From: Microcoleus sp. FACHB-61
GTDB lineage: Bacteria > Cyanobacteriota > Cyanobacteriia > Cyanobacteriales > Microcoleaceae
Assembly: GCA_014695295.1 (NCBI GenBank)
Contig: JACJNY010000055.1
Coordinates: 1-64,000 of the forward strand
Direction: 5' to 3'
Length of the DNA: 64,000 bases
A program made the translations under genes and the position numbers. Positions 1-64,000 of the stretch are shown piece by piece. Below the pieces are notes generated by a model. The model was not told the DNA's origin and made no database searches. It saw only the letters and a program-made list of their open reading frames with translations. The number at the start of each line of letters is the position of its first letter. Within the stretch, counting starts at the first letter, position 1.

Positions 1-592
1 TTCTGGGGTCATATCTACTCGGTTTATCGTATTGTCTCTGATTTCTATTCTCTCATCAATTTGCTGGTAATTTTCCTCAGCATTTATACTTACTGCAAAA
101 CTGGGATGCTCCCAATCAATGCCTATCAAGAACGTTTGCAGGTAATTGAAGATGTAGATGAGGATGAGGCTGCCGATCTAGGGAACGATATTAAATTTTT
201 AGAGCTTCTCCACGCAGACATGACGACAACTTTAGAGCAGAATACTTCAGTCAAAACTTTAAGTTATGGTGAGGTTTCTTCGCCCGATCCGAATGATAAA
301 TTTTCAGAAACATCCAAAAAAATATCGTTTCAAGAATTAGTTGAATTAACCCAGAAGTTGTCACTTAGTGAGCGATTATTTCTAGTAGAGGCGATTACCT
401 CGTCTGTGCGTCAGGAAGTCACTATTAGCCAATAATCAGCCAATTAAAGGAGCTTTAGAATTTGGTGGGGATGATATACTGATTAATCGTAAGATGAGCA
501 GAGATCAGGTAAATGTCAGCCACCATCACAATTGGCAGCAGCGAAATTCGGCAGATATTAAGGAATTAAGGGAATTTTTATTTAGTTTTTAA
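1..592 (+). pseudogene. antitoxin-like gene fragment, frameshifted, open at left edge
   Basis: Frame 1 is open from the window edge to a stop at 433-435. Its last ~45 residues (about 300-435, KKISFQELVELTQKLSLSER...) resemble short cyanobacterial antitoxin-type proteins of toxin-antitoxin modules. Right at the stop, frame 2 carries on with QPIKGALEFGGDDILINRK and runs to a stop at 590-592. That looks like the natural C-terminal part displaced by a frameshift. The upstream part (1-290) has a hydrophobic stretch (LLVIFLSIYTYC) and an acidic region that I do not recognise. No toxin gene follows. I read this as a decayed fragment; sequencing error at the frameshift is an alternative. Confidence 0.4.
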
Positions 593-620
593 GACGTTTC
601 AATAACCACCCCCACCAGCT

Positions 621-1283
621 ATGAAACTTTACCACACTCCCATTTCCACCAACTCCCGCCGCGTGTGGGTCGCCCTTTTAGAAAAAAACCTCGATTTTGA
701 ATTAATAGAAATCCACTTGGACGGCGATCACTTGCAGCCTGAATTTGTGGCAATGAATCCTTTTCACCGCATCCCTGTGTTGGTCGATGATGGCTTCACC
801 GTCTTCGAGTCTCTGGCAATTCTTGACTATCTAGAAACGAAGTATCCCGAACCGGCAATGCTCCCGAAAGAACCGCAAGATTTGGCAGTTGTGAAAATGG
901 TAGAATTGGTCACGATTAACGAACTTGGGCCGGCCCTTTTCCCCCTCATCAGCGAAAAAATGGGCTGGGGAAATCCTGAACCTCAAGCAATAGAAAAGGC
1001 TAAGGAAAAAGTCAATACTGTGCTGGCATTTTTTGAAGGTTTGTTGGACGATCGCCCTTTTTTCGGTAGCAACAATGTGACGTTTGCCGAGTGCACTGCC
1101 GGTACCGTCGTGCCTTTGCTGTCGTCGCAGGTTGGTGTATCCATAGACGGTTATCCAAAAATTCAAGCTTGGTGCGATCGACTAATGTCGCGTCCCTCAT
1201 GGCAGCAAACTCAATTCACCGAAGCAGACTTGGCGGCTTTTGCCTCTCGGAGACAAAAATTTCTCGCACAATCTGAAGCCTAA
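621..1283 (+). CDS. glutathione S-transferase family protein
   Basis: A 220-residue soluble protein of normal cytosolic GST length. The N-terminal thioredoxin-like half starts MKLYHTPISTNSRRV and carries the IPVLVDDG cis-proline segment (about 50-58). It ends in the glutathione-binding ESLAILDYLE motif (about 64-73). The C-terminal helical half contains the conserved PKIQAWCDRLMSRPS segment. Such enzymes conjugate or reduce electrophiles with glutathione; the substrate cannot be read from sequence. The catalytic residue is probably one of the Ser/Asn in STNSRR. The stop overlaps the ATG of the next gene (TAATG), so the two are probably co-transcribed and translationally coupled. Confidence 0.9.
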   Translation: MKLYHTPISTNSRRVWVALLEKNLDFELIEIHLDGDHLQPEFVAMNPFHRIPVLVDDGFTVFESLAILDYLETKYPEPAMLPKEPQDLAVVKMVELVTINELGPALFPLISEKMGWGNPEPQAIEKAKEKVNTVLAFFEGLLDDRPFFGSNNVTFAECTAGTVVPLLSSQVGVSIDGYPKIQAWCDRLMSRPSWQQTQFTEADLAAFASRRQKFLAQSEA

Positions 1284-1711
1284 TGAACAAATCAACTCTC
1301 AAGCGATCGCTCTTTTTCCTAGCTGTTTTCGCCTGCATCCAAATTCCCATCGCAGCAATGGGGCAGGCCGCCGCCCGATCGAACTACGAAGCAATTAACG
1401 CTAAACAGTTCCTTGCCGATCGCAAAATTACCGTCTCCAACCCCAAAGATATCGCAGCAAAACTATTTAGCAGCGACACAGAATCTGAAGGCCGCAAAAG
1501 CGACCAAATTTCAGTTGAATATCCCACGCGAGAAACAGCCGTAATTGTCCAAAGCGTCGTCGGTTTAGCTGACGATTCTGTTGCCGGAATGCGACACCGC
1601 ATCGAACTCAGACTCAGGCAAAATAAGTGGGAAATTGTCTGGATTGGCCGACAATCCAAGTGTCAACCAAATCGCGGACACCAAAATTGGGCAAGCCGCC
1701 GCTGTCTGTAG
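1283..1711 (+). CDS. small secreted conserved protein, unknown function
   Basis: A 142-residue protein whose ATG overlaps the TAA of the glutathione S-transferase gene by one base. It has a clear signal peptide: KRS, a hydrophobic core (about 10-25), then a likely cut after AMGQAAA. The mature part (~115 residues) is hydrophilic and ends in a WEIVWIGRQSKCQPNRGHQNW segment. Two cysteines near the C-terminus could form a disulfide in the periplasm. I recall similar hypothetical proteins in other cyanobacteria but no assigned function. The TAATG coupling suggests joint expression with the GST. A strong hairpin terminator lies about 220 bp downstream. Confidence 0.75.
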   Translation: MNKSTLKRSLFFLAVFACIQIPIAAMGQAAARSNYEAINAKQFLADRKITVSNPKDIAAKLFSSDTESEGRKSDQISVEYPTRETAVIVQSVVGLADDSVAGMRHRIELRLRQNKWEIVWIGRQSKCQPNRGHQNWASRRCL

Positions 1712-1928
1712 AAAAATCGATCGGCTTTTTGCTTAAATTCATTCACCCCGCCTGCGTTGCGAGAAACGAAGCTAGGGCTTGACGCAACCGAGGAAAAACA
1801 GAGGCCCAGAAAGATTCGCTACCGCTGGTTGCCTGCAGAAATAAGTTATTCCTGCGTAAGTCCAGGAAGCAGTCTGGGCTCCGCGTTGTTCCCTGGCTGC
1901 GCGACAATCTTAAAACTATTTTCGGTGT

Positions 1929-1959
1929 CGATCGCTCTTTTAGTCAAAAAGAGCGATCG
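1929..1959. terminator. bidirectional hairpin terminator
   Basis: CGATCGCTCTTT (1929-1940) and AAAGAGCGATCG (1948-1959) form a perfect 12-bp stem with a 7-nt loop. T and A runs sit at the inner edge of the stem. It lies between two convergent genes (1283-1711 plus, 1971-2957 minus), so it can end transcription from both sides. Confidence 0.7.
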
Positions 1960-1970
1960 AACTCAGAAGC

Positions 1971-2957
1971 TTACTTGCACATGATCAAATTTCCAGCCGA
2001 GATGAATCCGGCCACAGGGGCTGAAATCTCAACCCAATTGCGGTCTTCTCCATTCTTATCTCTCACTAACTGGAAATTCGGTACAAGAGTTACTTGACCG
2101 TTAGCAGCTACGCCACCTTTAACCGCAGCAGTCTTTGAAGGCTCCGTGCGGATAGCTAGACCCCTTGGCGCTACGCGAGGTTCTACTTGGCGGCACAGAC
2201 TTACGGGACCCGTTGCCGGTGCTGGTGCTGGGGCAGGTGCTGGTGCCGGTGCTGGTGCTGGTGCCGGTGCTGGTGCTGGTGCTGGTGCTGGTGCTGGTGC
2301 TGGTGCTGGTGCTGGTGCCGGTGCTGGTGCTGGTGCTGGTGCTGGTGCTGGTGCTGGTGCCGGTGTCGCTGCCGGTGCTGGTGTCGCTGCCGGTGCTGGA
2401 CTTGGAGTCCGTGCCGGTGCTGGTGTCGCGGCCGGTGCTGGACTTGGACTCGGTGCAGGTGTCGCTGCTGGTGCCGGTGCGGGTGTCGCTGCTGGTGCCG
2501 GTGCGGGTGCCGGACTAGGGGAAGTTTGACTAATTGTGCTTGCTGTCGTGCACGAACCTAAATTAGCCTCGTTGTTGGGGTATCCGGTAGCTACATATCC
2601 TTTTACCGGAGCGGTAATTTGAATCCAGAGGCGGCCGTCGGAGGCTTTAACAGAACTAGCGCTTTGGGGTACCGTTACCTGAGTGTTAATTGCTACACCG
2701 CCAACTCTAGGGGATTTGGGGTCTGGGTTCTGACGAACGGTCAAACCTTCTTTGGGAGTGACTGTGCGGCAAATGTTGCCAGCTTGGGCTATTTGAAAGG
2801 TGGCGCTATCTTCAAATGAACTATTTTCAGCATCATGACTGGCAGTGGATGTTGATGGGGCGGCAACATTTGCCGCATTCGCTTGCAAACTTCCGGCTGC
2901 GATCGCGATCGCGCCCAGCAATGCAGCGGGTTTGTTCCAGTAACTCAAGTTTTTCAT
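1971..2957 (-). CDS. secreted protein with two SH3-like domains joined by an Ala-Pro linker
   Basis: A 328-residue exported protein. The start has a good ribosome binding site (GAGGAGCTGAACGGAATG on the coding strand). A signal peptide covers residues 1-28 (...AIAIAAGSLQANA). Domain 1, at about 60-135, is a bacterial SH3-like fold (GLTVRQNPDPKSPRVGGVAINTQ, then WIQITAPVKGYVA). A ~110-residue linker made almost only of Ala-Pro with some Thr and Ser follows. Domain 2, at about 250-328, repeats the SH3 pattern (LAIRTEPSKTAAVKGGVA..., NWVEISAPVAGFIS). Such domains often bind peptidoglycan or protein partners, so a cell-wall or periplasmic role with the AP linker as a stiff spacer is likely. No catalytic domain is present. 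Confidence 0.8.
   Translation of the reverse strand: MKNLSYWNKPAALLGAIAIAAGSLQANAANVAAPSTSTASHDAENSSFEDSATFQIAQAGNICRTVTPKEGLTVRQNPDPKSPRVGGVAINTQVTVPQSASSVKASDGRLWIQITAPVKGYVATGYPNNEANLGSCTTASTISQTSPSPAPAPAPAATPAPAPAATPAPSPSPAPAATPAPARTPSPAPAATPAPAATPAPAPAPAPAPAPAPAPAPAPAPAPAPAPAPAPAPAPAPAPAPAPAPAPATGPVSLCRQVEPRVAPRGLAIRTEPSKTAAVKGGVAANGQVTLVPNFQLVRDKNGEDRNWVEISAPVAGFISAGNLIMCK
2218..2518. repeat. GGTGCT-type hexanucleotide minisatellite encoding the Ala-Pro linker
   Basis: On the plus strand the DNA is a nearly uninterrupted run of GGTGCT/GGTGCC hexamers. It becomes a mixed 12-15 nt periodicity with GTCGCT units after about 2360. It encodes the (AP)n linker of the minus-strand SH3-like protein. 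Runs like this change length by slippage, so the linker length is probably variable between strains. Confidence 0.85.
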
Positions 2958-3296
2958 TCCGTTCAGCTCCTCATCTAATCAAAACCATTATCTTTATTGC
3001 AGGTCAATATAGCAAAAAAATCGATTTGTCTTCCAAGAAAAAGCTCTAAGTAACATTTTTGATGGCTGTAAGTCAAGTTTTATCTATATAATTTAATTTT
3101 TGCTGAGAGTTAAGCCAAGACAAATTAAGCTGCTGCGCCTATAAATTGCTCGTTATGGCAGAGCGGGGGAGGGGGAGAAGACGAGAGGGGCAGAGCGGGG
3201 AGAGTGGGGGAGTGGGAGAGTGGAGGAGTCAACAGTTAACTGTTAACTGTTTAAATGCGTGACAGTTTACTAGGAATGCAAGTCGTTTGTTGTCCG

Positions 3297-3488
3297 TCAA
3301 TATCTTGTCATGTGTTCGTTAAACCATTTAGCTGCCAGTTGTTGCACTTGAGTAATATTTTGCTGCATTTCAGGTGAATTCTTGGCAGCTTCGAGAGCGA
3401 GATGGTGCTTGAGATGCTCCAAGATTCTGAGTGACAGGGGATTTGTGCGATCGACCCCATCGTCGTAGTAGGGTGCCGCAAGCCGCAT
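3297..3488 (-). pseudogene. 63-codon ORF, probable gene remnant, unknown
   Basis: A short minus-strand reading frame with protein-like composition (LRILEHLKHHLALEAAKNSPEMQQ... KWFNEHM). Upstream on the same strand, another frame reads QLSYVSEIEALYAACGTLL, as if the true N-terminal part had been shifted out of frame near 3485. I do not recognise the family. It may be a decayed gene or a chance ORF. Confidence 0.25.
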
Positions 3489-4247
3489 ACAGTGCTTCGA
3501 TCTCGCTCACATAACTCAACTGTCGATCGCGCTTTACTTAAAATTGGGGCAAACAGCGCAAATCGCTAGCATTGACCCGATGGGTGGCCTCAATTTGATA
3601 AAATCTTCCAAAACGGAAACCCATCGGCTTTAGACCTGGTTGTGTTTTTGTGGCTAAAGCCGCCGCGCCATCGGCCAACGACAGTTGCTGTAGCTCTTTC
3701 CAAACAGTTTTGTTCCTGTGGAGACATTTCCATTAAGGATTCTAGTCCCCGCAACGTCGGCTTGTAGTTCCTCGGCTTCAGGTGCCCTTGGTTCTGGCTC
3801 TTAAGTAAGGAACTTGGATGGTTTCTTTATATTTACTCGCTGAGGCTTTACTTTGCCTGCTGCGGTTCGATCGCCTGTCTGTTTAAAGATACAAAGGGCG
3901 GGTTTACCCAACCAAATAGACAACCAGCACAAAACCTCCGAACCACACCAGCCCGCTCAAATCAGAAACAAAATATTTGCGCAATTTCTGATTTAATTAG
4001 ATTGATATAGCAACCGCGTTCGACGGTTGGGAAGTTTTTACTTTTTGAAAGTAATGTGGTATATTCCTTCTGAATGTGAGCAGATTAATGAGAGTAAAAA
4101 TCATTTTTTTAGGAGTGCGACCGGGACGAGCGCACGGAACAGGAGAGTAAAAGCAAAACTTAGATAGTCTCTTATTTCTTCTCTCCTAGATAGCTAAAGC
4201 TTTCTTCCTTCTGCTATATAATTGCCAAAGCGTTAAATATTTTTGCA
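3489..4247. other. gene-poor spacer
   Basis: About 760 bp without a convincing reading frame on either strand. It contains scattered HIP1-like sites and short ORF scraps. Positions 3700-3800 read like a degraded coding tail (VPVETFPLRILVPATS...), but the upstream frame is broken and no family can be named. Confidence 0.5.
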
Positions 4248-5102
4248 GTGACAATAACTACTAACAAAAAAGACGGCAAATCCTCTAACTATCCCTTTGA
4301 CGGTCTATCATTAGACGATCGCAATCCCGACTTTATTCAGCTTTTGTTGCCAGTCTGGGAATGGCTGTACCGCTACTATTTTCGCGTACAAAGCGACGGC
4401 TGGCACCACGTGCCCGCGAGCGGAAAAATGCTCGTTGTCGGTTCTCACAACGGGGGACTCGCCGTTCCAGATATGTTTATGTTCCTCTACGAATGGTTCC
4501 GCAGGTACGGCACGGAACGCTTGGCCTACGGATTGATGCACCCGACGGTTTGGCAAGTTTCTCCTGATATTGCTAGCATGGCGGTTCAGTGTGGTGCCCT
4601 CAAGGCGCATCCGAAAATGGCGATCGCAGCTTTGCGCAAAAATGCCGCAGTTCTCGTCTATCCGGGCGGCGCCCAAGATGTTTTTCGCCCCCACCACTTG
4701 CGCGATAAAATCTACTTTGCGGGACGCAAGGGATTTATCAAATTAGCATTGCGAGAAGAAGCGCCAATTATACCGATTGTATCGCACGGTGCACACGATA
4801 CTTTGATAGTTTTGGCAGATTTGTACGAACAAGTTAAGCAATTGCATGAATGGGGGATGCCGTGGCTATTTGGCATCGATCCGGTGGTTTTTCCGGTGTA
4901 TTTGGGATTGCCTTGGGGATTGGGTATTGGGCCTTTGCCGAACCTGCCTTTACCCGTGCAAATTCGGACTCGCGTCTGCAAACCGATTGTATTTGAGAGG
5001 TACGGTTCGGAGGCGGCGCACGATCGCGATTATGTTGATGCTTGTTTCGATCGAGTTACCGCCCAAATGCAAGAACAATTAGATTGTTTGGCTGGTAAGT
5101 GA
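4248..5102 (+). CDS. lysophospholipid/diacylglycerol-type acyltransferase
   Basis: A 284-residue protein of the PlsC/LPLAT superfamily, closest in pattern to the MGAT/DGAT-like branch. The acyltransferase block I is a variant H-x(7)-D motif, GSHNGGLAVPD, with His67 and Asp75. Block III-like YPGGAQDVFRP lies around 138-148. A glycine- and proline-rich segment (LPWGLGIGPLPNLPLP) follows near the C-terminus and precedes the PIVFERYG strand. The predicted role is acyl transfer from acyl-ACP or acyl-CoA to a glycerolipid or other alcohol at the membrane. The start is GTG at 4248; no in-frame upstream alternative is better. It stands alone, with about 450 bp of non-coding DNA downstream. Confidence 0.8.
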   Translation: MTITTNKKDGKSSNYPFDGLSLDDRNPDFIQLLLPVWEWLYRYYFRVQSDGWHHVPASGKMLVVGSHNGGLAVPDMFMFLYEWFRRYGTERLAYGLMHPTVWQVSPDIASMAVQCGALKAHPKMAIAALRKNAAVLVYPGGAQDVFRPHHLRDKIYFAGRKGFIKLALREEAPIIPIVSHGAHDTLIVLADLYEQVKQLHEWGMPWLFGIDPVVFPVYLGLPWGLGIGPLPNLPLPVQIRTRVCKPIVFERYGSEAAHDRDYVDACFDRVTAQMQEQLDCLAGK

Positions 5103-5556
5103 GAATTGCACAAGTTCGATCGACCAAAAAACATTCTTACAGCCCAGAATCCCCGTAGAAAACTCCCCAACGCTTGGGTTGCGAGTGCGGCCAGGACTAA
5201 TTTTGGTCAAGATTTCTCTGATCGCATTTTTTTGCCCAAAGCAATGACCGAGGTTATCATTATTTCCGAAGATCGATCGCACTTTTCTGCAACTCGCGAG
5301 TTTAGAATCATAAACTCAGTTGAATGACATCTACCGCAAGATAGATTTTGCAATAAACTCGGCGGTAATTCCGTAAAGTTATGCAACATCCAAGTTAAAG
5401 CAGATATAGTCTCAGATGCTGGATGCACTGTCTTGGCTCCAGAGATTATTGAAAGTCAATAGTGTGCAATGATACAGCAAGTAGCAACCGCAAAAGCGCT
5501 CGCTTTCTTCTTTTCAAATGCAAACTACTTGTCAACCTTAAATATATTCCAACTGG
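5103..5556. other. intergenic spacer, no gene seen
   Basis: About 450 bp with several CGATCG sites and short out-of-frame ORFs on both strands. None has a supportable protein character. No strong hairpin was found. Confidence 0.5.
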
Positions 5557-6390
5557 ATGCCCCAGAAAGCCCACTTCATCTCGGGATTGCCGCGTTCAGG
5601 CTCTACGTTACTAGCAGCCATCCTGCGACAAAACCCCCGGTTTCACGCCTCCATGACTAGCCCCGTGGGGGGTTTAGTAGAGCGAATGTTGGAAGCCATG
5701 AGCGAAGACAATGAGTTTTCGGTGTTTATTTCCCCCGAACAAAAACGGGCGCTGATTCTGAGCATCTTTTCGGCTTATTACCACCCGCAAGCTGACAAAG
5801 AAATCATCTTCGACACCAATCGCCTTTGGTGCAGCAAATTGCCATTAATTCGGGAACTATTTCCTGAAGCTAAAGTCATCTGCTGTGTCAGAAACATTGC
5901 TTGGATTATGGACAGCATCGAGCTACTGATTCGGCGCAACGCCTTTGATGTTTCGAGGCTATTTAATAATCCAGCGGAACGGGCTACTGTTTATAGTCGC
6001 ACGGAGGCATTAAGTCAAGGTTCGCGTTTAGTGGGTTATGCTTATAACGCTCTTAAAGAAGCTTTTTACAGCGAACAGAGTGGCTCTCTTCTATTGGTAG
6101 ATTACGATTTATTAACGAAAGCACCGGATAAAACCATGTCGTTAATTTATCAATTTTTGGGCGAAGAACCTTTTGAACATGATTTCGAGCGTGTTGAATA
6201 TCAAGAGCCAGAATTTGATAATAGATTGAAAACAAAAGGTTTACATCAAGTGCGATCGCAAGTCGAGTTTAAACCTAGAAAAACTATTTTACCACCCGAT
6301 TTGTTTGAGCGATTTGATGGCTTATCTTTTTGGGCAGATGCAACATATAGCCGCGCCAGCGCCATTGTAGCAAAAGCAAAATTAACATAG
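5557..6390 (+). CDS. sulfotransferase family protein
   Basis: A 277-residue protein. Its N-terminus holds the 5'-phosphosulfate-binding loop of PAPS-dependent sulfotransferases (HFISGLPRSGSTLLAAIL, residues 6-23). A second conserved segment, VICCVRNIAWIMDSIE (about 108-123), corresponds to the 3'-phosphate-binding R...S region. No signal peptide or membrane segment is visible, so it is probably cytosolic. It would transfer sulfate from PAPS to a hydroxyl of an unknown acceptor such as a polysaccharide, lipid or small molecule. It ends 55 bp before the giant exoprotein gene on the same strand, so shared transcription is possible but not shown. Confidence 0.85.
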   Translation: MPQKAHFISGLPRSGSTLLAAILRQNPRFHASMTSPVGGLVERMLEAMSEDNEFSVFISPEQKRALILSIFSAYYHPQADKEIIFDTNRLWCSKLPLIRELFPEAKVICCVRNIAWIMDSIELLIRRNAFDVSRLFNNPAERATVYSRTEALSQGSRLVGYAYNALKEAFYSEQSGSLLLVDYDLLTKAPDKTMSLIYQFLGEEPFEHDFERVEYQEPEFDNRLKTKGLHQVRSQVEFKPRKTILPPDLFERFDGLSFWADATYSRASAIVAKAKLT

Positions 6391-6445
6391 ATTTTTGACG
6401 AGTATTGAGATCTAAGGCCAAGCAAAAACTATCAGGTAATCTACC

Positions 6446-9400
6446 GTGAACAACCAAATTATTTTCGTAGACTCATCCGTACAAGACTATCAAAGCCTTA
6501 TTCAAAACGCCGATGCCGCTCAAATTGTTATTTTAAATGACAATTTGAGCGGCATCGAACAAATTACAAACGCCTTAGCCAATCAAAAAGCCATAGAAGC
6601 CGTACACATCCTTTCACACGGCAACCAAGGCAGTTTCCAACTCGGTGCCGACGTACTCAATGAGAATGATATAGAAACTTTCAACACCCAGCTAAAACAG
6701 TGGGGAAATGCTCTGACTGAAAATGGCGATATCCTACTTTATGGATGCGATGTAGCCGCCGGAGAAACTGGCAATAATTTTGTCAAGCGATTAAGTAAAC
6801 TCACAGGTGCAGATGTCGCAGCCTCTAACGACTTGACGGGAAATGCAGTTAAAGGTGGCGACTGGGATTTAGAAATAGTAACGGGTCAGATTGAATCCGC
6901 CGTGCCGTTTAATCGGCAGGCGATGGAAGATTATGACTATACACTGGCGAATTTTAATGTCACAGTGGCAACCGATGATGGCACGGGCACTGTAGCAGGC
7001 ACATTGAGCAAAGCAATTTTAGATGCGAATACCGCAGCCGGAGATGACACAATTACTCTCCAAACAAATGTCACGTTTACGCAAATTCCGAATCAGCTAA
7101 TCGATAGCAATATCGCTTTTAGTGGTGGCGGTTTTATAGTCAGTGGAGATGCCAATAACAATAGCATCAATGATACGGGTGACGTTCGCCTCTTCTTTGT
7201 GAAATCTGGAACCGTCAGTTTCACCAACATGACCATGAGGGGGGGTCGTGCCCAGGGCGGAGATGGTAGGGGTGGGGGGGCAGGCATGGGGGGTGGCTTG
7301 TTTGTTTATAACGGCACAGTCAGCCTGAATTCTGTCACCTTTTCTAATAACTCTGCCATTGGCGGAAATGGTGGGGTTGGTAAAACGGGCGGTGGTGCTA
7401 ATTTTGTGCCTCTCAATCCGGCTAATAATGGTACCAACCAGACTGGCAGCTCCGGCGGTATCGGCGGCATCGGTGGCACCGGCACCGGTGGCAACGGCGG
7501 CTTCGGCGGCACCGGCGGCACCGGCATCGGCGGCAACGGCTACGGCAACGGCGGCACCGGCGGCAAGGGCATCGGCGGCAACGGCGGCTTCGGCGGCAAC
7601 GGCGGCAACGGCTACGGCGGCATTGGCTACGGCATTGGCTTCAACGGAGGCGTAGGCGAGGGCGGATACGGCGGCTTCGGCGGTGGCGGAGGCTACGGCG
7701 GCGGCAGCCGCGGCGGCAGCCCCGATGGCAACGGCAAGGGCGGCCGCTATGGCTTCGGCTACGGCGGCAACGGCGGCTTCGGTGGTGGCGGCGGCTTCGG
7801 CCTAGGCGGCACCGCGTTCTACCTGAACAGCGGTGGCTACGGCGGTGGCTTCGGCGGTGGCAACGGCGGTGCGGGCATGGGGGGTGCAGTATTCATCCGT
7901 CAAGGTACTCTCATCCTTGACAGCACCACATTTACCAACAACACTGCTACAGGCGGTACGGGTGGTACGGGTGGTACGGGTGGTAAAGGCCAAGGTGGGG
8001 CAATTTTTGCCAAGCGTTATCTTTACAACCCCTATGGCAACAATCAGGGAGGCCCCACCGCGCTACCCACTGTCATCTCATTTGGAGCAACTTTCACCGG
8101 CAACACCGCTGCCAACCAAAATGCCATCCCCACTGCCAACACCCCCGCCAACGGTCAAGGAGTTAACCAAGATAATAACGATGTTTACGGCAGCATCAAC
8201 GCTGCACCCGTCCTTGCCGATACCACCGTCACCCTCACCAACATCCTAGAAGACTCCAGTGCTCCCACTGGCGCTGTCGGCAACCTCATCTCATCTATTG
8301 CTGCTATAGGTACAAACATCACCGACCCCGACATTGGCGCAGTGGCAGGCATCGCCATCACCGCCGCCGACACTAACGGCAGTTGGTTTTACACCATAGA
8401 TGGAGGTACTACTTGGAACGCCTTGGGCTCCGTATCCAATACCAATGCTCGCCTACTCACCGCCAATGCCAATACCCGCATTTACTTCCAACCCAACGCC
8501 AACTACAACGGCACCGTCACCAACGGCATCACCTTCCGCGCCTGGGATACGCTCTCTGGCACCAACGGCGGCACCGCTGATAGCAGCACCAACGGCAGTA
8601 GCACAGTCTTCAGCACCGCTACCGACACCGCAGCCATCACCGTTACCCCAGTTAACGACAAACCCAGTTTCACTAACTTAGGCAACCAAACCCTAACAGC
8701 TTGGACAAATACAGTTCAAACTGTCAGTAATTGGGTAAATAGCGTTACTTTCGGCCCCGCCGATGAAGCCACTCAAACAGTTAGCAACTACACGGTTACT
8801 AACACCGACAACACCCTATTTACAACTCAACCAAGTGTAGCAACCAATGGCACACTGACCTACACTCCCACTGGCAAACCCGGTACTGCCACCGTTAGCG
8901 TGCAACTGCAAGATAACGGTGGTACGGCGAATACTGGTGTTGACCTTTCCGACATAGCCACCTTTAATATCACCATTCCCGCACCGAAAGTTAACCTCAC
9001 TGCCAGCACAACTACTGCCAGCGAAGCCGGGAAAACAGCTATTACCTTTACCGCTACTGCTGAAGGTAATGTCGTCGGTGCTCAAACCATTGATTTAGTA
9101 TTAACTGGTACTGCTAGTGCTGCTGACTTTACTGGTACTCTTCCTACTCAAATAACCATCCCAGATGGCAGTAATACAGGGCAAGTAACCCTTACAGTTA
9201 ATGATGATTTAATTGCCGAAGGTGTGGAAACAGCTACTTTAACAATTAGCAACCCGTCAACAGGAATAGCATTAGGAACTACCACTAACCAAAGTGTGAC
9301 GATTAGTGACAATGATACTGCTGGCATTACCATCACACCCACCACAGGATTAATCACAACTGAGGCTGGTGGGAAAGCTACATTTACAGTTCAACTCAAC

Positions 9401-12400
9401 AGTCAGCCAACGGCAGATGTGACTGTAGGTTTAACCAGCGATAACACCGCCGAAGGAACAGTTTCCCCAACTTCAGTCACTTTCACCTCAACGAATTGGA
9501 ATACTCCCCAAACAGTCACCGCAACGGGAGTTGAGGACAATCTAGTAGATGGGAATAAAACCTATAACATTGTCACCGCCGCCGCTACCAGTACCGACAC
9601 TAATTACAACGGATTTAATCCAACCGATGTCGCGGTGACTAATACCGATAATGACACCGCCGGATTTACAGTTTCCGCCATTAGTGGAAACACCACAGAA
9701 GCCGGAGGTACAGCTACATTTACCATCCAACTCAACACTCAGCCAACGGCAGATGTGACTGTAGGTTTAACCAGCAATAACACCGCCGAAGGAACAGTTT
9801 CCCCAACTTCAGTCACTTTCACCTCAGCGAATTGGAATACTCCCCAAACAGTCACCGCAACGGGAGTTGAGGACAATCTAGTAGATGGGAATAAAACCTA
9901 TAACATTGTCACCGCCGCCGCTACCAGTACCGACACTAATTACAACGGATTTAATCCAACCGATGTCGCGGTGACTAATACCGATAATGACACCGCCGGA
10001 TTTACAGTTTCCGCCATTAGTGGAAACACCACAGAAGCCGGAGGTACAGCTACATTTACCATCCAACTCAACACTCAGCCAACGGCAGATGTGACTGTAG
10101 GTTTAACCAGCGATAACACCGCCGAAGGAACAGTTTCCCCAACTTCAGTCACTTTCACCTCAGCGAATTGGAATACTCCCCAAACAGTCACCGCAACAGG
10201 AGTTGATGACAATCTAGTAGATGGGAATAAAGCCTATAACATTGTCACCGCCGCCGCTACCAGTACCGACACTAATTACAGCGGTGTTAATCCAGCCGAT
10301 GTCGCGGTGACTAATACCGATAACGACGTAACTCCGATACCAGAAATTCAAGTTTTAGACGGAACAACAGATATAATTGATGGTACTGCAAGTACGATCG
10401 ACTTTGGTAGTGCAACGATTGGCGGCACTCTCAACAAAACCTTTACCGTCAAAAATCTCGGTACAGCAGCTTTAAACCTCAGCAACCTTACCTTACCAAC
10501 CGGATTTAGCAATGTCGGAACCTTACCTGCAACAGTTGCCGCCGGTGCGAGTGCTAATTTGCTTCTTCAAGTCGATACCACAGCAGCAGGAAATAAAACA
10601 GGTACGCTGCAATTTGTCAATAATGATAGTGACGAAAATCCCTTTAATTTCCCCATAGCGGCCACAGTCACAACCGCACCATTACCAGAAATTCAAGTCC
10701 TAGACGGAACAACAGATATAGCTGATGGTACTGCAAGTACGATCGACTTTGGTAGCGTCATAGTTGGCGGCACTCTCAACAAAACCTTTACCGTTAAAAA
10801 TCTCGGTACAGCAGCTTTAAACCTCAGCAACCTTACCTTACCAACTGGATTTAGCATTGTAGGAAGTTTACCTGCAACTGTCGCCGCTGGCGGTACAACT
10901 AACCTGCAAGTTCAAGTAGATACAGCCACCGCCGGAAATAAAACAGGTACGTTGCAATTTGTCAATAATGACAGTGATGAAAATCCCTTTAATTTCCCGA
11001 TTTCAGCGTCAGTAACAGCTACACCATTACCAGAAATTCAAGTATTAGACGGAACAACGGATATTGTTGATGGTACTGCAAGTGATCTCGACTTTGGTAG
11101 TGCAACGATTGGCGGCACTCTCAACAAAACCTTTACCGTCAAAAATCTCGGTACAGCAGCTTTAAACCTCAGCAACCTTACCTTACCAACCGGATTTAGC
11201 ATTGTTGGAAATTTACCTGCAACAGTTGCCGCTGGCGGTACAACTAACCTGCAAGTTCAAGTAGATACCACAGCAGCAGGAAATAAAACAGGTACGCTGC
11301 AATTTGTCAATGATGATAGTGACGAAAATCCCTTTAATTTCCCGATTTCAGCATCAGTCACAGCTACACCATTACCGGAAATCCAAGTATTAGACGGAAC
11401 AACGGATATTGTTGATGGTACGGAAAGTGATCTCGACTTTGGCAGCGTCATAGTTGGCACAACTCTCAACAAAACCTTTACCGTCAAAAATCTCGGTACA
11501 GCAGTTTTAAACCTCAGCAACCTTACCTTACCAACCGGATTTAGCACTGTCGGAACCTTACCTGCAACAGTTGCCGCTGGCGCGAGTGCTAATTTGCTTC
11601 TTCAAGTAGATACCACAGCAGCAGGAAATAAAACAGGTACGCTGCAATTTGTCAATAATGATAGTGACGAAAATCCCTTTAATTTCCCCATAGCGGCCAC
11701 AGTCACAACCGCACCATTACCAGAAATCCAAGTATTAGACGGAACAACGGATATTGTTGATGGTACGGAAAGTACGATCGACTTTGGTAGTGCAACGATT
11801 GGCACAACTTTAAACAAAACCTTTACCGTTAAAAATCTCGGTACAGCAGTTTTAAACCTCAGCAACCTTACCTTACCAGCCGGATTTAGCATTGTCGGAA
11901 CCTTACCTGCAACAGTAGCCGCTGGTGGTAGTGCTAATTTGTTTCTTCAAGTAGATACCACAGCAGCAGGAAATAAAACAGGTACGCTGCAATTTGTCAA
12001 TGATGATAGTGACGAAAATCCCTTTGATTTCCCCATAGCGGCCACAGTCACAGCTACACCATTACCAGAAATCCAAGTATTAGACGGGACAACAGATATA
12101 GTTGATGGTACTGCAAGTACGATCGACTTTGGTAGCGCAATAGTTGGCACCACCCTCAACAAAACCTTTACCGTCAAAAATCTCGGTACAGCAGTTTTAA
12201 ACCTCAGCAACCTTACCTTACCAACCGGATTTAGCAGTGTCGGAACCTTACCTGCAACAGTTGCCGCCGGCGCGAGTGCTAATTTGCTTCTTCAAGTAGA
12301 TACCACAGTAGCAGGAAATAAAACAGGTACGCTGCAATTTGTCAATGATGATAGTGACGAAAATCCCTTTGATTTCCCCATAGCGGCCACAGTCACAGCT

Positions 12401-13927
12401 ACACCATTACCAGAAATCCAAGTATTAGACGGGACAACAGATATAGTTGATGGTACTGCAAGTACGCTCGACTTTGGTAGTGCATTAATTGGCGGCACTC
12501 TCAACAAAACCTTTACCGTCAAAAATCTCGGTACAGCAGCTTTAAACCTCAGCAACCTTACCTTACCAACCGGATTTAGCATTGTTGGAAATTTACCTGC
12601 AACAGTTGCCGCCGGCGCGAGTGCTAATTTGCTTCTTCAAGTAGATACCACAGCAGCAGGAAATAAAACAGGTACGCTGCAATTTGTCAATGATGATAGT
12701 GACGAAAATCCCTTTGATTTCCCCATAGCGGCCACAGTCACAACCACACCAACTCCAACGCCAACACCTGCACCCGTACCAACGCCAACACCTGCACCCG
12801 TACCAACGCCAACGCCTGCACCCGTACCCACGCCAACGCCTACACCCGTACCCACGCCGACGCCTGCACCCGTACCCACGCCGACGCCTGCACCCGTACC
12901 CACGCCAACGCCTGCACCCGTACCCACGCCGACACCTGCACCCGTACCCACGCCAACACCTGCACCCGTACCAACGCCGACACCTGCACCCGTACCCACG
13001 CCGACACCTGTTAACATTCCCGATACAGAGTGCATTTGCGATCAAATTGAGTATCCCAATCTCAACAAACCCAACGAACAAATTGATAATATTATCAATG
13101 ATCGTCCCGGTCTTATAACTGGCACTCCCAGAAACGACGCCTATTTTGGCAGCAACAGTCCCAATATCTTCGATGCTTTAACTGGCAACGACAACCTATT
13201 TGGTGGCGAATTTAAGGATATCTTCAACGGCAATGAAGACAATGACTTCATTGATGGCAATAAAGGAGGCGACCTCCTATTTGGCGGCAAAGGAAACGAC
13301 ATCCTTCTTGGTGGTTTTGGTGAAGATATTATCTTGGGAAATGAGGGCAACGATGCAATTAACGGCAAAGAAGATAATGATTTAATCTTTGGCAATCGAG
13401 GTAATGATTTTATCGACGGCGGCAAAGGAAACGATATCCTATTCGGCGGAAAAGCCCAGGATTTAATTCTAGGCAGCGAAGGCAATGATACTCTCTTCGG
13501 ACAACTCGGAGACGATACTTTGTGCGGCGGTGCAGGAGATGACTTCCTCAGCGGCAACGAGAATAAGGATTTAATTGACGGCAGCGAAGGAAACGATACA
13601 ATTTACGGCGGTGAAGATAATGACACCTTACTCGGCTGCGTTGGCGATGATTTCTTGTCGGGAGATTTAGGGAACGACAGCCTCATCGGAGGTTTGGGCA
13701 ACGACACTTTTGTCTTAGGAGTCGTGAGCGGATTCGATATTATCTCTGATTTTGTCAAAGGTCAGGATTTCATAGGATTGTCCGGAGGTCTGAGTTTTAA
13801 CCAGTTAGAAATAAGTCAGAACAATAACACCGCGCTGATTAAATTAAAGGGAAGTGGAGAAGTAATTGCTTCGTTAACCGGAGTCACCGCCAGCCTAATT
13901 GCTGTCAACGATTTCCGAACATTTTGA
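6446..13927 (+). CDS. giant DUF4347 / Calx-beta / choice-of-anchor D / RTX exoprotein
   Basis: A 2493-residue protein, GTG start. Order of parts: DUF4347 at 1-165 with His54, His58 (VHILSHG) and Cys101 (LLYGCDVA); a beta-helix-like region to ~560 with an extreme Gly-rich block (270-520); Ig/cadherin-like modules (587-848, ...ITVTPVND); a Calx-beta domain (848-955); three Calx-beta-like 112-113-residue repeats (955-1291); seven 115-residue choice-of-anchor D (ASPM/SPD-2/Hydin-like) repeats (1297-2103); a Pro-Thr-Ala-Val linker (to ~2190); RTX Ca2+-binding nonapeptides GGxGxDxL (2220-2430); and a C-terminal segment typical of type I secretion substrates. There is no N-terminal signal peptide, which agrees with type I secretion. 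Likely a surface or matrix adhesin; what DUF4347 does is unknown. Confidence 0.85.
7260..7880 (+). repeat. GGCGGCAACGGC-type glycine-rich coding block
   Basis: Within the giant exoprotein this block encodes repeated GGxGGxG triplets ([22 protein letters not shown]). The DNA is visibly richer in GC than its surroundings. It resembles PGRS-like glycine-rich regions and probably forms a flexible or polyglycine-II type spacer. The short repeat makes it prone to length change. Confidence 0.75.
9308..10318 (+). repeat. three tandem ~336-bp Calx-beta-like units
   Basis: The units start at 9308, 9647 and 9983, with lengths of 339, 336 and 336 bp. The second and third are nearly identical at DNA level over most of their length, while the first is slightly diverged at its start. 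This indicates recent duplication or homogenisation. Confidence 0.85.
10331..12757 (+). repeat. seven tandem 345-bp choice-of-anchor D units
   Basis: The segment coding [10 protein letters not shown] recurs at 10343, 10688, 11033, 11378, 11723, 12068 and 12413, exactly 345 bp (115 codons) apart. Differences between units are short mosaic patches (ATIGG/VIVGG/TIGTT, TAALNL/TAVLNL), which suggests conversion between copies. Confidence 0.9.
12758..13014 (+). repeat. PTPTPAPV linker minisatellite
   Basis: A run of 24-bp units (CCAACGCCTGCACCCGTACC-like) encodes repeated PTPTPAPV. It separates the anchor-D repeats from the RTX region. It is probably an extended, length-variable spacer crossing the cell envelope or matrix. 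Confidence 0.8.
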
Positions 13928-13956
13928 TATCATGGTCGCTCAAATAACCGTTATAA

Positions 13957-14016
13957 GTTTGTAGTAACCACGTCCTTCCTCATAAAAGTATGAGGACTTC
14001 ACTCGTCACTACAAAC
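13957..14016. repeat. nested palindromic dispersed-type hairpin
   Basis: Outer arms GTTTGTAGT (13957-13965) and ACTACAAAC (14008-14016) enclose a second perfect stem, TCCTCATA (13977-13984) and TATGAGGA (13989-13996), with a 4-nt loop. This form, an ACTACAAAC arm with a CCTCAT core, is familiar from dispersed palindromes of filamentous cyanobacteria. It may also help end transcription of the giant gene. Confidence 0.6.
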
Positions 14017-14060
14017 TACTTTTATAATCCAGGTTATAGCGGACATAATATCAGGTTAAA

Positions 14061-14094
14061 TACACGCAAATGAATATAATTTCATCTGCGTGTA
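14061..14094. terminator. hairpin terminator between convergent genes
   Basis: TACACGCA-A-ATGAA (14061-14074) pairs with TTCAT-C-TGCGTGTA (14081-14094) with one mismatch and a 6-nt loop. It lies between the plus-strand exoprotein gene and the minus-strand FAD enzyme gene and could serve both. Confidence 0.6.
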
Positions 14095-14157
14095 TCTCCT
14101 TTTATCGGCAGTGATAAAATAGACTTGGCAAAAATAACCTGATTCTGTATAAACTCT

Positions 14158-15555
14158 TTATCTTAATTCGGCTTTCTGACGAACGGTGACTAATTGCCCG
14201 ATCGCCTTAACCGCAATACTGGGATGAAAAAGTACAGTCGGCGACTCAATCATGTGCGCAACTTCCAAAAAAGCTTGACAAACTTTAGCATCTCCGACCA
14301 GCACTTTTAACACCAAATCCATGTAATCAATTGTCAGCCGCGTAGCGAGGTTTAGTTTTGCACCTTGACTTCCCCGATAGCGGGAATCCTGACTGATGGC
14401 AAATGTCCAAGGAATTGTATGTAATTTTGCTAGTTTTTGTTGAAATTGTCGCGCCAAGCCTGTTAAATCGCCTTCTGGATACCGCTCTCTTTGCTTTTGC
14501 AAACATTTATCTAGCATCTGAGCATCCAGTGCAGCAACCGTCATCCCGTGCCCGTATATCGGGTTAAAAGCGCAAACTGCATGACCGATAATTATTAAGT
14601 TTTCAGGATAACGAAGCAGGCGATCGTAGTGGCGCAAACGATTTTCTGTACCTCGATAACTATAAATAGGTGTTATTGCTTCTGCGTCTTTAATTGCATC
14701 ATAAATTGTCGGGGTTGGCAGAGTGCGGACAAATTCTAGAAAACCTGCTTCGTCTGCAGGGGGATAATCGCGATCGCCCCCGTTGAGACTCACCAGCCAG
14801 CGATTGCCTTCGATCGGAAAAATTGCACCGCCGCGGGTGCGAAATGGCGGTCCTAGTGACACAAATACTGGCGCTGTGTCTGACAATTTACCGCTGCATT
14901 TATAGATGCGGCTGGCATAGCCGACAAAAGCATTGATAGCGGTTTCTTGCGGAGGTTCATAGCCCAAACTTTTCAACCATTGAGGTGTTTTGGAAACTTT
15001 GCCACTAGCATCGACTACCAAATCTGCATTCAAATTCTCTGTATGGATGTTACCAGGGTTGTGGCGATCGCGAAAACGCACCGACACGCCAGTAACCTCC
15101 GCGCGTGAGGCATCCGCCAGAAACCCTGTTACTGTGCCTCCTTCGAGGAAATGCACGTTTGTATTTTCAGCCAAGCGGCGGCGAATGTGCGAATCCAGTA
15201 AATCCCGACTGAACACAATTAAATCATTTAGATCCGGGCTAAATTGCGGGGCCCAACCCGCCGGACTAAACCACCCGATCGATTTCGGATCTAAACTAGG
15301 AGCACCAGCAGCTACCAGTTCGTTTTCCAAGCCTGGAAACAACTGTTCTAGGATAATTTTTCCCCGATTTAAAAGGAGGTGAAGGTGACGGGATTGAGGA
15401 ATACCGGGGCGAGGTGCGGGTTTTTCGGGAAAAAAATCTCGTTCAACAATACTTACTCGGTCGAAGTGTTTGGCTAATACTCTAGAAGCCAACAGTCCTG
15501 CTAAACTGCCACCAATAATTATTGCATGACTTTCTCGCTGCACTATCGAATTCAT
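14158..15555 (-). CDS. FAD-dependent monooxygenase-like oxidoreductase
   Basis: A 465-residue flavoprotein of the p-hydroxybenzoate-hydroxylase-like group. The N-terminal Rossmann motif is AIIIGGSLAGLLASRVL (about 11-27), followed by the acidic ribose-binding strand SIVERD. A middle DLVVDASGKVSKTPQWL stretch matches the conserved DG/DASG motif. The second FAD motif is a variant, IIIGHAVCAFNPIYGHGMTVA, where the usual GD is GH. The substrate is unknown; relatives act on aromatic, polyene or quinone-like molecules. An NAD(P)H-linked hydroxylation or epoxidation is an inference from the fold. The neighbours do not form an obvious pathway with it. Confidence 0.75.
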   Translation of the reverse strand: MNSIVQRESHAIIIGGSLAGLLASRVLAKHFDRVSIVERDFFPEKPAPRPGIPQSRHLHLLLNRGKIILEQLFPGLENELVAAGAPSLDPKSIGWFSPAGWAPQFSPDLNDLIVFSRDLLDSHIRRRLAENTNVHFLEGGTVTGFLADASRAEVTGVSVRFRDRHNPGNIHTENLNADLVVDASGKVSKTPQWLKSLGYEPPQETAINAFVGYASRIYKCSGKLSDTAPVFVSLGPPFRTRGGAIFPIEGNRWLVSLNGGDRDYPPADEAGFLEFVRTLPTPTIYDAIKDAEAITPIYSYRGTENRLRHYDRLLRYPENLIIIGHAVCAFNPIYGHGMTVAALDAQMLDKCLQKQRERYPEGDLTGLARQFQQKLAKLHTIPWTFAISQDSRYRGSQGAKLNLATRLTIDYMDLVLKVLVGDAKVCQAFLEVAHMIESPTVLFHPSIAVKAIGQLVTVRQKAELR

Positions 15556-15942
15556 TGAAAGCTAATTTGCTATGAGATTGGTTGATGAATTGTGAACAAT
15601 TTGTCTGGACTTCGGTGCCGACTCTTAATATCGATCCACCAAAGATTTTCCTCTGCAATTATTTTAATCCGACTTACCATTACTACCATCTATCTCGGAT
15701 GGGGCCCAGCGCACCTTACTCATAACTGAGAACTAACAACTTCACAACTGCCAATTTACATAGCACAAATACTCCTAAAGTGACAGCCGGCCACAGATAT
15801 ATTTCTATACTTCCAACTGTAGGGGGATGCTTTAGCTCGTCAATAAGGCGATGCTTGCCATTGGGGGCATGAGTCTAAAGCTATACATTGGTTAACTCGC
15901 GCCAACGATCGCGCGCACCCACCCCTTAACGAGGAATATACT
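15556..15942. other. intergenic region between divergent genes
   Basis: About 390 bp holding the promoters of two divergent genes. Near the right end, ACGAGGAATATACTATG gives the 15943 gene a good ribosome binding site (GAGGA). No further gene or strong hairpin was seen. Confidence 0.5.
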
Positions 15943-18900
15943 ATGTATCAAAATTTGCCAATAAATCCACAACTGTATAACATCGGGTTCTGGCTGGCTC
16001 AAGTCCCAGTAGAGCAGACTACTACAAACAGAGTAGAAGACGCAGCACTCCTCTATTCGGGGCCACAATTTTTTATCGCCTTGATAGCTGGAGTCGTGCT
16101 CGCCTGCGCTTTCCAACTCTTGCTAACAAATTTATCAGTAGCTGCAGGCCTTTCGTACATGGGGCAATCCCACGACGACGGCGACCACCACTCGGATAGC
16201 GGCAGCTCCCCAGTCCGCCACATCGGTAGAAAAGTAGGCACTTGGACGCTAATTACGGTCACCGTGGCTTTATTTTTTGCTTGCTTGCTAGCAGTTAAGC
16301 TCAGCTTGATTAGCAGTCCCGGTTTAGGTGCGATCGTCGGTTTAGTCGTCTGGGCAACCTATTTCTCAATGCTCGTCTGGGTGAGCTCCACCACCGTCGG
16401 TTCCCTGATCGGTTCCGTCGTCAACAGCGCCACATCAGGCTTTCAAGCGATTCTCGGCACCGCAGCCTCGGCCATCGGCGCCAAAGCAGCTAGCAACCAA
16501 GTCGTCGCCACAGCCAAAGCAGCAGCAGCAGCAGTGGGCCACGAACTCGGTAGCGCGATCGACCCCACAAGCTTGCGCGAAAACGTTGAAGACTACATCC
16601 AAAGCCTCAAACCGCCTGAATTAGACATCAAAGGGATGCGCAGCGAGTTTGAAAAATTGCTCAACGATCCGCAACTAAAAACCATTGCCACCGAAAATTT
16701 GCCGAATCTCGATCGGCAAACTCTCGTAGATTTAGTAAGTTCGCGATCGGACTTATCAAAACGCGATGTAAACCGGATTGTAGACCAACTTCAAGATGCT
16801 TGGAAACAAGTAGGAAAACAAGGGCAGCAATCAGACGGCATCGCCCAATTAGTAGACTATCTCAAATCTGCCAAATCGGGAGATTTGGTCTCAGATACAT
16901 TAGCAAGTAGGGTAGAAAAAGTCCTCAGCAATCTGGGCGGTAATCTGAGCGGTCAAAATTCTGAACAAAGCCCGACCATGATGTCCCAAGCAACGACAAT
17001 GGCAGTCAATGCTTTAATGGGAATAGTATTGGGTCGCACGGATATTTCTGACTTGGATCTTGAAAAAGTAGTCGGTCAGCTCAAAGAAGCTAAAGACAAA
17101 GTTACCCAGCAAACTGATAAAATTACCGCTCAAGTCAAAGGCGAACCCGTAACTTACAGCCCAATTCGTGCCGACGTAGAAAACTACCTACTCAACACTT
17201 ATTCGTGGCAGATGAACCCCCAAGCCATCGAGCGCGAATTTCGGGACGTTCTCTACGATCCTACGGCCGATCCAGGAACTGTGCGCCGCGAATTAGAAAA
17301 ACTAAAACAGTCTAATTTTGCCGAAATCCTGGCTAGTAGAGGTGTTTTTACCCAAGACAAAATTAAACAAATTTCCCAGGAATTAGAAGCAATTAGACAG
17401 CGCGTTTTACAAACCGTGATCTTTGCCGAGGAGCAAGAAAAATCTCGCGATTTGCAGTGGCGGGTAGAAACTTATTTGAAACTGACGCCGAAAGAAGAAC
17501 TGACAGCAGCAGGTATCGGGAGGGATTTCAAAAAAATCTTAGAGGATTCCGATGCTAGTTACGAACAGTTGCGCGATCGGCTTTCTCCTTACACCCGCGA
17601 CAGTTTCGTGCAAATTCTCAGAGGTCGCGAAAACTTCGGATTCCAGGAAGTAGAACAGATTGTTCAAGAGTTGGAAAGGACGCGAGATGTAGTTTTAGCA
17701 GATGCTAAAGGTCTGCAAGAAGCAGCGCAAGCCCGACTAGACAACCAGTGGCAAAGAGTGCAAGAATACTTGAAGTCTACGGGCAAAGAAGAACTCAATC
17801 CCGAAGGCATCAAGCGCGACTTGAAAACGCTGCTGGACAACCCGGAAGCGGGAATGTGGGCGCTGAGAGCTAGAGCTTCTAAGTTCGATCGCCAAACTTT
17901 GGTAAAATTGCTATCTCAGCGGAAAGACCTCAGCGAAGACCAAGTAAATCAGCTTATCGACAGCGCTGAAGAAAATTGGCACAGCGCGCTCCATGCGCCG
18001 CAAAAGTTGGCAGAAAAAGCTAAGGATCAGTACGACAATACCACCACCGCCCTTGCAGATTACCTCCGCAATACTGGCAAATCCGAACTCAATCCTGAAG
18101 GGATTAAGCGGGATTTGACAAAACTGCTGGAAAATCCCAAAGAAGGAGCTTTAGCCCTGCGCGGCCGCCTGTCTCAAGTCGATCGCGATACTTTGGTAAA
18201 ACTGCTTTCTCAGAGACAAGATTTGAGCGAGGAACAAGTCAATCAAATTATCGACCAAGTGCAGGAAACTCTCGGCTCGATTGTGAAAGCGCCGCGCCGT
18301 TTGGCAAAGCGGATGCAAAGCCAAGTGCAGGATTTTCAGAGTGTTTTAGAAGATTATTTGCGCAATACGGGCAAGGACGAATTAAATCCCGAAGCCATCA
18401 AGCGCGACTTGCAACTGCTGCTGCACGACCCGAAAGTCGGCGCTTACAGTTTGGGCGAGCGCTTGTCACACATCGATCGAGCTACAGTTGTTTCTCTGCT
18501 GTCTCAGCGGCCGGATATTTCTGAAGCTGAAGCAAATCGTATTGTCGATGGAATTTTGTCGGTGCGCGATGAGTTCGCACTGCAAATTCAGAAAATACAG
18601 GAGGGTATTCAGTCGGTAATTGACGGGATTCTCGGAAAAGTTCGGGATTACCTCAATTCGCTCGATCGCCCAGAACTAAACTACGAAGGCATTACGCGCG
18701 ACGTGCGGAAGTTATTTGACGACCCGCAAGCCGGATTTGACGCTTTGCGCGATCGGCTGGGTCATTTCAACCGCGATACTTTAGTAGCACTAATTAGTTC
18801 CCGCGAGGACATTTCCGAAGCAGATGCCAACCGCTTGATCGACCAAATTGAAAGAAGCCGCAACAGCGTCTTGCAAAGAGCAGAACGCTTGCAGCAAGAG

Positions 18901-19056
18901 GCGCAGCTTCGCCTCGAAAGCATCAAACTGCAAGCCGAAAAACAAGCCGAAGAAACCCGGAAAGCAGCAGAAGTTGCCTCTTGGTGGCTGTTTTTCACCG
19001 CTCTTTCCTCGGCCGCTGCTGCTGCAGGCGCCGGTGCTTTAGCCGTCATCCGATAA
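15943..19056 (+). CDS. membrane-anchored protein with eight ~80-110-residue helical repeats
   Basis: A 1037-residue protein that I cannot assign to a named family. Three hydrophobic segments lie near the N-terminus (about 38-62, 100-125 and 128-150), and one lies at the extreme C-terminus (about 1013-1035). Between them are eight repeats: an aliphatic helix (VEDYLxNTGKxELNPEGI), KRDLxxLLxDP, then DRxTLVxLLSQRxDLSExxVNxIIDQ. Repeats 5-8 are highly alike and 1-4 diverged. Lys/Glu-rich, heptad-like helices link the repeats (for example about 960-1010). Both termini seem membrane-attached, with the repeat rod between. A scaffold or membrane-shaping role is a guess. The upstream GAGGA site supports the ATG chosen. 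Confidence 0.75.
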   Translation: MYQNLPINPQLYNIGFWLAQVPVEQTTTNRVEDAALLYSGPQFFIALIAGVVLACAFQLLLTNLSVAAGLSYMGQSHDDGDHHSDSGSSPVRHIGRKVGTWTLITVTVALFFACLLAVKLSLISSPGLGAIVGLVVWATYFSMLVWVSSTTVGSLIGSVVNSATSGFQAILGTAASAIGAKAASNQVVATAKAAAAAVGHELGSAIDPTSLRENVEDYIQSLKPPELDIKGMRSEFEKLLNDPQLKTIATENLPNLDRQTLVDLVSSRSDLSKRDVNRIVDQLQDAWKQVGKQGQQSDGIAQLVDYLKSAKSGDLVSDTLASRVEKVLSNLGGNLSGQNSEQSPTMMSQATTMAVNALMGIVLGRTDISDLDLEKVVGQLKEAKDKVTQQTDKITAQVKGEPVTYSPIRADVENYLLNTYSWQMNPQAIEREFRDVLYDPTADPGTVRRELEKLKQSNFAEILASRGVFTQDKIKQISQELEAIRQRVLQTVIFAEEQEKSRDLQWRVETYLKLTPKEELTAAGIGRDFKKILEDSDASYEQLRDRLSPYTRDSFVQILRGRENFGFQEVEQIVQELERTRDVVLADAKGLQEAAQARLDNQWQRVQEYLKSTGKEELNPEGIKRDLKTLLDNPEAGMWALRARASKFDRQTLVKLLSQRKDLSEDQVNQLIDSAEENWHSALHAPQKLAEKAKDQYDNTTTALADYLRNTGKSELNPEGIKRDLTKLLENPKEGALALRGRLSQVDRDTLVKLLSQRQDLSEEQVNQIIDQVQETLGSIVKAPRRLAKRMQSQVQDFQSVLEDYLRNTGKDELNPEAIKRDLQLLLHDPKVGAYSLGERLSHIDRATVVSLLSQRPDISEAEANRIVDGILSVRDEFALQIQKIQEGIQSVIDGILGKVRDYLNSLDRPELNYEGITRDVRKLFDDPQAGFDALRDRLGHFNRDTLVALISSREDISEADANRLIDQIERSRNSVLQRAERLQQEAQLRLESIKLQAEKQAEETRKAAEVASWWLFFTALSSAAAAAGAGALAVIR

Positions 19057-19087
19057 AAAAGACTCAAGTTGCGATCGGATTGCAGAT

Positions 19088-19123
19088 AGTGCCTGATGTG
19101 AGTTTCTACTGATATCAGGCACT
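19088..19123 (+). terminator. hairpin downstream of the repeat protein gene
   Basis: AGTGCCTGAT (19088-19097) pairs perfectly with ATCAGGCACT (19114-19123), and the stem can be extended by a wobble pair. It begins 32 bp after the stop codon. There is no clear T-tract, so the terminator call is moderate. Confidence 0.5.
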
Positions 19124-19921
19124 AATGTTAATAAAGGATTTTATCGGGGAGCGGGAACGGGTATATTGAATTTTTTGGTACTGTTTAAGGTTATTGGTAA
19201 ACCCGCTCCTATCGGTTTTTTGAAGATGCTAAAAACTGTGAAGTTATACATCTTAATTAGCAGTTTTGATTCATTCAAAATAGATAAGTGAAAATCATAT
19301 TTTTGGGATTTCCTGATTTTCTATTTTATTTGCAGATGTAAACGAAAAGTCTGCGGATACTAATTACCTCTGCTAGAACAATTTTTTTTCAGTTATGAAC
19401 GTGGTGCAGGCTTCGACGCTGGATTGGCTTTTCGGTTCATTCCACAACTCCTGCAAGGATTGCTAGAGAACGACAAAAATCAAAAAAGCTGCTGGAATGA
19501 GAACCTTTTTGCGCGCAAAACTCGACGCGCCAGTCCGCTGTATGCTCAATATTTTTTAGGTACAATAATAGTTAGGGTTCTCAACCCAGCACGCCTGTTC
19601 TCCCAACCGCCCGCCGCCCTGGCTGCGTCAGTATCAAACGCGAACAGTTTTGAGTTAGATCGCCCCTTTCTTTTGAAAATGCGGCTCGTCAGGTCCTAAC
19701 TTCTAGGTAATAGGTTGTGCATAATAGGGAACTAAAGCTGTGAAAATACTACACTGACTGTGGGGGGCAACATACCGGATACCTTGGGGATACCAAGGGC
19801 TTTGCCAAACCAGCCCAGAACAGTCAAAACACGCAGGCCCTGCGATCGCAAATGCTAAACAACCTACGTCTCAAAGCTCTCCTGGCTAGTTGCCTAGTAG
19901 CACCGTGAGGAGGGCGACGCC
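19124..19921. other. long leader region upstream of CHASE4 kinase
   Basis: About 800 bp without a convincing gene; a 91-codon ORF at 19424 lacks protein character. Near the kinase there is a small hairpin, CCTTGG (19782-19787) with CCAAGG (19793-19798), followed by GC-rich text up to the start. GAGGAGGGCGACGCCATG gives a strong ribosome binding site. It probably holds the kinase promoter and a long 5' leader. Confidence 0.4.
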
Positions 19922-22900
19922 ATGCAACTCCGAAAAAAAACACTATTAATCATCGGTGCAGCGCTGATCAGCCTGATTCTGGTTCTCTATGCCACTGCAT
20001 CAACCATTTTGCTGCACGATTTTCACAACCTGGAGGCACAGTACGTCCGCCAGGATGTTGCGCGGGCTTTGGACGCATTAGATGACGACTTGTCGAATTT
20101 AGACACCAGCGCCCAAGATTACGCCGAGTGGGACGATACTTATTCTTTCGTCGCTACACGGAACGAGGATTTTGTAAAATCAAATTTCGTCGATTCGACA
20201 TTTGTTTACTTGAGACTAAACTTATTGGTGCTGCTGGACTCCAGCGGTAAGACGATCTTCAGCAAAGGTTTCGACCTGAAATCCAAAACCGAAATCCCGA
20301 TTCCCGAAAGCTTAAAACAGCACTTGACCGAGGCGGTGCTAGACTCCTCGACAGTCGATGGCGATCGCCTAGCCGCCAAAACAGGCGTCCTCACCCTGCC
20401 AGAAGCCAGGCTGCTGATTGCCTCAAAGCCCATCTTCAACAGCAACGCCCAAGGCCCGGCGCGCGGGACGCTGATCCTGGGACGCTACCTCGACAGCAGC
20501 GAAATCGGTTTACTTTCAGAACTGACTCACCTGTCAGTGGATTTTAGATTGCCGAGTTTAGATTTTAAAGTGGGAGCCACGAACTACTCCGGGCAAGGCG
20601 CCAAGGCGATGGCTCGATCGAGCCAGGATTTGGAAAATCTCAAACTCAAAATTTCCAACCTCAAATCAGTAGAAATTTTAGTGGAGCCGCTCAGCGACAG
20701 CTTAGTCGCAGGATACGCCCTGATTCGCGACATCCGCGGCAACCTAGCGCTGCTGCTGCGAGTAGAGGCAGAGCGCATCATCTACCGCCAAGGTCAGGCT
20801 ACCTTGGAGCTGTTTACCTTCTCAATACTGGCAGTAGGTTTAGTATTTAGCGCGATCGCCCTGCTGTTGCTAGAAAAATTAGTCTTGGCGAGATTGGCTT
20901 CCTTGAGCACCAGCGTCAGCAACATCGCAGCCAACGGCGACCCAGACTTGCGCGTTCATATGGCCGGAGCAGATGAACTCGCAAGCTTGGCCGACACCAT
21001 CAACCGAATGCTAGAAGCATTGAGCAATTCTCAAGTCGAACGCAATGAAAGCGAAGACCGCTATCGGTTGATGGCAGAGAACTCAACCGACATGATCACC
21101 AGACACGACCCCAAAGGCGTGTTTGTTTACGTCTCCCCCGCCAGCCGCGCTTTGCTGGGATACGAACCTTGGGAACTCATCGGCCGTGTCCCCAACGATT
21201 ATTTCCACCCCGACGATTTAGAAATCATCGCCAAAGCTCACTGGAAAGTCCTGGCGCTCCCAGTTACTTACACCGTCAGCTACCGCATCCGCCGCAAAGA
21301 CGGCAAATACATTTGGTTTGAAACCACCGGCCGCACGATTAGCGATCCCCAAACCGGCGAAGTGCAAGAAATTATCGGCATTTCCCGCGACATCAGCGTG
21401 CGCAAGCAAACAGAACAAGAACTGCGAGAAAGCGAAGCTGCAATTAAAGCTTTGTACCAAGTGACATCGGCTCCCCGTACAGACCCGCTCAACCACCTCT
21501 CTACCTTTGATTTGCGCCTCCAAGAACTGCTGGCAATGGGATGCCGGCATTTAGGCCTGCCCGTGGGAATTTTGTCCCGCATTCAAGGCGATAACTATCA
21601 AATAATGGCTGTTGAGTGTCCCGACGGGTCGATCGTCAAAGAACAAATCTATGAGCTGGAAAAAACCTTCTGCGTGGCTACGGCAATGGCAAAAGAACCG
21701 ATTTACTTTGAGTCGGTGAGATTTTCGGGTTTGTCCTTCAACACGGACGCTCCAGCCTTCAAAATCGAAGCTTACATGGGCATTCCCGTCACGGTGGCAG
21801 GTGAAGTTTACGGCACTCTGTGCTTCTTTTCTCCGACAGCAGTGACAGAACCGTTCCGAGCTGTAGACAGAGAGTTGATGAAACTGATGGCTCAGTGGGT
21901 GGGAAGCGAACTCGAACGCCAGCAAACCGACGTAGATTTGGCAAAAGCTCGCGATCAAGCACTGGCCGCTACTAGAGCCAAAAGCGAATTTTTAGCCACG
22001 ATGAGCCACGAAATTCGCACTCCGATGAATGGAGTCATCGGCATGACCGGTTTGCTGCTGGATACCCGCTTAACTCGCGAACAGCGCGATTTTGTAGAAA
22101 CCATCCGCAGCAGCGGCGATGCCTTGCTGACGCTGATCAACGATATTTTAGATTTCTCGAAAATTGAGTCGGGCAAATTGGACTTGGAGGAACATCCGTT
22201 TGACATCCGCACTTGCATTGAGGAATCTCTAGACTTGGTAGCTGCCAAAGCGGCACAAAAAAAACTGGAAGTGGGTTACTTGATCGATCGTGCAGTACCA
22301 GCAACGGCGATCGGCGACAGCACCCGCTTGAGGCAAATTTTAATCAACTTGCTCAGCAATGCTGTTAAATTTACCGAAGCTGGAGAAGTGGTGGTTTCGG
22401 TGGCTGCAAAAAAGATTTCAGTGCCGGCGGCCAACGCTAAAGAACCGCCAGCAATTAATGGCGAACCGCTAGCAATTAACCAAGCATACGAAATACAATT
22501 TGCGGTCAAAGATACCGGTATCGGCATTCCGAGCGATCGCATGGATCGGCTATTTAAATCTTTCAGCCAGGTTGATTCTTCCACGAGCCGGCAGTACGGC
22601 GGTACCGGATTGGGTTTGGCAATTAGCAAGCGTTTGGCCGAAATGATGGGCGGCAGGATGTGGGTGGAAAGTATGGGTAGTCTGGCGGGCAATCCTCCCG
22701 CAGATTTCAAATCGGCAGCTTTTGATTTGGCATGGGGAGAATCTTGCGAAATTGCCGAAAAATATTGCTATGGCAAATCTGTAGTCAGCAACAAGCCGAT
22801 CGGCCAAAATGCCAAATCCGTTGGCTCTACTTTTTATTTCAGCACGATCGTTTCTGGCTGCAACAGTTCTTTGCTAGCTAACTTGAGCAATTCTCAACCT

Positions 22901-24478
22901 GAATTAGCTGGCAAGCGAGTGTTAATTGTCGATGACAATGCTACCAACCGCAGAATTTTGACTCTCCAAGCTCAGTCTTGGGGAATGGTGGCTAGGGCTT
23001 CAGCTTCGGCTCGTTTGGCTTTAGATTGGCTGGCTGCTAAAGAGGTGTTTGACTTGGCAGTTTTGGATATGCAAATGCCGGAAATGGACGGGTTGGCTTT
23101 AGCTGCCCAAATTCGCCGATATCCTGATTGCGAAAAGTTGCCGTTAGTCATGCTAACTTCGATCGGCAGGCAAGAAATTAACACCCCTACTATTGAGGTT
23201 GATTTTGCTGCTTTTTTGAATAAACCGATCAAACAATCTCAGCTTTACAATGTTTTAATCAATATTTTTGGGGAACAGACAAATGAATTTAGAGGGCAGC
23301 GCACCAGCCGGCCTTTCTTGCAAAGCATACCCGTGCTGGCCGAGAACTTACCCCTGCGGATTCTGTTGGCTGACGATCATTTGGTGAATCAGAAGGTGGC
23401 TTTGCAAATTTTGCAGCGGATGGGGTATCGCGCGGATGTGGCGGGAAACGGTATCGAAGTGCTCGAAGCTTTGCGCCGCCAGCCTTACGATGTGGTGTTG
23501 ATGGACGTGCAAATGCCGGAAATGGACGGACTGGAAACTACCCGCCGCATCCGCGAGCAATTTTCAGGAGATTTAACCTTAGAAAATCCCAGGGGAGAAT
23601 CAGAAGTTTCCCCAACAGACGAGCAATCTAGTAATCTAAACTCGACAAACAATCCCACGGGAGAATCAGAAGTTTCCGCAACTGATGAGCAATCTAATAA
23701 TCGAAAATCCCGAATCCAAAATCCAAAATTGACTGACGAGGAATCTAACAATCGAAAATCGAAAATCGAAAATCGAAAATCGACGAGGCCTTGGATTGTG
23801 GCAATGACGGCAAACGCGATGCAGGGCGATCGCGAAGAGTGTATGGCTGCGGGGATGGACGACTATTTAAGCAAGCCGATAGCTATTGAGCAGTTGGTGC
23901 GAGCTTTGATCGCCTGTAAATCTCAATTAAACTCCGCATTCGATCACCTCCAGCCGATTGTTTGTGTGAACTCACAGGCGGAACATATCGGAGGAACGAG
24001 TGAATTAGAAGTGCGATCGAATGTGGCTGTTGCGGGAAATTCACAACTGACAATTCCCAATTCGCCCGCAGTCGTCGAGTGGGCTCAATCAAATCTCGAT
24101 CGGGCTTTGTCAGAGAGCCATGATTCCCTGAGTGCCAAGATTATAGATGGACTGCGAGAAGTGGAAGCTTTGGACGAGGCGATCGAGATTTACCTCGAAA
24201 CAGCTCCCGAACTGCTGCGAGGCATCTCTATAGCCCTGGGCAACGCCGATCCGCTGGCTTTGCAGCGCTCGGCTCACTCTTTGAAGTCGATTAGCGGTAC
24301 TCTTGGTGCTTTTCGCTTGTTTGAGCTGTGCGAGGAACTCGAAATCATGGGCCGCATCGGAACAGAGGCGAACCAGCCTTTACCTGGTCCGGCCAGCGCG
24401 CTTTTAGAACAGATTGAGGCCGAGTATCAAAGAGTCGAAACGGCATTGAAAATAGAAAGGCAGTCTGTTAACTATTAA
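19922..24478 (+). CDS. CHASE4-HAMP-PAS-GAF hybrid histidine kinase with two receivers and HPt
   Basis: A 1518-residue membrane sensor. TM1 is at about 7-28, then a periplasmic CHASE4 domain (hallmark DYAEWDDTYSF), TM2 at about 295-320, HAMP (to ~370), PAS (380-495) and GAF (520-675). The HisKA domain carries His696 (SHEIRTP). The HATPase has the N box (NLLSNAVKF), G1 (DTGIGIP) and G2 (GGTGLGLAI). REC1 starts near 999 with Asp in LDMQMP (~1048); REC2 follows with LMDVQMP (~1194). The HPt His is in AHSLKS (~1450). So it holds a complete His-Asp-His phosphorelay in one chain. Odd features are in-frame insertions in the HATPase region and inside REC2 (about 23560-23788), made of repeat-like DNA. 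Its stop is 1 bp from the end of the convergent glycosyltransferase gene. Confidence 0.92.
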   Translation: MQLRKKTLLIIGAALISLILVLYATASTILLHDFHNLEAQYVRQDVARALDALDDDLSNLDTSAQDYAEWDDTYSFVATRNEDFVKSNFVDSTFVYLRLNLLVLLDSSGKTIFSKGFDLKSKTEIPIPESLKQHLTEAVLDSSTVDGDRLAAKTGVLTLPEARLLIASKPIFNSNAQGPARGTLILGRYLDSSEIGLLSELTHLSVDFRLPSLDFKVGATNYSGQGAKAMARSSQDLENLKLKISNLKSVEILVEPLSDSLVAGYALIRDIRGNLALLLRVEAERIIYRQGQATLELFTFSILAVGLVFSAIALLLLEKLVLARLASLSTSVSNIAANGDPDLRVHMAGADELASLADTINRMLEALSNSQVERNESEDRYRLMAENSTDMITRHDPKGVFVYVSPASRALLGYEPWELIGRVPNDYFHPDDLEIIAKAHWKVLALPVTYTVSYRIRRKDGKYIWFETTGRTISDPQTGEVQEIIGISRDISVRKQTEQELRESEAAIKALYQVTSAPRTDPLNHLSTFDLRLQELLAMGCRHLGLPVGILSRIQGDNYQIMAVECPDGSIVKEQIYELEKTFCVATAMAKEPIYFESVRFSGLSFNTDAPAFKIEAYMGIPVTVAGEVYGTLCFFSPTAVTEPFRAVDRELMKLMAQWVGSELERQQTDVDLAKARDQALAATRAKSEFLATMSHEIRTPMNGVIGMTGLLLDTRLTREQRDFVETIRSSGDALLTLINDILDFSKIESGKLDLEEHPFDIRTCIEESLDLVAAKAAQKKLEVGYLIDRAVPATAIGDSTRLRQILINLLSNAVKFTEAGEVVVSVAAKKISVPAANAKEPPAINGEPLAINQAYEIQFAVKDTGIGIPSDRMDRLFKSFSQVDSSTSRQYGGTGLGLAISKRLAEMMGGRMWVESMGSLAGNPPADFKSAAFDLAWGESCEIAEKYCYGKSVVSNKPIGQNAKSVGSTFYFSTIVSGCNSSLLANLSNSQPELAGKRVLIVDDNATNRRILTLQAQSWGMVARASASARLALDWLAAKEVFDLAVLDMQMPEMDGLALAAQIRRYPDCEKLPLVMLTSIGRQEINTPTIEVDFAAFLNKPIKQSQLYNVLINIFGEQTNEFRGQRTSRPFLQSIPVLAENLPLRILLADDHLVNQKVALQILQRMGYRADVAGNGIEVLEALRRQPYDVVLMDVQMPEMDGLETTRRIREQFSGDLTLENPRGESEVSPTDEQSSNLNSTNNPTGESEVSATDEQSNNRKSRIQNPKLTDEESNNRKSKIENRKSTRPWIVAMTANAMQGDREECMAAGMDDYLSKPIAIEQLVRALIACKSQLNSAFDHLQPIVCVNSQAEHIGGTSELEVRSNVAVAGNSQLTIPNSPAVVEWAQSNLDRALSESHDSLSAKIIDGLREVEALDEAIEIYLETAPELLRGISIALGNADPLALQRSAHSLKSISGTLGAFRLFELCEELEIMGRIGTEANQPLPGPASALLEQIEAEYQRVETALKIERQSVNY
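23585..23785 (+). repeat. repeat-derived in-frame insertion inside receiver domain
   Basis: Two ~52-bp copies of an AATCCCA-GGGAGAATCAGAAGTTTCC...GAGCAATCTA unit (near 23585 and 23650) are followed by a run of TCGAAAA heptamers to 23785. The heptamers resemble the short tandem heptamer repeats that cyanobacteria carry between genes. Here the frame stays open and adds ~75 Asn/Ser/Lys-rich residues between helix and strand elements of REC2. Confidence 0.75.
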
Positions 24479-24479
24479 C

Positions 24480-26141
24480 TTACTTCCGAGTGACCAAAAC
24501 CCAATCGTCCGCTGTTTTCAGAATTTCAGCATTCTGCAAACCTAAATGTTTTAAAACAGGTTTTTCTAACAGAAAATAAGGTTGAGGAAGAGATTGCCAT
24601 TTCTGTTTGAGCGTTGGCGCGTCGGCGACAATAACTTGGCGTTCGCTGTAAAAATTCAGCGATGGACGGCCCAAGCGGTGAGAAGTAAACACCTGTTGAC
24701 CTGCCGGAGTTCCTGTGCGGACAATTTCGGCGATCGGCTTAACCGGATAATCCTCGGCCAGTTCCCAAACCCAGTTATCTGAAGCGACCAATACCAACAG
24801 CGTCAGGTAAGTTCCCCAAATTAACACTAATATAAACTGCCGGTCTTTGCGGTGCAGCAATACGGCAGCCAGTGTCATTGTCAAAGCTACGAATACCAGC
24901 ATTAACTGCAAATCTCGCTCGATCGGCACAATGTATTTCCCAATTTGCACTAAGCCACTGAAGTAAATGCAGCCGACAACACCAACTACAGCCAGCACTG
25001 CCAAAATCGCGGGATGAGGCAACAAAGAAATAGCATCAAAATGTTCTTCTGCTTCCTCTTTGACCGGCTCTGGCGGCACCGACAGTTGCTCCCAAACTTC
25101 AGCGAGATAGCTGCCAACAGCTAGAGCAAAAGCTGGATAAACTGGCAAAACATACCAAGGCAATTTAGTATTCATCACAGAAATAGCCAGCAGATATACT
25201 CCTGTCCAAACCAACACTAATTTTGGTCCGGGAAAACTGCGATTTTCCCAACTCAAACGCAGCCCTTGTAGCCAAAATAACTGCCACGGCCAAGCTAATT
25301 TTAAAATTTCTAAAAGATAATACCAGGGCGGGCCTTTGTGATTGCTCACAGGTTCCGCAATGCGCCGGAAAGATTCGTTAACTAAATTAGCGTGGATGAA
25401 ATATTGGCCGTAGTGCACCCATTGGGCAAAATACCAAGCAGCTACTGGGAAAGTTCCGATCGCCAATCCGCCCCAAAGATACCCAGAAGTGAGGAGTCGC
25501 GGGGTATCCCAAACCAAAAAAATACAGCCGATCGCGGCCAGCAGCAGCCCCAACATGAGGCCCTTAGTCAGGCAAATGAGTCCGAACCCAATTCCCGCTC
25601 CCAAAGTGTAGCGCAAGTCGCGGCGCGATCGTAGCAAACACCACACTGCCCCGAGCAAAAAACATAAAACTGCTCCATCCAACATCGCCAAACGTCCATG
25701 CCGCACCACCGGTAGCAGCGTCAGATAAACGAAGGCAGAAAAAATGGATCTCGAACGCTGCGGAAACAACTCCCTGCCAATGGCGTAAAGCAGCGGCACT
25801 GAAGCGGCCGTCAGCATCGCCGGTACTAACCTCGCCGTGAATTCACTGACACCGCCGACGGCAAAACACAGGCCGATTAGCCAGTGTACCAGCGGTGGTT
25901 TGTTCAAATAAGGCATTGAGTCGATCGTCGGATACAGCCAATTTAAGTTGCCGCGCCAAATTTCGCGGCTTACCTGCGCTGCAATGCCTTCATCCCAATC
26001 CCGCAACGCCACGCCGCCTAGATTCAGCCCGAAAATCAGCACCGCAGCCAACAGAAAAGCCAGCATCCACAGTTTGTCTGTAAAGCGGTCATTCCAGCGG
26101 TTTTTCGGTTTGCGGCCCAGGAATGGAAAGATTTCTGACAT
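24480..26141 (-). CDS. GT39/ArnT-like integral membrane glycosyltransferase
   Basis: A 553-residue polytopic membrane protein. A cytoplasmic N-terminus is followed by TM1 (about 27-45). The first external loop carries the family's catalytic-type acidic motif DWDEG (Asp48, Asp50, Glu51), and PYLNKPPLVHWL follows, as in ArnT and protein O-mannosyltransferases. About a dozen hydrophobic segments are visible. Enzymes of this type move a sugar from a polyprenyl-phosphate carrier to lipid, protein or glycan outside the cytoplasmic membrane; donor and acceptor are not predictable. The soluble C-terminal part (from ~465) is short. The gene ends 1 bp from the convergent CHASE4 kinase gene and is divergent from the next gene, 74 bp away. 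Confidence 0.85.
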   Translation of the reverse strand: MSEIFPFLGRKPKNRWNDRFTDKLWMLAFLLAAVLIFGLNLGGVALRDWDEGIAAQVSREIWRGNLNWLYPTIDSMPYLNKPPLVHWLIGLCFAVGGVSEFTARLVPAMLTAASVPLLYAIGRELFPQRSRSIFSAFVYLTLLPVVRHGRLAMLDGAVLCFLLGAVWCLLRSRRDLRYTLGAGIGFGLICLTKGLMLGLLLAAIGCIFLVWDTPRLLTSGYLWGGLAIGTFPVAAWYFAQWVHYGQYFIHANLVNESFRRIAEPVSNHKGPPWYYLLEILKLAWPWQLFWLQGLRLSWENRSFPGPKLVLVWTGVYLLAISVMNTKLPWYVLPVYPAFALAVGSYLAEVWEQLSVPPEPVKEEAEEHFDAISLLPHPAILAVLAVVGVVGCIYFSGLVQIGKYIVPIERDLQLMLVFVALTMTLAAVLLHRKDRQFILVLIWGTYLTLLVLVASDNWVWELAEDYPVKPIAEIVRTGTPAGQQVFTSHRLGRPSLNFYSERQVIVADAPTLKQKWQSLPQPYFLLEKPVLKHLGLQNAEILKTADDWVLVTRK

Positions 26142-26215
26142 AAGTTAAGAGAGTTTTTAGCGTCCCAAACTGAAGGTAAACTTAGACAGCAGTTATTTGC
26201 GACAAAGAAAATACC

Positions 26216-27703
26216 ATGAACTTGCCTGTAATTATAGATATTATCATTGGCTTAGTCTTTATCTACCTGACTTTAAGCTTGCTAGCTTCGGAAATTCAGG
26301 AACTGATTGCTACTGTTTTGCAGTGGCGGGCGGAACATTTAAAGAAGTCGATCGAAGTGCTGATTTCTGGCGGCAGCGAAGGCGCGAAAGATCCCCTGCA
26401 ATTTCAGCGAGTCGGACAGTTGGCTCATTCGATTTACGCCAATCCGATTATCAAGGATTTGAATCAGGGAGCCAAAGGGCTTTTATCAGAGGGATTCCGC
26501 TCTGTTACGCACCGCATGGGGGATTTTTACCACGGGCTTACGGGTACTAAAAATGTTTTTGGCAATAAATCCACTGGGCCTTCTTATATTCCAGCAGAGT
26601 GTTTTTCGGCTAGCCTTTTGGATACTTTAAAAATTTCTAATTTGATCGGCTCTATCTCTAAAGCCCGATTGGAAAAATTTAAAAATTTACAGTTGGCACA
26701 AATTCAACTGATTGGAGAGAGTCTGAATCTGCCGGAGTCTACTAAACCGATTATCCAGCAAGAATTTAGCTGGCTTACTGCGGAGTTTAATCGAGTTGTT
26801 GAAGATTATAAAAACGATTTGGTAAGTTTGAACAACAGCTTGGACCGGATGTCTGAAAAGCTAGGATTTTATATTAAGGATTCTCAGGTTTATCTACCAG
26901 AAACCGAGCTGGCAGGAAGAGAATTTCAGAGGCAGATGGCATTTGTTAAGGCTCGTTTTGACAGCGAATTTGAGCGGGAGGCGCTGCGAGGGCAACTGCA
27001 ACCGAGTTTGAGCCATCTGTTAAATACATTTAGGAAAAATCAGGATACCGTAGCAGAAATTATGGATCTGAAAGAAGACAGTCGGATTTACAAACAAATT
27101 CAAGAAACCTTGGACATTATGCCAGAATCAGTGAAACGCAGCCTTTATATTTTAGCGCAGCGCGCTGAAAAAGGCGGCGGAGATACTCAAGAGCAGTTGC
27201 AGCGGTTTCAGAAAGAAATTGAAATTTGGTTTGACCAATCGATGCAGCGTGCTTCTGGCGTTTACAAGCGCAATGCCAGAGGGGTTGCGATTTTGCTCGG
27301 AACTGCGATCGCTGTCGCTGCTAATGCTGATAGCATTAATATTATTAATCGGTTGTCGAAGGATTCGATGCTGCGATCGACTGTTAATTTGTACGCTCAG
27401 CAGTTGGTGGCCAACAATGCTAAGGCTAAATCAAATAATTTAACCAGTCTGACAAAAGTTCAACAGGATGTCGATCGAGCTTTGGATCAGGTAGCTCTGC
27501 CTTTTGGATGGAGCGAACAGAACAGGTTAGAACGAGATAGGCAGGGGAATTTATTGTGGTCGGCTTTGATTGCCAAATTGTTTGGTTGGATATTGAGCGG
27601 GGTAGCTATTTCTATGGGAGCTGCTTTTTGGTTCGAGGCGCTCAACAAGATTATTAATATCCGCAATGCAGGGAAAAAACCGCCATCTCCTACAGAATCT
27701 TGA
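26216..27703 (+). CDS. conserved membrane protein, unknown function
   Basis: A 495-residue protein whose family I cannot name. An N-terminal membrane segment (about 5-25, IIDIIIGLVFIYLTLSLLASEIQEL) is followed by a helical, charged middle region (30-345) with heptad-like stretches. Two hydrophobic segments come near the C-terminus (about 358-375 and 455-478). Related hypothetical proteins with the same SLLASEIQEL N-terminus occur in other cyanobacteria as far as I recall. A structural or scaffold role in the cytoplasmic membrane is possible but unproven. It is divergent from the glycosyltransferase gene, with 74 bp between the starts. Confidence 0.65.
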   Translation: MNLPVIIDIIIGLVFIYLTLSLLASEIQELIATVLQWRAEHLKKSIEVLISGGSEGAKDPLQFQRVGQLAHSIYANPIIKDLNQGAKGLLSEGFRSVTHRMGDFYHGLTGTKNVFGNKSTGPSYIPAECFSASLLDTLKISNLIGSISKARLEKFKNLQLAQIQLIGESLNLPESTKPIIQQEFSWLTAEFNRVVEDYKNDLVSLNNSLDRMSEKLGFYIKDSQVYLPETELAGREFQRQMAFVKARFDSEFEREALRGQLQPSLSHLLNTFRKNQDTVAEIMDLKEDSRIYKQIQETLDIMPESVKRSLYILAQRAEKGGGDTQEQLQRFQKEIEIWFDQSMQRASGVYKRNARGVAILLGTAIAVAANADSINIINRLSKDSMLRSTVNLYAQQLVANNAKAKSNNLTSLTKVQQDVDRALDQVALPFGWSEQNRLERDRQGNLLWSALIAKLFGWILSGVAISMGAAFWFEALNKIINIRNAGKKPPSPTES

Positions 27704-27743
27704 GCGGTGCAGTTTCCCGGCCAATCTACTCAGTGTCATACCC

Positions 27744-27764
27744 TTTTAGATTTTAGATTTTAGA
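27744..27764. repeat. three tandem TTTTAGA heptamers
   Basis: A typical short tandem heptamer repeat of filamentous cyanobacteria, in the intergenic region. It is related in style to the heptamers found inside the CHASE4 kinase gene. Confidence 0.8.
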
Positions 27765-27973
27765 TGGGGGAATGACTGAAGACTATCGAGGTTTGAAGCA
27801 CGGGCCTACAGTTGCATTCTTTTTTTAAAGTGGTATCACGGATAGGATATCGGATCGATCGGTAATTTCGCGTTGGCCGGAAGTAAGGGAAAACACGCAG
27901 AATATAAATTCCGTGCGATCGCGGATGGCAGTGCTGCAGAAATAGGGGAAACTGATAGATAGGTTAAATAAGA

Positions 27974-28607
27974 ATGAGTGAAATAAACAAGGTCGCTGGC
28001 AGTTTCGGACGCTCAGACTCCAAGGCCGTATCTACCACTAAACTGCCTTTTGGAGGACAGAAGATGTTCATTTCTATGACGGAAACCACTCCCGCCTCGG
28101 AATACCGAAATACCCCATCCAAAAGCTTTGTATTCAATGACTCCAGCATCAATGACGGCGGATATTTGGTTTCCGAGATTTTGGCTGGGGAAGAAGGAAT
28201 TTTACTCAACTCCAACTCTGACGGCATCGAGAAAATCACCTCGGCCCTTCAAAAATATGCCTCTATCCTTGGACAGATTTACAAAGTTTGCACAATTTCG
28301 GGTGCCAGATCGGGCAAACTGCAATTAGGCTTTGTTATCTTCAGCTCAGATTACCTCGAACCATACAAAAGCCAATTGCCAAAATGGCACAGTTCCCTTA
28401 GTAAAAAAAGCGGACTTGGTTCGTGTTATGCCGATCGAGATAGCGACACACTCGGCAACCGGGGCGGGCGCGATCGACTCTTTGGTAATAAGTAGAGTGA
28501 TGTACTTGAGGGGGACTGGTCTGAAGGCAATTGTAATTAGGGGACGCAGGCGCGATCGAAATCAACGATTTGATATGACTCAATCTGCAATCAATCATAT
28601 CAACTAA
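27974..28607 (+). pseudogene. decayed DUF4347 gene
   Basis: The first frame (27974-28498) encodes a diverged DUF4347 start: SKSFVFNDSSINDGGYLV..., GIEKITSALQKYAS and YKSQLPKWHSSLSKK align with the intact paralogue at 29258. Both histidines of the VHIISHG motif are gone (VCTISGARSG). At an A7 run near 28402 the homologous reading continues one frame over as KADLVRVMPIEIATHSATGAGAIDSLV. That corresponds to [21 protein letters not shown], with the Cys lost. The frameshift, the lost motif and the missing downstream domains show a dead copy. It lies directly upstream of its intact relatives. Confidence 0.8.
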
Positions 28608-29257
28608 CGATGAATAATTCTAATCACGTTTGCAGTCACGACGGCAGTCCTCACACTCTCCGCACCAGCACACCAACAACTTGATTGCCAGCGATTAACC
28701 GACACTTAATATCAGACTGTTTAGACTGTTAGTAAATGCGACAAAACCCACTTGGAATAAGTATTTGGGTGTATCGAAAATCTAGCAGCTTCCCAGCATA
28801 TATAATTATTCAAAATGTACATAATTCAGTTTTTTTTTTGATGAAATACAGGTAGGACACGGTACTACCTTGTCCATCTACCTAAAATTACACACTCCAA
28901 TGAAAACTACTAAATATAAATAAGAGGGGTTATTCATGGGGAAATTACCCCTACACTATTTCCTAATGCCTGAAATGATGGCTACCGTTAGCCAAATAAG
29001 GCTGAAAAAATCCGGCTGGTAGAAGCAGAATTTATTTGAATATTCCCGATACATTTGGCGATTTCTTCACGAGAGTAGGGGCTAAAAATCCTATTCGGCA
29101 CCACCGCCAACAGGTAAATCAGGATAAAAATAAATTTAAAAATTTTAATTTTAATGTTGCACTTTATTCAAATTTGGTGGTAAAATGTAATCAAATAAGG
29201 CGGATGAGATTAATATGGGGTGTATCTACCAATAATGCCCTTAATGGAGTCTCAAAT
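28608..29257. other. intergenic region upstream of second DUF4347 gene
   Basis: About 650 bp. The frame of the next gene is open from 29036, but the translated text there ([14 protein letters not shown]...) has no counterpart in the paralogue. I therefore treat it as leader. No gene or strong hairpin is supported. Confidence 0.5.
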
Positions 29258-32200
29258 ATGAGTCCTACGTTCGCTCAAGTTAACTCACAATCTTCTTTGG
29301 AAAAACGACCCCCGCACTCCTTAGTCTTCATTGACTCCGGCGTGAAAGATTACGAGTCGATTCTAGCGGGAGTGCTGCCGGGACAGCAGGTAGTAATACT
29401 CGATAGCACCAAAAACGGCATCGAACAAATCACCTCTGAAATTGAAAAATATGCCTCTACTAACGGGGCGATAGACTCGGTTCACATTATTTCTCACGGC
29501 AGCTCTGGCAGCCTACAATTAGGCAATACCGCTCTGGGTTCAGATAACATAGAGCAATACAAAAGCCAGTTGGAAAAGTGGCAAACTTCACTAGCCCCAC
29601 AAGCAGACATCATGCTGTACGGGTGCGATGTAGCCGCCGGTACAGGTGCTAATTTCGTCGATCGATTCAGTCAATTAACCGGAGCTGACGTTGCCGCATC
29701 CACCAACATAACTGGCCGCGACGGCGACTGGAATTTAGAATTTGCTGAGGGCAAAATTGAATCCTCCTTAGCCTTGGGGCCCGAGGCTATGGCAAGTTAC
29801 CAAAGTAATTTAGCTACTATCGTGGTAGCCAACAATAGCGATAGCGGGCCCGGTTCATTAAGGGCTGCGATCGCCACCGCTGTTGCAGGCGATATAATTA
29901 CCTTCGCTCCAGGTTTAGCCAGCCAAATCATTACCCTCACCAGCGGTCAACTCGATATTCCAGTTGGCAAAAACATCACCATTGACGGCGCCGCCGCACC
30001 GGGTTTAACCATCAGCGGCAACAACGCATCCCGCGCCTTTTTTGTCAATGCCAACGTTGCGACTGCTACCACTTTTGGTGTCAAAAACCTCATTATTACT
30101 AACGGCAAAACTACCGATCGAGGGGGCGCGATCGGCACAACCGACGAAGTAAACCTCACAGTAGACAATGTTCAGTTCAACAACAACGTCGCCGATAAAG
30201 GCGGTGGGGCAATTTTCGGCAATTTCAACAATACTCTGACTGTTACCAACAGTAAATTCAACGGCAACGTAGCCACCTCCGCTAATGATGAACGCGGTGC
30301 AGGTGCGATCGGCTTTTTGAGTTTCAAAACTATTACAGTCACCAACAGCGACTTCACCAACAACAAAGGAATTAACGGCGGGGCGATTAACAGCCTTCAA
30401 GGTAAGCTGACAATTGACAACTCCCGATTCATCGGCAACGACACCACCGCAGCCGTTTTCGCCCCAACCGATCCCAACGGCAATTCTTTCTTAAGGGGTT
30501 TCGGCGGCGCACTTTATACCGATCGAGCCAGCAATCCCAGCGAAGCTTCCGGCACCATTAAGATCACCAAAAGTGTATTTCAAGACAACAAAGGGCGAGG
30601 CGAAGGCGGAGCAGCTTATCTGTTTACCGGCACGCAAGATAGCGTAAGTATTGCAGACAGCACCTTCCAAAACAACGAAATTCTGGCGCTTCCCGGTGGC
30701 AACAACGGAGTTGGAGGCGGGTTGGTGAACTTGAGCAACGGCCTCAACAAAGGACTTACGGTCTCCAACACCACCTTTGCTGGCAACAAAGCCCCCGCTC
30801 AAGGTGGCGCAATGTGGATCATGGATGCGCCTACCACGGTTACCAACAGCACCTTTTCTGGCAACCAAGTTACTGGGACTACCGACTTTTACGGGAATGT
30901 CGGCGGTGCAATGGCTCTTTATGCCCCCACAACCATCGTCAACACCACCATTGCCGATAATTCCGCCCGTTGGGTTGGTGGAGGCATCTCGGCTGCAGAA
31001 GGAAAGCCTGTCACCGTCAAGAACACGATTTTTTCTAACAACACGGCGGGGAATGAGTTTGGAATTCAGCAGCACACCAGCAGCGAATTAACCGACCAAG
31101 GAGGCAATTTTCAGTGGCCTGTCAAAAAAACCACTAACTTCAACGATTACAATGCGACAGCAAGTATTACGATCGCAGACCCCTTACTTGGCCCTTTGCA
31201 AAACCTCAACGGCGCTTTAGTCAGGCCGCTGCTGACAGGAAGTCCGGCAATTGATCAAGGGATTGCCACCGGCGCACCAGCTACGGATCAGCGTGGCCTG
31301 ACTCGCCCTCAAGATGGCGACAGCATTCCAGGTGCGATCGTGGACAGCGGCTCTTTTGAATTGGGAGGTACTGTCGTCCCGACACCGGCACCAACTCCAA
31401 CACCCGCGCCAACTCCGACACCGACACCGACTCCGGCGCCAACTCCGACGCCGGCGCCAACTCCGACACCGACACCGACTCCGGCGCCAACTCCAACGCC
31501 CGCGCCGACTCCAACTCCGACACCGACTCCGGCGCCAACTCCAACGCCCGCGCCAACTCCAACTCCGACACCGACTCCGGCGCCAACTCCAACGCCCGCG
31601 CCAACTCCAACTCCGACACCGACTCCGGCGCCAACTCCAACGCCCGCGCCAATTCCGACGGAGACTCCGACACCGACGCCCGCGCCAACACCAACTCCAA
31701 CACCAACACCTGCGCCGACACCGACGCCCGCGCCAACACCAACTCCAACACCAACACCCGCGCCGACACCGACGCCCGCGCCAACTCCGACGCCCGCGCC
31801 GACACCTGCGCCGACACCAACACCCGCGCCAACTCCGACGCCCGCGCCGACACCTGCGCCGACACCAACACCCGCGCCAACTCCGACTCCGGCCTCGGAT
31901 GGTTCCCTGCTCGATGACCTCAACCCCCCGGAATTAAACTCTGCCACCATCACCCCCAACCCCGTCCAACAAACTATCAACGGGGGCGACGGTACCGATT
32001 TCATCATGGGTGGCGGTATCAACGACTCGATTAACGGACTTGTCGGCAACGATATTCTCTACGGTATGGGCGGCAATGACAACATTGACGGCGGCGCAGA
32101 TAACGACTTGCTCTTCGGCAATGAAGGCAGCGATTTCATCTCTGGCGGCGCTGGCAACGATACCATCTACGCTGGCAAAGATAATGACACTGTTGTTGGC

Positions 32201-32875
32201 GGAGATGGCGACGACTTTTTGAGGGGAGATCTCGCCAATGATACTGTTGCAGGCAGTGGTGGCAACGACAGCATTTTTGGCGGCAAAAATGACGATATCT
32301 TGCTCGGTGAAAATGGCGACGATTACATTTTAGGCAACTTAGGAAATGACACAATTAATGCTGGAAACGGCAACGATATTGCGTTTGGAAATGAAGGTGC
32401 AGACCTGATTTTTGGGTTATTGGGAAATGACACGCTTTACGGCGGCCAAGAAAACGGCAGTCTCGATGGCGGTGAGGGCAACGACTTGTTGTTCGGCGGC
32501 AATGAAAACGATGTGTTGTTCGGCAACACCGATAACGATACGCTAAAGGGTCGTGATGGTAATGATATCCTCAGCGGCGGTGCTGGTTCCGATTTCCTCA
32601 GCGGCGATGTTGGGGACGATACTTTAATCGGCGGTTCAGGAAATGATGTATTTGTGCTAACTCAAAGTTTGGGTAGCGACATCATTAGTGATTTCCGAAA
32701 GGGAGAGGATTTAATTGGGTTGAATCCTGCTTTGAGTTTCAATCAACTCAGCATCACTTCTAGCAACAATCAGACTTTGATTAGCGTGACTGACACCAAT
32801 CAATTGTTAGCGAAGCTTAACGGTATTACGCCCGGTATCCTCACCGCTGGCGATTTCACTCAGGTAACAATCTAA
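29258..32875 (+). CDS. DUF4347 / beta-helix / RTX exoprotein
   Basis: A 1205-residue protein. I chose ATG 29258 because it has an upstream GGAG and because its N-terminus ([12 protein letters not shown]) matches that of the paralogue at 33473; the open frame extends to 29036. DUF4347 spans about 20-185 with His76, His80 (VHIISHG) and Cys123 (LYGCDVA). A right-handed beta-helix region (190-700) follows, with many TxxNSxFxxN turns as in choice-of-anchor Q or polymorphic outer-membrane-protein repeats. Then come a ~170-residue PTPAPTPTP linker (708-879), RTX nonapeptides (908-1128) and a C-terminal type I secretion-like tail ([16 protein letters not shown]). Probably a secreted, calcium-folded surface protein. 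Confidence 0.85.
31381..31893 (+). repeat. Pro-Thr-Ala linker minisatellite
   Basis: Built from CCAACTCCGACACCG-like units, with a longer ~48-bp unit recurring between about 31440 and 31650. It encodes [16 protein letters not shown] and is probably length-variable between strains. Confidence 0.85.
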
Positions 32876-32884
32876 CTGCCTCGG

Positions 32885-32909
32885 GTAAGGTGCGCCATAA
32901 GCACCTTAC
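32885..32909 (+). terminator. hairpin after second DUF4347 gene
   Basis: GTAAGGTGC (32885-32893) pairs perfectly with GCACCTTAC (32901-32909) over a 7-nt loop, 10 bp after the stop. A second GGGTAGGGTGCGCC copy lies just downstream (about 32935). Such GGTGCGCC palindromes are common dispersed elements in cyanobacteria, so this may be both a repeat and a terminator. Confidence 0.5.
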
Positions 32910-33383
32910 TACCGGCGCAACATCGGGTAGGGTGCGCCACAAGCACCGCCCGAATAAAGCAAGCTTTCTCAAAAACTAAATTTTGGATTTTTCCGAACTT
33001 TTTGCAAGCGGAAAAACAAGTTAAATTAATCAAATTTTTAGGGAAATTTCCGGGTTTTAGCTAAGGTGAATGTATCAGGTACTAGCTAGAGCCATTCTAA
33101 GGAATTCGGAACTGCAGAAGATCTTTTTGGAATTTAGCATGACTAAGCGTAGACAAGGGTTTGATGCACTGCTTATCTCGCTAATGTACGCAAGGAAACC
33201 TACATAGAGAGGTAGCCCGTCCCGGACTATTTACATTACATCCTCTGCGGTTACTTGCGAAAAAATTCGCTATTATCACACAGCAAAAGCTGATTATAGA
33301 GACAAGTATCGGATTTCACTTAGGGAGAAAATTAAAGTTTTTCCCTAAATCTTAATCTCCCAGATGTATCACCGAGGTTTTAA

Positions 33384-33415
33384 TTCTGCATCTCTAGCCT
33401 TCTGCATCTCTAGCC
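33384..33415. repeat. two tandem 16-bp repeats
   Basis: TTCTGCATCTCTAGCC is repeated exactly at 33384-33399 and 33400-33415, and a third copy starts and breaks off. It lies about 60 bp upstream of the third DUF4347 gene, in its promoter or leader region. Confidence 0.8.
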
Positions 33416-33472
33416 TTCTGCTTTCAAGGTGAATCTACCAGCAAATAGTAAACATTCTCATGGGTATGCCAA

Positions 33473-36400
33473 ATGAGCTCAACTTTTGCCACCAACATAG
33501 ATTCACAATCTGTTCTCCGCAATTCTCCTTCTAAATCTATTGTCTTCATTGATTCCGGCTTAGATGACTATCAAACTATTGCTGGCGGCGTGCTTCCCGG
33601 TGCAGAGATCATCATTTTAGATAAAAATGGCAATGGAGTCGAGCAAATTACTGCGAAACTGCAAAGAATTGCTGCGGCGGGAGGAACTGTAGACCAAGTT
33701 CACATTTTTTCTCACGGCAATTCTGGCAGCTTGCAGCTAGGTTCTGCGACGTTGAATGCGGATAATTTGCCGCAATATGAAAGCCAGTTGCAAGGGTGGC
33801 GAAATGCGCTGAGCGACAAAGCAGATATTGTGCTTTACGGTTGCGATGTTGCTGCGGGTTCGGGGAGCGATTTTGTCGATCGCCTGGGCGAGTTAACCGG
33901 GGCTGATATTGCCGCATCCAGCGATCGCACTGGCAGCGGTGGTAACTGGAATTTGGAGTTTGCCAAGGGTGATATTGAAGCACCGCTAGCTTTGACTCCA
34001 GAGGCAATGGCGGATTACCGAGGGGCTTTAGCAACTATTACCGTTACTAACACTAATGATAGCGGACCGGGTTCATTGAGAAGTGCGATCGCCTCCGCAG
34101 CCGCCGGCGATACCATTCAATTTGCCTCTACTCTTGCCAACCAAACAATTACTCTCTCGAACGGCCAACTTGTCATCAACAAAAACTTGATAATTGATGC
34201 AGTTGGTGCGACAAATTTAACCATCAGTGGCAACAATGCTTCGCGGGTTATCCTCACAGAAGGTGCAACAAATGTTACTCTAAAAAACCTGATTGTTGCC
34301 AACGGCAAAGTTTCTGGTACTGACCCAAATAATCAGACAACTAGCGCCGGTGGCGGCATTCAAACAGGAGGTAGCAGCACTTTAACTTTAGAAAATTGCC
34401 AAGTCAATAATAATGTTGCCGGTTTTGGTGGCGGCATTTACACGGGTTTCCGCAGCACGACGACTGTAATTAACAGCAAGTTTAGCGGCAATGACGGTTC
34501 GCTAGCGGATAATACCGAACGCGGTGGCGGCGCGATCGCAACCAAAAGCGGGGGTGTTCTGACTATCAGAGATAGCGAATTTACCAACAACAAAGGCAGC
34601 TACGGCGGAGCTGTTAATAACCTGTTGGGCAGCATGACGATCGAAAACTCTAAATTCACCGGCAACGTGACAGATAAAGGCGTTGGCGGGGCAGTTTACG
34701 TCGATGGCGCTAATGCTTCGGGCCCCAATGCAACCCCTGGCCCTGTTCCCGGAAATATTGTCATCCGCAACAGCGTTTTTGATGGCAATATCGGAGCGAG
34801 AGAAGGAGGCGCAGCCTTTCTGTTTGGTTATTTGCAAGATAAAGTGATCTTGGAAAATAGCACTTTTATTAACAATAAAGCTGTTAAAGATCCAGCAGGA
34901 GTTGGAGGTTCGGGAGGCGCAGTCCGTCACGGAAATACCGAACTTACTGTAACAAACTCCACTTTTGCTAATAACCAAGCTGAAGATAATGGGGGCGGTT
35001 TGTGGTCGGGAGAGAATGGAAACATCAACATTGTCAACAGTACCTTTTCCGGCAACAGCGCTGCTAAGCAGGGCGGAGCAATGGTTGTCGCTAACAGAGA
35101 TTCCTTTTCGACTAACATCGTCAATTCGACTATTGCTAAGAATACCGCTGAATTTTCGGGAGGTATTGCTACTTTTAACGATCCTGTGAAATCGCCAATT
35201 ACTGTCAAGAATTCGATTTTTGATAGGAATACGGCAAGTAATCCTTTTAAAAATAGGCAGCACACTGGACGGGAGCTCATCGATGGGGGAAACAATCTTC
35301 AATTTCCTGCTAAACTGACCGTGGGAGATCCTAATGATAGTAATGTTACGGCAAGTATTAAGATCGCAGACCCCTTACTTGGCCCTTTGCAAAATATTAA
35401 CGGCGCTTTTGTGCTGCCGCTGCTAACAGGAAGTCCGGCAATTGATACCGGTACTGGTGCGGGCGCGCCGACTGCGGATCAGCGCGGTGTGAGTCGCCCT
35501 CAAGATGGTGATAATAACGGAAGTGCGATCGTCGATATCGGCGCTTTTGAATTCACTACACTCACGCCGACTCCGACTCCGACGCCTACACCCGCGCCGA
35601 CTCCGACTCCGACTGAGACTCCGACTCCGACGCCGACACCCGCGCCGACACCGACTCCGACTGAGACTCCGACTCCGACTCCAACGCCTACACCGGCGCC
35701 GACACCCACTCCGACTGAGACTCCGACTCCGACGCCTACACCGGCGCCGACTCCGACGCCTACACCGGCGCCCACACCCACTCCGACACCGGCGCCGACA
35801 CCCACTCCGACACCGGCCCCAACTCCCACTCCGACACCCGCACCGACACCCACTCCGACACCCACTCCGACACCGGACACAGATGATTGCCTCTGCGATC
35901 GTGTCAGCGCCCCGGAATTAAACTCTGCTACCATTACTCCCAACCCCGTCGAGCAAACTATCAACGGCGGTAACGGTGTCGATTTCATCATGGGTGGCAG
36001 CATCAACGACTCGATTAACGGACTTGCCGGCAACGATACTCTTTACGGTATGGGCGGCAATGACAACATTGACGGCGGTGCAGATAACGACTCGCTCTTC
36101 GGCAATGAAGGCAGCGATTTCATCCAAGGCAATGAAGGCAACGATACTATCTATGCTGGCAAAGATAATGACACTGTTGTTGGCGGAGATGGCGAGGACT
36201 TTTTGAGGGGAGATATAGCCAATGATACTGTTGCCGGCGGTCTTGGCAACGACAGCATTTTTGGCGGTAAAGATGACGATATCTTGCTCGGTGAAGATGG
36301 ATCCGACTACATTTTAGGCAACTTAGGGAATGACACAATTAATGCTGGAAACGGCAACGATATTGCCTTTGGCAATGAAGGTGCAGACCTGATTTTTGGC

Positions 36401-36853
36401 TTATTGGGAAATGACACACTTTACGGCGGCAAAGAAAACGACAGTCTCTGCGGCGGCGACGGTAACGACTTGCTGTTTGGTAACAATGATGCCGATGTTG
36501 TAGACGGTTGTCTCGACAACGATACGCTTTACGGCGGTAAGGGTAATGATATCATCAGCGGCGGTGGTGGTTCCGATTTCCTCAGCGGCGATGTAGGAGA
36601 TGATACTTTGACTGGCGGTTCGGGAAATGATGTATTTCTGCTAAATCAAAGTGTGGGTAGCGACATCATTAGTGATTTCCGCAAAGGCGAGGACTTAATT
36701 GGGTTAAATTCCGGTTTTAGTTTTAATCAGCTCAGCATTACTTCTAGCAACAATCAGACTTTGATTAGTGTGAGTGATACTGGTCAATTGCTGGCAACAT
36801 TGAACGGTGTAGTGGCGGGTACTCTTGCTGCTAGCGATTTCATTACTCTGTAG
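33473..36853 (+). CDS. DUF4347 / beta-helix / RTX exoprotein, paralogue
   Basis: A 1126-residue paralogue of the gene at 29258 with the same architecture. It has DUF4347 (His77, His81 in VHIFSHG; Cys124 in LYGCDVA) and a beta-helix region starting [20 protein letters not shown] (about 185-690). [18 protein letters not shown] linker (about 696-803) and RTX nonapeptides (828-1050) follow. The C-terminal tail is nearly the same as in the neighbour ([16 protein letters not shown]...[15 protein letters not shown]). The RTX and tail parts are far more alike between the two than the beta-helix and linker parts. Two cysteines flank the linker (DDCLCDR). Likely exported by a type I system encoded elsewhere. 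Confidence 0.85.
35559..35880 (+). repeat. Pro-Thr linker minisatellite with TETPTP units
   Basis: CCGACTCC/ACACCCACTCC units encode [17 protein letters not shown]. The order of units differs from that in the neighbouring paralogue, consistent with independent expansion. Confidence 0.8.
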
Positions 36854-36858
36854 TTATT

Positions 36859-36979
36859 ATACCAAATCCGGCTTGGCTACTCCCTTTATCCTTCGGCGGT
36901 TGAAACCGCTACTACAAAAACTCTCGTTCGAGCAGAGGGGACTAACAGATAAAGGGAGTATTTAAGCCGAATTTAGTAT
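36859..36979. repeat. MITE-like inverted-repeat element
   Basis: Terminal arms ATACCAAATCCGGCTT (36859-36874) and AAGCCGAATTTAGTAT (36964-36979) match at 14 of 16 positions. Inside them a perfect 12-bp stem follows, ACTCCCTTTATC (36879-36890) with GATAAAGGGAGT (36948-36959). The centre holds GCGGTTGAAACCGC (36896-36909). With no coding capacity and a length of 121 bp, it fits a miniature inverted-repeat element. It sits directly after the stop of the DUF4347 gene. Confidence 0.65.
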
Positions 36980-37109
36980 TAGAGCAGATTCCGATAAAGA
37001 GTATCCAATGTAGAGAAATCTTATATAATATTCTGATGCTCTAGCCACACAGATTAATCAATTATTCCTAATAAAGCTGACTTAATATTATTGCGTCCCA
37101 ATGCGCGAG

Positions 37110-37579
37110 CAATCATCAACAGGGAAATCCAGAGTAAGCATTTTATCAATTTCTCGATAAATATAAAGATTTTATTTTCAGGAAATTTGACGAGCAAGAT
37201 ATCTTCTATAAAATGACTCTATCTCTGAAGCAGGGAGATATTTTCTTCATTTCGCCACCAGGTTTTTAAGTTAATTTATTCTAAAAGACTGAAACTGCGA
37301 CACAGTTCCCCAACGATTCCTTTATACCACTGTAGAGGGGTGATATTTTTGCTGCCAATACGGGTCATGTCAATGGTGCTACATTAAAAAGCTTCATTTT
37401 GCAGTCGATGTTGAGTGCGGACTAAGAGAGAAAATTTCCCATTTGTCGCGAGTTTAGGACGTAACAAAATTCGCCAGCTTTTAAAGTTCATAGAGTTCGG
37501 AATCTGCTTGTCTTACTACGTAGGTAGGTGCATTATTAGCGAGACTGCCGCCGATTTGCTATTGGTAATTCTTCATCAT
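37110..37579 (-). pseudogene. remnant of AAA-like/WD40 gene, N-terminal part only
   Basis: Read on the minus strand, this is a decayed copy of the first ~155 codons of the two genes that follow. The start MMKNYQ is followed at once by a stop, then [24 protein letters not shown] before further stops and frameshifts. DNA-level similarity to 41085-41244 and 44560-44952 continues through the Walker A and Walker B regions and stops near 37110. The sequence just upstream of the start (37580-37614) also matches that upstream of the intact gene (41245-41280). It is therefore a third, dead copy from tandem duplication. Confidence 0.85.
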
Positions 37580-37659
37580 TTTGAGTTAAAATTTTCTGAT
37601 TATTTAGCGATCGCCTGAGGCTTCAAATAACTGGGGGCTTTGAAACGGCCAAACAGTTT

Positions 37660-40600
37660 TTAGTGGCGAGTTGCAATCTTACTACCAAAAGTGCCGATGC
37701 CGTCACAGAGGTGGCGATCGCCCTTTTCCACCGCCCCATTCGTCCGCAAATAATCCCGCACCCAGTCGCATCCATACTGGAGGAAATCGAGCTGGAAAAT
37801 CGCCTCTAAATTCCACAAAATTGCTGTTTTGTCCTGACTGGCTGAAGCGATTAACTTCCCATCTGGGCTAAAGCTGACTCCGAATACCCCATCGCTATGT
37901 CCCTTTAAGGTTTCAAGCTCTTGACCGTCGTAGCTCCAAAGTTTAACTGTGCCGTCGAAACTTGCCGAGGCGATCGTTTTTCCATCGGGGCTAAATGCCA
38001 CTCCAAACACCCCATTTTTGTGTCCCTTTAAGGCTGTTATTTCTGTACCGTCCCGTCGCCAAAGTCTCACCATGCTATCCATACCTGCTGAAGCGATCGT
38101 CTTGCCATCAGGGCTAAATGCCACTCCAGCTACCTGACGGCGATGGCTTGTTAAAGTGTGTAGAAGCTTGTAGGTGGGCTTTCCAGATGCGATCGCATTA
38201 TCCCACTGCCAAAGTTTGACAGTGCCGTCCACGCTAGCTGAGGCAATGAGCTTTCCGTCGGGGCTAAAGGCAACTCCGTTAATATGATCGGTATGCCCTT
38301 TGAGAGTTGCCAATTCAGTGCCGTCAATTCTCCAGACTTTAACGGTTTTGTCCTCACCCACCGAAGCGAGTGACTGCCCATCTGGATGGAAATCAACGGC
38401 GAATACTCTGCCTTGATGTCCGGTGAAAGTCTGGAGTAAGGTGCCATCCAGTCGCCACAACCGTACAGTGCTGTCATAACCGCCTGTAGCAATGGTATTT
38501 CCGTTTGGGCTGAAATCTACTCCGAAAACTTTATCGGCTTGTTTAGGGAAAGTGCGAATTAAGCTACCATCAAGCCGCCAAAGTTTAACTGTATTGTCAC
38601 GACTGGCGGTGGCAATTGTCTTACCATCAGGACTAAATTTTATGGTGTAAATTGATGCTTGATGTCCGTTAAGAGTCTGGAGCAAACTGTCATCAAGCTT
38701 CCAAAGTGCGATCGGGCCATCCCAACTGGAGGAGGCGAGAATTTGTCCGTCAGGACTCCAAGTCACTCCAGAGACAACATCCTTGGCGACTGGCAGGGTT
38801 TTTACGAGAGTCCCGTCAAGCTTCCAAAGTTTGACTGTTCTGTCAAGACTTGCCGAAGCGAGCAAACTACCTTGAGGGTTAAAAGCGATTTTGCCTACTG
38901 CATCGCTGTGTCCAGCTAGGGTTTGGACTAAAGTTCCATCAAGATGCCAAAGTTTGACCGTTTTATCCCAACTCGCCGAGGCGATGAGATTTCCTTGAGG
39001 GCTGAAGGCAACATTCCTGACTCTATCCGTATGTCCGGTGATAGTTCTTATCATTTTACCGTCTGCATTCCAGAGTTTGATGGTTTGATCTTTAGAAGCA
39101 GATGCAATGGTTTGACTGTCAGGGCTAAAGGCAATGCTGTCAACTTCATCGGTATGTCCGGTGAGAGTTCTCAGCAGTTTGCCGTCTGTACTCCAGAGTT
39201 TAACTGTTTTATCTTTAGAAGCGGAAGCAATAATCTGATTGTTAGGAGCGATCGCTACTTGTGTAATATCCTTGGTATGTCCTGTGAAGGTTTGCCATAA
39301 GGTATAATTCGGCTTGACCTTGGGTGATTTTGTACTGTTTTTGCGCCAAATTTTGATGGTCTTATCCCCAGAACCAGAAGCAATTAGATCCCCTCTGGGG
39401 TTAAATATGACTCCCCAAACTGTATTGTTGTGTCCTTGAAGCGTTCCTACTTTTGTACCATCTTTTTTCCAAATATCGATGGTTTTATCGGCAGAAGCTG
39501 AGGCGATGAGTTCCCCATCAGGACTGAATGCTACATCGTTAACCACATTATCATGCCCCGATAAGTGGTTATACTCAACTGCTCCATAAACAGCTTGATG
39601 GAGAGCTTCTTTAACTGAACGTTCGATATCTGGGTCTACAACACCTAACTTTTGCAGTTGTCGCTTTCCTCTGATAGCTTCTATTAATGCGTCTAATTTT
39701 TGGTTTGAGGCGAATAGTGCTTCGGAAGATTTGGCGATCGCTTTGATCTCGCTGATAGCAGTTTGCCGATACTGAAAATATACCGTTAGCCCCAATGCAC
39801 AGACTAGAATTAATGCTATACTTACTACAAAAAGCAAAAATCTTTGTCGCTTGTAACTTTTTTTCTCTAGTGCTAATCTTTTTTGTTGCTCTATTAGCCT
39901 GGATTCAACTTCTTTAGCACGTTCTGCTTCTAAGACTCGCTGCATTTCTGTTCGGTCTAATTCTTCCGAAGCTACTAAAAATTGATAATCTAAGTCACTC
40001 AAACTTTTACCCTGGGCCCAAGCTTGAGAATTTTTTAATGCTTGTCCACGTAACAGTCGCGATTGATCGCTCTGCTTGGAAAATATCCAAGCATCAAAGG
40101 CTTGAGAGTAGGGACGTAAGGAACCGAGATGTTTTTCTACCCATTCTTGGTTAAATACTGCTTGATAAATGAGGTTTCTTACTTGTAAAAAACCTTGGTA
40201 CTTTACTACCAAACCAGATAGTAAGAGTTCTACCTGTTCTCGTGAGTCATCAGTGGAGACTTGCACTCCTTGTAATATTTTTTGATAGATTCCAAGGAGT
40301 CTTCCAGCACGTTGTTCATTTCTCAGAATGCGATCGCGTATGGTTTTTAAATGCTCCGGTTCGTCCTGCGATTCCCATTTATCGATGATGCGCGACCGCA
40401 CCAAACTATCGACCCAAAATGCCTCTGCTCCCGGGGGAATTTTTACTGATCCGCCCACTGTTTCAAGGCTAGCTCTGTACGCCAAATAGCAGAGTTTATG
40501 GGTGAGGAATGGCTGTCCTGAAGTCCAAGCTAATATTTGTTTGAGAACAGCATCAGGATTACTTACAGCGCTCTCTAATCCTTTAACTAATAGTTGGGAT

Positions 40601-41244
40601 TCGGGCAGTTCAAAACCCTGCAAATCTATAGCGTGACCAATATTAAAAGGAGTGCGCTTTTTGTCAGCAATTAAATCGCTTGGCGTGGCTACTCCAAAAA
40701 TTGCAAAACTAATGCGGTTATACTCTGGATTAATCGCTCGCTGATTGTAGCAAAACCGGATCAGGGCAAAAAAATCATCGACAGCGAAATCCAAACTGAG
40801 AATGCTATCGATTTCATCGATGAATATAAAGAGGCGCTCTTGAGGAAACTTGACCAGTAGGATATCTTCAATAAAATGGCTCAATCTTTGCAGAAACGAG
40901 ACATCTTCTTCGTCGCGCCACCAGGTTTTAAAATTAACTTGCCCAAAAAGATTGAAGCCGCGCCACAAATCCGCGACCATTCCTTTATACCACTGTAAAG
41001 GGGTGATGTTTTCGCTACCAATGCGGGTCAGGTCAAGGGTGCTGCATTGAAAACCTTCTGCTTGCAGTCGGTGCAGGGTGCGGACTAAGAGAGAAGATTT
41101 GCCCATTTGTCGCGAGTTGAGGATGTAACAAAATTCCCCAGCTTTTAATGCTTCATACAGTTCGTAATCTGCTTGTCTTACTACGTATGTAGGCGCATTA
41201 TTGGCGAGACTGCCCCCTATTTGGTATTGATAATTGTTCATCAT
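37660..41244 (-). CDS. AAA-like domain / membrane / 14-WD40 protein
   Basis: A 1194-residue protein. An AAA-like (PF14516-type) ATPase occupies about 1-350: Walker [10 protein letters not shown] at 43-51, Walker [10 protein letters not shown] near 140-147. A helical, charged segment is followed by one hydrophobic segment (about 466-492). Then come 14 WD40 repeats (about 560-1150, GH...FSPDG...IASAS.D.TVKLW), enough for two seven-bladed propellers. The tail is conserved ([11 protein letters not shown]...DRHLCDGIG). Such proteins look like STAND-type signal ATPases that sense through the propellers and switch by ATP. The partner or target is unknown. A paralogue lies 24 bp upstream in the same direction. 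Confidence 0.85.
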
Positions 41245-41268
41245 TTTGAGTTAAGAGTTTCTGATTAT

Positions 41269-44200
41269 TTAGCGATCGCCCACTGCATCGCACAAATGTC
41301 TATCCTCCTCCTTCACATCGGCATTTGTTCGCAAGTAATCTCGCACGCGATCGCAACCATCAGCCAACAAATCCACTTTCAAAACTCGCTCCACATCCCA
41401 CAAAGTCAGCGTATTATCCTCACTCACAGAAGCCACAAATGACCCATCCCCACTATACACTACCCCCCGAATCGCCGCAGAGTTACCTCTGCTGAGCGTC
41501 GTTAATTCGGTACCGTCAAGCTTCCAAAACTTCAGCGTATTGTCTACACTACCAGAAGCAATAATATTACCATCCGGGCTAAACGCCACCCCCCATACCG
41601 CGGCCAGATGACCTTCCAGAGTTCTCAGTAACTTACCATCCACAGTCCAAAGCTTAATCGTATTGTCCCCGCTGCCAGAAGCCAGAAATTTACCGTCAGG
41701 GCTAAATGCCACCCTCCACACAGCAGCAGTATGAGCTTGAAAAGTTCTCACCAAAGTACCATCAAGCTTCCACAGCTTCACAGTACCATCCCCCCCTGCC
41801 GAGGCAATTAGCTGACCGTCAGGGCTAAATAACACCTGCCAAATAGGAGCATGATGTCCTGTCATAATAGTATGCAATAAAGTACCATCGGGCCGCCAAA
41901 GCTTGATAGTATTATCTTGACTTCCAGAAGCAAGAATTTGACCGTCAGGACTGAAAGCCAATGCAAAAACCGTAGTGTTATGACCTACCAAAGTTGCGAT
42001 CGCTTTTCCGTTTCGAGTCCAGATATTCACCTTATTATCAATTCTGCCAGAAGCAATTAACTTGCCATCGCCACTCATGGCAACAGCATAAATCGCAGCC
42101 TTTTCGAGATCGAAAGTCGCCAGCAATTTGCCTTGCCGACTCCAAAGCTTAGTCGTGCCATCCTCGCTGCCTGTAGCAATTGTAGAACTATCCGAACTCA
42201 GTGCGATCGCCCAAATCCCGGCTTTATGTGCAGTAATCATCGTCCGCAATGGGTTTTGACTCTGCCACAGCCGCACCGTATTTTCTGCACCCGCCGAAGC
42301 AATAAAACTGCCGTCTGGGCTCCAAGCTATCCCCCAAATCCCAGCATTGTGACCTCTCAATGTCGTCCATTCTGTTCCGTCAAGATTCCAGAGTTTTACA
42401 GTTTGATCGCGACTTGCAGAAGCAAGAGTCTGACCATCTGGACTGAAAACAACTTCGGAGACTACAGCAGAATGACCTTCAAGCGTTCTAAGCAAAGTAC
42501 CGTTTTTGTTCCAGAGTTTCACCGTTTTGTCTCCACTTGCTGAAGCCACAATCTGACCGTCTGGACTAAACGCTGCTGCAGATACCACAGAAGTATGACC
42601 CCGGAGAGTTCTTAACAGTTTGCCGTCTTTGTTCCAGAGTTTCACCGTTTTGTCTCCACTTGCCGTAACAATAGTCTGACCGTCTGGACTGAAAGCCACT
42701 GAGGTTACCCCAGCAGTATGACCCTGGAGAGTTCTTAACAGTTTGCCGTCTTTATTCCAGAGTTTCACCGTTTTGTCCATGCTGGCAGAGGCAATTGTTT
42801 GACCGTCGGGACTAAATGCCACTGTCCAGATACCAGCACTATGACCCTGAAAAGTTTTCAACAAAGTGCCGTTTCGCTGCCAAAGTTTTGCAGTTCCATC
42901 ATCACTTCCAGAAGCAATAAACTGACCGTCCGGGCTAAATTTTACAGACCGAACGATCGCCTGATGACCTTTAATTGTTGCTATTTCCGTTCCGTCCCGA
43001 CCCCAAACTTTAATAGTTTTATCCACACTTGTGGAGGCAATAAACTTACTGTCTGGACTAATGTGAATTCCTAAAGCTGCCATTTTATGTCCCGATAAAC
43101 GGTTGTATTCAACCCCTTCATAAACCGCTTGACGCAATACATCGATCACTTTATCTTCAATGTTTTTATCTTTATTGCTTAAGTTTTGTAGTCGGCGCTT
43201 AGCTTTAATTGCTTCTATTAGTGCATCCAATGGGCGATTAGAGTCAAACAGTCCCTCCGAGGAAGAAACCAGCGCTTCAATTTCACTCATCCGAGCTTCG
43301 CGCTCACTAATGACGGCTCGGCGATACTGAAAATAACTTGTTACTCCTAAAGCACCGGCAAGCAGCAGTGCAATACTAACAGAAAATAGTAAGCGCCTCT
43401 GTCGTTTCGCTGCTTTTTTTTCTTGAATTAATCGCATTTGTTCCTCGGCCAGTCGCGCTTCCACTTCTTTGGTGCGTTCTGCTTCTAAAGCTTGTTGAAC
43501 TTCTCGCCTATCTAGTTCGGCACTAGCAGCTAAGAACTGATAGTCAAGGTTACTCAAGCTTTTTTCCTGCGCCCAGATTTGACCATCTTTTAAGGCTTGT
43601 CCCCGCAAAAGTCGGGAAAAATCTGTTTGTTGTGAAGCAACCCAAGCATCGAAGGTTTGCGAGTAGGGGCGCAGTTGCCCTAATTGCTTCTCTACCCATT
43701 CGAGGTTAAAAACTTCAGCATAAACCCTGTTTCTCACCTGCAAATAACCATTGTTTTTGACAACTAATCCCGATAATAATAGTTCAATTTGTTCTGGTGA
43801 GTCATCAGTTGATACCCCTCCGGCTATTTGGCTAAAAGGTAGAAATCTTTCATTTCCTTGTAGGGGCAATTCTCCTGTAGTTGCCCTATAAAGATTTGGG
43901 TCAGGCACGGGATTGCTGGCCCTATAGTCCTCTTCAAAGCCCGACAATGAAACAGATCCGCTGGCTAAAAGGGGGTTAGATTGTAAAATTTGCTGGTAGA
44001 TGCCGAGTAATCTGCCCGCGCGTTGTTCGTTGCGAATAATCCGCTCCTTTATGGTTTTTAAATGTTCCGGCTCATCCTGAGATTCCCATTTATTAATGAT
44101 ATTTTCTCGCACTAAACGATCTACCCAAACCTCTTCTGTTCCTGCTGGGATTGTTACTACTTTTTGCGGTGTAGTTTGAGTTGCCATGTAGGCTAAATAG

Positions 44201-44952
44201 CACAGTTTTTGCGTCAGAAATGGCTGCCCAGAAGTCCAAGCCAATATCTGTTTGAGAATAGGTTGATAATTATTGACTGCACTTGCCAATCCCGCCGCTA
44301 ACGGCTGGGCTTCTTCTAGTTCAAAACCTCGTAAATTTATGGCTCGCCCAATATTAAAAGGAGTTCGTTTTTTATCAACAATTAAATCGCTAGGTGTTGC
44401 TACTCCAAATATTGCAAAAGTAATGCGATTATATTCTGGATTAATTGAGCGTTGATTATAGCAAAAGCGAATTAGGGCAAAAAAATCATCGACAGGGAAA
44501 TCTAGACTGAGAACACTGTCAATTTCATCAATCAATATAATGATTTTTTGGTCAAAAAACTTGACCAACAAAATATCTTCAATAAAATGACTCAATCTTT
44601 GCAGAAATGATAAATCTTCTTCATCACGCCACCAGGTTTTTAAGTTAACTTGCCCTAAAAGATTGAAGCCGCGCCACAGTTCCCCAATCATGCCTTTATA
44701 CCACTGTAAGGGAGTGATATTTTCGCTACCGATACGGGTCATGTCGATCGTGCTGCATTGAAAACCTTCGGCTTGCAGTCGGTGTAGGGTGCGGACTAAG
44801 AGAGAAGATTTGCCCATTTGTCGCGAGTTGAGGATGTAACAAAATTCACCAGCTTTTAAGGCTTCATAGAGTTCGGAATCTGCTTGTCTTACTACGTAGG
44901 TAGGGGCATCACTGGCGAGACTGCCTCCAATTTGGTATGTAACCTTGGTCAT
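41269..44952 (-). CDS. AAA-like domain / membrane / 14-WD40 protein, paralogue
   Basis: I chose ATG 44952 ([20 protein letters not shown]), which matches the paralogue's N-terminus; a TTG at 44994 would add 14 unrelated residues. The product has 1227 residues in the same order: AAA-like ATPase (Walker [10 protein letters not shown], Walker B ILIDEIDS), one membrane segment (about 517-541), 14 WD40 repeats (about 615-1177) and a tail [11 protein letters not shown]...DRHLCDAVG. Relative to its neighbour it carries an in-frame insertion of 52 residues before VSTDDSPEQ (43816-43980). No purine-rich ribosome binding site precedes ATG 44952; the upstream text is pyrimidine-rich. Role as for the paralogue, probably signal-dependent switching at the membrane. 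Confidence 0.85.
43816..43980 (-). repeat. in-frame 55-codon insertion of dispersed-repeat type DNA
   Basis: The paralogue at 37660 has only three codons here ([10 protein letters not shown]). The insert contains the inverted pair GGGCAA (43864-43869) and TTGCCC (43881-43886) within a GTAGGGGCAA...TTGCCCTATA context, which is common in cyanobacterial intergenic repeats. The frame is kept. Confidence 0.75.
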
Positions 44953-45039
44953 AAGGAAGAAGGAAGAAGGCAATAAAAGCAAGGGTTTCAGCAATTAAGA
45001 ATATCCTAACTGTCGGGGCGGTTGCTATAACACCCCGCT

Positions 45040-46371
45040 CTAAATAAAGTTTTGCGAACCAAAGTATAAGCGGTATAACTCGCAGCTTAGAGTACAGCGA
45101 TTGTTATCGATATGAATCAGCCCCATACTAATTAATTTAGAAGCTACTATCGGATCTAATTCCACGCCCCGCTCAGATTTTACCACTTGTTTAAGTGCAA
45201 CCGCAAGTTCGGGATACTCTTGCAATGTCACCCAAAAGCTCCGCAAATAATCTTTATAAATTCCTGCTATTGTGGGAGCTTCTTGTAGTAGCTGATCTAC
45301 CGTTAAACTGTTTTGACAGAGGTGGTAAAGAGCTAGCCGCACCAGATAAGGATGTCCCCCCACCATTGCCATTAGTCGCTCGGCATCAGGGCTATCTGTC
45401 CAATCCAGTCCGTGACGCTGCGCTAAAGCAAGTATCTGCTCTTCTGTGAAATAGGGCAATTGCAGCGGCAAACCGACATTAAAAGGCGATTCAGTAAGCT
45501 TTAAAGGAATATAAATTTCTGTGGAGTGAAGAACGATTAACCGCAGTTTTTCCAGGGATTCAATCCGTTTTGCTTCTTCATGCCAGCTTCGCAGCAGTGG
45601 CAAAAATTCTCTGGCAATTTTTGGATACTCAAAAATCCTGTTGACTTCATTTAAAGCTAAGACAAGAGGATTCTTTATTTCTGCTAATACATATTGTTGC
45701 AAATAGATGGTACAGCTTACTTTGCTACCCATATCTTCATCCCAATAATCATCTAATTGAGGTGGCAATCCTAGATAACGGCTGATGTTGGCACAAAACC
45801 ACCGTAAAAATTTATCGAGGTTGTCTAAAACAGCTTCCTCGGCTTGCTGAAAATCTAAACTTACAGTTCGATAGCCAAGAGAACTCGCGCGAGCTAAAAT
45901 CCGTAGCAGGAGCGAACTTTTACCCATCTTCCTGGGAGCTTTAACCCGCAGAACACTTCCAGGTTTGGCAATCTCTTGATACGCAAGTTCTTCAATTAGC
46001 GTGTGAGGGATATAAAATGGTGAACCGAGGGGCACGGGAGAGCCGGGATATTCTAAAGGTTTTGCTAGGCATTGGCTGCGGGTGAATTCTTGAATTAATT
46101 CTCGTTCCTCTACTGTCAGGGAACGTGATTCTAGAGAAGAGCGAAAATTTGATTTGCTAATAGGTTTTTGCAAGATTTCCGAGAGAGATTGCCACAAACC
46201 GGAGGCGATGTTTCTCAGGTAATGCTCTCCGTAATGAGAGGCAGATGCGATACTTGTATAAGTCTTTCCTTCCCAAACTTGGCGAAGTATAGTTTCTTGT
46301 ACTGGATGTAACTCTTTTTGCGATCGGACACGAGTTAGCTGTAGTACCTCATCTATTGTCATAATTGGCAA
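45040..46371 (-). CDS. HTH (vWA-MoxR-associated type) / AAA-like ATPase protein
   Basis: A 443-residue soluble protein. The first ~85 residues (TIDEVLQLTRVRSQKELHPVQETILRQVWEGKTYTSIASASHY...) match the N-terminal helix-turn-helix domain seen in vWA-MoxR-associated proteins, in which a LuxR-like HTH precedes an effector or ATPase. Residues ~110-440 form an AAA-like ATPase (Walker A APRKMGKSSLL near 143-153, Walker B-like PLVLALNEVNRIF). The Walker B acidic pair is altered (LNEVN). It lies upstream of the two AAA-like/WD40 genes in the same direction, with ~90 bp between. It could be a regulator or partner of them; this is inference. No transmembrane segment. Confidence 0.7.
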   Translation of the reverse strand: MPIMTIDEVLQLTRVRSQKELHPVQETILRQVWEGKTYTSIASASHYGEHYLRNIASGLWQSLSEILQKPISKSNFRSSLESRSLTVEERELIQEFTRSQCLAKPLEYPGSPVPLGSPFYIPHTLIEELAYQEIAKPGSVLRVKAPRKMGKSSLLLRILARASSLGYRTVSLDFQQAEEAVLDNLDKFLRWFCANISRYLGLPPQLDDYWDEDMGSKVSCTIYLQQYVLAEIKNPLVLALNEVNRIFEYPKIAREFLPLLRSWHEEAKRIESLEKLRLIVLHSTEIYIPLKLTESPFNVGLPLQLPYFTEEQILALAQRHGLDWTDSPDAERLMAMVGGHPYLVRLALYHLCQNSLTVDQLLQEAPTIAGIYKDYLRSFWVTLQEYPELAVALKQVVKSERGVELDPIVASKLISMGLIHIDNNRCTLSCELYRLYFGSQNFI

Positions 46372-46856
46372 TTAGCGCGTAAGGGTATCGTTGATATTAT
46401 CACTTATGATTGACTGTAAAGCCGATCGCCTGTTTGATTGCGACGCGAGCCTATAGCGAGATTTATCAGGGGATAACAGGTCAAATGCGTTAAATCTCAC
46501 CGCAGCGCACCAATATCAATAAAGGATTCACTGGTCACTGAGCGCCATAACCCAATTTCAAGAGGTGCTGGCGGGGTTCCCTTTCAGCTAGCAGTGCTCA
46601 GTTTTTCTCGCTCGTTGACCAAAATGTCATGCAGGTGTCACAGTTGGCCGTGAAGCCACAATTAAAGATGTGACAGTTGACCTTGGTAAAGCTTAGTAGA
46701 TTGATGTTAATTTAATTAAATGTAGTTTCGTCTCGCTGCATATACTCATCACAAGTGTTAAGTCCAAAAGCATAATTCTTCTTTTTGTGCTAGCCGATCT
46801 TTTTATTGTCCTGTAATCCTGTCTTAAAAAAATTAGCCACTAACCGAGTTGAATTA
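46372..46856. other. divergent promoter region
   Basis: About 485 bp between the minus-strand HTH/AAA gene and the plus-strand kinase gene. It contains AT-rich stretches and two TGACAGTTG/GTCACAGTTGG-like boxes (about 46634-46648 and 46669-46682), which could be operator repeats. No gene is seen. Confidence 0.4.
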
Positions 46857-48437
46857 ATGCCAATGGTTCATAAAATGTTCCCTAATTATTTTATTCCTCA
46901 CGGTCATTGCTACTTGTGGAAGCCTGGATTAGTGGGGCTGCACATTTTGTCCGATGCTTTGATTGCCGTCGCTTATTTTTTGATACCTATCACGCTGATT
47001 TATATTGTCAAGAAGCGGAAAGATGTGCCGTTTGACTGGGTTTTCATGTTGTTTGGCTCTTTTATTATCTGCTGCGGTATTACCCATCTTATGGAAATAT
47101 GGACGCTGTGGCATCCTAATTATTGGTTCTCTGGTTTCCTTAAAGGGATTACGGCGCTGATTTCGCTATGTACAGCAGCAGTGCTGGTGGAACTAATTCC
47201 AAAAATCTTGGCTATCCCCAGTCCCGATCAATTGGCGGCGGCAAATAGGGCTTTAAAAAATGAGATTGGCGATCGCAAACAAGCTCAAGAAGCACTCTCG
47301 AAATTAATGCTAGAATTGGAAAAACGGGTGATGGAGAGGACGATCGCTTTAAAATCAACCAATGAACTTTTGCAACAGGAAAATCGCGATCGCTCCTTGG
47401 CGGAAAATTCATTGCGGCATTCGGAAGCTAAACTGCTTGAACGAACTCAGCAGCTTGAGGAAACTCTGCAACAGCTCAAAGACGCCCAAACTCAACTCGT
47501 GCAAACTGAAAAAATGTCTTCTTTGGGACAAATGGTAGCTGGCGTTGCTCACGAAATCAATAACCCTGTTAACTTCATTTATGGCAATCTGATTCCGGCT
47601 GAGGAATACATTAAAGATATTTTGGAATTGATTAAGGCTTATCAAGTTTATTACCCCACTCCGGCGCCGGAAATTGCAGACAAGATTCACACTATCGAAC
47701 TCGATTTTATTTTAAAAGACCTGCAAAAACTTTTTGGTTCTATCAAGATTGGAGCAGAGCGGATTAGGGAGATTGTTAAGTCTTTACGAACTTTCTCCCG
47801 ATTAGACGAAGCCGATATGAAAAAGATCAATATCCATGAAGGTGTCGATAGCACTTTAATGATTTTGCAGCACCGCTTGAAAGAACAACCAAACCGTCCG
47901 CCTATCCAAGTGATTAAAGAGTATGGAAATTTGCCACTATTGGAATGCTATGCGGGACAGCTTAACCAAGTATTTATGAACATTTTGTCTAATGCTATTG
48001 ATGCTTTAGAACAGAGTGTAGCGCAGGGGGATTTCACCACAGGCTATTGGGAAAATAATTTTCATGACTACTTACAAAACACCTATTGCCCACTGCTAAA
48101 AATTCGCATTCGCACGCTTTTAGTTGATGGCAAGTGGGTGCAGATTCACATTGCTGATAATGGTACTGGCATAGATTATGACGCGATCGCTAAAATTTAC
48201 GATCCGTTTTATACGACGAAACCTATCGGTGCTGGTACCGGGCTGGGTTTGGCGATTTCTTATCAGATTATTCAAGCCCATCAAGGTTATTTGCGCTGCA
48301 CTTCCGAGGTTGGGAGAGGTACTGAGTTTATCATTGAAATTCCTTTGCGATCGTCCCTGTGCGATTGCAACCAGGCCCAGAAGCAAGCTGTTATGAACAA
48401 GTTTTGTTTAGTGGGTAATAACTCATTCCGAATCTAG
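46857..48437 (+). CDS. ethylene-receptor-type sensor histidine kinase
   Basis: ATG 46857 is preferred to TTG 46806; it gives 526 residues and keeps the distance to the HGHCYLW motif similar to the next gene. The N-terminal three-helix membrane domain (about 20-130) is of the ETR1 type. Helix 2 has FIICCGITHLMEIWT with Cys73 and His77, at the spacing of the copper-binding Cys65/His69 of plant ETR1. A coiled coil (about 135-225) leads to HisKA with His232 (VAHEINNP). The HATPase carries NILSNAIDA, DNGTGID and GTGLGLAI. There is no receiver, so phosphate must pass to a separate REC. The next gene on the strand is 80 bp away and carries the same sensor domain. Confidence 0.88.
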   Translation: MPMVHKMFPNYFIPHGHCYLWKPGLVGLHILSDALIAVAYFLIPITLIYIVKKRKDVPFDWVFMLFGSFIICCGITHLMEIWTLWHPNYWFSGFLKGITALISLCTAAVLVELIPKILAIPSPDQLAAANRALKNEIGDRKQAQEALSKLMLELEKRVMERTIALKSTNELLQQENRDRSLAENSLRHSEAKLLERTQQLEETLQQLKDAQTQLVQTEKMSSLGQMVAGVAHEINNPVNFIYGNLIPAEEYIKDILELIKAYQVYYPTPAPEIADKIHTIELDFILKDLQKLFGSIKIGAERIREIVKSLRTFSRLDEADMKKINIHEGVDSTLMILQHRLKEQPNRPPIQVIKEYGNLPLLECYAGQLNQVFMNILSNAIDALEQSVAQGDFTTGYWENNFHDYLQNTYCPLLKIRIRTLLVDGKWVQIHIADNGTGIDYDAIAKIYDPFYTTKPIGAGTGLGLAISYQIIQAHQGYLRCTSEVGRGTEFIIEIPLRSSLCDCNQAQKQAVMNKFCLVGNNSFRI

Positions 48438-48517
48438 CTACAATTTTGAATCTATTTTCCTTTTTTGCCTAGCTTAGGCATCGTTCACATCAACATGATC
48501 TGCAAATAATAAATATT

Positions 48518-51500
48518 ATGTGGGAATCACTCAAAAATATCTTTTCCCCAACTCAGTATATGCCTCACGGTCACTGCTATCTGTGGCAAACGCCTTTAGT
48601 GTGGCTGCACGTAACAGGGGACTTCTTAATTGCGATCGCCTACTATTCAATTCCGGCGATGCTGATTTATTTTATCCTCAAGCGGCGCGATGTCCCTTTT
48701 TTAGGAATATTCGCTTTATTTGGTGCATTTATTATTCTCTGCGGCACGGGTCACTTACTAGAAATTTGGACGTTGTGGCATTCCGCTTATTGGCTGTCGG
48801 GGATTGAAAAAGGAATTACTGCACTGGTTTCCTGCTACACAGCAGGCTCGATGGTAACACTATTGCCACAGTTTCTATCTTTAAAAACCCCACAAGAATT
48901 AGAGGCACTAAATCGCAAGTTGGAGAGTGAAATTGCTGTGCGTGAAGATGCACAATTAGCCTTGCGCTACGCTTATGATGACTTAGATATTAAAGTCCAA
49001 GAGCGTACCGCAGAGTTGACAAAAATAAACGGTTATTTAGAAGCAGAAATTCGAGAAAGAATAGCCGCTGAATCCACTTTGCGCGAACGAGAAGCTAGGT
49101 TAACAGAACAACAAAATGGCTTGCTAGAATTAGCCAAAACTTCTAGTATCTACGAGGGAAATATCAGCGAGGCCTTGAGAGAGATTACACAAATGGCAAC
49201 CCGTACTCTGAATGTTGAGCGGGCAAGTATTTGGTTTTATCAGCAAGATAAATCCGCCATGTGCTGTGCCGATGTTTACGAACTGACGCCCAATCAACAC
49301 AGCGGGGGTACAAAACTGAAAGTTGCTGAATATCCTAGCTATTTCCAAGCTTTGAATACAGAACAGGTGATCGCAGTGGTTGATGCCACAACCGATCCGC
49401 GCACCCTAGAATTTAGCGAATCTTATTTGAGGCCTTTAAACATCTCGTCGATGCTAGATGTTCCTATTACCCATCAAGGACAAATTGCGGGTGTAATTTG
49501 TTTAGAACATCAGGGAAAGCTGAGGAATTGGACGCTCGACGAACAAAGCTTCGCTAGCTATGTGGCCCAGATCGCAGCTTTAGCAATGGAAGCCCGCGAT
49601 CGCAAGCAAGCCGAGTTAAAATTGCGTTCAGTCACCGAACGCTTGCAATATTTACTGGCGACTACTCCGGCGGTGATTTTTAGCTGCAAATTAGGGGGAA
49701 ATTATGATGTAACATTTGTCAGCGATAATGTTGTTTCAATGATTGGTTACGAAGCCCGAGAATTGGTTGATGGTTCCTTTGATTGGCATAGCCTGGTTCA
49801 TCCAGAAGATCGAGAGATTGTTGCTACTTCATACGCTCAGATATTGGAAAAAGAAGCGATTTCCTACGAATACCGCGAACGGCACAAAGACGGTAGTTAT
49901 CGCTGGATATACGATGAGCTTAAGTTAGTCAAAGATGCTGCTGGCATACCTGTGGAGTGCGTTGGTTATGGAGTAGATATTACTGCTCGCAAACAGGCGG
50001 AACTAGCGTTGCAGCAGCAACTAAAAAGGGAGCGGCTCGTGAATTCCATTCAAGAGCGAATTCGTTCCTCTCTTAACCTAGAAGAAGTGCTGACAATGGC
50101 TGTGGAAGAAGTCCGCCAGTTTTTGTCAACAGACAGGACTATTATTTACCGCTTTAACCCTGATTGGAGTGGATTGGTAGCCGTCGAGTCGGTAGCCGTC
50201 GGTACGATGCCAATTTTGGGAATTGACATTAACGACTCTTGCTTTCGAGAAGGCTACATTTCTTTTTACGAGCAGGGAAACATTCGCGCGATTGACAATA
50301 TTTATACGGCAGGTATTTCAGAGTGCCATATTAATTTACTGAGCGGTTTGGAAGTTAAAGCTAACCTCGTGGTTCCCCTTTTGCAAGGTGAAAAATTGTG
50401 GGGGCTACTCATTGCTCATCACTGCCGCAGTCCAAGACATTGGAACTCTTCTGAGATAGAATCTCTCAAGCAAATTTCCGTGCAGCTAGCAATTGCCATC
50501 CAGCAATGCACCCTTTTTGAACAAGCCAAAACAGAAATTGCCGAACGCAAATTGGCAGAAACAGCATTACAAAAAGCTGTCGTAGCTGCTGATACAGCTA
50601 ACCGCGCCAAGAGCGAATTTCTTTCTTCTATGAGCCACGAATTGCGGACTCCCCTAAATGCCATTCTCGGATTTAGTCAGGTGATGGTGCGCGATTTATC
50701 TCTCAACAATCAACACCAGCAGCACCTAGAAATTATTAATCGCGCCGGCGAACACTTGCTTTCGCTAATTAATGACATTTTGGAAATGTCCAAAATTGAA
50801 GCTGGCAGAACTCAGCTTAATGAAAGCAGTTTTAATTTAATGCGCTTGCTAAAAACCTTAGAAGAAATGTTTCGATTAAAAGCTAAATCTAAGAAATTGC
50901 AGCTAAATTTGGAAGTGGGTGACGGTGTACCGCAGTTTGTTAGTGGAGATGAAGGTAAATTGCGCCAAATTTTGATTAATCTTGTAGGAAATGCGATCAA
51001 GTTTACAGAGATGGGTAGCGTTACTTTGCGAGTTAACAAGAAGGTAGAAGAAAGTTTGGGGGCTGAAAATGCAGAGTTTTCGGACACACCAACAAAACTT
51101 GCCGGCGCGGGTTCTGAACATTCCGAAAGCTTAGCGGTTGAAACCGCAGCTATACAAAAAAAACCCGGATGGTGCACTGGTTTTCATCAGTCCGAAAGCT
51201 TGGGGGACTGTGATTGTGTAGACGCGAATGACCTTCGCCCGGAATTCTTACGCCTTGAGTTTGAAATTGAAGATACTGGCCTTGGCATTGCCGCAGAAGA
51301 GATGAATAAGTTATTTGAACCATTTGAGCAAACAAAAACAGGTCAAAAATCTCAACAGGGGACTGGATTAGGTTTACCAATTAGCCGCAAATTTGTACAA
51401 ATGATGGGAGGAGATATTACTGTCAGCAGTACACCTGAGTTGGGAAGTAAGTTTGTATTTGATATTAAAATCAAGCTTGCCACTCCCACCGAGATTAAAA

Positions 51501-52216
51501 TTCTTAAACCGCAGAAAAAAGTAATTGGTTTAGCACCGAATCAACCAGAATACCGGATTTTGGTTGTTGACGATCGCGCCGATAATTGCCTAGTCATAGA
51601 GAGATTATTGTCACCACTAGGCATCCTCGTGCGAGAAGCTAGAGATGGTCAAGAAGCTATTGCTGTATGGGAGGATTGGCAACCGCACCTGATCTGGATG
51701 GATATGCAGATGCCTGTCATGAATGGCTATGAAGCCACCAGAAAAATTAAAGATCATCCTCTCGGAAAACAAACTGTAATAGTTGCTCTTACTGCTAGCG
51801 CTTTTGAAGAGGAACGACAAACTATTTTAGCAGCAGGCTGCGATGATTTCATGCGTAAACCCTTCGAGGCAAATATATTATTTGCGAAGATGGAAGAATT
51901 TTTAGGAGTGCGCTACATTTACGAGGAATCTGTGGATGCACAAGTAGAAAATGAAAGCGACAGTAGGGAAGTGACCAGCAATCAATCTGTAGAATCACAA
52001 ATCTGTCAAATGCCTCTTGAGTGGGTCGAGAAGATATCTCAGGCTGCTCATGAATGTTGCGACAATAAAATTCTCAAGTTGCTTGAGGAATTGCCTAGAG
52101 AATTTGCTTTAGCCGCAGAAGTTTTAACTACTTTAGTGCAGGATTTCCTGTTTGACGATATTATCGATCTAGCGCAATCGGCAGTTACGGCGGTGAGAAT
52201 GCCAGTTCCCAACTAA
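48518..52216 (+). CDS. ethylene-receptor-type hybrid kinase with cyanobacteriochrome GAF (SynEtr1/UirS-like)
   Basis: A 1232-residue protein. The ETR1-type membrane domain (about 15-125) has FIILCGTGHLLEIWT with Cys75 and His79. Then follow a coiled coil, GAF1 (about 205-365), PAS/PAC (375-500), GAF2 (520-680), HisKA with His707 (SHELRTP), HATPase, a REC with Asp1062 (WMDMQMP) and a helical tail. GAF2 reads as a cyanobacteriochrome: a canonical bilin Cys603 in ECHINLL followed by KANLVVPLLQGEKLWGLLIAHHC, plus a second Cys575 in DSCF, the DXCF motif of UV/violet-blue sensing types. This pairing of ethylene domain and CBCR recalls Synechocystis SynEtr1/UirS; the C-terminal REC is extra. An odd ~65-residue insertion splits the HATPase (about 51045-51248). 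Confidence 0.88.
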   Translation: MWESLKNIFSPTQYMPHGHCYLWQTPLVWLHVTGDFLIAIAYYSIPAMLIYFILKRRDVPFLGIFALFGAFIILCGTGHLLEIWTLWHSAYWLSGIEKGITALVSCYTAGSMVTLLPQFLSLKTPQELEALNRKLESEIAVREDAQLALRYAYDDLDIKVQERTAELTKINGYLEAEIRERIAAESTLREREARLTEQQNGLLELAKTSSIYEGNISEALREITQMATRTLNVERASIWFYQQDKSAMCCADVYELTPNQHSGGTKLKVAEYPSYFQALNTEQVIAVVDATTDPRTLEFSESYLRPLNISSMLDVPITHQGQIAGVICLEHQGKLRNWTLDEQSFASYVAQIAALAMEARDRKQAELKLRSVTERLQYLLATTPAVIFSCKLGGNYDVTFVSDNVVSMIGYEARELVDGSFDWHSLVHPEDREIVATSYAQILEKEAISYEYRERHKDGSYRWIYDELKLVKDAAGIPVECVGYGVDITARKQAELALQQQLKRERLVNSIQERIRSSLNLEEVLTMAVEEVRQFLSTDRTIIYRFNPDWSGLVAVESVAVGTMPILGIDINDSCFREGYISFYEQGNIRAIDNIYTAGISECHINLLSGLEVKANLVVPLLQGEKLWGLLIAHHCRSPRHWNSSEIESLKQISVQLAIAIQQCTLFEQAKTEIAERKLAETALQKAVVAADTANRAKSEFLSSMSHELRTPLNAILGFSQVMVRDLSLNNQHQQHLEIINRAGEHLLSLINDILEMSKIEAGRTQLNESSFNLMRLLKTLEEMFRLKAKSKKLQLNLEVGDGVPQFVSGDEGKLRQILINLVGNAIKFTEMGSVTLRVNKKVEESLGAENAEFSDTPTKLAGAGSEHSESLAVETAAIQKKPGWCTGFHQSESLGDCDCVDANDLRPEFLRLEFEIEDTGLGIAAEEMNKLFEPFEQTKTGQKSQQGTGLGLPISRKFVQMMGGDITVSSTPELGSKFVFDIKIKLATPTEIKILKPQKKVIGLAPNQPEYRILVVDDRADNCLVIERLLSPLGILVREARDGQEAIAVWEDWQPHLIWMDMQMPVMNGYEATRKIKDHPLGKQTVIVALTASAFEEERQTILAAGCDDFMRKPFEANILFAKMEEFLGVRYIYEESVDAQVENESDSREVTSNQSVESQICQMPLEWVEKISQAAHECCDNKILKLLEELPREFALAAEVLTTLVQDFLFDDIIDLAQSAVTAVRMPVPN
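51045..51248 (+). repeat. repeat-derived in-frame insertion inside HATPase domain
   Basis: It lies between the strand VTLRVN and LEFEIEDTGLGI, which are normally joined by a short loop. It contains GCGGTTGAAACCGC (51134-51147), the same palindrome as in the MITE-like element at 36896-36909. It also carries two TCCGAAAGCTT copies (about 51122 and 51190). The frame stays open. Confidence 0.7.
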
Positions 52217-52379
52217 TCTCAACTTAGGAGGATTGCCTATTGAAACAAGACTTAACATTAATCCCCTACAACCTGTCCCTGCCCTCTATTGGTAGGAGAA
52301 AAAATCTGATTTTATACTGTTTTGTTTTTGGGGAGAGCGAATTATTAAGTGTTAATATCTTTGATCTTAGGAAACTACC

Positions 52380-53537
52380 GTGAGCTCTCGCATGGACAGC
52401 AATCAATCTCCTACAACTCAAGCCAACATTTTAGTAGTTGATGATAAGCCCGATAACGTGCGGCTTTTATCTACAATCTTGACGGAACAAGGGTATCAGG
52501 TTCGTAAAGCGCTGAACGGGCAAAGGGCGATCGCTACAGTGCTGGAGTTTCCGCCGACTCTAATTTTGCTGGACGTGATGATGCCAGAGATGAATGGATA
52601 TGAGGTATGTGCAAAGTTGAAAGCTTCTCCAAAAACCAGTTCCATTCCCGTGATTTTCTTAAGCGCCTTAGATGACGTTTTAGATAAGGTGAAAGCCTTT
52701 GAGGTGGGAGCGGTTGACTATATTACTAAACCTTTTCACGGTAAAGAAGTATTGGCACGAGTGGCAAATCAGTTAACAATTCAAAGTCAACAACAGTTAC
52801 TTCAAGAGCACGCGAAGCAATTAAAAGAACTTGTCGAACGTTTGCAAAACGAAATTAAAGAACGGCAGGAGGTGGAGCTAGCTTTACGGGTTGCTCAAAA
52901 AAAGTCCGATCAATTATTGCTGAATATTTTACCAGCAGCGATTGTTGAAAATTTGAAAAAGGGCCAGGGTTCTCCTGCCCAGAGGTTTGAGTCAGCAACA
53001 GTTCTCTTTGCCGATATTGTCGATTTTACGTCTATTTCTGCTAGAGTTTTACCTCTAGAATTGGTAAAGGTACTGAACGAGATTTTTTCAAGGTTTGACC
53101 AATTAACAGAAAAACACGGTTTGGAAAAAATTAAAACAATTGGAGATGCTTATATGGTAGCGGGGGGGTTGCCTGTGCCGAGGGCAGATCATGCAGAAGC
53201 GATCGCGAATATGGCTTTGGATATGCAGGAAGCGATCGCTGATTTTCAAACCGACAGAGGCGAACCCTTTCAAATTCGGATTGGCATTCATACAGGGCCA
53301 GTAGTTGCTGGCGTAATTGGCACTAAAAAATTTATTTATGACTTGTGGGGAGATACGGTTAATGTTGCTTCTCGGATGGAATGTCAAGGATTACCGGGGT
53401 ATATTCAAGTTACTACTGCTATTTATGAGCTGTTAAAAGATCGGTATGTATTTGAGGAAAGAGGTTCGATCGCGGTTAAAGGTAAAGGAGAGATGATCGT
53501 CTATTGGTTAAAAGCTAAAAAAGTTAGTTCAAGCTAA
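52380..53537 (+). CDS. REC-class III adenylate cyclase response regulator
   Basis: A 385-residue protein with GTG start (AGGAAACTACCGTG); ATG 52392 is an alternative. The receiver domain (about 15-135) has a VVDDKPDN acidic pocket, phospho-acceptor Asp65 (LLDVMMP) and the TKPF Lys. A coiled coil (140-180) is followed by a class III cyclase domain (about 190-380). This has FADIVDFT with two metal Asp, KIKTIGDAYM with the adenine-selecting Lys, and YDLWGDTVNVASRME with the matching Asp and the transition-state Asn/Arg. All catalytic residues are present, so cAMP formation is likely and would be controlled by phosphorylation. It follows the two ethylene-receptor-type kinases on the same strand (163 bp), making them likely phosphodonors. 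Confidence 0.9.
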   Translation: MSSRMDSNQSPTTQANILVVDDKPDNVRLLSTILTEQGYQVRKALNGQRAIATVLEFPPTLILLDVMMPEMNGYEVCAKLKASPKTSSIPVIFLSALDDVLDKVKAFEVGAVDYITKPFHGKEVLARVANQLTIQSQQQLLQEHAKQLKELVERLQNEIKERQEVELALRVAQKKSDQLLLNILPAAIVENLKKGQGSPAQRFESATVLFADIVDFTSISARVLPLELVKVLNEIFSRFDQLTEKHGLEKIKTIGDAYMVAGGLPVPRADHAEAIANMALDMQEAIADFQTDRGEPFQIRIGIHTGPVVAGVIGTKKFIYDLWGDTVNVASRMECQGLPGYIQVTTAIYELLKDRYVFEERGSIAVKGKGEMIVYWLKAKKVSSS

Positions 53538-53561
53538 TTGATAAGTTAGGGATCGATTTAC

Positions 53562-54842
53562 TTAAAAAATGAAAATAATTTGCAGTTTCACTTTTAAATT
53601 TTCGCGTACAATCTCTATGCGATCGATAAACTCTCGAAAATAGAACCGGCGTTCTGATTCTGATAAATCTAGCCAAAATTGGGGAAGAGAAACGGTTTGA
53701 GCAGTTTCTCGCAAATTCACTGGCGGCAGTTGCGCTAATTTGCTTTGCAGCTCCGCTATTTCCGTGCGGATTTTGTAGGATCTCAACTCTGCCGTTTCTG
53801 TGTCTAAAATGCCGCTTTCAATCAGGGCGGGAAGTTGCTCTAGGATTTCTTGTTTCGATGCGATCGCCGATTCAATTCCTGCTTTAATTCCGCTGATATC
53901 CGGCATTTGCAGCGCGGCGACAGCAGCGGGCAAATCCCGACAGATTCCTTCAATGGTTGATTGCAATATTTCTTGGTAGGGAAAGCCACTGCATTTAGGC
54001 TGAGACAGACAGTTAATGGGCCGCAAATAAAGGTATTCTCTATCTTTGCGGTAGGAGGTGACTTTGGCAACTGTCATGGCCGATTTGCATTCCGCACAAA
54101 TTGCTAAACCGGCCAGGGAACGGGGGGCGCTGGCGCTGCGGGGAGAAAGGCGGCGGTTGCGGCGCAGCAATCTGTCTATTTGGGCGGCTTCTTCTCGGGA
54201 AATAATCGGGACGTGGGTGTTAGAAATTACTTGGCTGTTTTGATATTCCAAATCGCCTCGGTAGGCGGGATTTGTCAGCCAGCGGCGGCCTGTGCTGACG
54301 GAGATTTTTTTGCTGTATTTCTTTGCTAAATACCGCACGGAACCGCGCAAAGAACCGTAGATTAGAAAGTGGTCAAAAAAGTCTTTGACGGCGGCGGCGG
54401 CCGATCGATCGATCGTGTAGCGCTCTTTGCCGCGCCGGTAGCCGTAGGGAGCTTTACCCGGTGGAATCCGCGATTTGATGCGGTTGCGGGCGTGTCCTTT
54501 GCGAATGCTCCGGCTGTGTTGGCTGCGCTGGAGCTCTGCGAGGATTTGCAGCAAGTTTCTGCGGTTTCGCGGTTCTGTTTCTGCTTGTACGATGATTTCG
54601 ACGCCGAGGTTTTCGAGTTGGGCGAGGTGCGAACACACTTGCTGTACTGTGTCGCCGAGTTCTTCAAAGCGCTGAATTAACAGGTATTTGACTGGTTCTG
54701 TTTGGCAGTCTTTTAGGAGTTGTTGCAGTTGTTGCCGCCCTCCTAAGTCTTGATATATTCGATCGACCTCTTGGCCCCAAATTTCGGCGGCCGGCGCTGG
54801 TTCTAGCAGCGGTTCGCTGTAAGAGTAGGCAATGATTTTCAT
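53562..54842 (-). CDS. XisF-like large serine recombinase
   Basis: A 426-residue protein resembling the cyanobacterial fdxN-element recombinase XisF group. The N-terminal resolvase fold is divergent (MKIIAYSYSEPLLE; one of the Ser in YSYS would be the nucleophile, followed by YLLIQRFEELGD for the usual RLSRLGR). A recombinase domain has GKAPYGYRRGK (about 128-138). A zinc-ribbon region has paired Cys (LAICAECKSAM..., CLSQPKCSGF). A C-terminal coiled coil follows. It would catalyse site-specific excision or inversion. No att-like direct repeats or element borders were seen around it. It ends 24 bp from the convergent cyclase gene and is probably co-transcribed with the VOC gene 3 bp upstream. 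Confidence 0.75.
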   Translation of the reverse strand: MKIIAYSYSEPLLEPAPAAEIWGQEVDRIYQDLGGRQQLQQLLKDCQTEPVKYLLIQRFEELGDTVQQVCSHLAQLENLGVEIIVQAETEPRNRRNLLQILAELQRSQHSRSIRKGHARNRIKSRIPPGKAPYGYRRGKERYTIDRSAAAAVKDFFDHFLIYGSLRGSVRYLAKKYSKKISVSTGRRWLTNPAYRGDLEYQNSQVISNTHVPIISREEAAQIDRLLRRNRRLSPRSASAPRSLAGLAICAECKSAMTVAKVTSYRKDREYLYLRPINCLSQPKCSGFPYQEILQSTIEGICRDLPAAVAALQMPDISGIKAGIESAIASKQEILEQLPALIESGILDTETAELRSYKIRTEIAELQSKLAQLPPVNLRETAQTVSLPQFWLDLSESERRFYFREFIDRIEIVRENLKVKLQIIFIF

Positions 54843-54845
54843 CTT

Positions 54846-55205
54846 TTACTCGCTCAGTTCAATTATATTCCCGTCGGGGTCTCGGGTAAATAATGCCGAT
54901 CGACCTGACGCGCTCATTTGGAACGGGCAATTGTGAGCCATTAATTGCTCTCTGGCTGCTGCCAAGTTAGCAACAGAAAATGCTAAATGTCGGTTGCGCC
55001 CCCATTTGTCATTATCTACGGCATCTGGTATAATTGTTGCAGCTAAAATTAGGTGTATCTGGAAGTTGCCGACTTGATACCAGATACCGGGAAATTTTAA
55101 TTGTCTATCTATTTTTGACAGCCCTAATATGCTGCTGTAAAATTGTTCTGATTTTTCGAGGTTGGAAACGAGTATGGCGGCGTGGAGGGCTTGAGTAATT
55201 TGCAT
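54846..55205 (-). CDS. VOC (glyoxalase/bleomycin-resistance) family protein
   Basis: A 119-residue single-domain protein with the beta-alpha-beta-beta-beta pattern: LHAAILVSNLEKSEQFYSSILGL at the start, RHLAFSVANLAAAREQL in the second half, and RSALFTRDPDGNIIELSE at the end. His and Glu residues at the expected strand ends could bind a metal. Family members include lactoylglutathione lyases, dioxygenases and binding proteins, so no reaction is assigned. Its stop is 3 bp before the start of the recombinase gene in the same direction, which is an unexpected partner. Confidence 0.8.
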   Translation of the reverse strand: MQITQALHAAILVSNLEKSEQFYSSILGLSKIDRQLKFPGIWYQVGNFQIHLILAATIIPDAVDNDKWGRNRHLAFSVANLAAAREQLMAHNCPFQMSASGRSALFTRDPDGNIIELSE

Positions 55206-55496
55206 TTTTTTTTGTACTTATTTTTTTATTTTAACGGCTGATGCAGGCAGATGAACTCCGATTAACCCAGATTTCTTGATGTTTGTTAACTTTTTGATAT
55301 GATAACATTGTCAGCAGCTCTTAACATATCCAAATAGGTAAATAGGTTATCAAAAAAAACCATAAGAGAAAATCGGGAATTGTAGGGGCGCGTTTAGTTA
55401 GAGTCTATGGTAGCAGCGAATTTACTACTGCCAAACCCGCCCTCTCCCCATGTTATATTTATTTGTACCCGCTTACTTATAAATCAGGAAAGGCAA

Positions 55497-55833
55497 ACAA
55501 GTATTGTTGACGGGCGGGACGGACGGAGTGTGAGTGTAGCTTCGCGTGGGGGGCGAACAGCAGGTTGGACAATTGGCGGCTTTCTGTGCTGCTAAAGCTG
55601 GAGTGGTGGCGCTCACAAAGGCGATCGCAGATGAAAGAAAAGGTATTAATATCACTGCTAATACTGTCCTCCCCAGTGTGATTGATACTCGCACAAATCG
55701 ATCGAGAATGGGTTTAGAAAATGCTCACCAATGGGTGAAACTTGAATCTCTAGCTCAAGTAATTTGCTTTCTTGGTTCGGAAGCTGCCCAAGATGTTCGC
55801 GGCGCCACTATTCCGGTTTACGGCAGCATTTGA
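55497..55833 (+). pseudogene. relic of short-chain dehydrogenase, C-terminal half
   Basis: From 55546 the text matches the second half of SDR enzymes: AAFCAAKAGVVALTKAIADE (active-site Tyr of YxxxK replaced by Phe), INITANTVLPSVIDT and VICFLGSEAAQDVRGATIPVYGSI. Just upstream in another frame is VSVASRGGRTAG, the usual strand before the active site, so a frameshift lies near 55560. The Rossmann N-terminal half (TGxxxGxG) is missing altogether. It is a dead fragment. The ~290 bp upstream of it holds no gene. Confidence 0.75.
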
Positions 55834-55881
55834 AAAGTTAATCAACCTACTGTAAACTGCCCGCTGGGAGTGTTTTTAACA

Positions 55882-58008
55882 ATGGTTTATCAAAAACGTG
55901 CGATCGCCTCCCGATCGGGCAAGTTCCGTCTCCGCAATGTCTTGGTAGTTCCCTTTGTACTCCAAATTTTGGCTGCTGTTGGCTGCGTTGGCTATCTCTC
56001 TTACAGAAACGGAGAGCAGATAGTCAACGATATTGTTAGTCAGTTGCGGCAGGAAGTGAGTGCGAGAGTTTACGAACGTGTCCAAACCTATCTGGAAGCT
56101 CCGCCACTGGTGAATCAGATCAATCAGGATGCTGTACCTTTGGGGGTGTTGAACTTTGACGATTTGGAGCAAGCTAGACCATATTTTTGGAAACAAGTTC
56201 TGCAATTTAAGTCGATCGGTTACGCGGGAATTGCCAACGAAAAAGGTCAGTACCTGCGTGTGGGTTGGGTAAATCGGCTAGTTGGACTTGAACAACCTCA
56301 GCTTGCCGAGCAACTGATTCCGGGGGGTGGCGACTTGATATTTTACAACCTTGACGATAATGGAAACCCGACAACAATCGACAAAAGCACCCCCAATTAT
56401 GACGTTCGCACGCGCCCTTTTTACAGAGTAGCTGTTGAGAAGAAACAGGCAGCTTGGAGTGAAGTTTATATTAATTTTGGCTACGGTACGCTGCAAATTA
56501 ATGCGAGTCTACCCTATTATGATCCCGAAGGGAAACTAATTGGCGTGCTGACTTGCCAGATGGGACTAGATCAAATTCGCAACTTCCTGCAAACCTTAAG
56601 GGTGGGCAATTCCGGTCAAGTATTTATAATTGAGCCCCAGGGTGAGTTAATAGCCACTTCGGTTAAAGAACAGCCTCTTTCGGTGGGAACAGGCAAAGAT
56701 ACAAAGCGGCTCAAAGCACAGGAAAGCAGCAACCCGCTGATGCGTCAAAGTGTGGTTTATCTGCTCGATCGCTTCAAGCGTTTGGAAGACATCCATCAAA
56801 CTGTTCAACTTGACTTTAAGCTAAACGGTGAGCGGCAATTTATCCAAGTTTCTCCACTAACTGACAAGTACGGTCTCAATTGGCTGAGTGTAGTAGTAGT
56901 TCCTGAAGCGGACTTTATGGCGCAAATTTATGCTAACACTCGCCACACCATTTTGTTGTGTATGGTGGCTCTAATTGTCTCTGTTGGAGTGGGTATTTTC
57001 ACCGCTAGCTGGATTACTCGCCCCCTGAATCAAATTGCTCAAGCTTCAGAATATCTAGCAGGTGGCGATCTCAACCAGAACGTTGATTCCAGTCGGATTT
57101 GGGAAATTGAAACTTTAACAAATTCCTTTAACAGCATGGCGAGACAACAGCAAGAATCCTTTGAAACTCTAGAAGATAAAGTCAAAGAACGCACCTCTGA
57201 ACTCGCCACAGCCACGAAACAAATTGCCGCTCTCAACCAGCGCCTGAAAGCCGAAAACCTCCGCCTGAGTTCTGAACTCGATATGCTCAAACAAATGCAG
57301 CATTTGATTCTGCCAAAACCTGCTGAACTCGCAGCGATTGAAGATTTAGATATTGCCGGATTTATGGAGCCAGCCTCGGAAGTAGGCGGTGATTACTACG
57401 ACGTACTTTGTACTAACGGGGTTGTCACAATTTGCATTGGTGATGTCACCGGACACGGACTAGAAAGTGGCATTTTGATGGTGATGACTCAAGCTGCTGT
57501 CCGCACTCTTCAGGAAATGCAAGAATCCGACCCGGTGCGCTTTTTAGATACCCTCAACCGCACTATTTATAAAAATGTCCAGCGCATGAACTCGGACAAA
57601 AATATGACCCTAGCTTTGCTCAACTACGCCGATAGCACAATTAGTATCAGCGGTCAACATGAGGAAACTCTTGTGGTCAGGAAAGGCGGTCAAATACAGC
57701 GCATAGACACAATAGATTTGGGATTTCCGCTCGGCTTAGATGAGGATATTTCCGAGTTAATCGGTCATGTTTTAGTAGAGTTAGAGCCGGGGGACGGGGT
57801 GGTGCTTTATACTGACGGCATCCCCGAAGCTAGAAATATGCACAAAAAATTCTACGGTATCCAAAGACTCTGTGATGTAGTTTCTCAAAACTGGCATTTG
57901 AGCGCCGAACAAATCAAGCAAGCCGCCATCGATGATTTGCGACAATTTATTGGAGAACAAAAGGTATTTGATGACATTACCTTGGTCGTTCTCAAGAAAA
58001 AAGATTAA
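55882..58008 (+). CDS. Cache-HAMP-SpoIIE (PP2C) serine phosphatase
   Basis: ATG 55882 is chosen, with GGGAG 11 bp upstream; GTG 55870 is possible. The product is a 708-residue membrane receptor phosphatase. TM1 (about 20-42) is followed by a large extracytoplasmic dCache-like sensor (about 45-340, with the typical RPFYR...AWSEVYINFGYGTLQIN segment). TM2 (about 350-375), a HAMP domain (to ~425) and a coiled coil come next. The PP2C/SpoIIE domain (470-705) has metal Asp in GGDYYDV, IGDVTGHG, LYTDGIPEA and FDDITLVV. It would dephosphorylate a Ser/Thr-phosphorylated regulator, often an anti-sigma-factor antagonist, in response to an external ligand. No STAS or RsbW-like partner gene is in the window. 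Confidence 0.9.
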   Translation: MVYQKRAIASRSGKFRLRNVLVVPFVLQILAAVGCVGYLSYRNGEQIVNDIVSQLRQEVSARVYERVQTYLEAPPLVNQINQDAVPLGVLNFDDLEQARPYFWKQVLQFKSIGYAGIANEKGQYLRVGWVNRLVGLEQPQLAEQLIPGGGDLIFYNLDDNGNPTTIDKSTPNYDVRTRPFYRVAVEKKQAAWSEVYINFGYGTLQINASLPYYDPEGKLIGVLTCQMGLDQIRNFLQTLRVGNSGQVFIIEPQGELIATSVKEQPLSVGTGKDTKRLKAQESSNPLMRQSVVYLLDRFKRLEDIHQTVQLDFKLNGERQFIQVSPLTDKYGLNWLSVVVVPEADFMAQIYANTRHTILLCMVALIVSVGVGIFTASWITRPLNQIAQASEYLAGGDLNQNVDSSRIWEIETLTNSFNSMARQQQESFETLEDKVKERTSELATATKQIAALNQRLKAENLRLSSELDMLKQMQHLILPKPAELAAIEDLDIAGFMEPASEVGGDYYDVLCTNGVVTICIGDVTGHGLESGILMVMTQAAVRTLQEMQESDPVRFLDTLNRTIYKNVQRMNSDKNMTLALLNYADSTISISGQHEETLVVRKGGQIQRIDTIDLGFPLGLDEDISELIGHVLVELEPGDGVVLYTDGIPEARNMHKKFYGIQRLCDVVSQNWHLSAEQIKQAAIDDLRQFIGEQKVFDDITLVVLKKKD

Positions 58009-58175
58009 GTCCTGCCTGTTTTTCTTCTTGCTTTCTTCACACATCGCTGCTACTCTACAAAAAGATATTTAGTATCATCGGCTGTGTTTTAGGAAAGGAA
58101 ATATTTTTTAATAAAGCTTAACAAACCGCTGGCTTTACCGCATTAGTAATTAAAGATTTATTCCGATATAAATAA

Positions 58176-59143
58176 ATGAAAAACAGCATCTTTCGCCTAC
58201 TGTAAATCTTCTTAACTATCGCAGTAATAACTCTGTTTCCCGGAGTTGCTAATGCAGGTCAGATTCCCCTTCACAACTCTACTAACCAGCCAATGACTTG
58301 TTATGCTGCTGGTGATAGTCGCAACACGGTTAAGCAAAATACGCAGAGGATATTGCTTCCACAAGGCGAAACTCTTGCACTCAACCCACAGGATTTCTCG
58401 ACGCAAACGATCGCTCGCGTGGAGTGTGCGGGATACAAAGTGGACAATCTGAAAGTGACACCAAATAGTCCCGATCGCTATTTATCTTTCACCGGTCAAG
58501 CCGAGGACACTATATCGGTATTGTTGTACCCATATTTACCGACAACACCAGAAGCAAACTTTCAGATGGCTGTGTCAACGACTACTATAATCAAAACCCC
58601 AACGCGGGATACCAGGACTTTTTATTAGGAGCAAGCAGCTTTATTGGGTTTTCGGAAAATTCTTTTTATATCAGCTTGTCCGACACCCAAAAGCTACCTC
58701 TATTTGCTACATCAGCTCCCTATGGTCAGCAACTGAAACCATTGGTTTTTGCTGATACTTTAGCTGTGAATTCTTCTACCTGTCAAAACCAAGAGTGTCA
58801 GGCTAATTCTGTCAAATTTATCGACTACATGAGCAGCGTTGATACAAAACTCTGGATTGCTTTTAGCGAAGATCTAGATAGCGGTACGCCACCCAGGCGA
58901 TCGCTACCAGCCATCAAAGCTTTCTACGACCAGCCGCGAGTCCAGCAAGACGAACTATATCCGCAATTCGCACCAGTAGTCAAGAACCAAAACGCAAATT
59001 TTCCTAACTCTATTTCCGAAAATAAAAAAATAGCCATGTACCAAGAAATTTGTACGAAATTTAACCAACAGGAACCTGAATATCCCCAATGTGACTTGAA
59101 CAGGATCTCGCTCCCGCGAAGCAAGCGCTTCAAAGGTTTTTAA
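58176..59143 (+). pseudogene. broken secreted thiaminase I-like gene
   Basis: ATG 58176 starts a signal peptide interrupted by TAA at codon 10 (MKNSIFRLL-stop-IFLTIAVITLFPGVANA). The frame then continues through VECAGYKV and SVLLYPYLP to 58628. A second frame, from about 58580 to 59143, reads GYQDFLLGASSFIGFSENS, LSDTQKLPLF, LVFADTLAVNSS and SLPAIKAFYDQP. The VLLYPYLP strand and the FIGFSENS...FADTLAVNSS...LPA-K-YD order resemble, from memory, bacterial thiaminase I (thiamine pyridinylase) and its binding-protein fold. The central part with the catalytic Cys seems to be missing between the two frames. So: nonsense codon, frameshift and probable internal deletion. The family assignment is tentative; the broken state is clear. 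Confidence 0.5.
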
Positions 59144-59400
59144 CAAAATTGATGTGATTCGCGATCGGCTAGCGATCGACAAATTATTATTTCTTGGTTA
59201 GGTATTAGTGAAACCTTGCGGGCTGTAGTAAACTAATTACTAATTACCGATTTTTTTTTTATGTTGCTAAAAGGAAAAGTTGACTAGGATTTAGCAGCCT
59301 GAGCGGCGGTAAGTACGTTCTGAATCGCTGAAATCATTGCCGCCAAGTGCATCGACCCATCGACTTTTGCGCCCTTCCTTCAAAATCTGCTATAGCAACT

Positions 59401-62400
59401 ATGACCCCGATCTCAATTCCCGGCTACCGTGCGATCGAACAACTCTACTCGGGCCCCAGAACCTCCGTTTTTCGAGGTTTTTCTGAATCAGACAATCAAC
59501 CCGTCGTCATCAAACTGCTCAAGTCTGAGTATCCGACTTTCAGCGAACTGGTGCAGTTTCGCAATCAGTACACCATTGCCAAAAATATTGAAAATTCCGG
59601 TATTGTCAAACACTTAAGTCTGGAAGCATACCGTAACGGTTTTGCCTTAGTGATGGAGGACTTTGGTGGCATTTCTCTGGCAGAATACATCACCAACGAT
59701 GCTTGGGGAATCCAGGGAAATTTCACAAATTGCCTAGGAGATTTTTTACAAATTGCTATCCAAATTTGCTCTTGTTTAGAAGCAATATATCAAAGCAGAA
59801 TTATTCACAAAGATATCAAACCCCAGAATATTATAATTAACCCTAAAACTAAAGAAATTAAACTAATAGACTTTAGTATTTCGTCGTTTTTACCGAGAGA
59901 AAATGAAGTAATTAAAAATCCCAATATCTTAGAAGGGACATTAGCTTATATGTCTCCAGAACAAACTGGAAGAATGAATCGTGGAATTGACTACCGCACC
60001 GATTTTTATTCCTTGGGAGTAACTTTTTATGAACTGTTGACAGGACAATTGCCATTTCAATCTCAGGAACCGATGGAGTTGGTTCACTCTCACATTGCTC
60101 GCCAGCCAATTCACCCGATCGCCCTAAATCCTGCCATCCCCCAAGTATTGAATGACATGGTGCTAAAACTGATGGCGAAAACTGCGGAATCACGCTATCA
60201 AACAGTTGTTGGGATCAAACACGATTTAGAAAAATGCTTAAAAGAATACTCAAATCACGGCACTATTCCACTGTTTGAATTAGGCAGCAGGGACATTTCC
60301 GAACGCTTTGTCATTCCCGAAAAACTTTACGGCAGAGAAACCGAAGTTTTGACCCTATTAGCAGCCTTCCACCGCGTCGCCTGTCCCCAGGAAAATTCCG
60401 CAGCCGCCGATTTGGAGGTTTCCCCTACTAGCAGCCGAGAGCCTCATAAACTCCCCCGTACAGCTACTACCGAAATCATGCTGGTAGCAGGCTTTTCCGG
60501 GATTGGCAAAACCGCTGTGGTTAACGAAGTTCACAAGCCGATAGTTCAGCAGCGGGGATACTTTATCAAAGGGAAATTCGACCAATTCAGGCGCGATATT
60601 CCTTTTTCGGCATGGGTGCAAGCTTTGCAAAGTTTCCTGCTGCAATTACTGACAGAAAGTGTTACTGAAGTTCAGCAGTGGCAAGCCCAAATCTTGTCCG
60701 CTTTAGGCGATAATGCTCAGGTAATTATTGATGTTATCCCAGAATTAGAACTGCTGATTGGCAAGCAACCTGCTGTCCCGGAATTAGAACCCAGTCCTGC
60801 CCAAAATCGCTTCAATCTGTTATTTCAAAAGTTCATCCGTGTCTTTGCTACCAAAAATCACCCCTTAGTCATCTTCTTAGATGATTTGCAATGGGCCGAT
60901 TCAGCATCTCTGAAATTAATGAAATTGTTGATCTGCGAACCAGAAGGTCAACATTTGCTGCTAATTGGCGCCTACCGAGATAATGAAGTTTCCAACGTTC
61001 ATCCATTAATGCTGACTTTATCAGAGATTCGCAAGCTAGGTGCGGGTTCATCTTCTCTACAAAACTCCGGTATCGATCTACCAACCCCTATAATCAATCA
61101 AATTACTCTCGCCCCACTTTCAAAATTTGACTTGAATTGTCTGGTGGCTGATGCTTTAAGTTGTCCGCTAGAACGCTCTATTTCCTTAACTGAATTGATT
61201 TTTCAAAAAACCAAAGGCAATCCTTTTTTTACCAATCAATTCCTCAAAAAGCTCCACGAAGATAAGTTAATATATTTCGACTTTACGCCGTTTCAAGGGG
61301 GAGAAAGGGGTGGTTGGCAGTGCGATATTACTAAAATTAGAGAATTGGCAGTCAGCGAGGATATAGTCGAATTTATGGCGAATCAATTGCAGAAATTACC
61401 GACCGCTACTCAAAATATTTTAAAATTAGCTGCTTGTATTGGCAGCCAATTTGATTTAGAAACCTTAGCAGTTGTTTGCGAAAAATCTCAAATAGACACT
61501 GCGGCTGACCTATGGAAAGCATTGCAAGAAGGTCTAATTTTACCGCAAAGTGAAGTTTACAAGTTTTTTACAGATGATGGGGAGTCTGCACAATTAGCTG
61601 TTGCTGATTGTCAATTATCAAGTTACAAATTTTTGCACGATCGCGTTCAACAAGCTGCTTATTCTTTGATTCCCGACGATGCCAAACAGTCAACTCACCT
61701 AAAGATTGGTAGATTGTTGTTGAGTAATACCCCGGAAGATGAAAAAGAAAATCGGATATTTGATATTGTTAACCACTTGAATATGGGAGTAGAATTAATT
61801 GTCGATCGCACCGAAAAAAACCAACTAGCTTCTTTGAATTTAATTGCTGGACGCAAAGCTAAAACTTCCACAGCTTATGCTGCTGCTGTGGATTACTTAA
61901 CAATCGGCAGAAACCTGCTAGCAGATGATAGCTGGACAAATTTATACGACTTGACTATCGATCTTTATGTAGAAGCGGTTGAAGCCGAATATTTGAATAC
62001 CAATTTCGATTTGTCGCACCAACTGGCGGAAATAGTTCTATCTCGATCGCGAAACCTCCTCGGTCAATTCAGAGTTTACGAAGCGCAAATTCAGTCTTAT
62101 ATTGCTCAAAATCAGATGAAATCGGCAGTAGCTACTGGATTGCAAGTTTTGGGAATGCTTGGTGTTTCTTTGGAAACAGAACTTCCCGCTACAGTGGAGA
62201 TTTCTGCCTTAGCTAATTTGCCAGAAATTAATGATGCTTATAAAATTGCTGCTTTGAGGATTTTATGTGCGATAGCTTCTGCTGCTTATCTAGCTAGTCC
62301 AGAACTTTACCCCGCCGTTGTGTTTACAATGGCACATATTTGTAGCAAATATGGGAACTCTGCACCTGCTAGTTATGCCTATGCTTGTTGCAGCTTAATC

Positions 62401-64000
62401 TGTGAAGCCACTGGAGAGATTGAATTAGGCTATCAATACGGTCAACTCTCTTTGCAGGTATTAGATCGATTCTCTGCTAAGGAATTTCACTCCAAAGTTG
62501 TCATGGTGTACAACGCTTGCGCGAGACATTGGAAAGAACCTAGCCGATCGACAATACCGGCTTTGCTGTCAGCAGTCCAAAGTGGTTTAGAAACTGGCGA
62601 TATTGAGTATGCTTGCTATTCGGCTATGTATCTTTGCATCTACAGCTTCTTTAGCGGTAAAGACTTAACATCTGTAGATAAAAACTACGAGCAGTATCTG
62701 GAACTGATGCTGAATTCCAAACAAGAATATCAGACTTATTATACTCAAATATGGCGACAACTCACATTAAATTTACAAGGATTAGCTAAGGATAAATGTC
62801 GGTTAGTTGGGGATAGTTTTAATGAAGATGAAATGTTGCCCGTTTTGCTAGCAGCAAATAATGTATCTTCCCTTTTTGGGGTTTATTTTGCTAAATTGGT
62901 TGTGAATTATTTGTTTGGCGATCGCGATCGTGCCGTGGCCAACGCCCAGCTAGCAGAGCAATATGTCGCTGGTGTGGGCTCGCTGATGATGGTTCCCCTG
63001 CACAACTTTTACTATTCCCTCGCCCTGCTGGCACTGTATCCCCATGCTGAGTTGAGCGATCGATTGCAATACTTAAACCAAGTGATAGCCAATCAGGAAA
63101 AAATGCAAACCTGGGCCTTCCACGCACCGATGAATTATCAGCACAAGTATGACTTAGTAGCCGCAGAAATAGCACGAGTATTGGGACACAGGCTCGAAGC
63201 CATCGATTTGTACGATCGCGCCATTGCTACTGCCCAAGAAAACCAATACCTCCAAGAAGAAGCGCTAGCAGGCGAACTTGCAGCTAAATTTTATGTGGAA
63301 TTAGGTAAAGATAAAATAGCCCGCGTCTATCTAACTGACGCTTACTACGCTTATGCTCGCTGGGGAGCTCAGGCAAAAATTGATGATTTAGAACAAAAAT
63401 ATCCCCAATTACTCGCCCCCATTCTCGAACAAGAAACAAGTTTGTATGCGCCAGAGACAATTGCTCAAACTCTAGTCGCAACCCTCAGTTCTAGTGGAAA
63501 AAATATTTCGGATTTTCTAGACTTGGAAACAGTTATTAAAGCTTCTCAAGCCATATCCGGACAAATAAATATTGAGGAATTACTATCAACTTTGCTCCGA
63601 ATAGTCAGCGAAAATGCTGGCGCATCAAAAGGAGCTATCATCTTAGAAAGGGCTGATGAATTATTGATTGTTGCTAAATATTTAGACGAGCGCTGCTATC
63701 TACCAAATATTCCACTTTCTCAAAGCCAAAATCTTCCCATTACTGCCATTAACTACGTCTGGCGTACCAGAGAAACTTTGGTAATTAACGATATTGCGAG
63801 TAAAAATATTTTTGCTGCCGACCGCTACATTATTCAGCACCAACCTAAATCTGTATTGTGTACTCCAATTGTTAACCAAGGTAAAGCGCTCGGCATTTTG
63901 TATTTAGAAAACAATCTCGCCACAGGTGCATTTACTCCTGGCAGATTGGAAGTCTTAAAAATTCTATCTTCCCAAGCGGCTATTTCGCTCGAAAATGCTC
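59401..64000 (+). CDS. giant Ser/Thr kinase-AAA ATPase-GAF protein, partial (HstK-like)
   Basis: The frame is open from ATG 59401 to the window end (1533 codons), so the C-terminus is missing. Parts seen: a Hanks-type kinase domain (about 1-275) with VVIKLL Lys, HKDIKPQN catalytic loop and APE-like SPEQTGR; an AAA/NACHT-like ATPase (about 315-620) with GFSGIGKTA Walker A and LVIFLDDLQWAD Walker B; a long helical, TPR-like region (about 750-1340); and a GAF domain from about 1385 (ASQAISGQINIEELLSTLLRIVSENAGASKGAIIL). This order is that of HstK-type cyanobacterial proteins, which usually end in a histidine kinase; I expect one beyond the edge. It would link Ser/Thr and His signalling in the cytoplasm. 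Confidence 0.9.
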   Translation, partial: MTPISIPGYRAIEQLYSGPRTSVFRGFSESDNQPVVIKLLKSEYPTFSELVQFRNQYTIAKNIENSGIVKHLSLEAYRNGFALVMEDFGGISLAEYITNDAWGIQGNFTNCLGDFLQIAIQICSCLEAIYQSRIIHKDIKPQNIIINPKTKEIKLIDFSISSFLPRENEVIKNPNILEGTLAYMSPEQTGRMNRGIDYRTDFYSLGVTFYELLTGQLPFQSQEPMELVHSHIARQPIHPIALNPAIPQVLNDMVLKLMAKTAESRYQTVVGIKHDLEKCLKEYSNHGTIPLFELGSRDISERFVIPEKLYGRETEVLTLLAAFHRVACPQENSAAADLEVSPTSSREPHKLPRTATTEIMLVAGFSGIGKTAVVNEVHKPIVQQRGYFIKGKFDQFRRDIPFSAWVQALQSFLLQLLTESVTEVQQWQAQILSALGDNAQVIIDVIPELELLIGKQPAVPELEPSPAQNRFNLLFQKFIRVFATKNHPLVIFLDDLQWADSASLKLMKLLICEPEGQHLLLIGAYRDNEVSNVHPLMLTLSEIRKLGAGSSSLQNSGIDLPTPIINQITLAPLSKFDLNCLVADALSCPLERSISLTELIFQKTKGNPFFTNQFLKKLHEDKLIYFDFTPFQGGERGGWQCDITKIRELAVSEDIVEFMANQLQKLPTATQNILKLAACIGSQFDLETLAVVCEKSQIDTAADLWKALQEGLILPQSEVYKFFTDDGESAQLAVADCQLSSYKFLHDRVQQAAYSLIPDDAKQSTHLKIGRLLLSNTPEDEKENRIFDIVNHLNMGVELIVDRTEKNQLASLNLIAGRKAKTSTAYAAAVDYLTIGRNLLADDSWTNLYDLTIDLYVEAVEAEYLNTNFDLSHQLAEIVLSRSRNLLGQFRVYEAQIQSYIAQNQMKSAVATGLQVLGMLGVSLETELPATVEISALANLPEINDAYKIAALRILCAIASAAYLASPELYPAVVFTMAHICSKYGNSAPASYAYACCSLICEATGEIELGYQYGQLSLQVLDRFSAKEFHSKVVMVYNACARHWKEPSRSTIPALLSAVQSGLETGDIEYACYSAMYLCIYSFFSGKDLTSVDKNYEQYLELMLNSKQEYQTYYTQIWRQLTLNLQGLAKDKCRLVGDSFNEDEMLPVLLAANNVSSLFGVYFAKLVVNYLFGDRDRAVANAQLAEQYVAGVGSLMMVPLHNFYYSLALLALYPHAELSDRLQYLNQVIANQEKMQTWAFHAPMNYQHKYDLVAAEIARVLGHRLEAIDLYDRAIATAQENQYLQEEALAGELAAKFYVELGKDKIARVYLTDAYYAYARWGAQAKIDDLEQKYPQLLAPILEQETSLYAPETIAQTLVATLSSSGKNISDFLDLETVIKASQAISGQINIEELLSTLLRIVSENAGASKGAIILERADELLIVAKYLDERCYLPNIPLSQSQNLPITAINYVWRTRETLVINDIASKNIFAADRYIIQHQPKSVLCTPIVNQGKALGILYLENNLATGAFTPGRLEVLKILSSQAAISLENA

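Follow-up and report, generated by a model that had tools for sequence, protein, structure and literature searches.

Ethylene-receptor-type kinases beside a receiver-adenylate cyclase in Microcoleus: a candidate gas- and light-gated input to cAMP

The three genes and their domains

The window analysed here, a stretch of 64,000 nucleotides of Microcoleus sp. FACHB-61 DNA, contains three neighbouring genes designated HK1, HHK2 and REC-AC (Table 1). HK1 has the Pfam domains ETR1_N (5.4e-42; 142.4 bits against a curated cut-off of 27), HisKA (7.9e-08) and HATPase (3.5e-22), and no receiver. HHK2 also matches ETR1_N (1.6e-38; 131.3 bits against the same cut-off of 27), together with GAF in two stretches, PAS_3, HisKA, HATPase and Response_reg, and its second GAF matches cyanobacteriochrome structures (6oap, 1.1e-48; also 3w2z and 4glq). 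REC-AC combines Response_reg (4.6e-29) with Guanylate_cyc (4.7e-68). A preliminary description of this DNA had read the genes as an ETR1-type kinase without a receiver, an ETR1-type hybrid kinase with a cyanobacteriochrome, and a receiver fused to a class III cyclase with complete catalytic residues, lying on one strand with gaps of 80 and 163 bp; the domain searches, structure matches, residues and coordinates agree with it on each of these points. No NCBIfam model was over its cut-off among the best 25 for each of the three proteins, and a search for a solved structure of the ETR1 domain gave a sole match, to a light-harvesting protein (E = 0.045).

Table 1. Features of the HK1, HHK2 and REC-AC region (positions in the window)
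Feature	Position	Strand	Remarks
Possible control element 5′ of HK1	46636..46681	+	direct repeat TGTSACAGTTGRC, two copies 33 bp apart
HK1 - HHK2 - REC-AC	46857-53537	+	three co-directional genes
HK1, ETR1-type sensor histidine kinase	46857..48437	+	without receiver; start possibly ATG 46863
HK1 ethylene-receptor-type N-terminal domain	46929..47216	+	PF25487
HHK2, hybrid kinase	48518..52216	+	1232 aa; ETR1_N-GAF-PAS-cyanobacteriochrome GAF-HisKA-HATPase-REC
HHK2 ethylene-receptor-type domain	48596..48883	+	
HHK2 cyanobacteriochrome GAF	50075..50500	+	DXCF Cys575, canonical Cys603-His604
HHK2 histidine kinase core	50606..51469	+	HisKA H707 and HATPase_c
HHK2 own receiver	51557..51889	+	D1062
HHK2 C-terminal tail	51905..52213	+	
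REC-AC, receiver and class III adenylate cyclase fusion	52380..53537	+	start probably ATG 52392
REC-AC receiver	52428-52763	+	phospho-acceptor D65
REC-AC class III adenylate cyclase domain	52977-53513	+	

In ETR1, the residues needed for ethylene and copper binding are D25, Y32, I35, P36, I62, C65 and H69. HK1 carries equivalents of all seven and of K91, and its I70, the equivalent of I62, is invariant across an 11-row alignment; the matching residues of HHK2 are D35, Y42, I45, P46, I72, C75, H79 and K98. The second GAF of HHK2 contains D573-S-C575-F and Cys603-His604, the signature of the DXCF class, by which it would be a dual-cysteine cyanobacteriochrome; UV-A as its light signal cannot be inferred from this signature. 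Class III cyclases use two metal-binding Asp residues, an ATP-selecting Lys and Asp, and a transition-state Asn and Arg. When aligned to mammalian AC9, REC-AC has D212, D256, K252, D321, N328 and R332, and its receiver has the acidic pair D21/D22, the phospho-acceptor, S95 and K117. All tested ligand, chromophore, phosphotransfer and catalytic residues are thus intact in the trio. An Hpt domain in the tail of HHK2 is not supported, since three scanned tails gave no Hpt match and 11 aligned tails have no invariant His; HHK2 appears to have no built-in Hpt step.

The spacing of the genes depends on which start codons are used. REC-AC translation probably begins at ATG 52392, which is kept in 7 of 7 aligned relatives that reach the position (window included), while GTG 52380 is kept in 6 of 8; a start at 52392 makes the second gap 175 bp. 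For HK1, ATG 46863 is kept in 5 of 5 aligned sequences and ATG 46857 in 4 of 5. The three genes may share a transcript, and no terminator-like site was found in either gap of the trio. One promoter-like site (52289-52318) falls inside the HHK2-REC-AC gap, such sites occurring region-wide at near the chance rate (16 found, 13.3 expected). This gap is wider, at 163-175 bp, in the window's subgroup, where it contains a TATACT-like stretch that is kept in the closest relatives; this could be a separate REC-AC promoter and as such counts against a shared transcript. The direct repeat upstream of HK1 is largely kept across four aligned relatives. A word common to the regions before HK1 and before REC-AC, AAGTGTTAA, was discarded, because its two matches were equalled or exceeded in 19 of 100 shuffles, and the window has no CRP-type site (TGTGA-N6-TCACA, one mismatch allowed; 1.83 expected).

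Conservation and variation among relatives

A search of 388 genomes gave 27 REC-AC orthologues at 75% identity or more, including that of the window; they come mostly from one genus and are not independent. All 26 orthologues with upstream sequence (75-92% cyclase identity) have a hybrid kinase directly upstream on the same strand, and each of these kinases bears a dual-cysteine cyanobacteriochrome in which Cys575, Cys603 and His604 are kept. The intervening gaps, counted from the first possible start codon, range from -7 to 183 bp and are at most 60 bp in 17 of the 26. Where the kinase retains its ETR1 domain, the equivalents of D25, Y32, I35, I62, C65, H69 and K91 are kept in 24 of 24 cases (the I72 column of HHK2 being Ile throughout), and P36 in 23 of 24. 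Receiver and cyclase residues are kept in all 27 REC-ACs, bar two positions lost at a contig end in one of them (L195). Among 20 more distant REC-ACs (54-67% identity), 11 directly follow a hybrid kinase, six of them with 8-bp overlaps, and nine have no hybrid kinase directly upstream. The trio genes are mostly under purifying selection (whole-gene dN/dS of 0.16-0.35 in comparisons with three relatives); in the comparison with one of the relatives (L047), dN is close to dS for the HHK2 receiver and tail, with few changes in the receiver. Because the window's own genome contains 35 PF00211 matches and seven ETR1_N genes, it is the conservation among relatives, not the window alone, that speaks against chance adjacency of the three genes, which is rejected on this ground.

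HK1 is the variable member of the group. At the 26 loci it is intact at 13, broken or a remnant at 5, absent at 6 and not assessable at 2, and so is missing or broken at 11 of the 24 assessable neighbourhoods; the five broken or remnant cases include one at a contig end, split between two reading frames, that could be a sequencing error, and another that rests on one 26-residue piece. Microcoleus vaginatus HSN003 is among the strains with HK1. The preliminary description had named lack of the trio elsewhere as one point that would count against its proposal, and the proposal came through this check: the three genes recur in this order within the genus, in a neighbouring genus from the same family and in two more families of the order, one of which has a second kinase of MHYT type. 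Planktothrix has the order with other domains. A hybrid kinase follows HK1 in 8 of 10 other HK1 orthologues, and in one more an MHYT start is cut at the contig end. One relative (L055) has HK1 without an adjoining hybrid kinase or cyclase, and in another (L052) no cyclase follows HK1 and the hybrid kinase within 6.6 kb, the next gene being on the opposite strand. The trio as an indivisible unit is therefore set aside: its order recurs in relatives, but only HHK2 and REC-AC are constant, and we regard these two as the conserved core and HK1 as an older accessory.

The sensors and outputs of the locus also vary. Five HK1-bearing relatives have a copper/gas sensor of MHYT type in the second gene; one of the five, Oscillatoria princeps, has c-di-GMP regulators in place of the cyclase. 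The second kinase's gas sensor can be exchanged, as can the output enzyme, which would make ethylene-to-cAMP one setting of a wider gas/light-to-second-messenger layout. The earlier proposal that gas and light converge on cAMP is supported in part, by the conserved gene order, and is changed by the variability of HK1 and by these swaps of sensor and messenger. In a sample of ETR1 ORFs (n = 62), c-di-GMP outputs (nine adjacent regulators and eight fusions) were found against three cAMP outputs; the 60 stretches sampled are 59 of the first 65 by E-value, six already in the analysis being passed over, and one taken out of order from the window's own genome, so that strong matches are over-represented, and outputs can be missed where stretches stop soon after the ETR1 gene, as several do (L226, L250 and the first ORF of L230). 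Domains in relatives were called with small HMMs built from the window and locus sequences, not with Pfam, and these miss some domains, such as the HisKA of HK1 and the receiver of one locus (L104), which Pfam detects. A phylogenetically separate set, ETR1 kinase - REC - REC-GAF-AC, occurs in three families and belongs to another supported cyclase clade in a tree that includes 8 of the 27 trio-type cyclases. One further ETR1 kinase-AC pairing, with an unresolved cyclase, lies at one metagenome locus.

A proposed route from gas and light to cAMP

The gene arrangement suggests that cAMP is adjusted by both a gas and a light signal, and we read the locus as a two-component input to cAMP gated by gas and light, an interpretation to which we give a probability of roughly 0.58. 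Autophosphorylation of HHK2, a predicted membrane hybrid kinase, would be set jointly by its dual-cysteine cyanobacteriochrome and by the ETR1 domain with its copper site, for which ethylene is the likeliest ligand. Phosphate would pass from HHK2 to the receiver of the adjoining REC-AC and alter cAMP synthesis. The route is not obvious, because no Hpt was detected in HHK2, which carries a receiver itself; this receiver may draw off phosphate as a competing sink, or act as a brake. In loci that retain HK1, it may be a second ETR1-type kinase feeding the REC-AC receiver. It is unlikely that HK1 and HHK2 act mainly as a heterodimer joined by their ETR1 domains, since HK1 also persists next to kinases of MHYT type, in which no ETR1 domain was found. 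Indirect evidence indicates that ethylene lowers SynEtr1 kinase activity (PMC11819568), and by analogy with SynEtr1 and AphC-CyaC, cAMP would fall in ethylene and rise in light of one colour. There are 12 matches to cNMP-binding domains, 11 of them over the cut-off, so that cAMP effectors are possible.

More tentatively, the locus may be a modular system for copper-gas and light sensing whose second messenger can be exchanged. In Microcoleus, two ETR1-type receptors that differ in design and one short-wavelength-type (DXCF) cyanobacteriochrome would jointly control a single adenylate cyclase as a coincidence detector, while relatives would swap ETR1 for MHYT and cAMP for c-di-GMP and keep the first kinase.

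One alternative is that HHK2 alone serves the cyclase, and that HK1 is being lost or acts on another target, which might be an unlinked regulator or HHK2's own receiver. The persistence of hybrid kinase and REC-AC at the 11 loci without an intact HK1, and the solitary HK1 noted above, speak for this alternative, but we consider it unlikely, because HK1 remains intact at 13 loci, is under purifying selection in the four compared, and precedes the hybrid kinase in three families (f1, f20 and f32) and Planktothrix, even with MHYT replacing ETR1. It is also doubtful that the ETR1 domains sense something other than ethylene, such as copper, redox state or another small gas, which would make the locus a copper-dependent gas/redox input to cAMP. 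This possibility is raised by two loci (L051 and L077) whose second kinase has an MHYT domain at the ETR1 position, MHYT being a copper-dependent, CO-responsive domain in CoxC (PMC11347149). However, HK1 and HHK2 of the window keep every ETR1 residue tested, binding by AtETR1 needs the C65 and D25 equivalents (PMC11819568), and ethylene is bound by the SynEtr1 domain and by Geitlerinema cells (PMC6682694). Finally, the genes could be neighbours without a common pathway, their order a relic and another kinase serving the cyclase receiver, and other partners do exist in the genome (245 loose first-look HK1-like candidates and the PF00211 matches), but this is improbable given that a hybrid kinase adjoins REC-AC at 26 of 26 loci, mostly across short gaps, and that an ETR1 kinase is again paired with a cyclase in a separate cyclase clade.

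Significance and comparison with known systems

Microcoleus is a filamentous, gliding group that forms mats and crusts. Genes for putative gas and light receptor kinases adjoin in it a gene for a cAMP cyclase with a predicted kinase-controlled switch, and cAMP control of motility or rewetting would be testable there. With this locus, convergence of gas and light on a single enzyme becomes testable, and the naturally occurring swaps of sensor and messenger can serve to ask how specificity is maintained. If the modular reading is true, the ethylene-receptor homologues of filamentous cyanobacteria would often be second-messenger controllers and not transcriptional ones. Few outputs are known for ethylene receptors outside plants, those described being UirR/CsiR1 in Synechocystis and a predicted stand-alone receiver in Azospirillum (PMC5812497, PMC11819568). 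A conserved ETR1 kinase and receiver-cyclase locus would add a concrete, measurable one, cAMP.

Among the titles listed by searches of open-licence PMC papers, none describes an ETR1 kinase next to an adenylate cyclase. In the plasmid collection, all 80 records were below 60% identity (39-47% in the best 20 of the 80). A receiver-cyclase of Sinorhizobium meliloti pSymB, 39% identical to REC-AC, adjoins a gene annotated with a histidine kinase dimerisation domain and two response-regulator genes; the annotation, on which the comparison is made, names no ETR1 or cyanobacteriochrome domain in this cluster. The comparison adenylate cyclase for REC-AC is CyaC of Anabaena PCC 7120 and Spirulina, a receiver-kinase-receiver-cyclase fusion. 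In Anabaena PCC 7120, the photoreceptor kinase AphC is thought to phosphorylate and activate CyaC (PMC4284465); AphC is phytochrome-like, and the passages on it in that source mention no gas sensor, in contrast to HHK2.

GeiEtr2 of Geitlerinema PCC 7105 is likewise an ETR1-PAS-GAF-kinase-receiver hybrid grouped with a gene for a nucleotide-cyclase domain, but that gene encodes a diguanylate cyclase, which makes c-di-GMP, and not an adenylate cyclase (PMC6682694). The only genes that the cited text names as grouped with GeiEtr2 are this one and a starch phosphorylase. SynEtr1/UirS (slr1212) of Synechocystis PCC 6803, a light and ethylene receptor kinase (PMC5812497), also joins an ETR1 domain, a cyanobacteriochrome and a histidine kinase that signals to response regulators, so that light and ethylene act on one receptor (PMC5812497, PMC6682694). 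HHK2 differs from it in having an extra receiver, and the Microcoleus locus in having a second ETR1 kinase. The outputs of SynEtr1/UirS are the transcription factor UirR, the sRNA CsiR1 and a PATAN-CheY regulator (in the system with UirR and LsiR), whereas the output here would be an enzyme that makes cAMP.

The three genes and their surroundings

The window corresponds to contig C51 in a 6.62-Mb genome, and a domain scan confirmed how the preliminary description had characterized its three genes: (i) HK1, an ETR1-type kinase without a receiver; (ii) HHK2, an ETR1-GAF-PAS-cyanobacteriochrome hybrid kinase; and (iii) REC-AC, a receiver-adenylate cyclase. By alignment, both ETR1 domains contain equivalents of D25, Y32, I35, P36, I62, C65, H69 and K91, among which Y32, I35, P36 and I62 have recognized roles in ETR1. 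The roles of C65, D25, H69 and K91 are described in excerpts of PMC11819568. The second GAF domain of HHK2 matches solved cyanobacteriochromes (top match 6oap), and has the canonical Cys-His and a DXCF second Cys. Because the chromophore of UirS, the Synechocystis light/ethylene receptor, is dually linked (PMC5812497, in excerpt), the HHK2 cyanobacteriochrome may be of the same broad class; the sequence does not reveal its colours. The alignment also bears out the complete class III residue set of the cyclase, including the ATP-type Lys/Asp pair, and the Asp, Ser and Lys of its receiver are all present.

Features of the trio locus and of compared loci (window positions unless a locus is named)
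Feature	Position	Strand	Remark
AAA_35 gene and AAA/WD40-like gene	41269-46371		divergent, upstream of trio
Direct repeat TGTSACAGTTGRC	46636-46648 and 46669-46681		upstream of HK1; copies 33 bp apart
HK1	46857-48437	+	
HHK2	48518-52216	+	
Length-variable stretch of HHK2	51056-51244		residues 847-909, inside HATPase region
REC-AC	52380-53537	+	
XisF-like serine recombinase	53562-54842		convergent with REC-AC, downstream
Compact ETR1 kinase-REC-REC-adenylate cyclase sets	L230:7664-11111; L223:4040-7499; L224:1153-4917		
HK1 orthologue with c-di-GMP regulators	L074:11757-20982		Oscillatoria princeps
ETR1 kinase, REC and two REC-kinases	L266:1472-11477		own genome, contig C68

Compared pairwise with loci L047, L048 and L049, the window gave dN/dS values (NG86) of 0.21-0.28 in HK1, 0.16-0.33 in HHK2 and 0.17-0.35 in REC-AC. 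In the comparison with L047 the ratio is near one in the HHK2 tail (0.128/0.141) and in the HHK2 receiver (0.022/0.027), the latter with few changes; dS exceeds 1.3 against L053. Across the 26 orthologous loci the HATPase region of HHK2 has no fixed length: relatives lack 0 to 60 of residues 800-915, at 841-910.

A near-full AAA_35 match adjoins HK1 in 11 of 14 HK1-bearing stretches, outside the genus too, with fragments in L053, and the XisF-like recombinase is also present in L046 and L047. The repeat upstream of HK1 is largely kept in four aligned relatives; two matches, at one mismatch allowed, arose in 2 of 100 shuffles, for a pattern picked after being seen.

Conservation of the gene order and the history of HK1

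When 195 genomes of the order were searched with HK1, 10 full-length relatives (64-92%) were found outside the window's genome, and the trio singled out in the preliminary description recurs in the same order in six of them (G166, G033, G109, G056, G165 and G136). HK1 is followed by a hybrid kinase carrying MHYT, a copper/gas sensor domain, in G152, with no cyclase within the 6.6 kb examined, and in G104 (O. princeps), where REC-GGDEF-EAL and REC-GGDEF genes come next. The G008 contig ends after an MHYT start downstream of HK1, and neither hybrid kinase nor cyclase was found in the HK1 neighbourhood of G003. Of the named HK1 loci, the best 12 (L066-L077) come partly from these same genomes; 10 of the 12 have HK1, a hybrid kinase and REC-AC in that order, the cyclase of L071 being interrupted by the contig end; L074 has c-di-GMP outputs and L076 stops at a contig edge.

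The association of the second and third genes is tighter still. A search of 388 genomes with REC-AC matched 47 of them at E 1e-120 or better. At our orthologue cut-off of at least 75% identity it gave 27 places, window included. All 27 were examined; L195 begins at a contig edge, and in the other 26 a hybrid kinase lies directly upstream on the same strand, combining a cyanobacteriochrome with ETR1 in 24 and with MHYT in one (L051), and having a broken ETR1 part in one (L194). At these 26 loci, HK1 is intact in 13, broken or a remnant in five (L185, L186, L188, L189, L194), absent in six (L182, L183, L190-L193) and not assessable in two (L181, L184). Because remnants exist and HK1 occurs in other families, we infer that HK1 has been lost, not gained late. 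The orthologue is found in 22 of the 29 genomes of the genus searched; Microcoleus vaginatus HSN003, Microcoleus sp. FACHB-DQ6, Lyngbya sp. CCAP 1446/10 and Tychonema sp. LEGE 06208 probably share the window's genus.

A further 20 REC-ACs are more distant (54-67%; L196-L215). Of these, 11 have a hybrid kinase immediately upstream, with an 8-bp overlap in six (L202-L207); among the 11, ETR1 was detected only in the kinase of L198. The hybrid kinase is one gene further upstream in L209; none was found directly upstream in L196, L199, L200, L201 and L212-L215.

Exchanged sensors and messengers

In Planktothrix paucivesiculata (L077), HK1 is followed by an MHYT-cyanobacteriochrome hybrid, a REC-PAS-GAF-AC and a second small cyclase. 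This REC-AC falls outside the supported trio-cyclase clade, so the Planktothrix gene order outlived, or re-acquired, the cyclase. In L074, the genes after the HK1 orthologue encode a multi-sensor hybrid kinase with MHYT, a REC-GGDEF-EAL and a REC-GGDEF protein, with overlaps of 4-7 bp; here c-di-GMP has taken the place of cAMP as messenger.

Separate pairings also occur. In families f8, f22 and f32 (L104/L223, L106/L224 and L230), another ETR1 kinase, 33-34% identical to HK1 and 75-79% among themselves, precedes a single receiver and then REC-GAF-AC, Pfam finding the GAF only in L104 and L106; the two junctions of L230 are 4-bp overlaps. The cyclases of these sets make up a separate clade (100/98), distinct from the trio clade (100/98), in a tree that included 8 of the 27 trio-type cyclases. 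In a Coleofasciculus metagenome assembly (L125), an ETR1 hybrid kinase abuts a REC-GAF-PAS-AC that groups without resolution with the L104/L106/L230-type cyclases and others. Overall, 12 of 80 named loci have an adenylate cyclase ORF in the examined stretch, nine in the trio layout (Planktothrix included) and three in these separate pairings.

The base rate was taken from 60 ETR1 stretches of the order, containing 62 ETR1 ORFs. An adenylate cyclase follows within the co-directional run in three, versus nine followed by a REC-GGDEF(-EAL) regulator and eight fused directly to GGDEF-EAL (L220, L221, L226, L242, L247, L256, L268, L269), the last being putative one-component gas-to-c-di-GMP receptors; none of these outputs was seen in 42. 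Second messengers are therefore a common output of the sampled ETR1 proteins, with cAMP rarer than c-di-GMP among them. None of the five other ETR1 genes in the window genome has an adenylate cyclase directly downstream on the same strand. One of the five (C68, L266) belongs to a group that faces a convergent AC-REC-kinase group at a distance of about 4 kb.

A proposed relay and its precedents

The preliminary description held that the kinases phosphorylate the cyclase receiver, so that gas and light converge on cAMP. Because no Hpt was found in HHK2, the simplest reading is that its kinase core would pass phosphate directly to the REC-AC receiver, its own receiver serving as a branch or brake. 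HK1, having no receiver, would be a straightforward second phosphate donor; that it is retained where the second kinase is of MHYT type speaks for action on a shared receiver over pairing through ETR1 domains. Since the MHYT domain of CoxC is copper-dependent and gas-responsive (PMC11347149, in excerpt) and ETR1 uses copper (PMC11819568, likewise), the swap would be between two membrane gas sensors that rely on copper. The genome has 12 cNMP-binding matches, 11 over the cut-off, so that cAMP effectors may be among them.

All parts of the locus are of known kinds. AphC-CyaC is a precedent for light control from kinase to cyclase (PMC4284465, in excerpt), and the closest published locus in the literature searched, GeiEtr2, is grouped with a diguanylate cyclase gene (PMC6682694). 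Within the open-licence literature searched, three things appear to be new: a conserved locus of ETR1/cyanobacteriochrome kinase and adenylate cyclase, the loss-prone first kinase of that locus, and the swaps of sensor and messenger within it.
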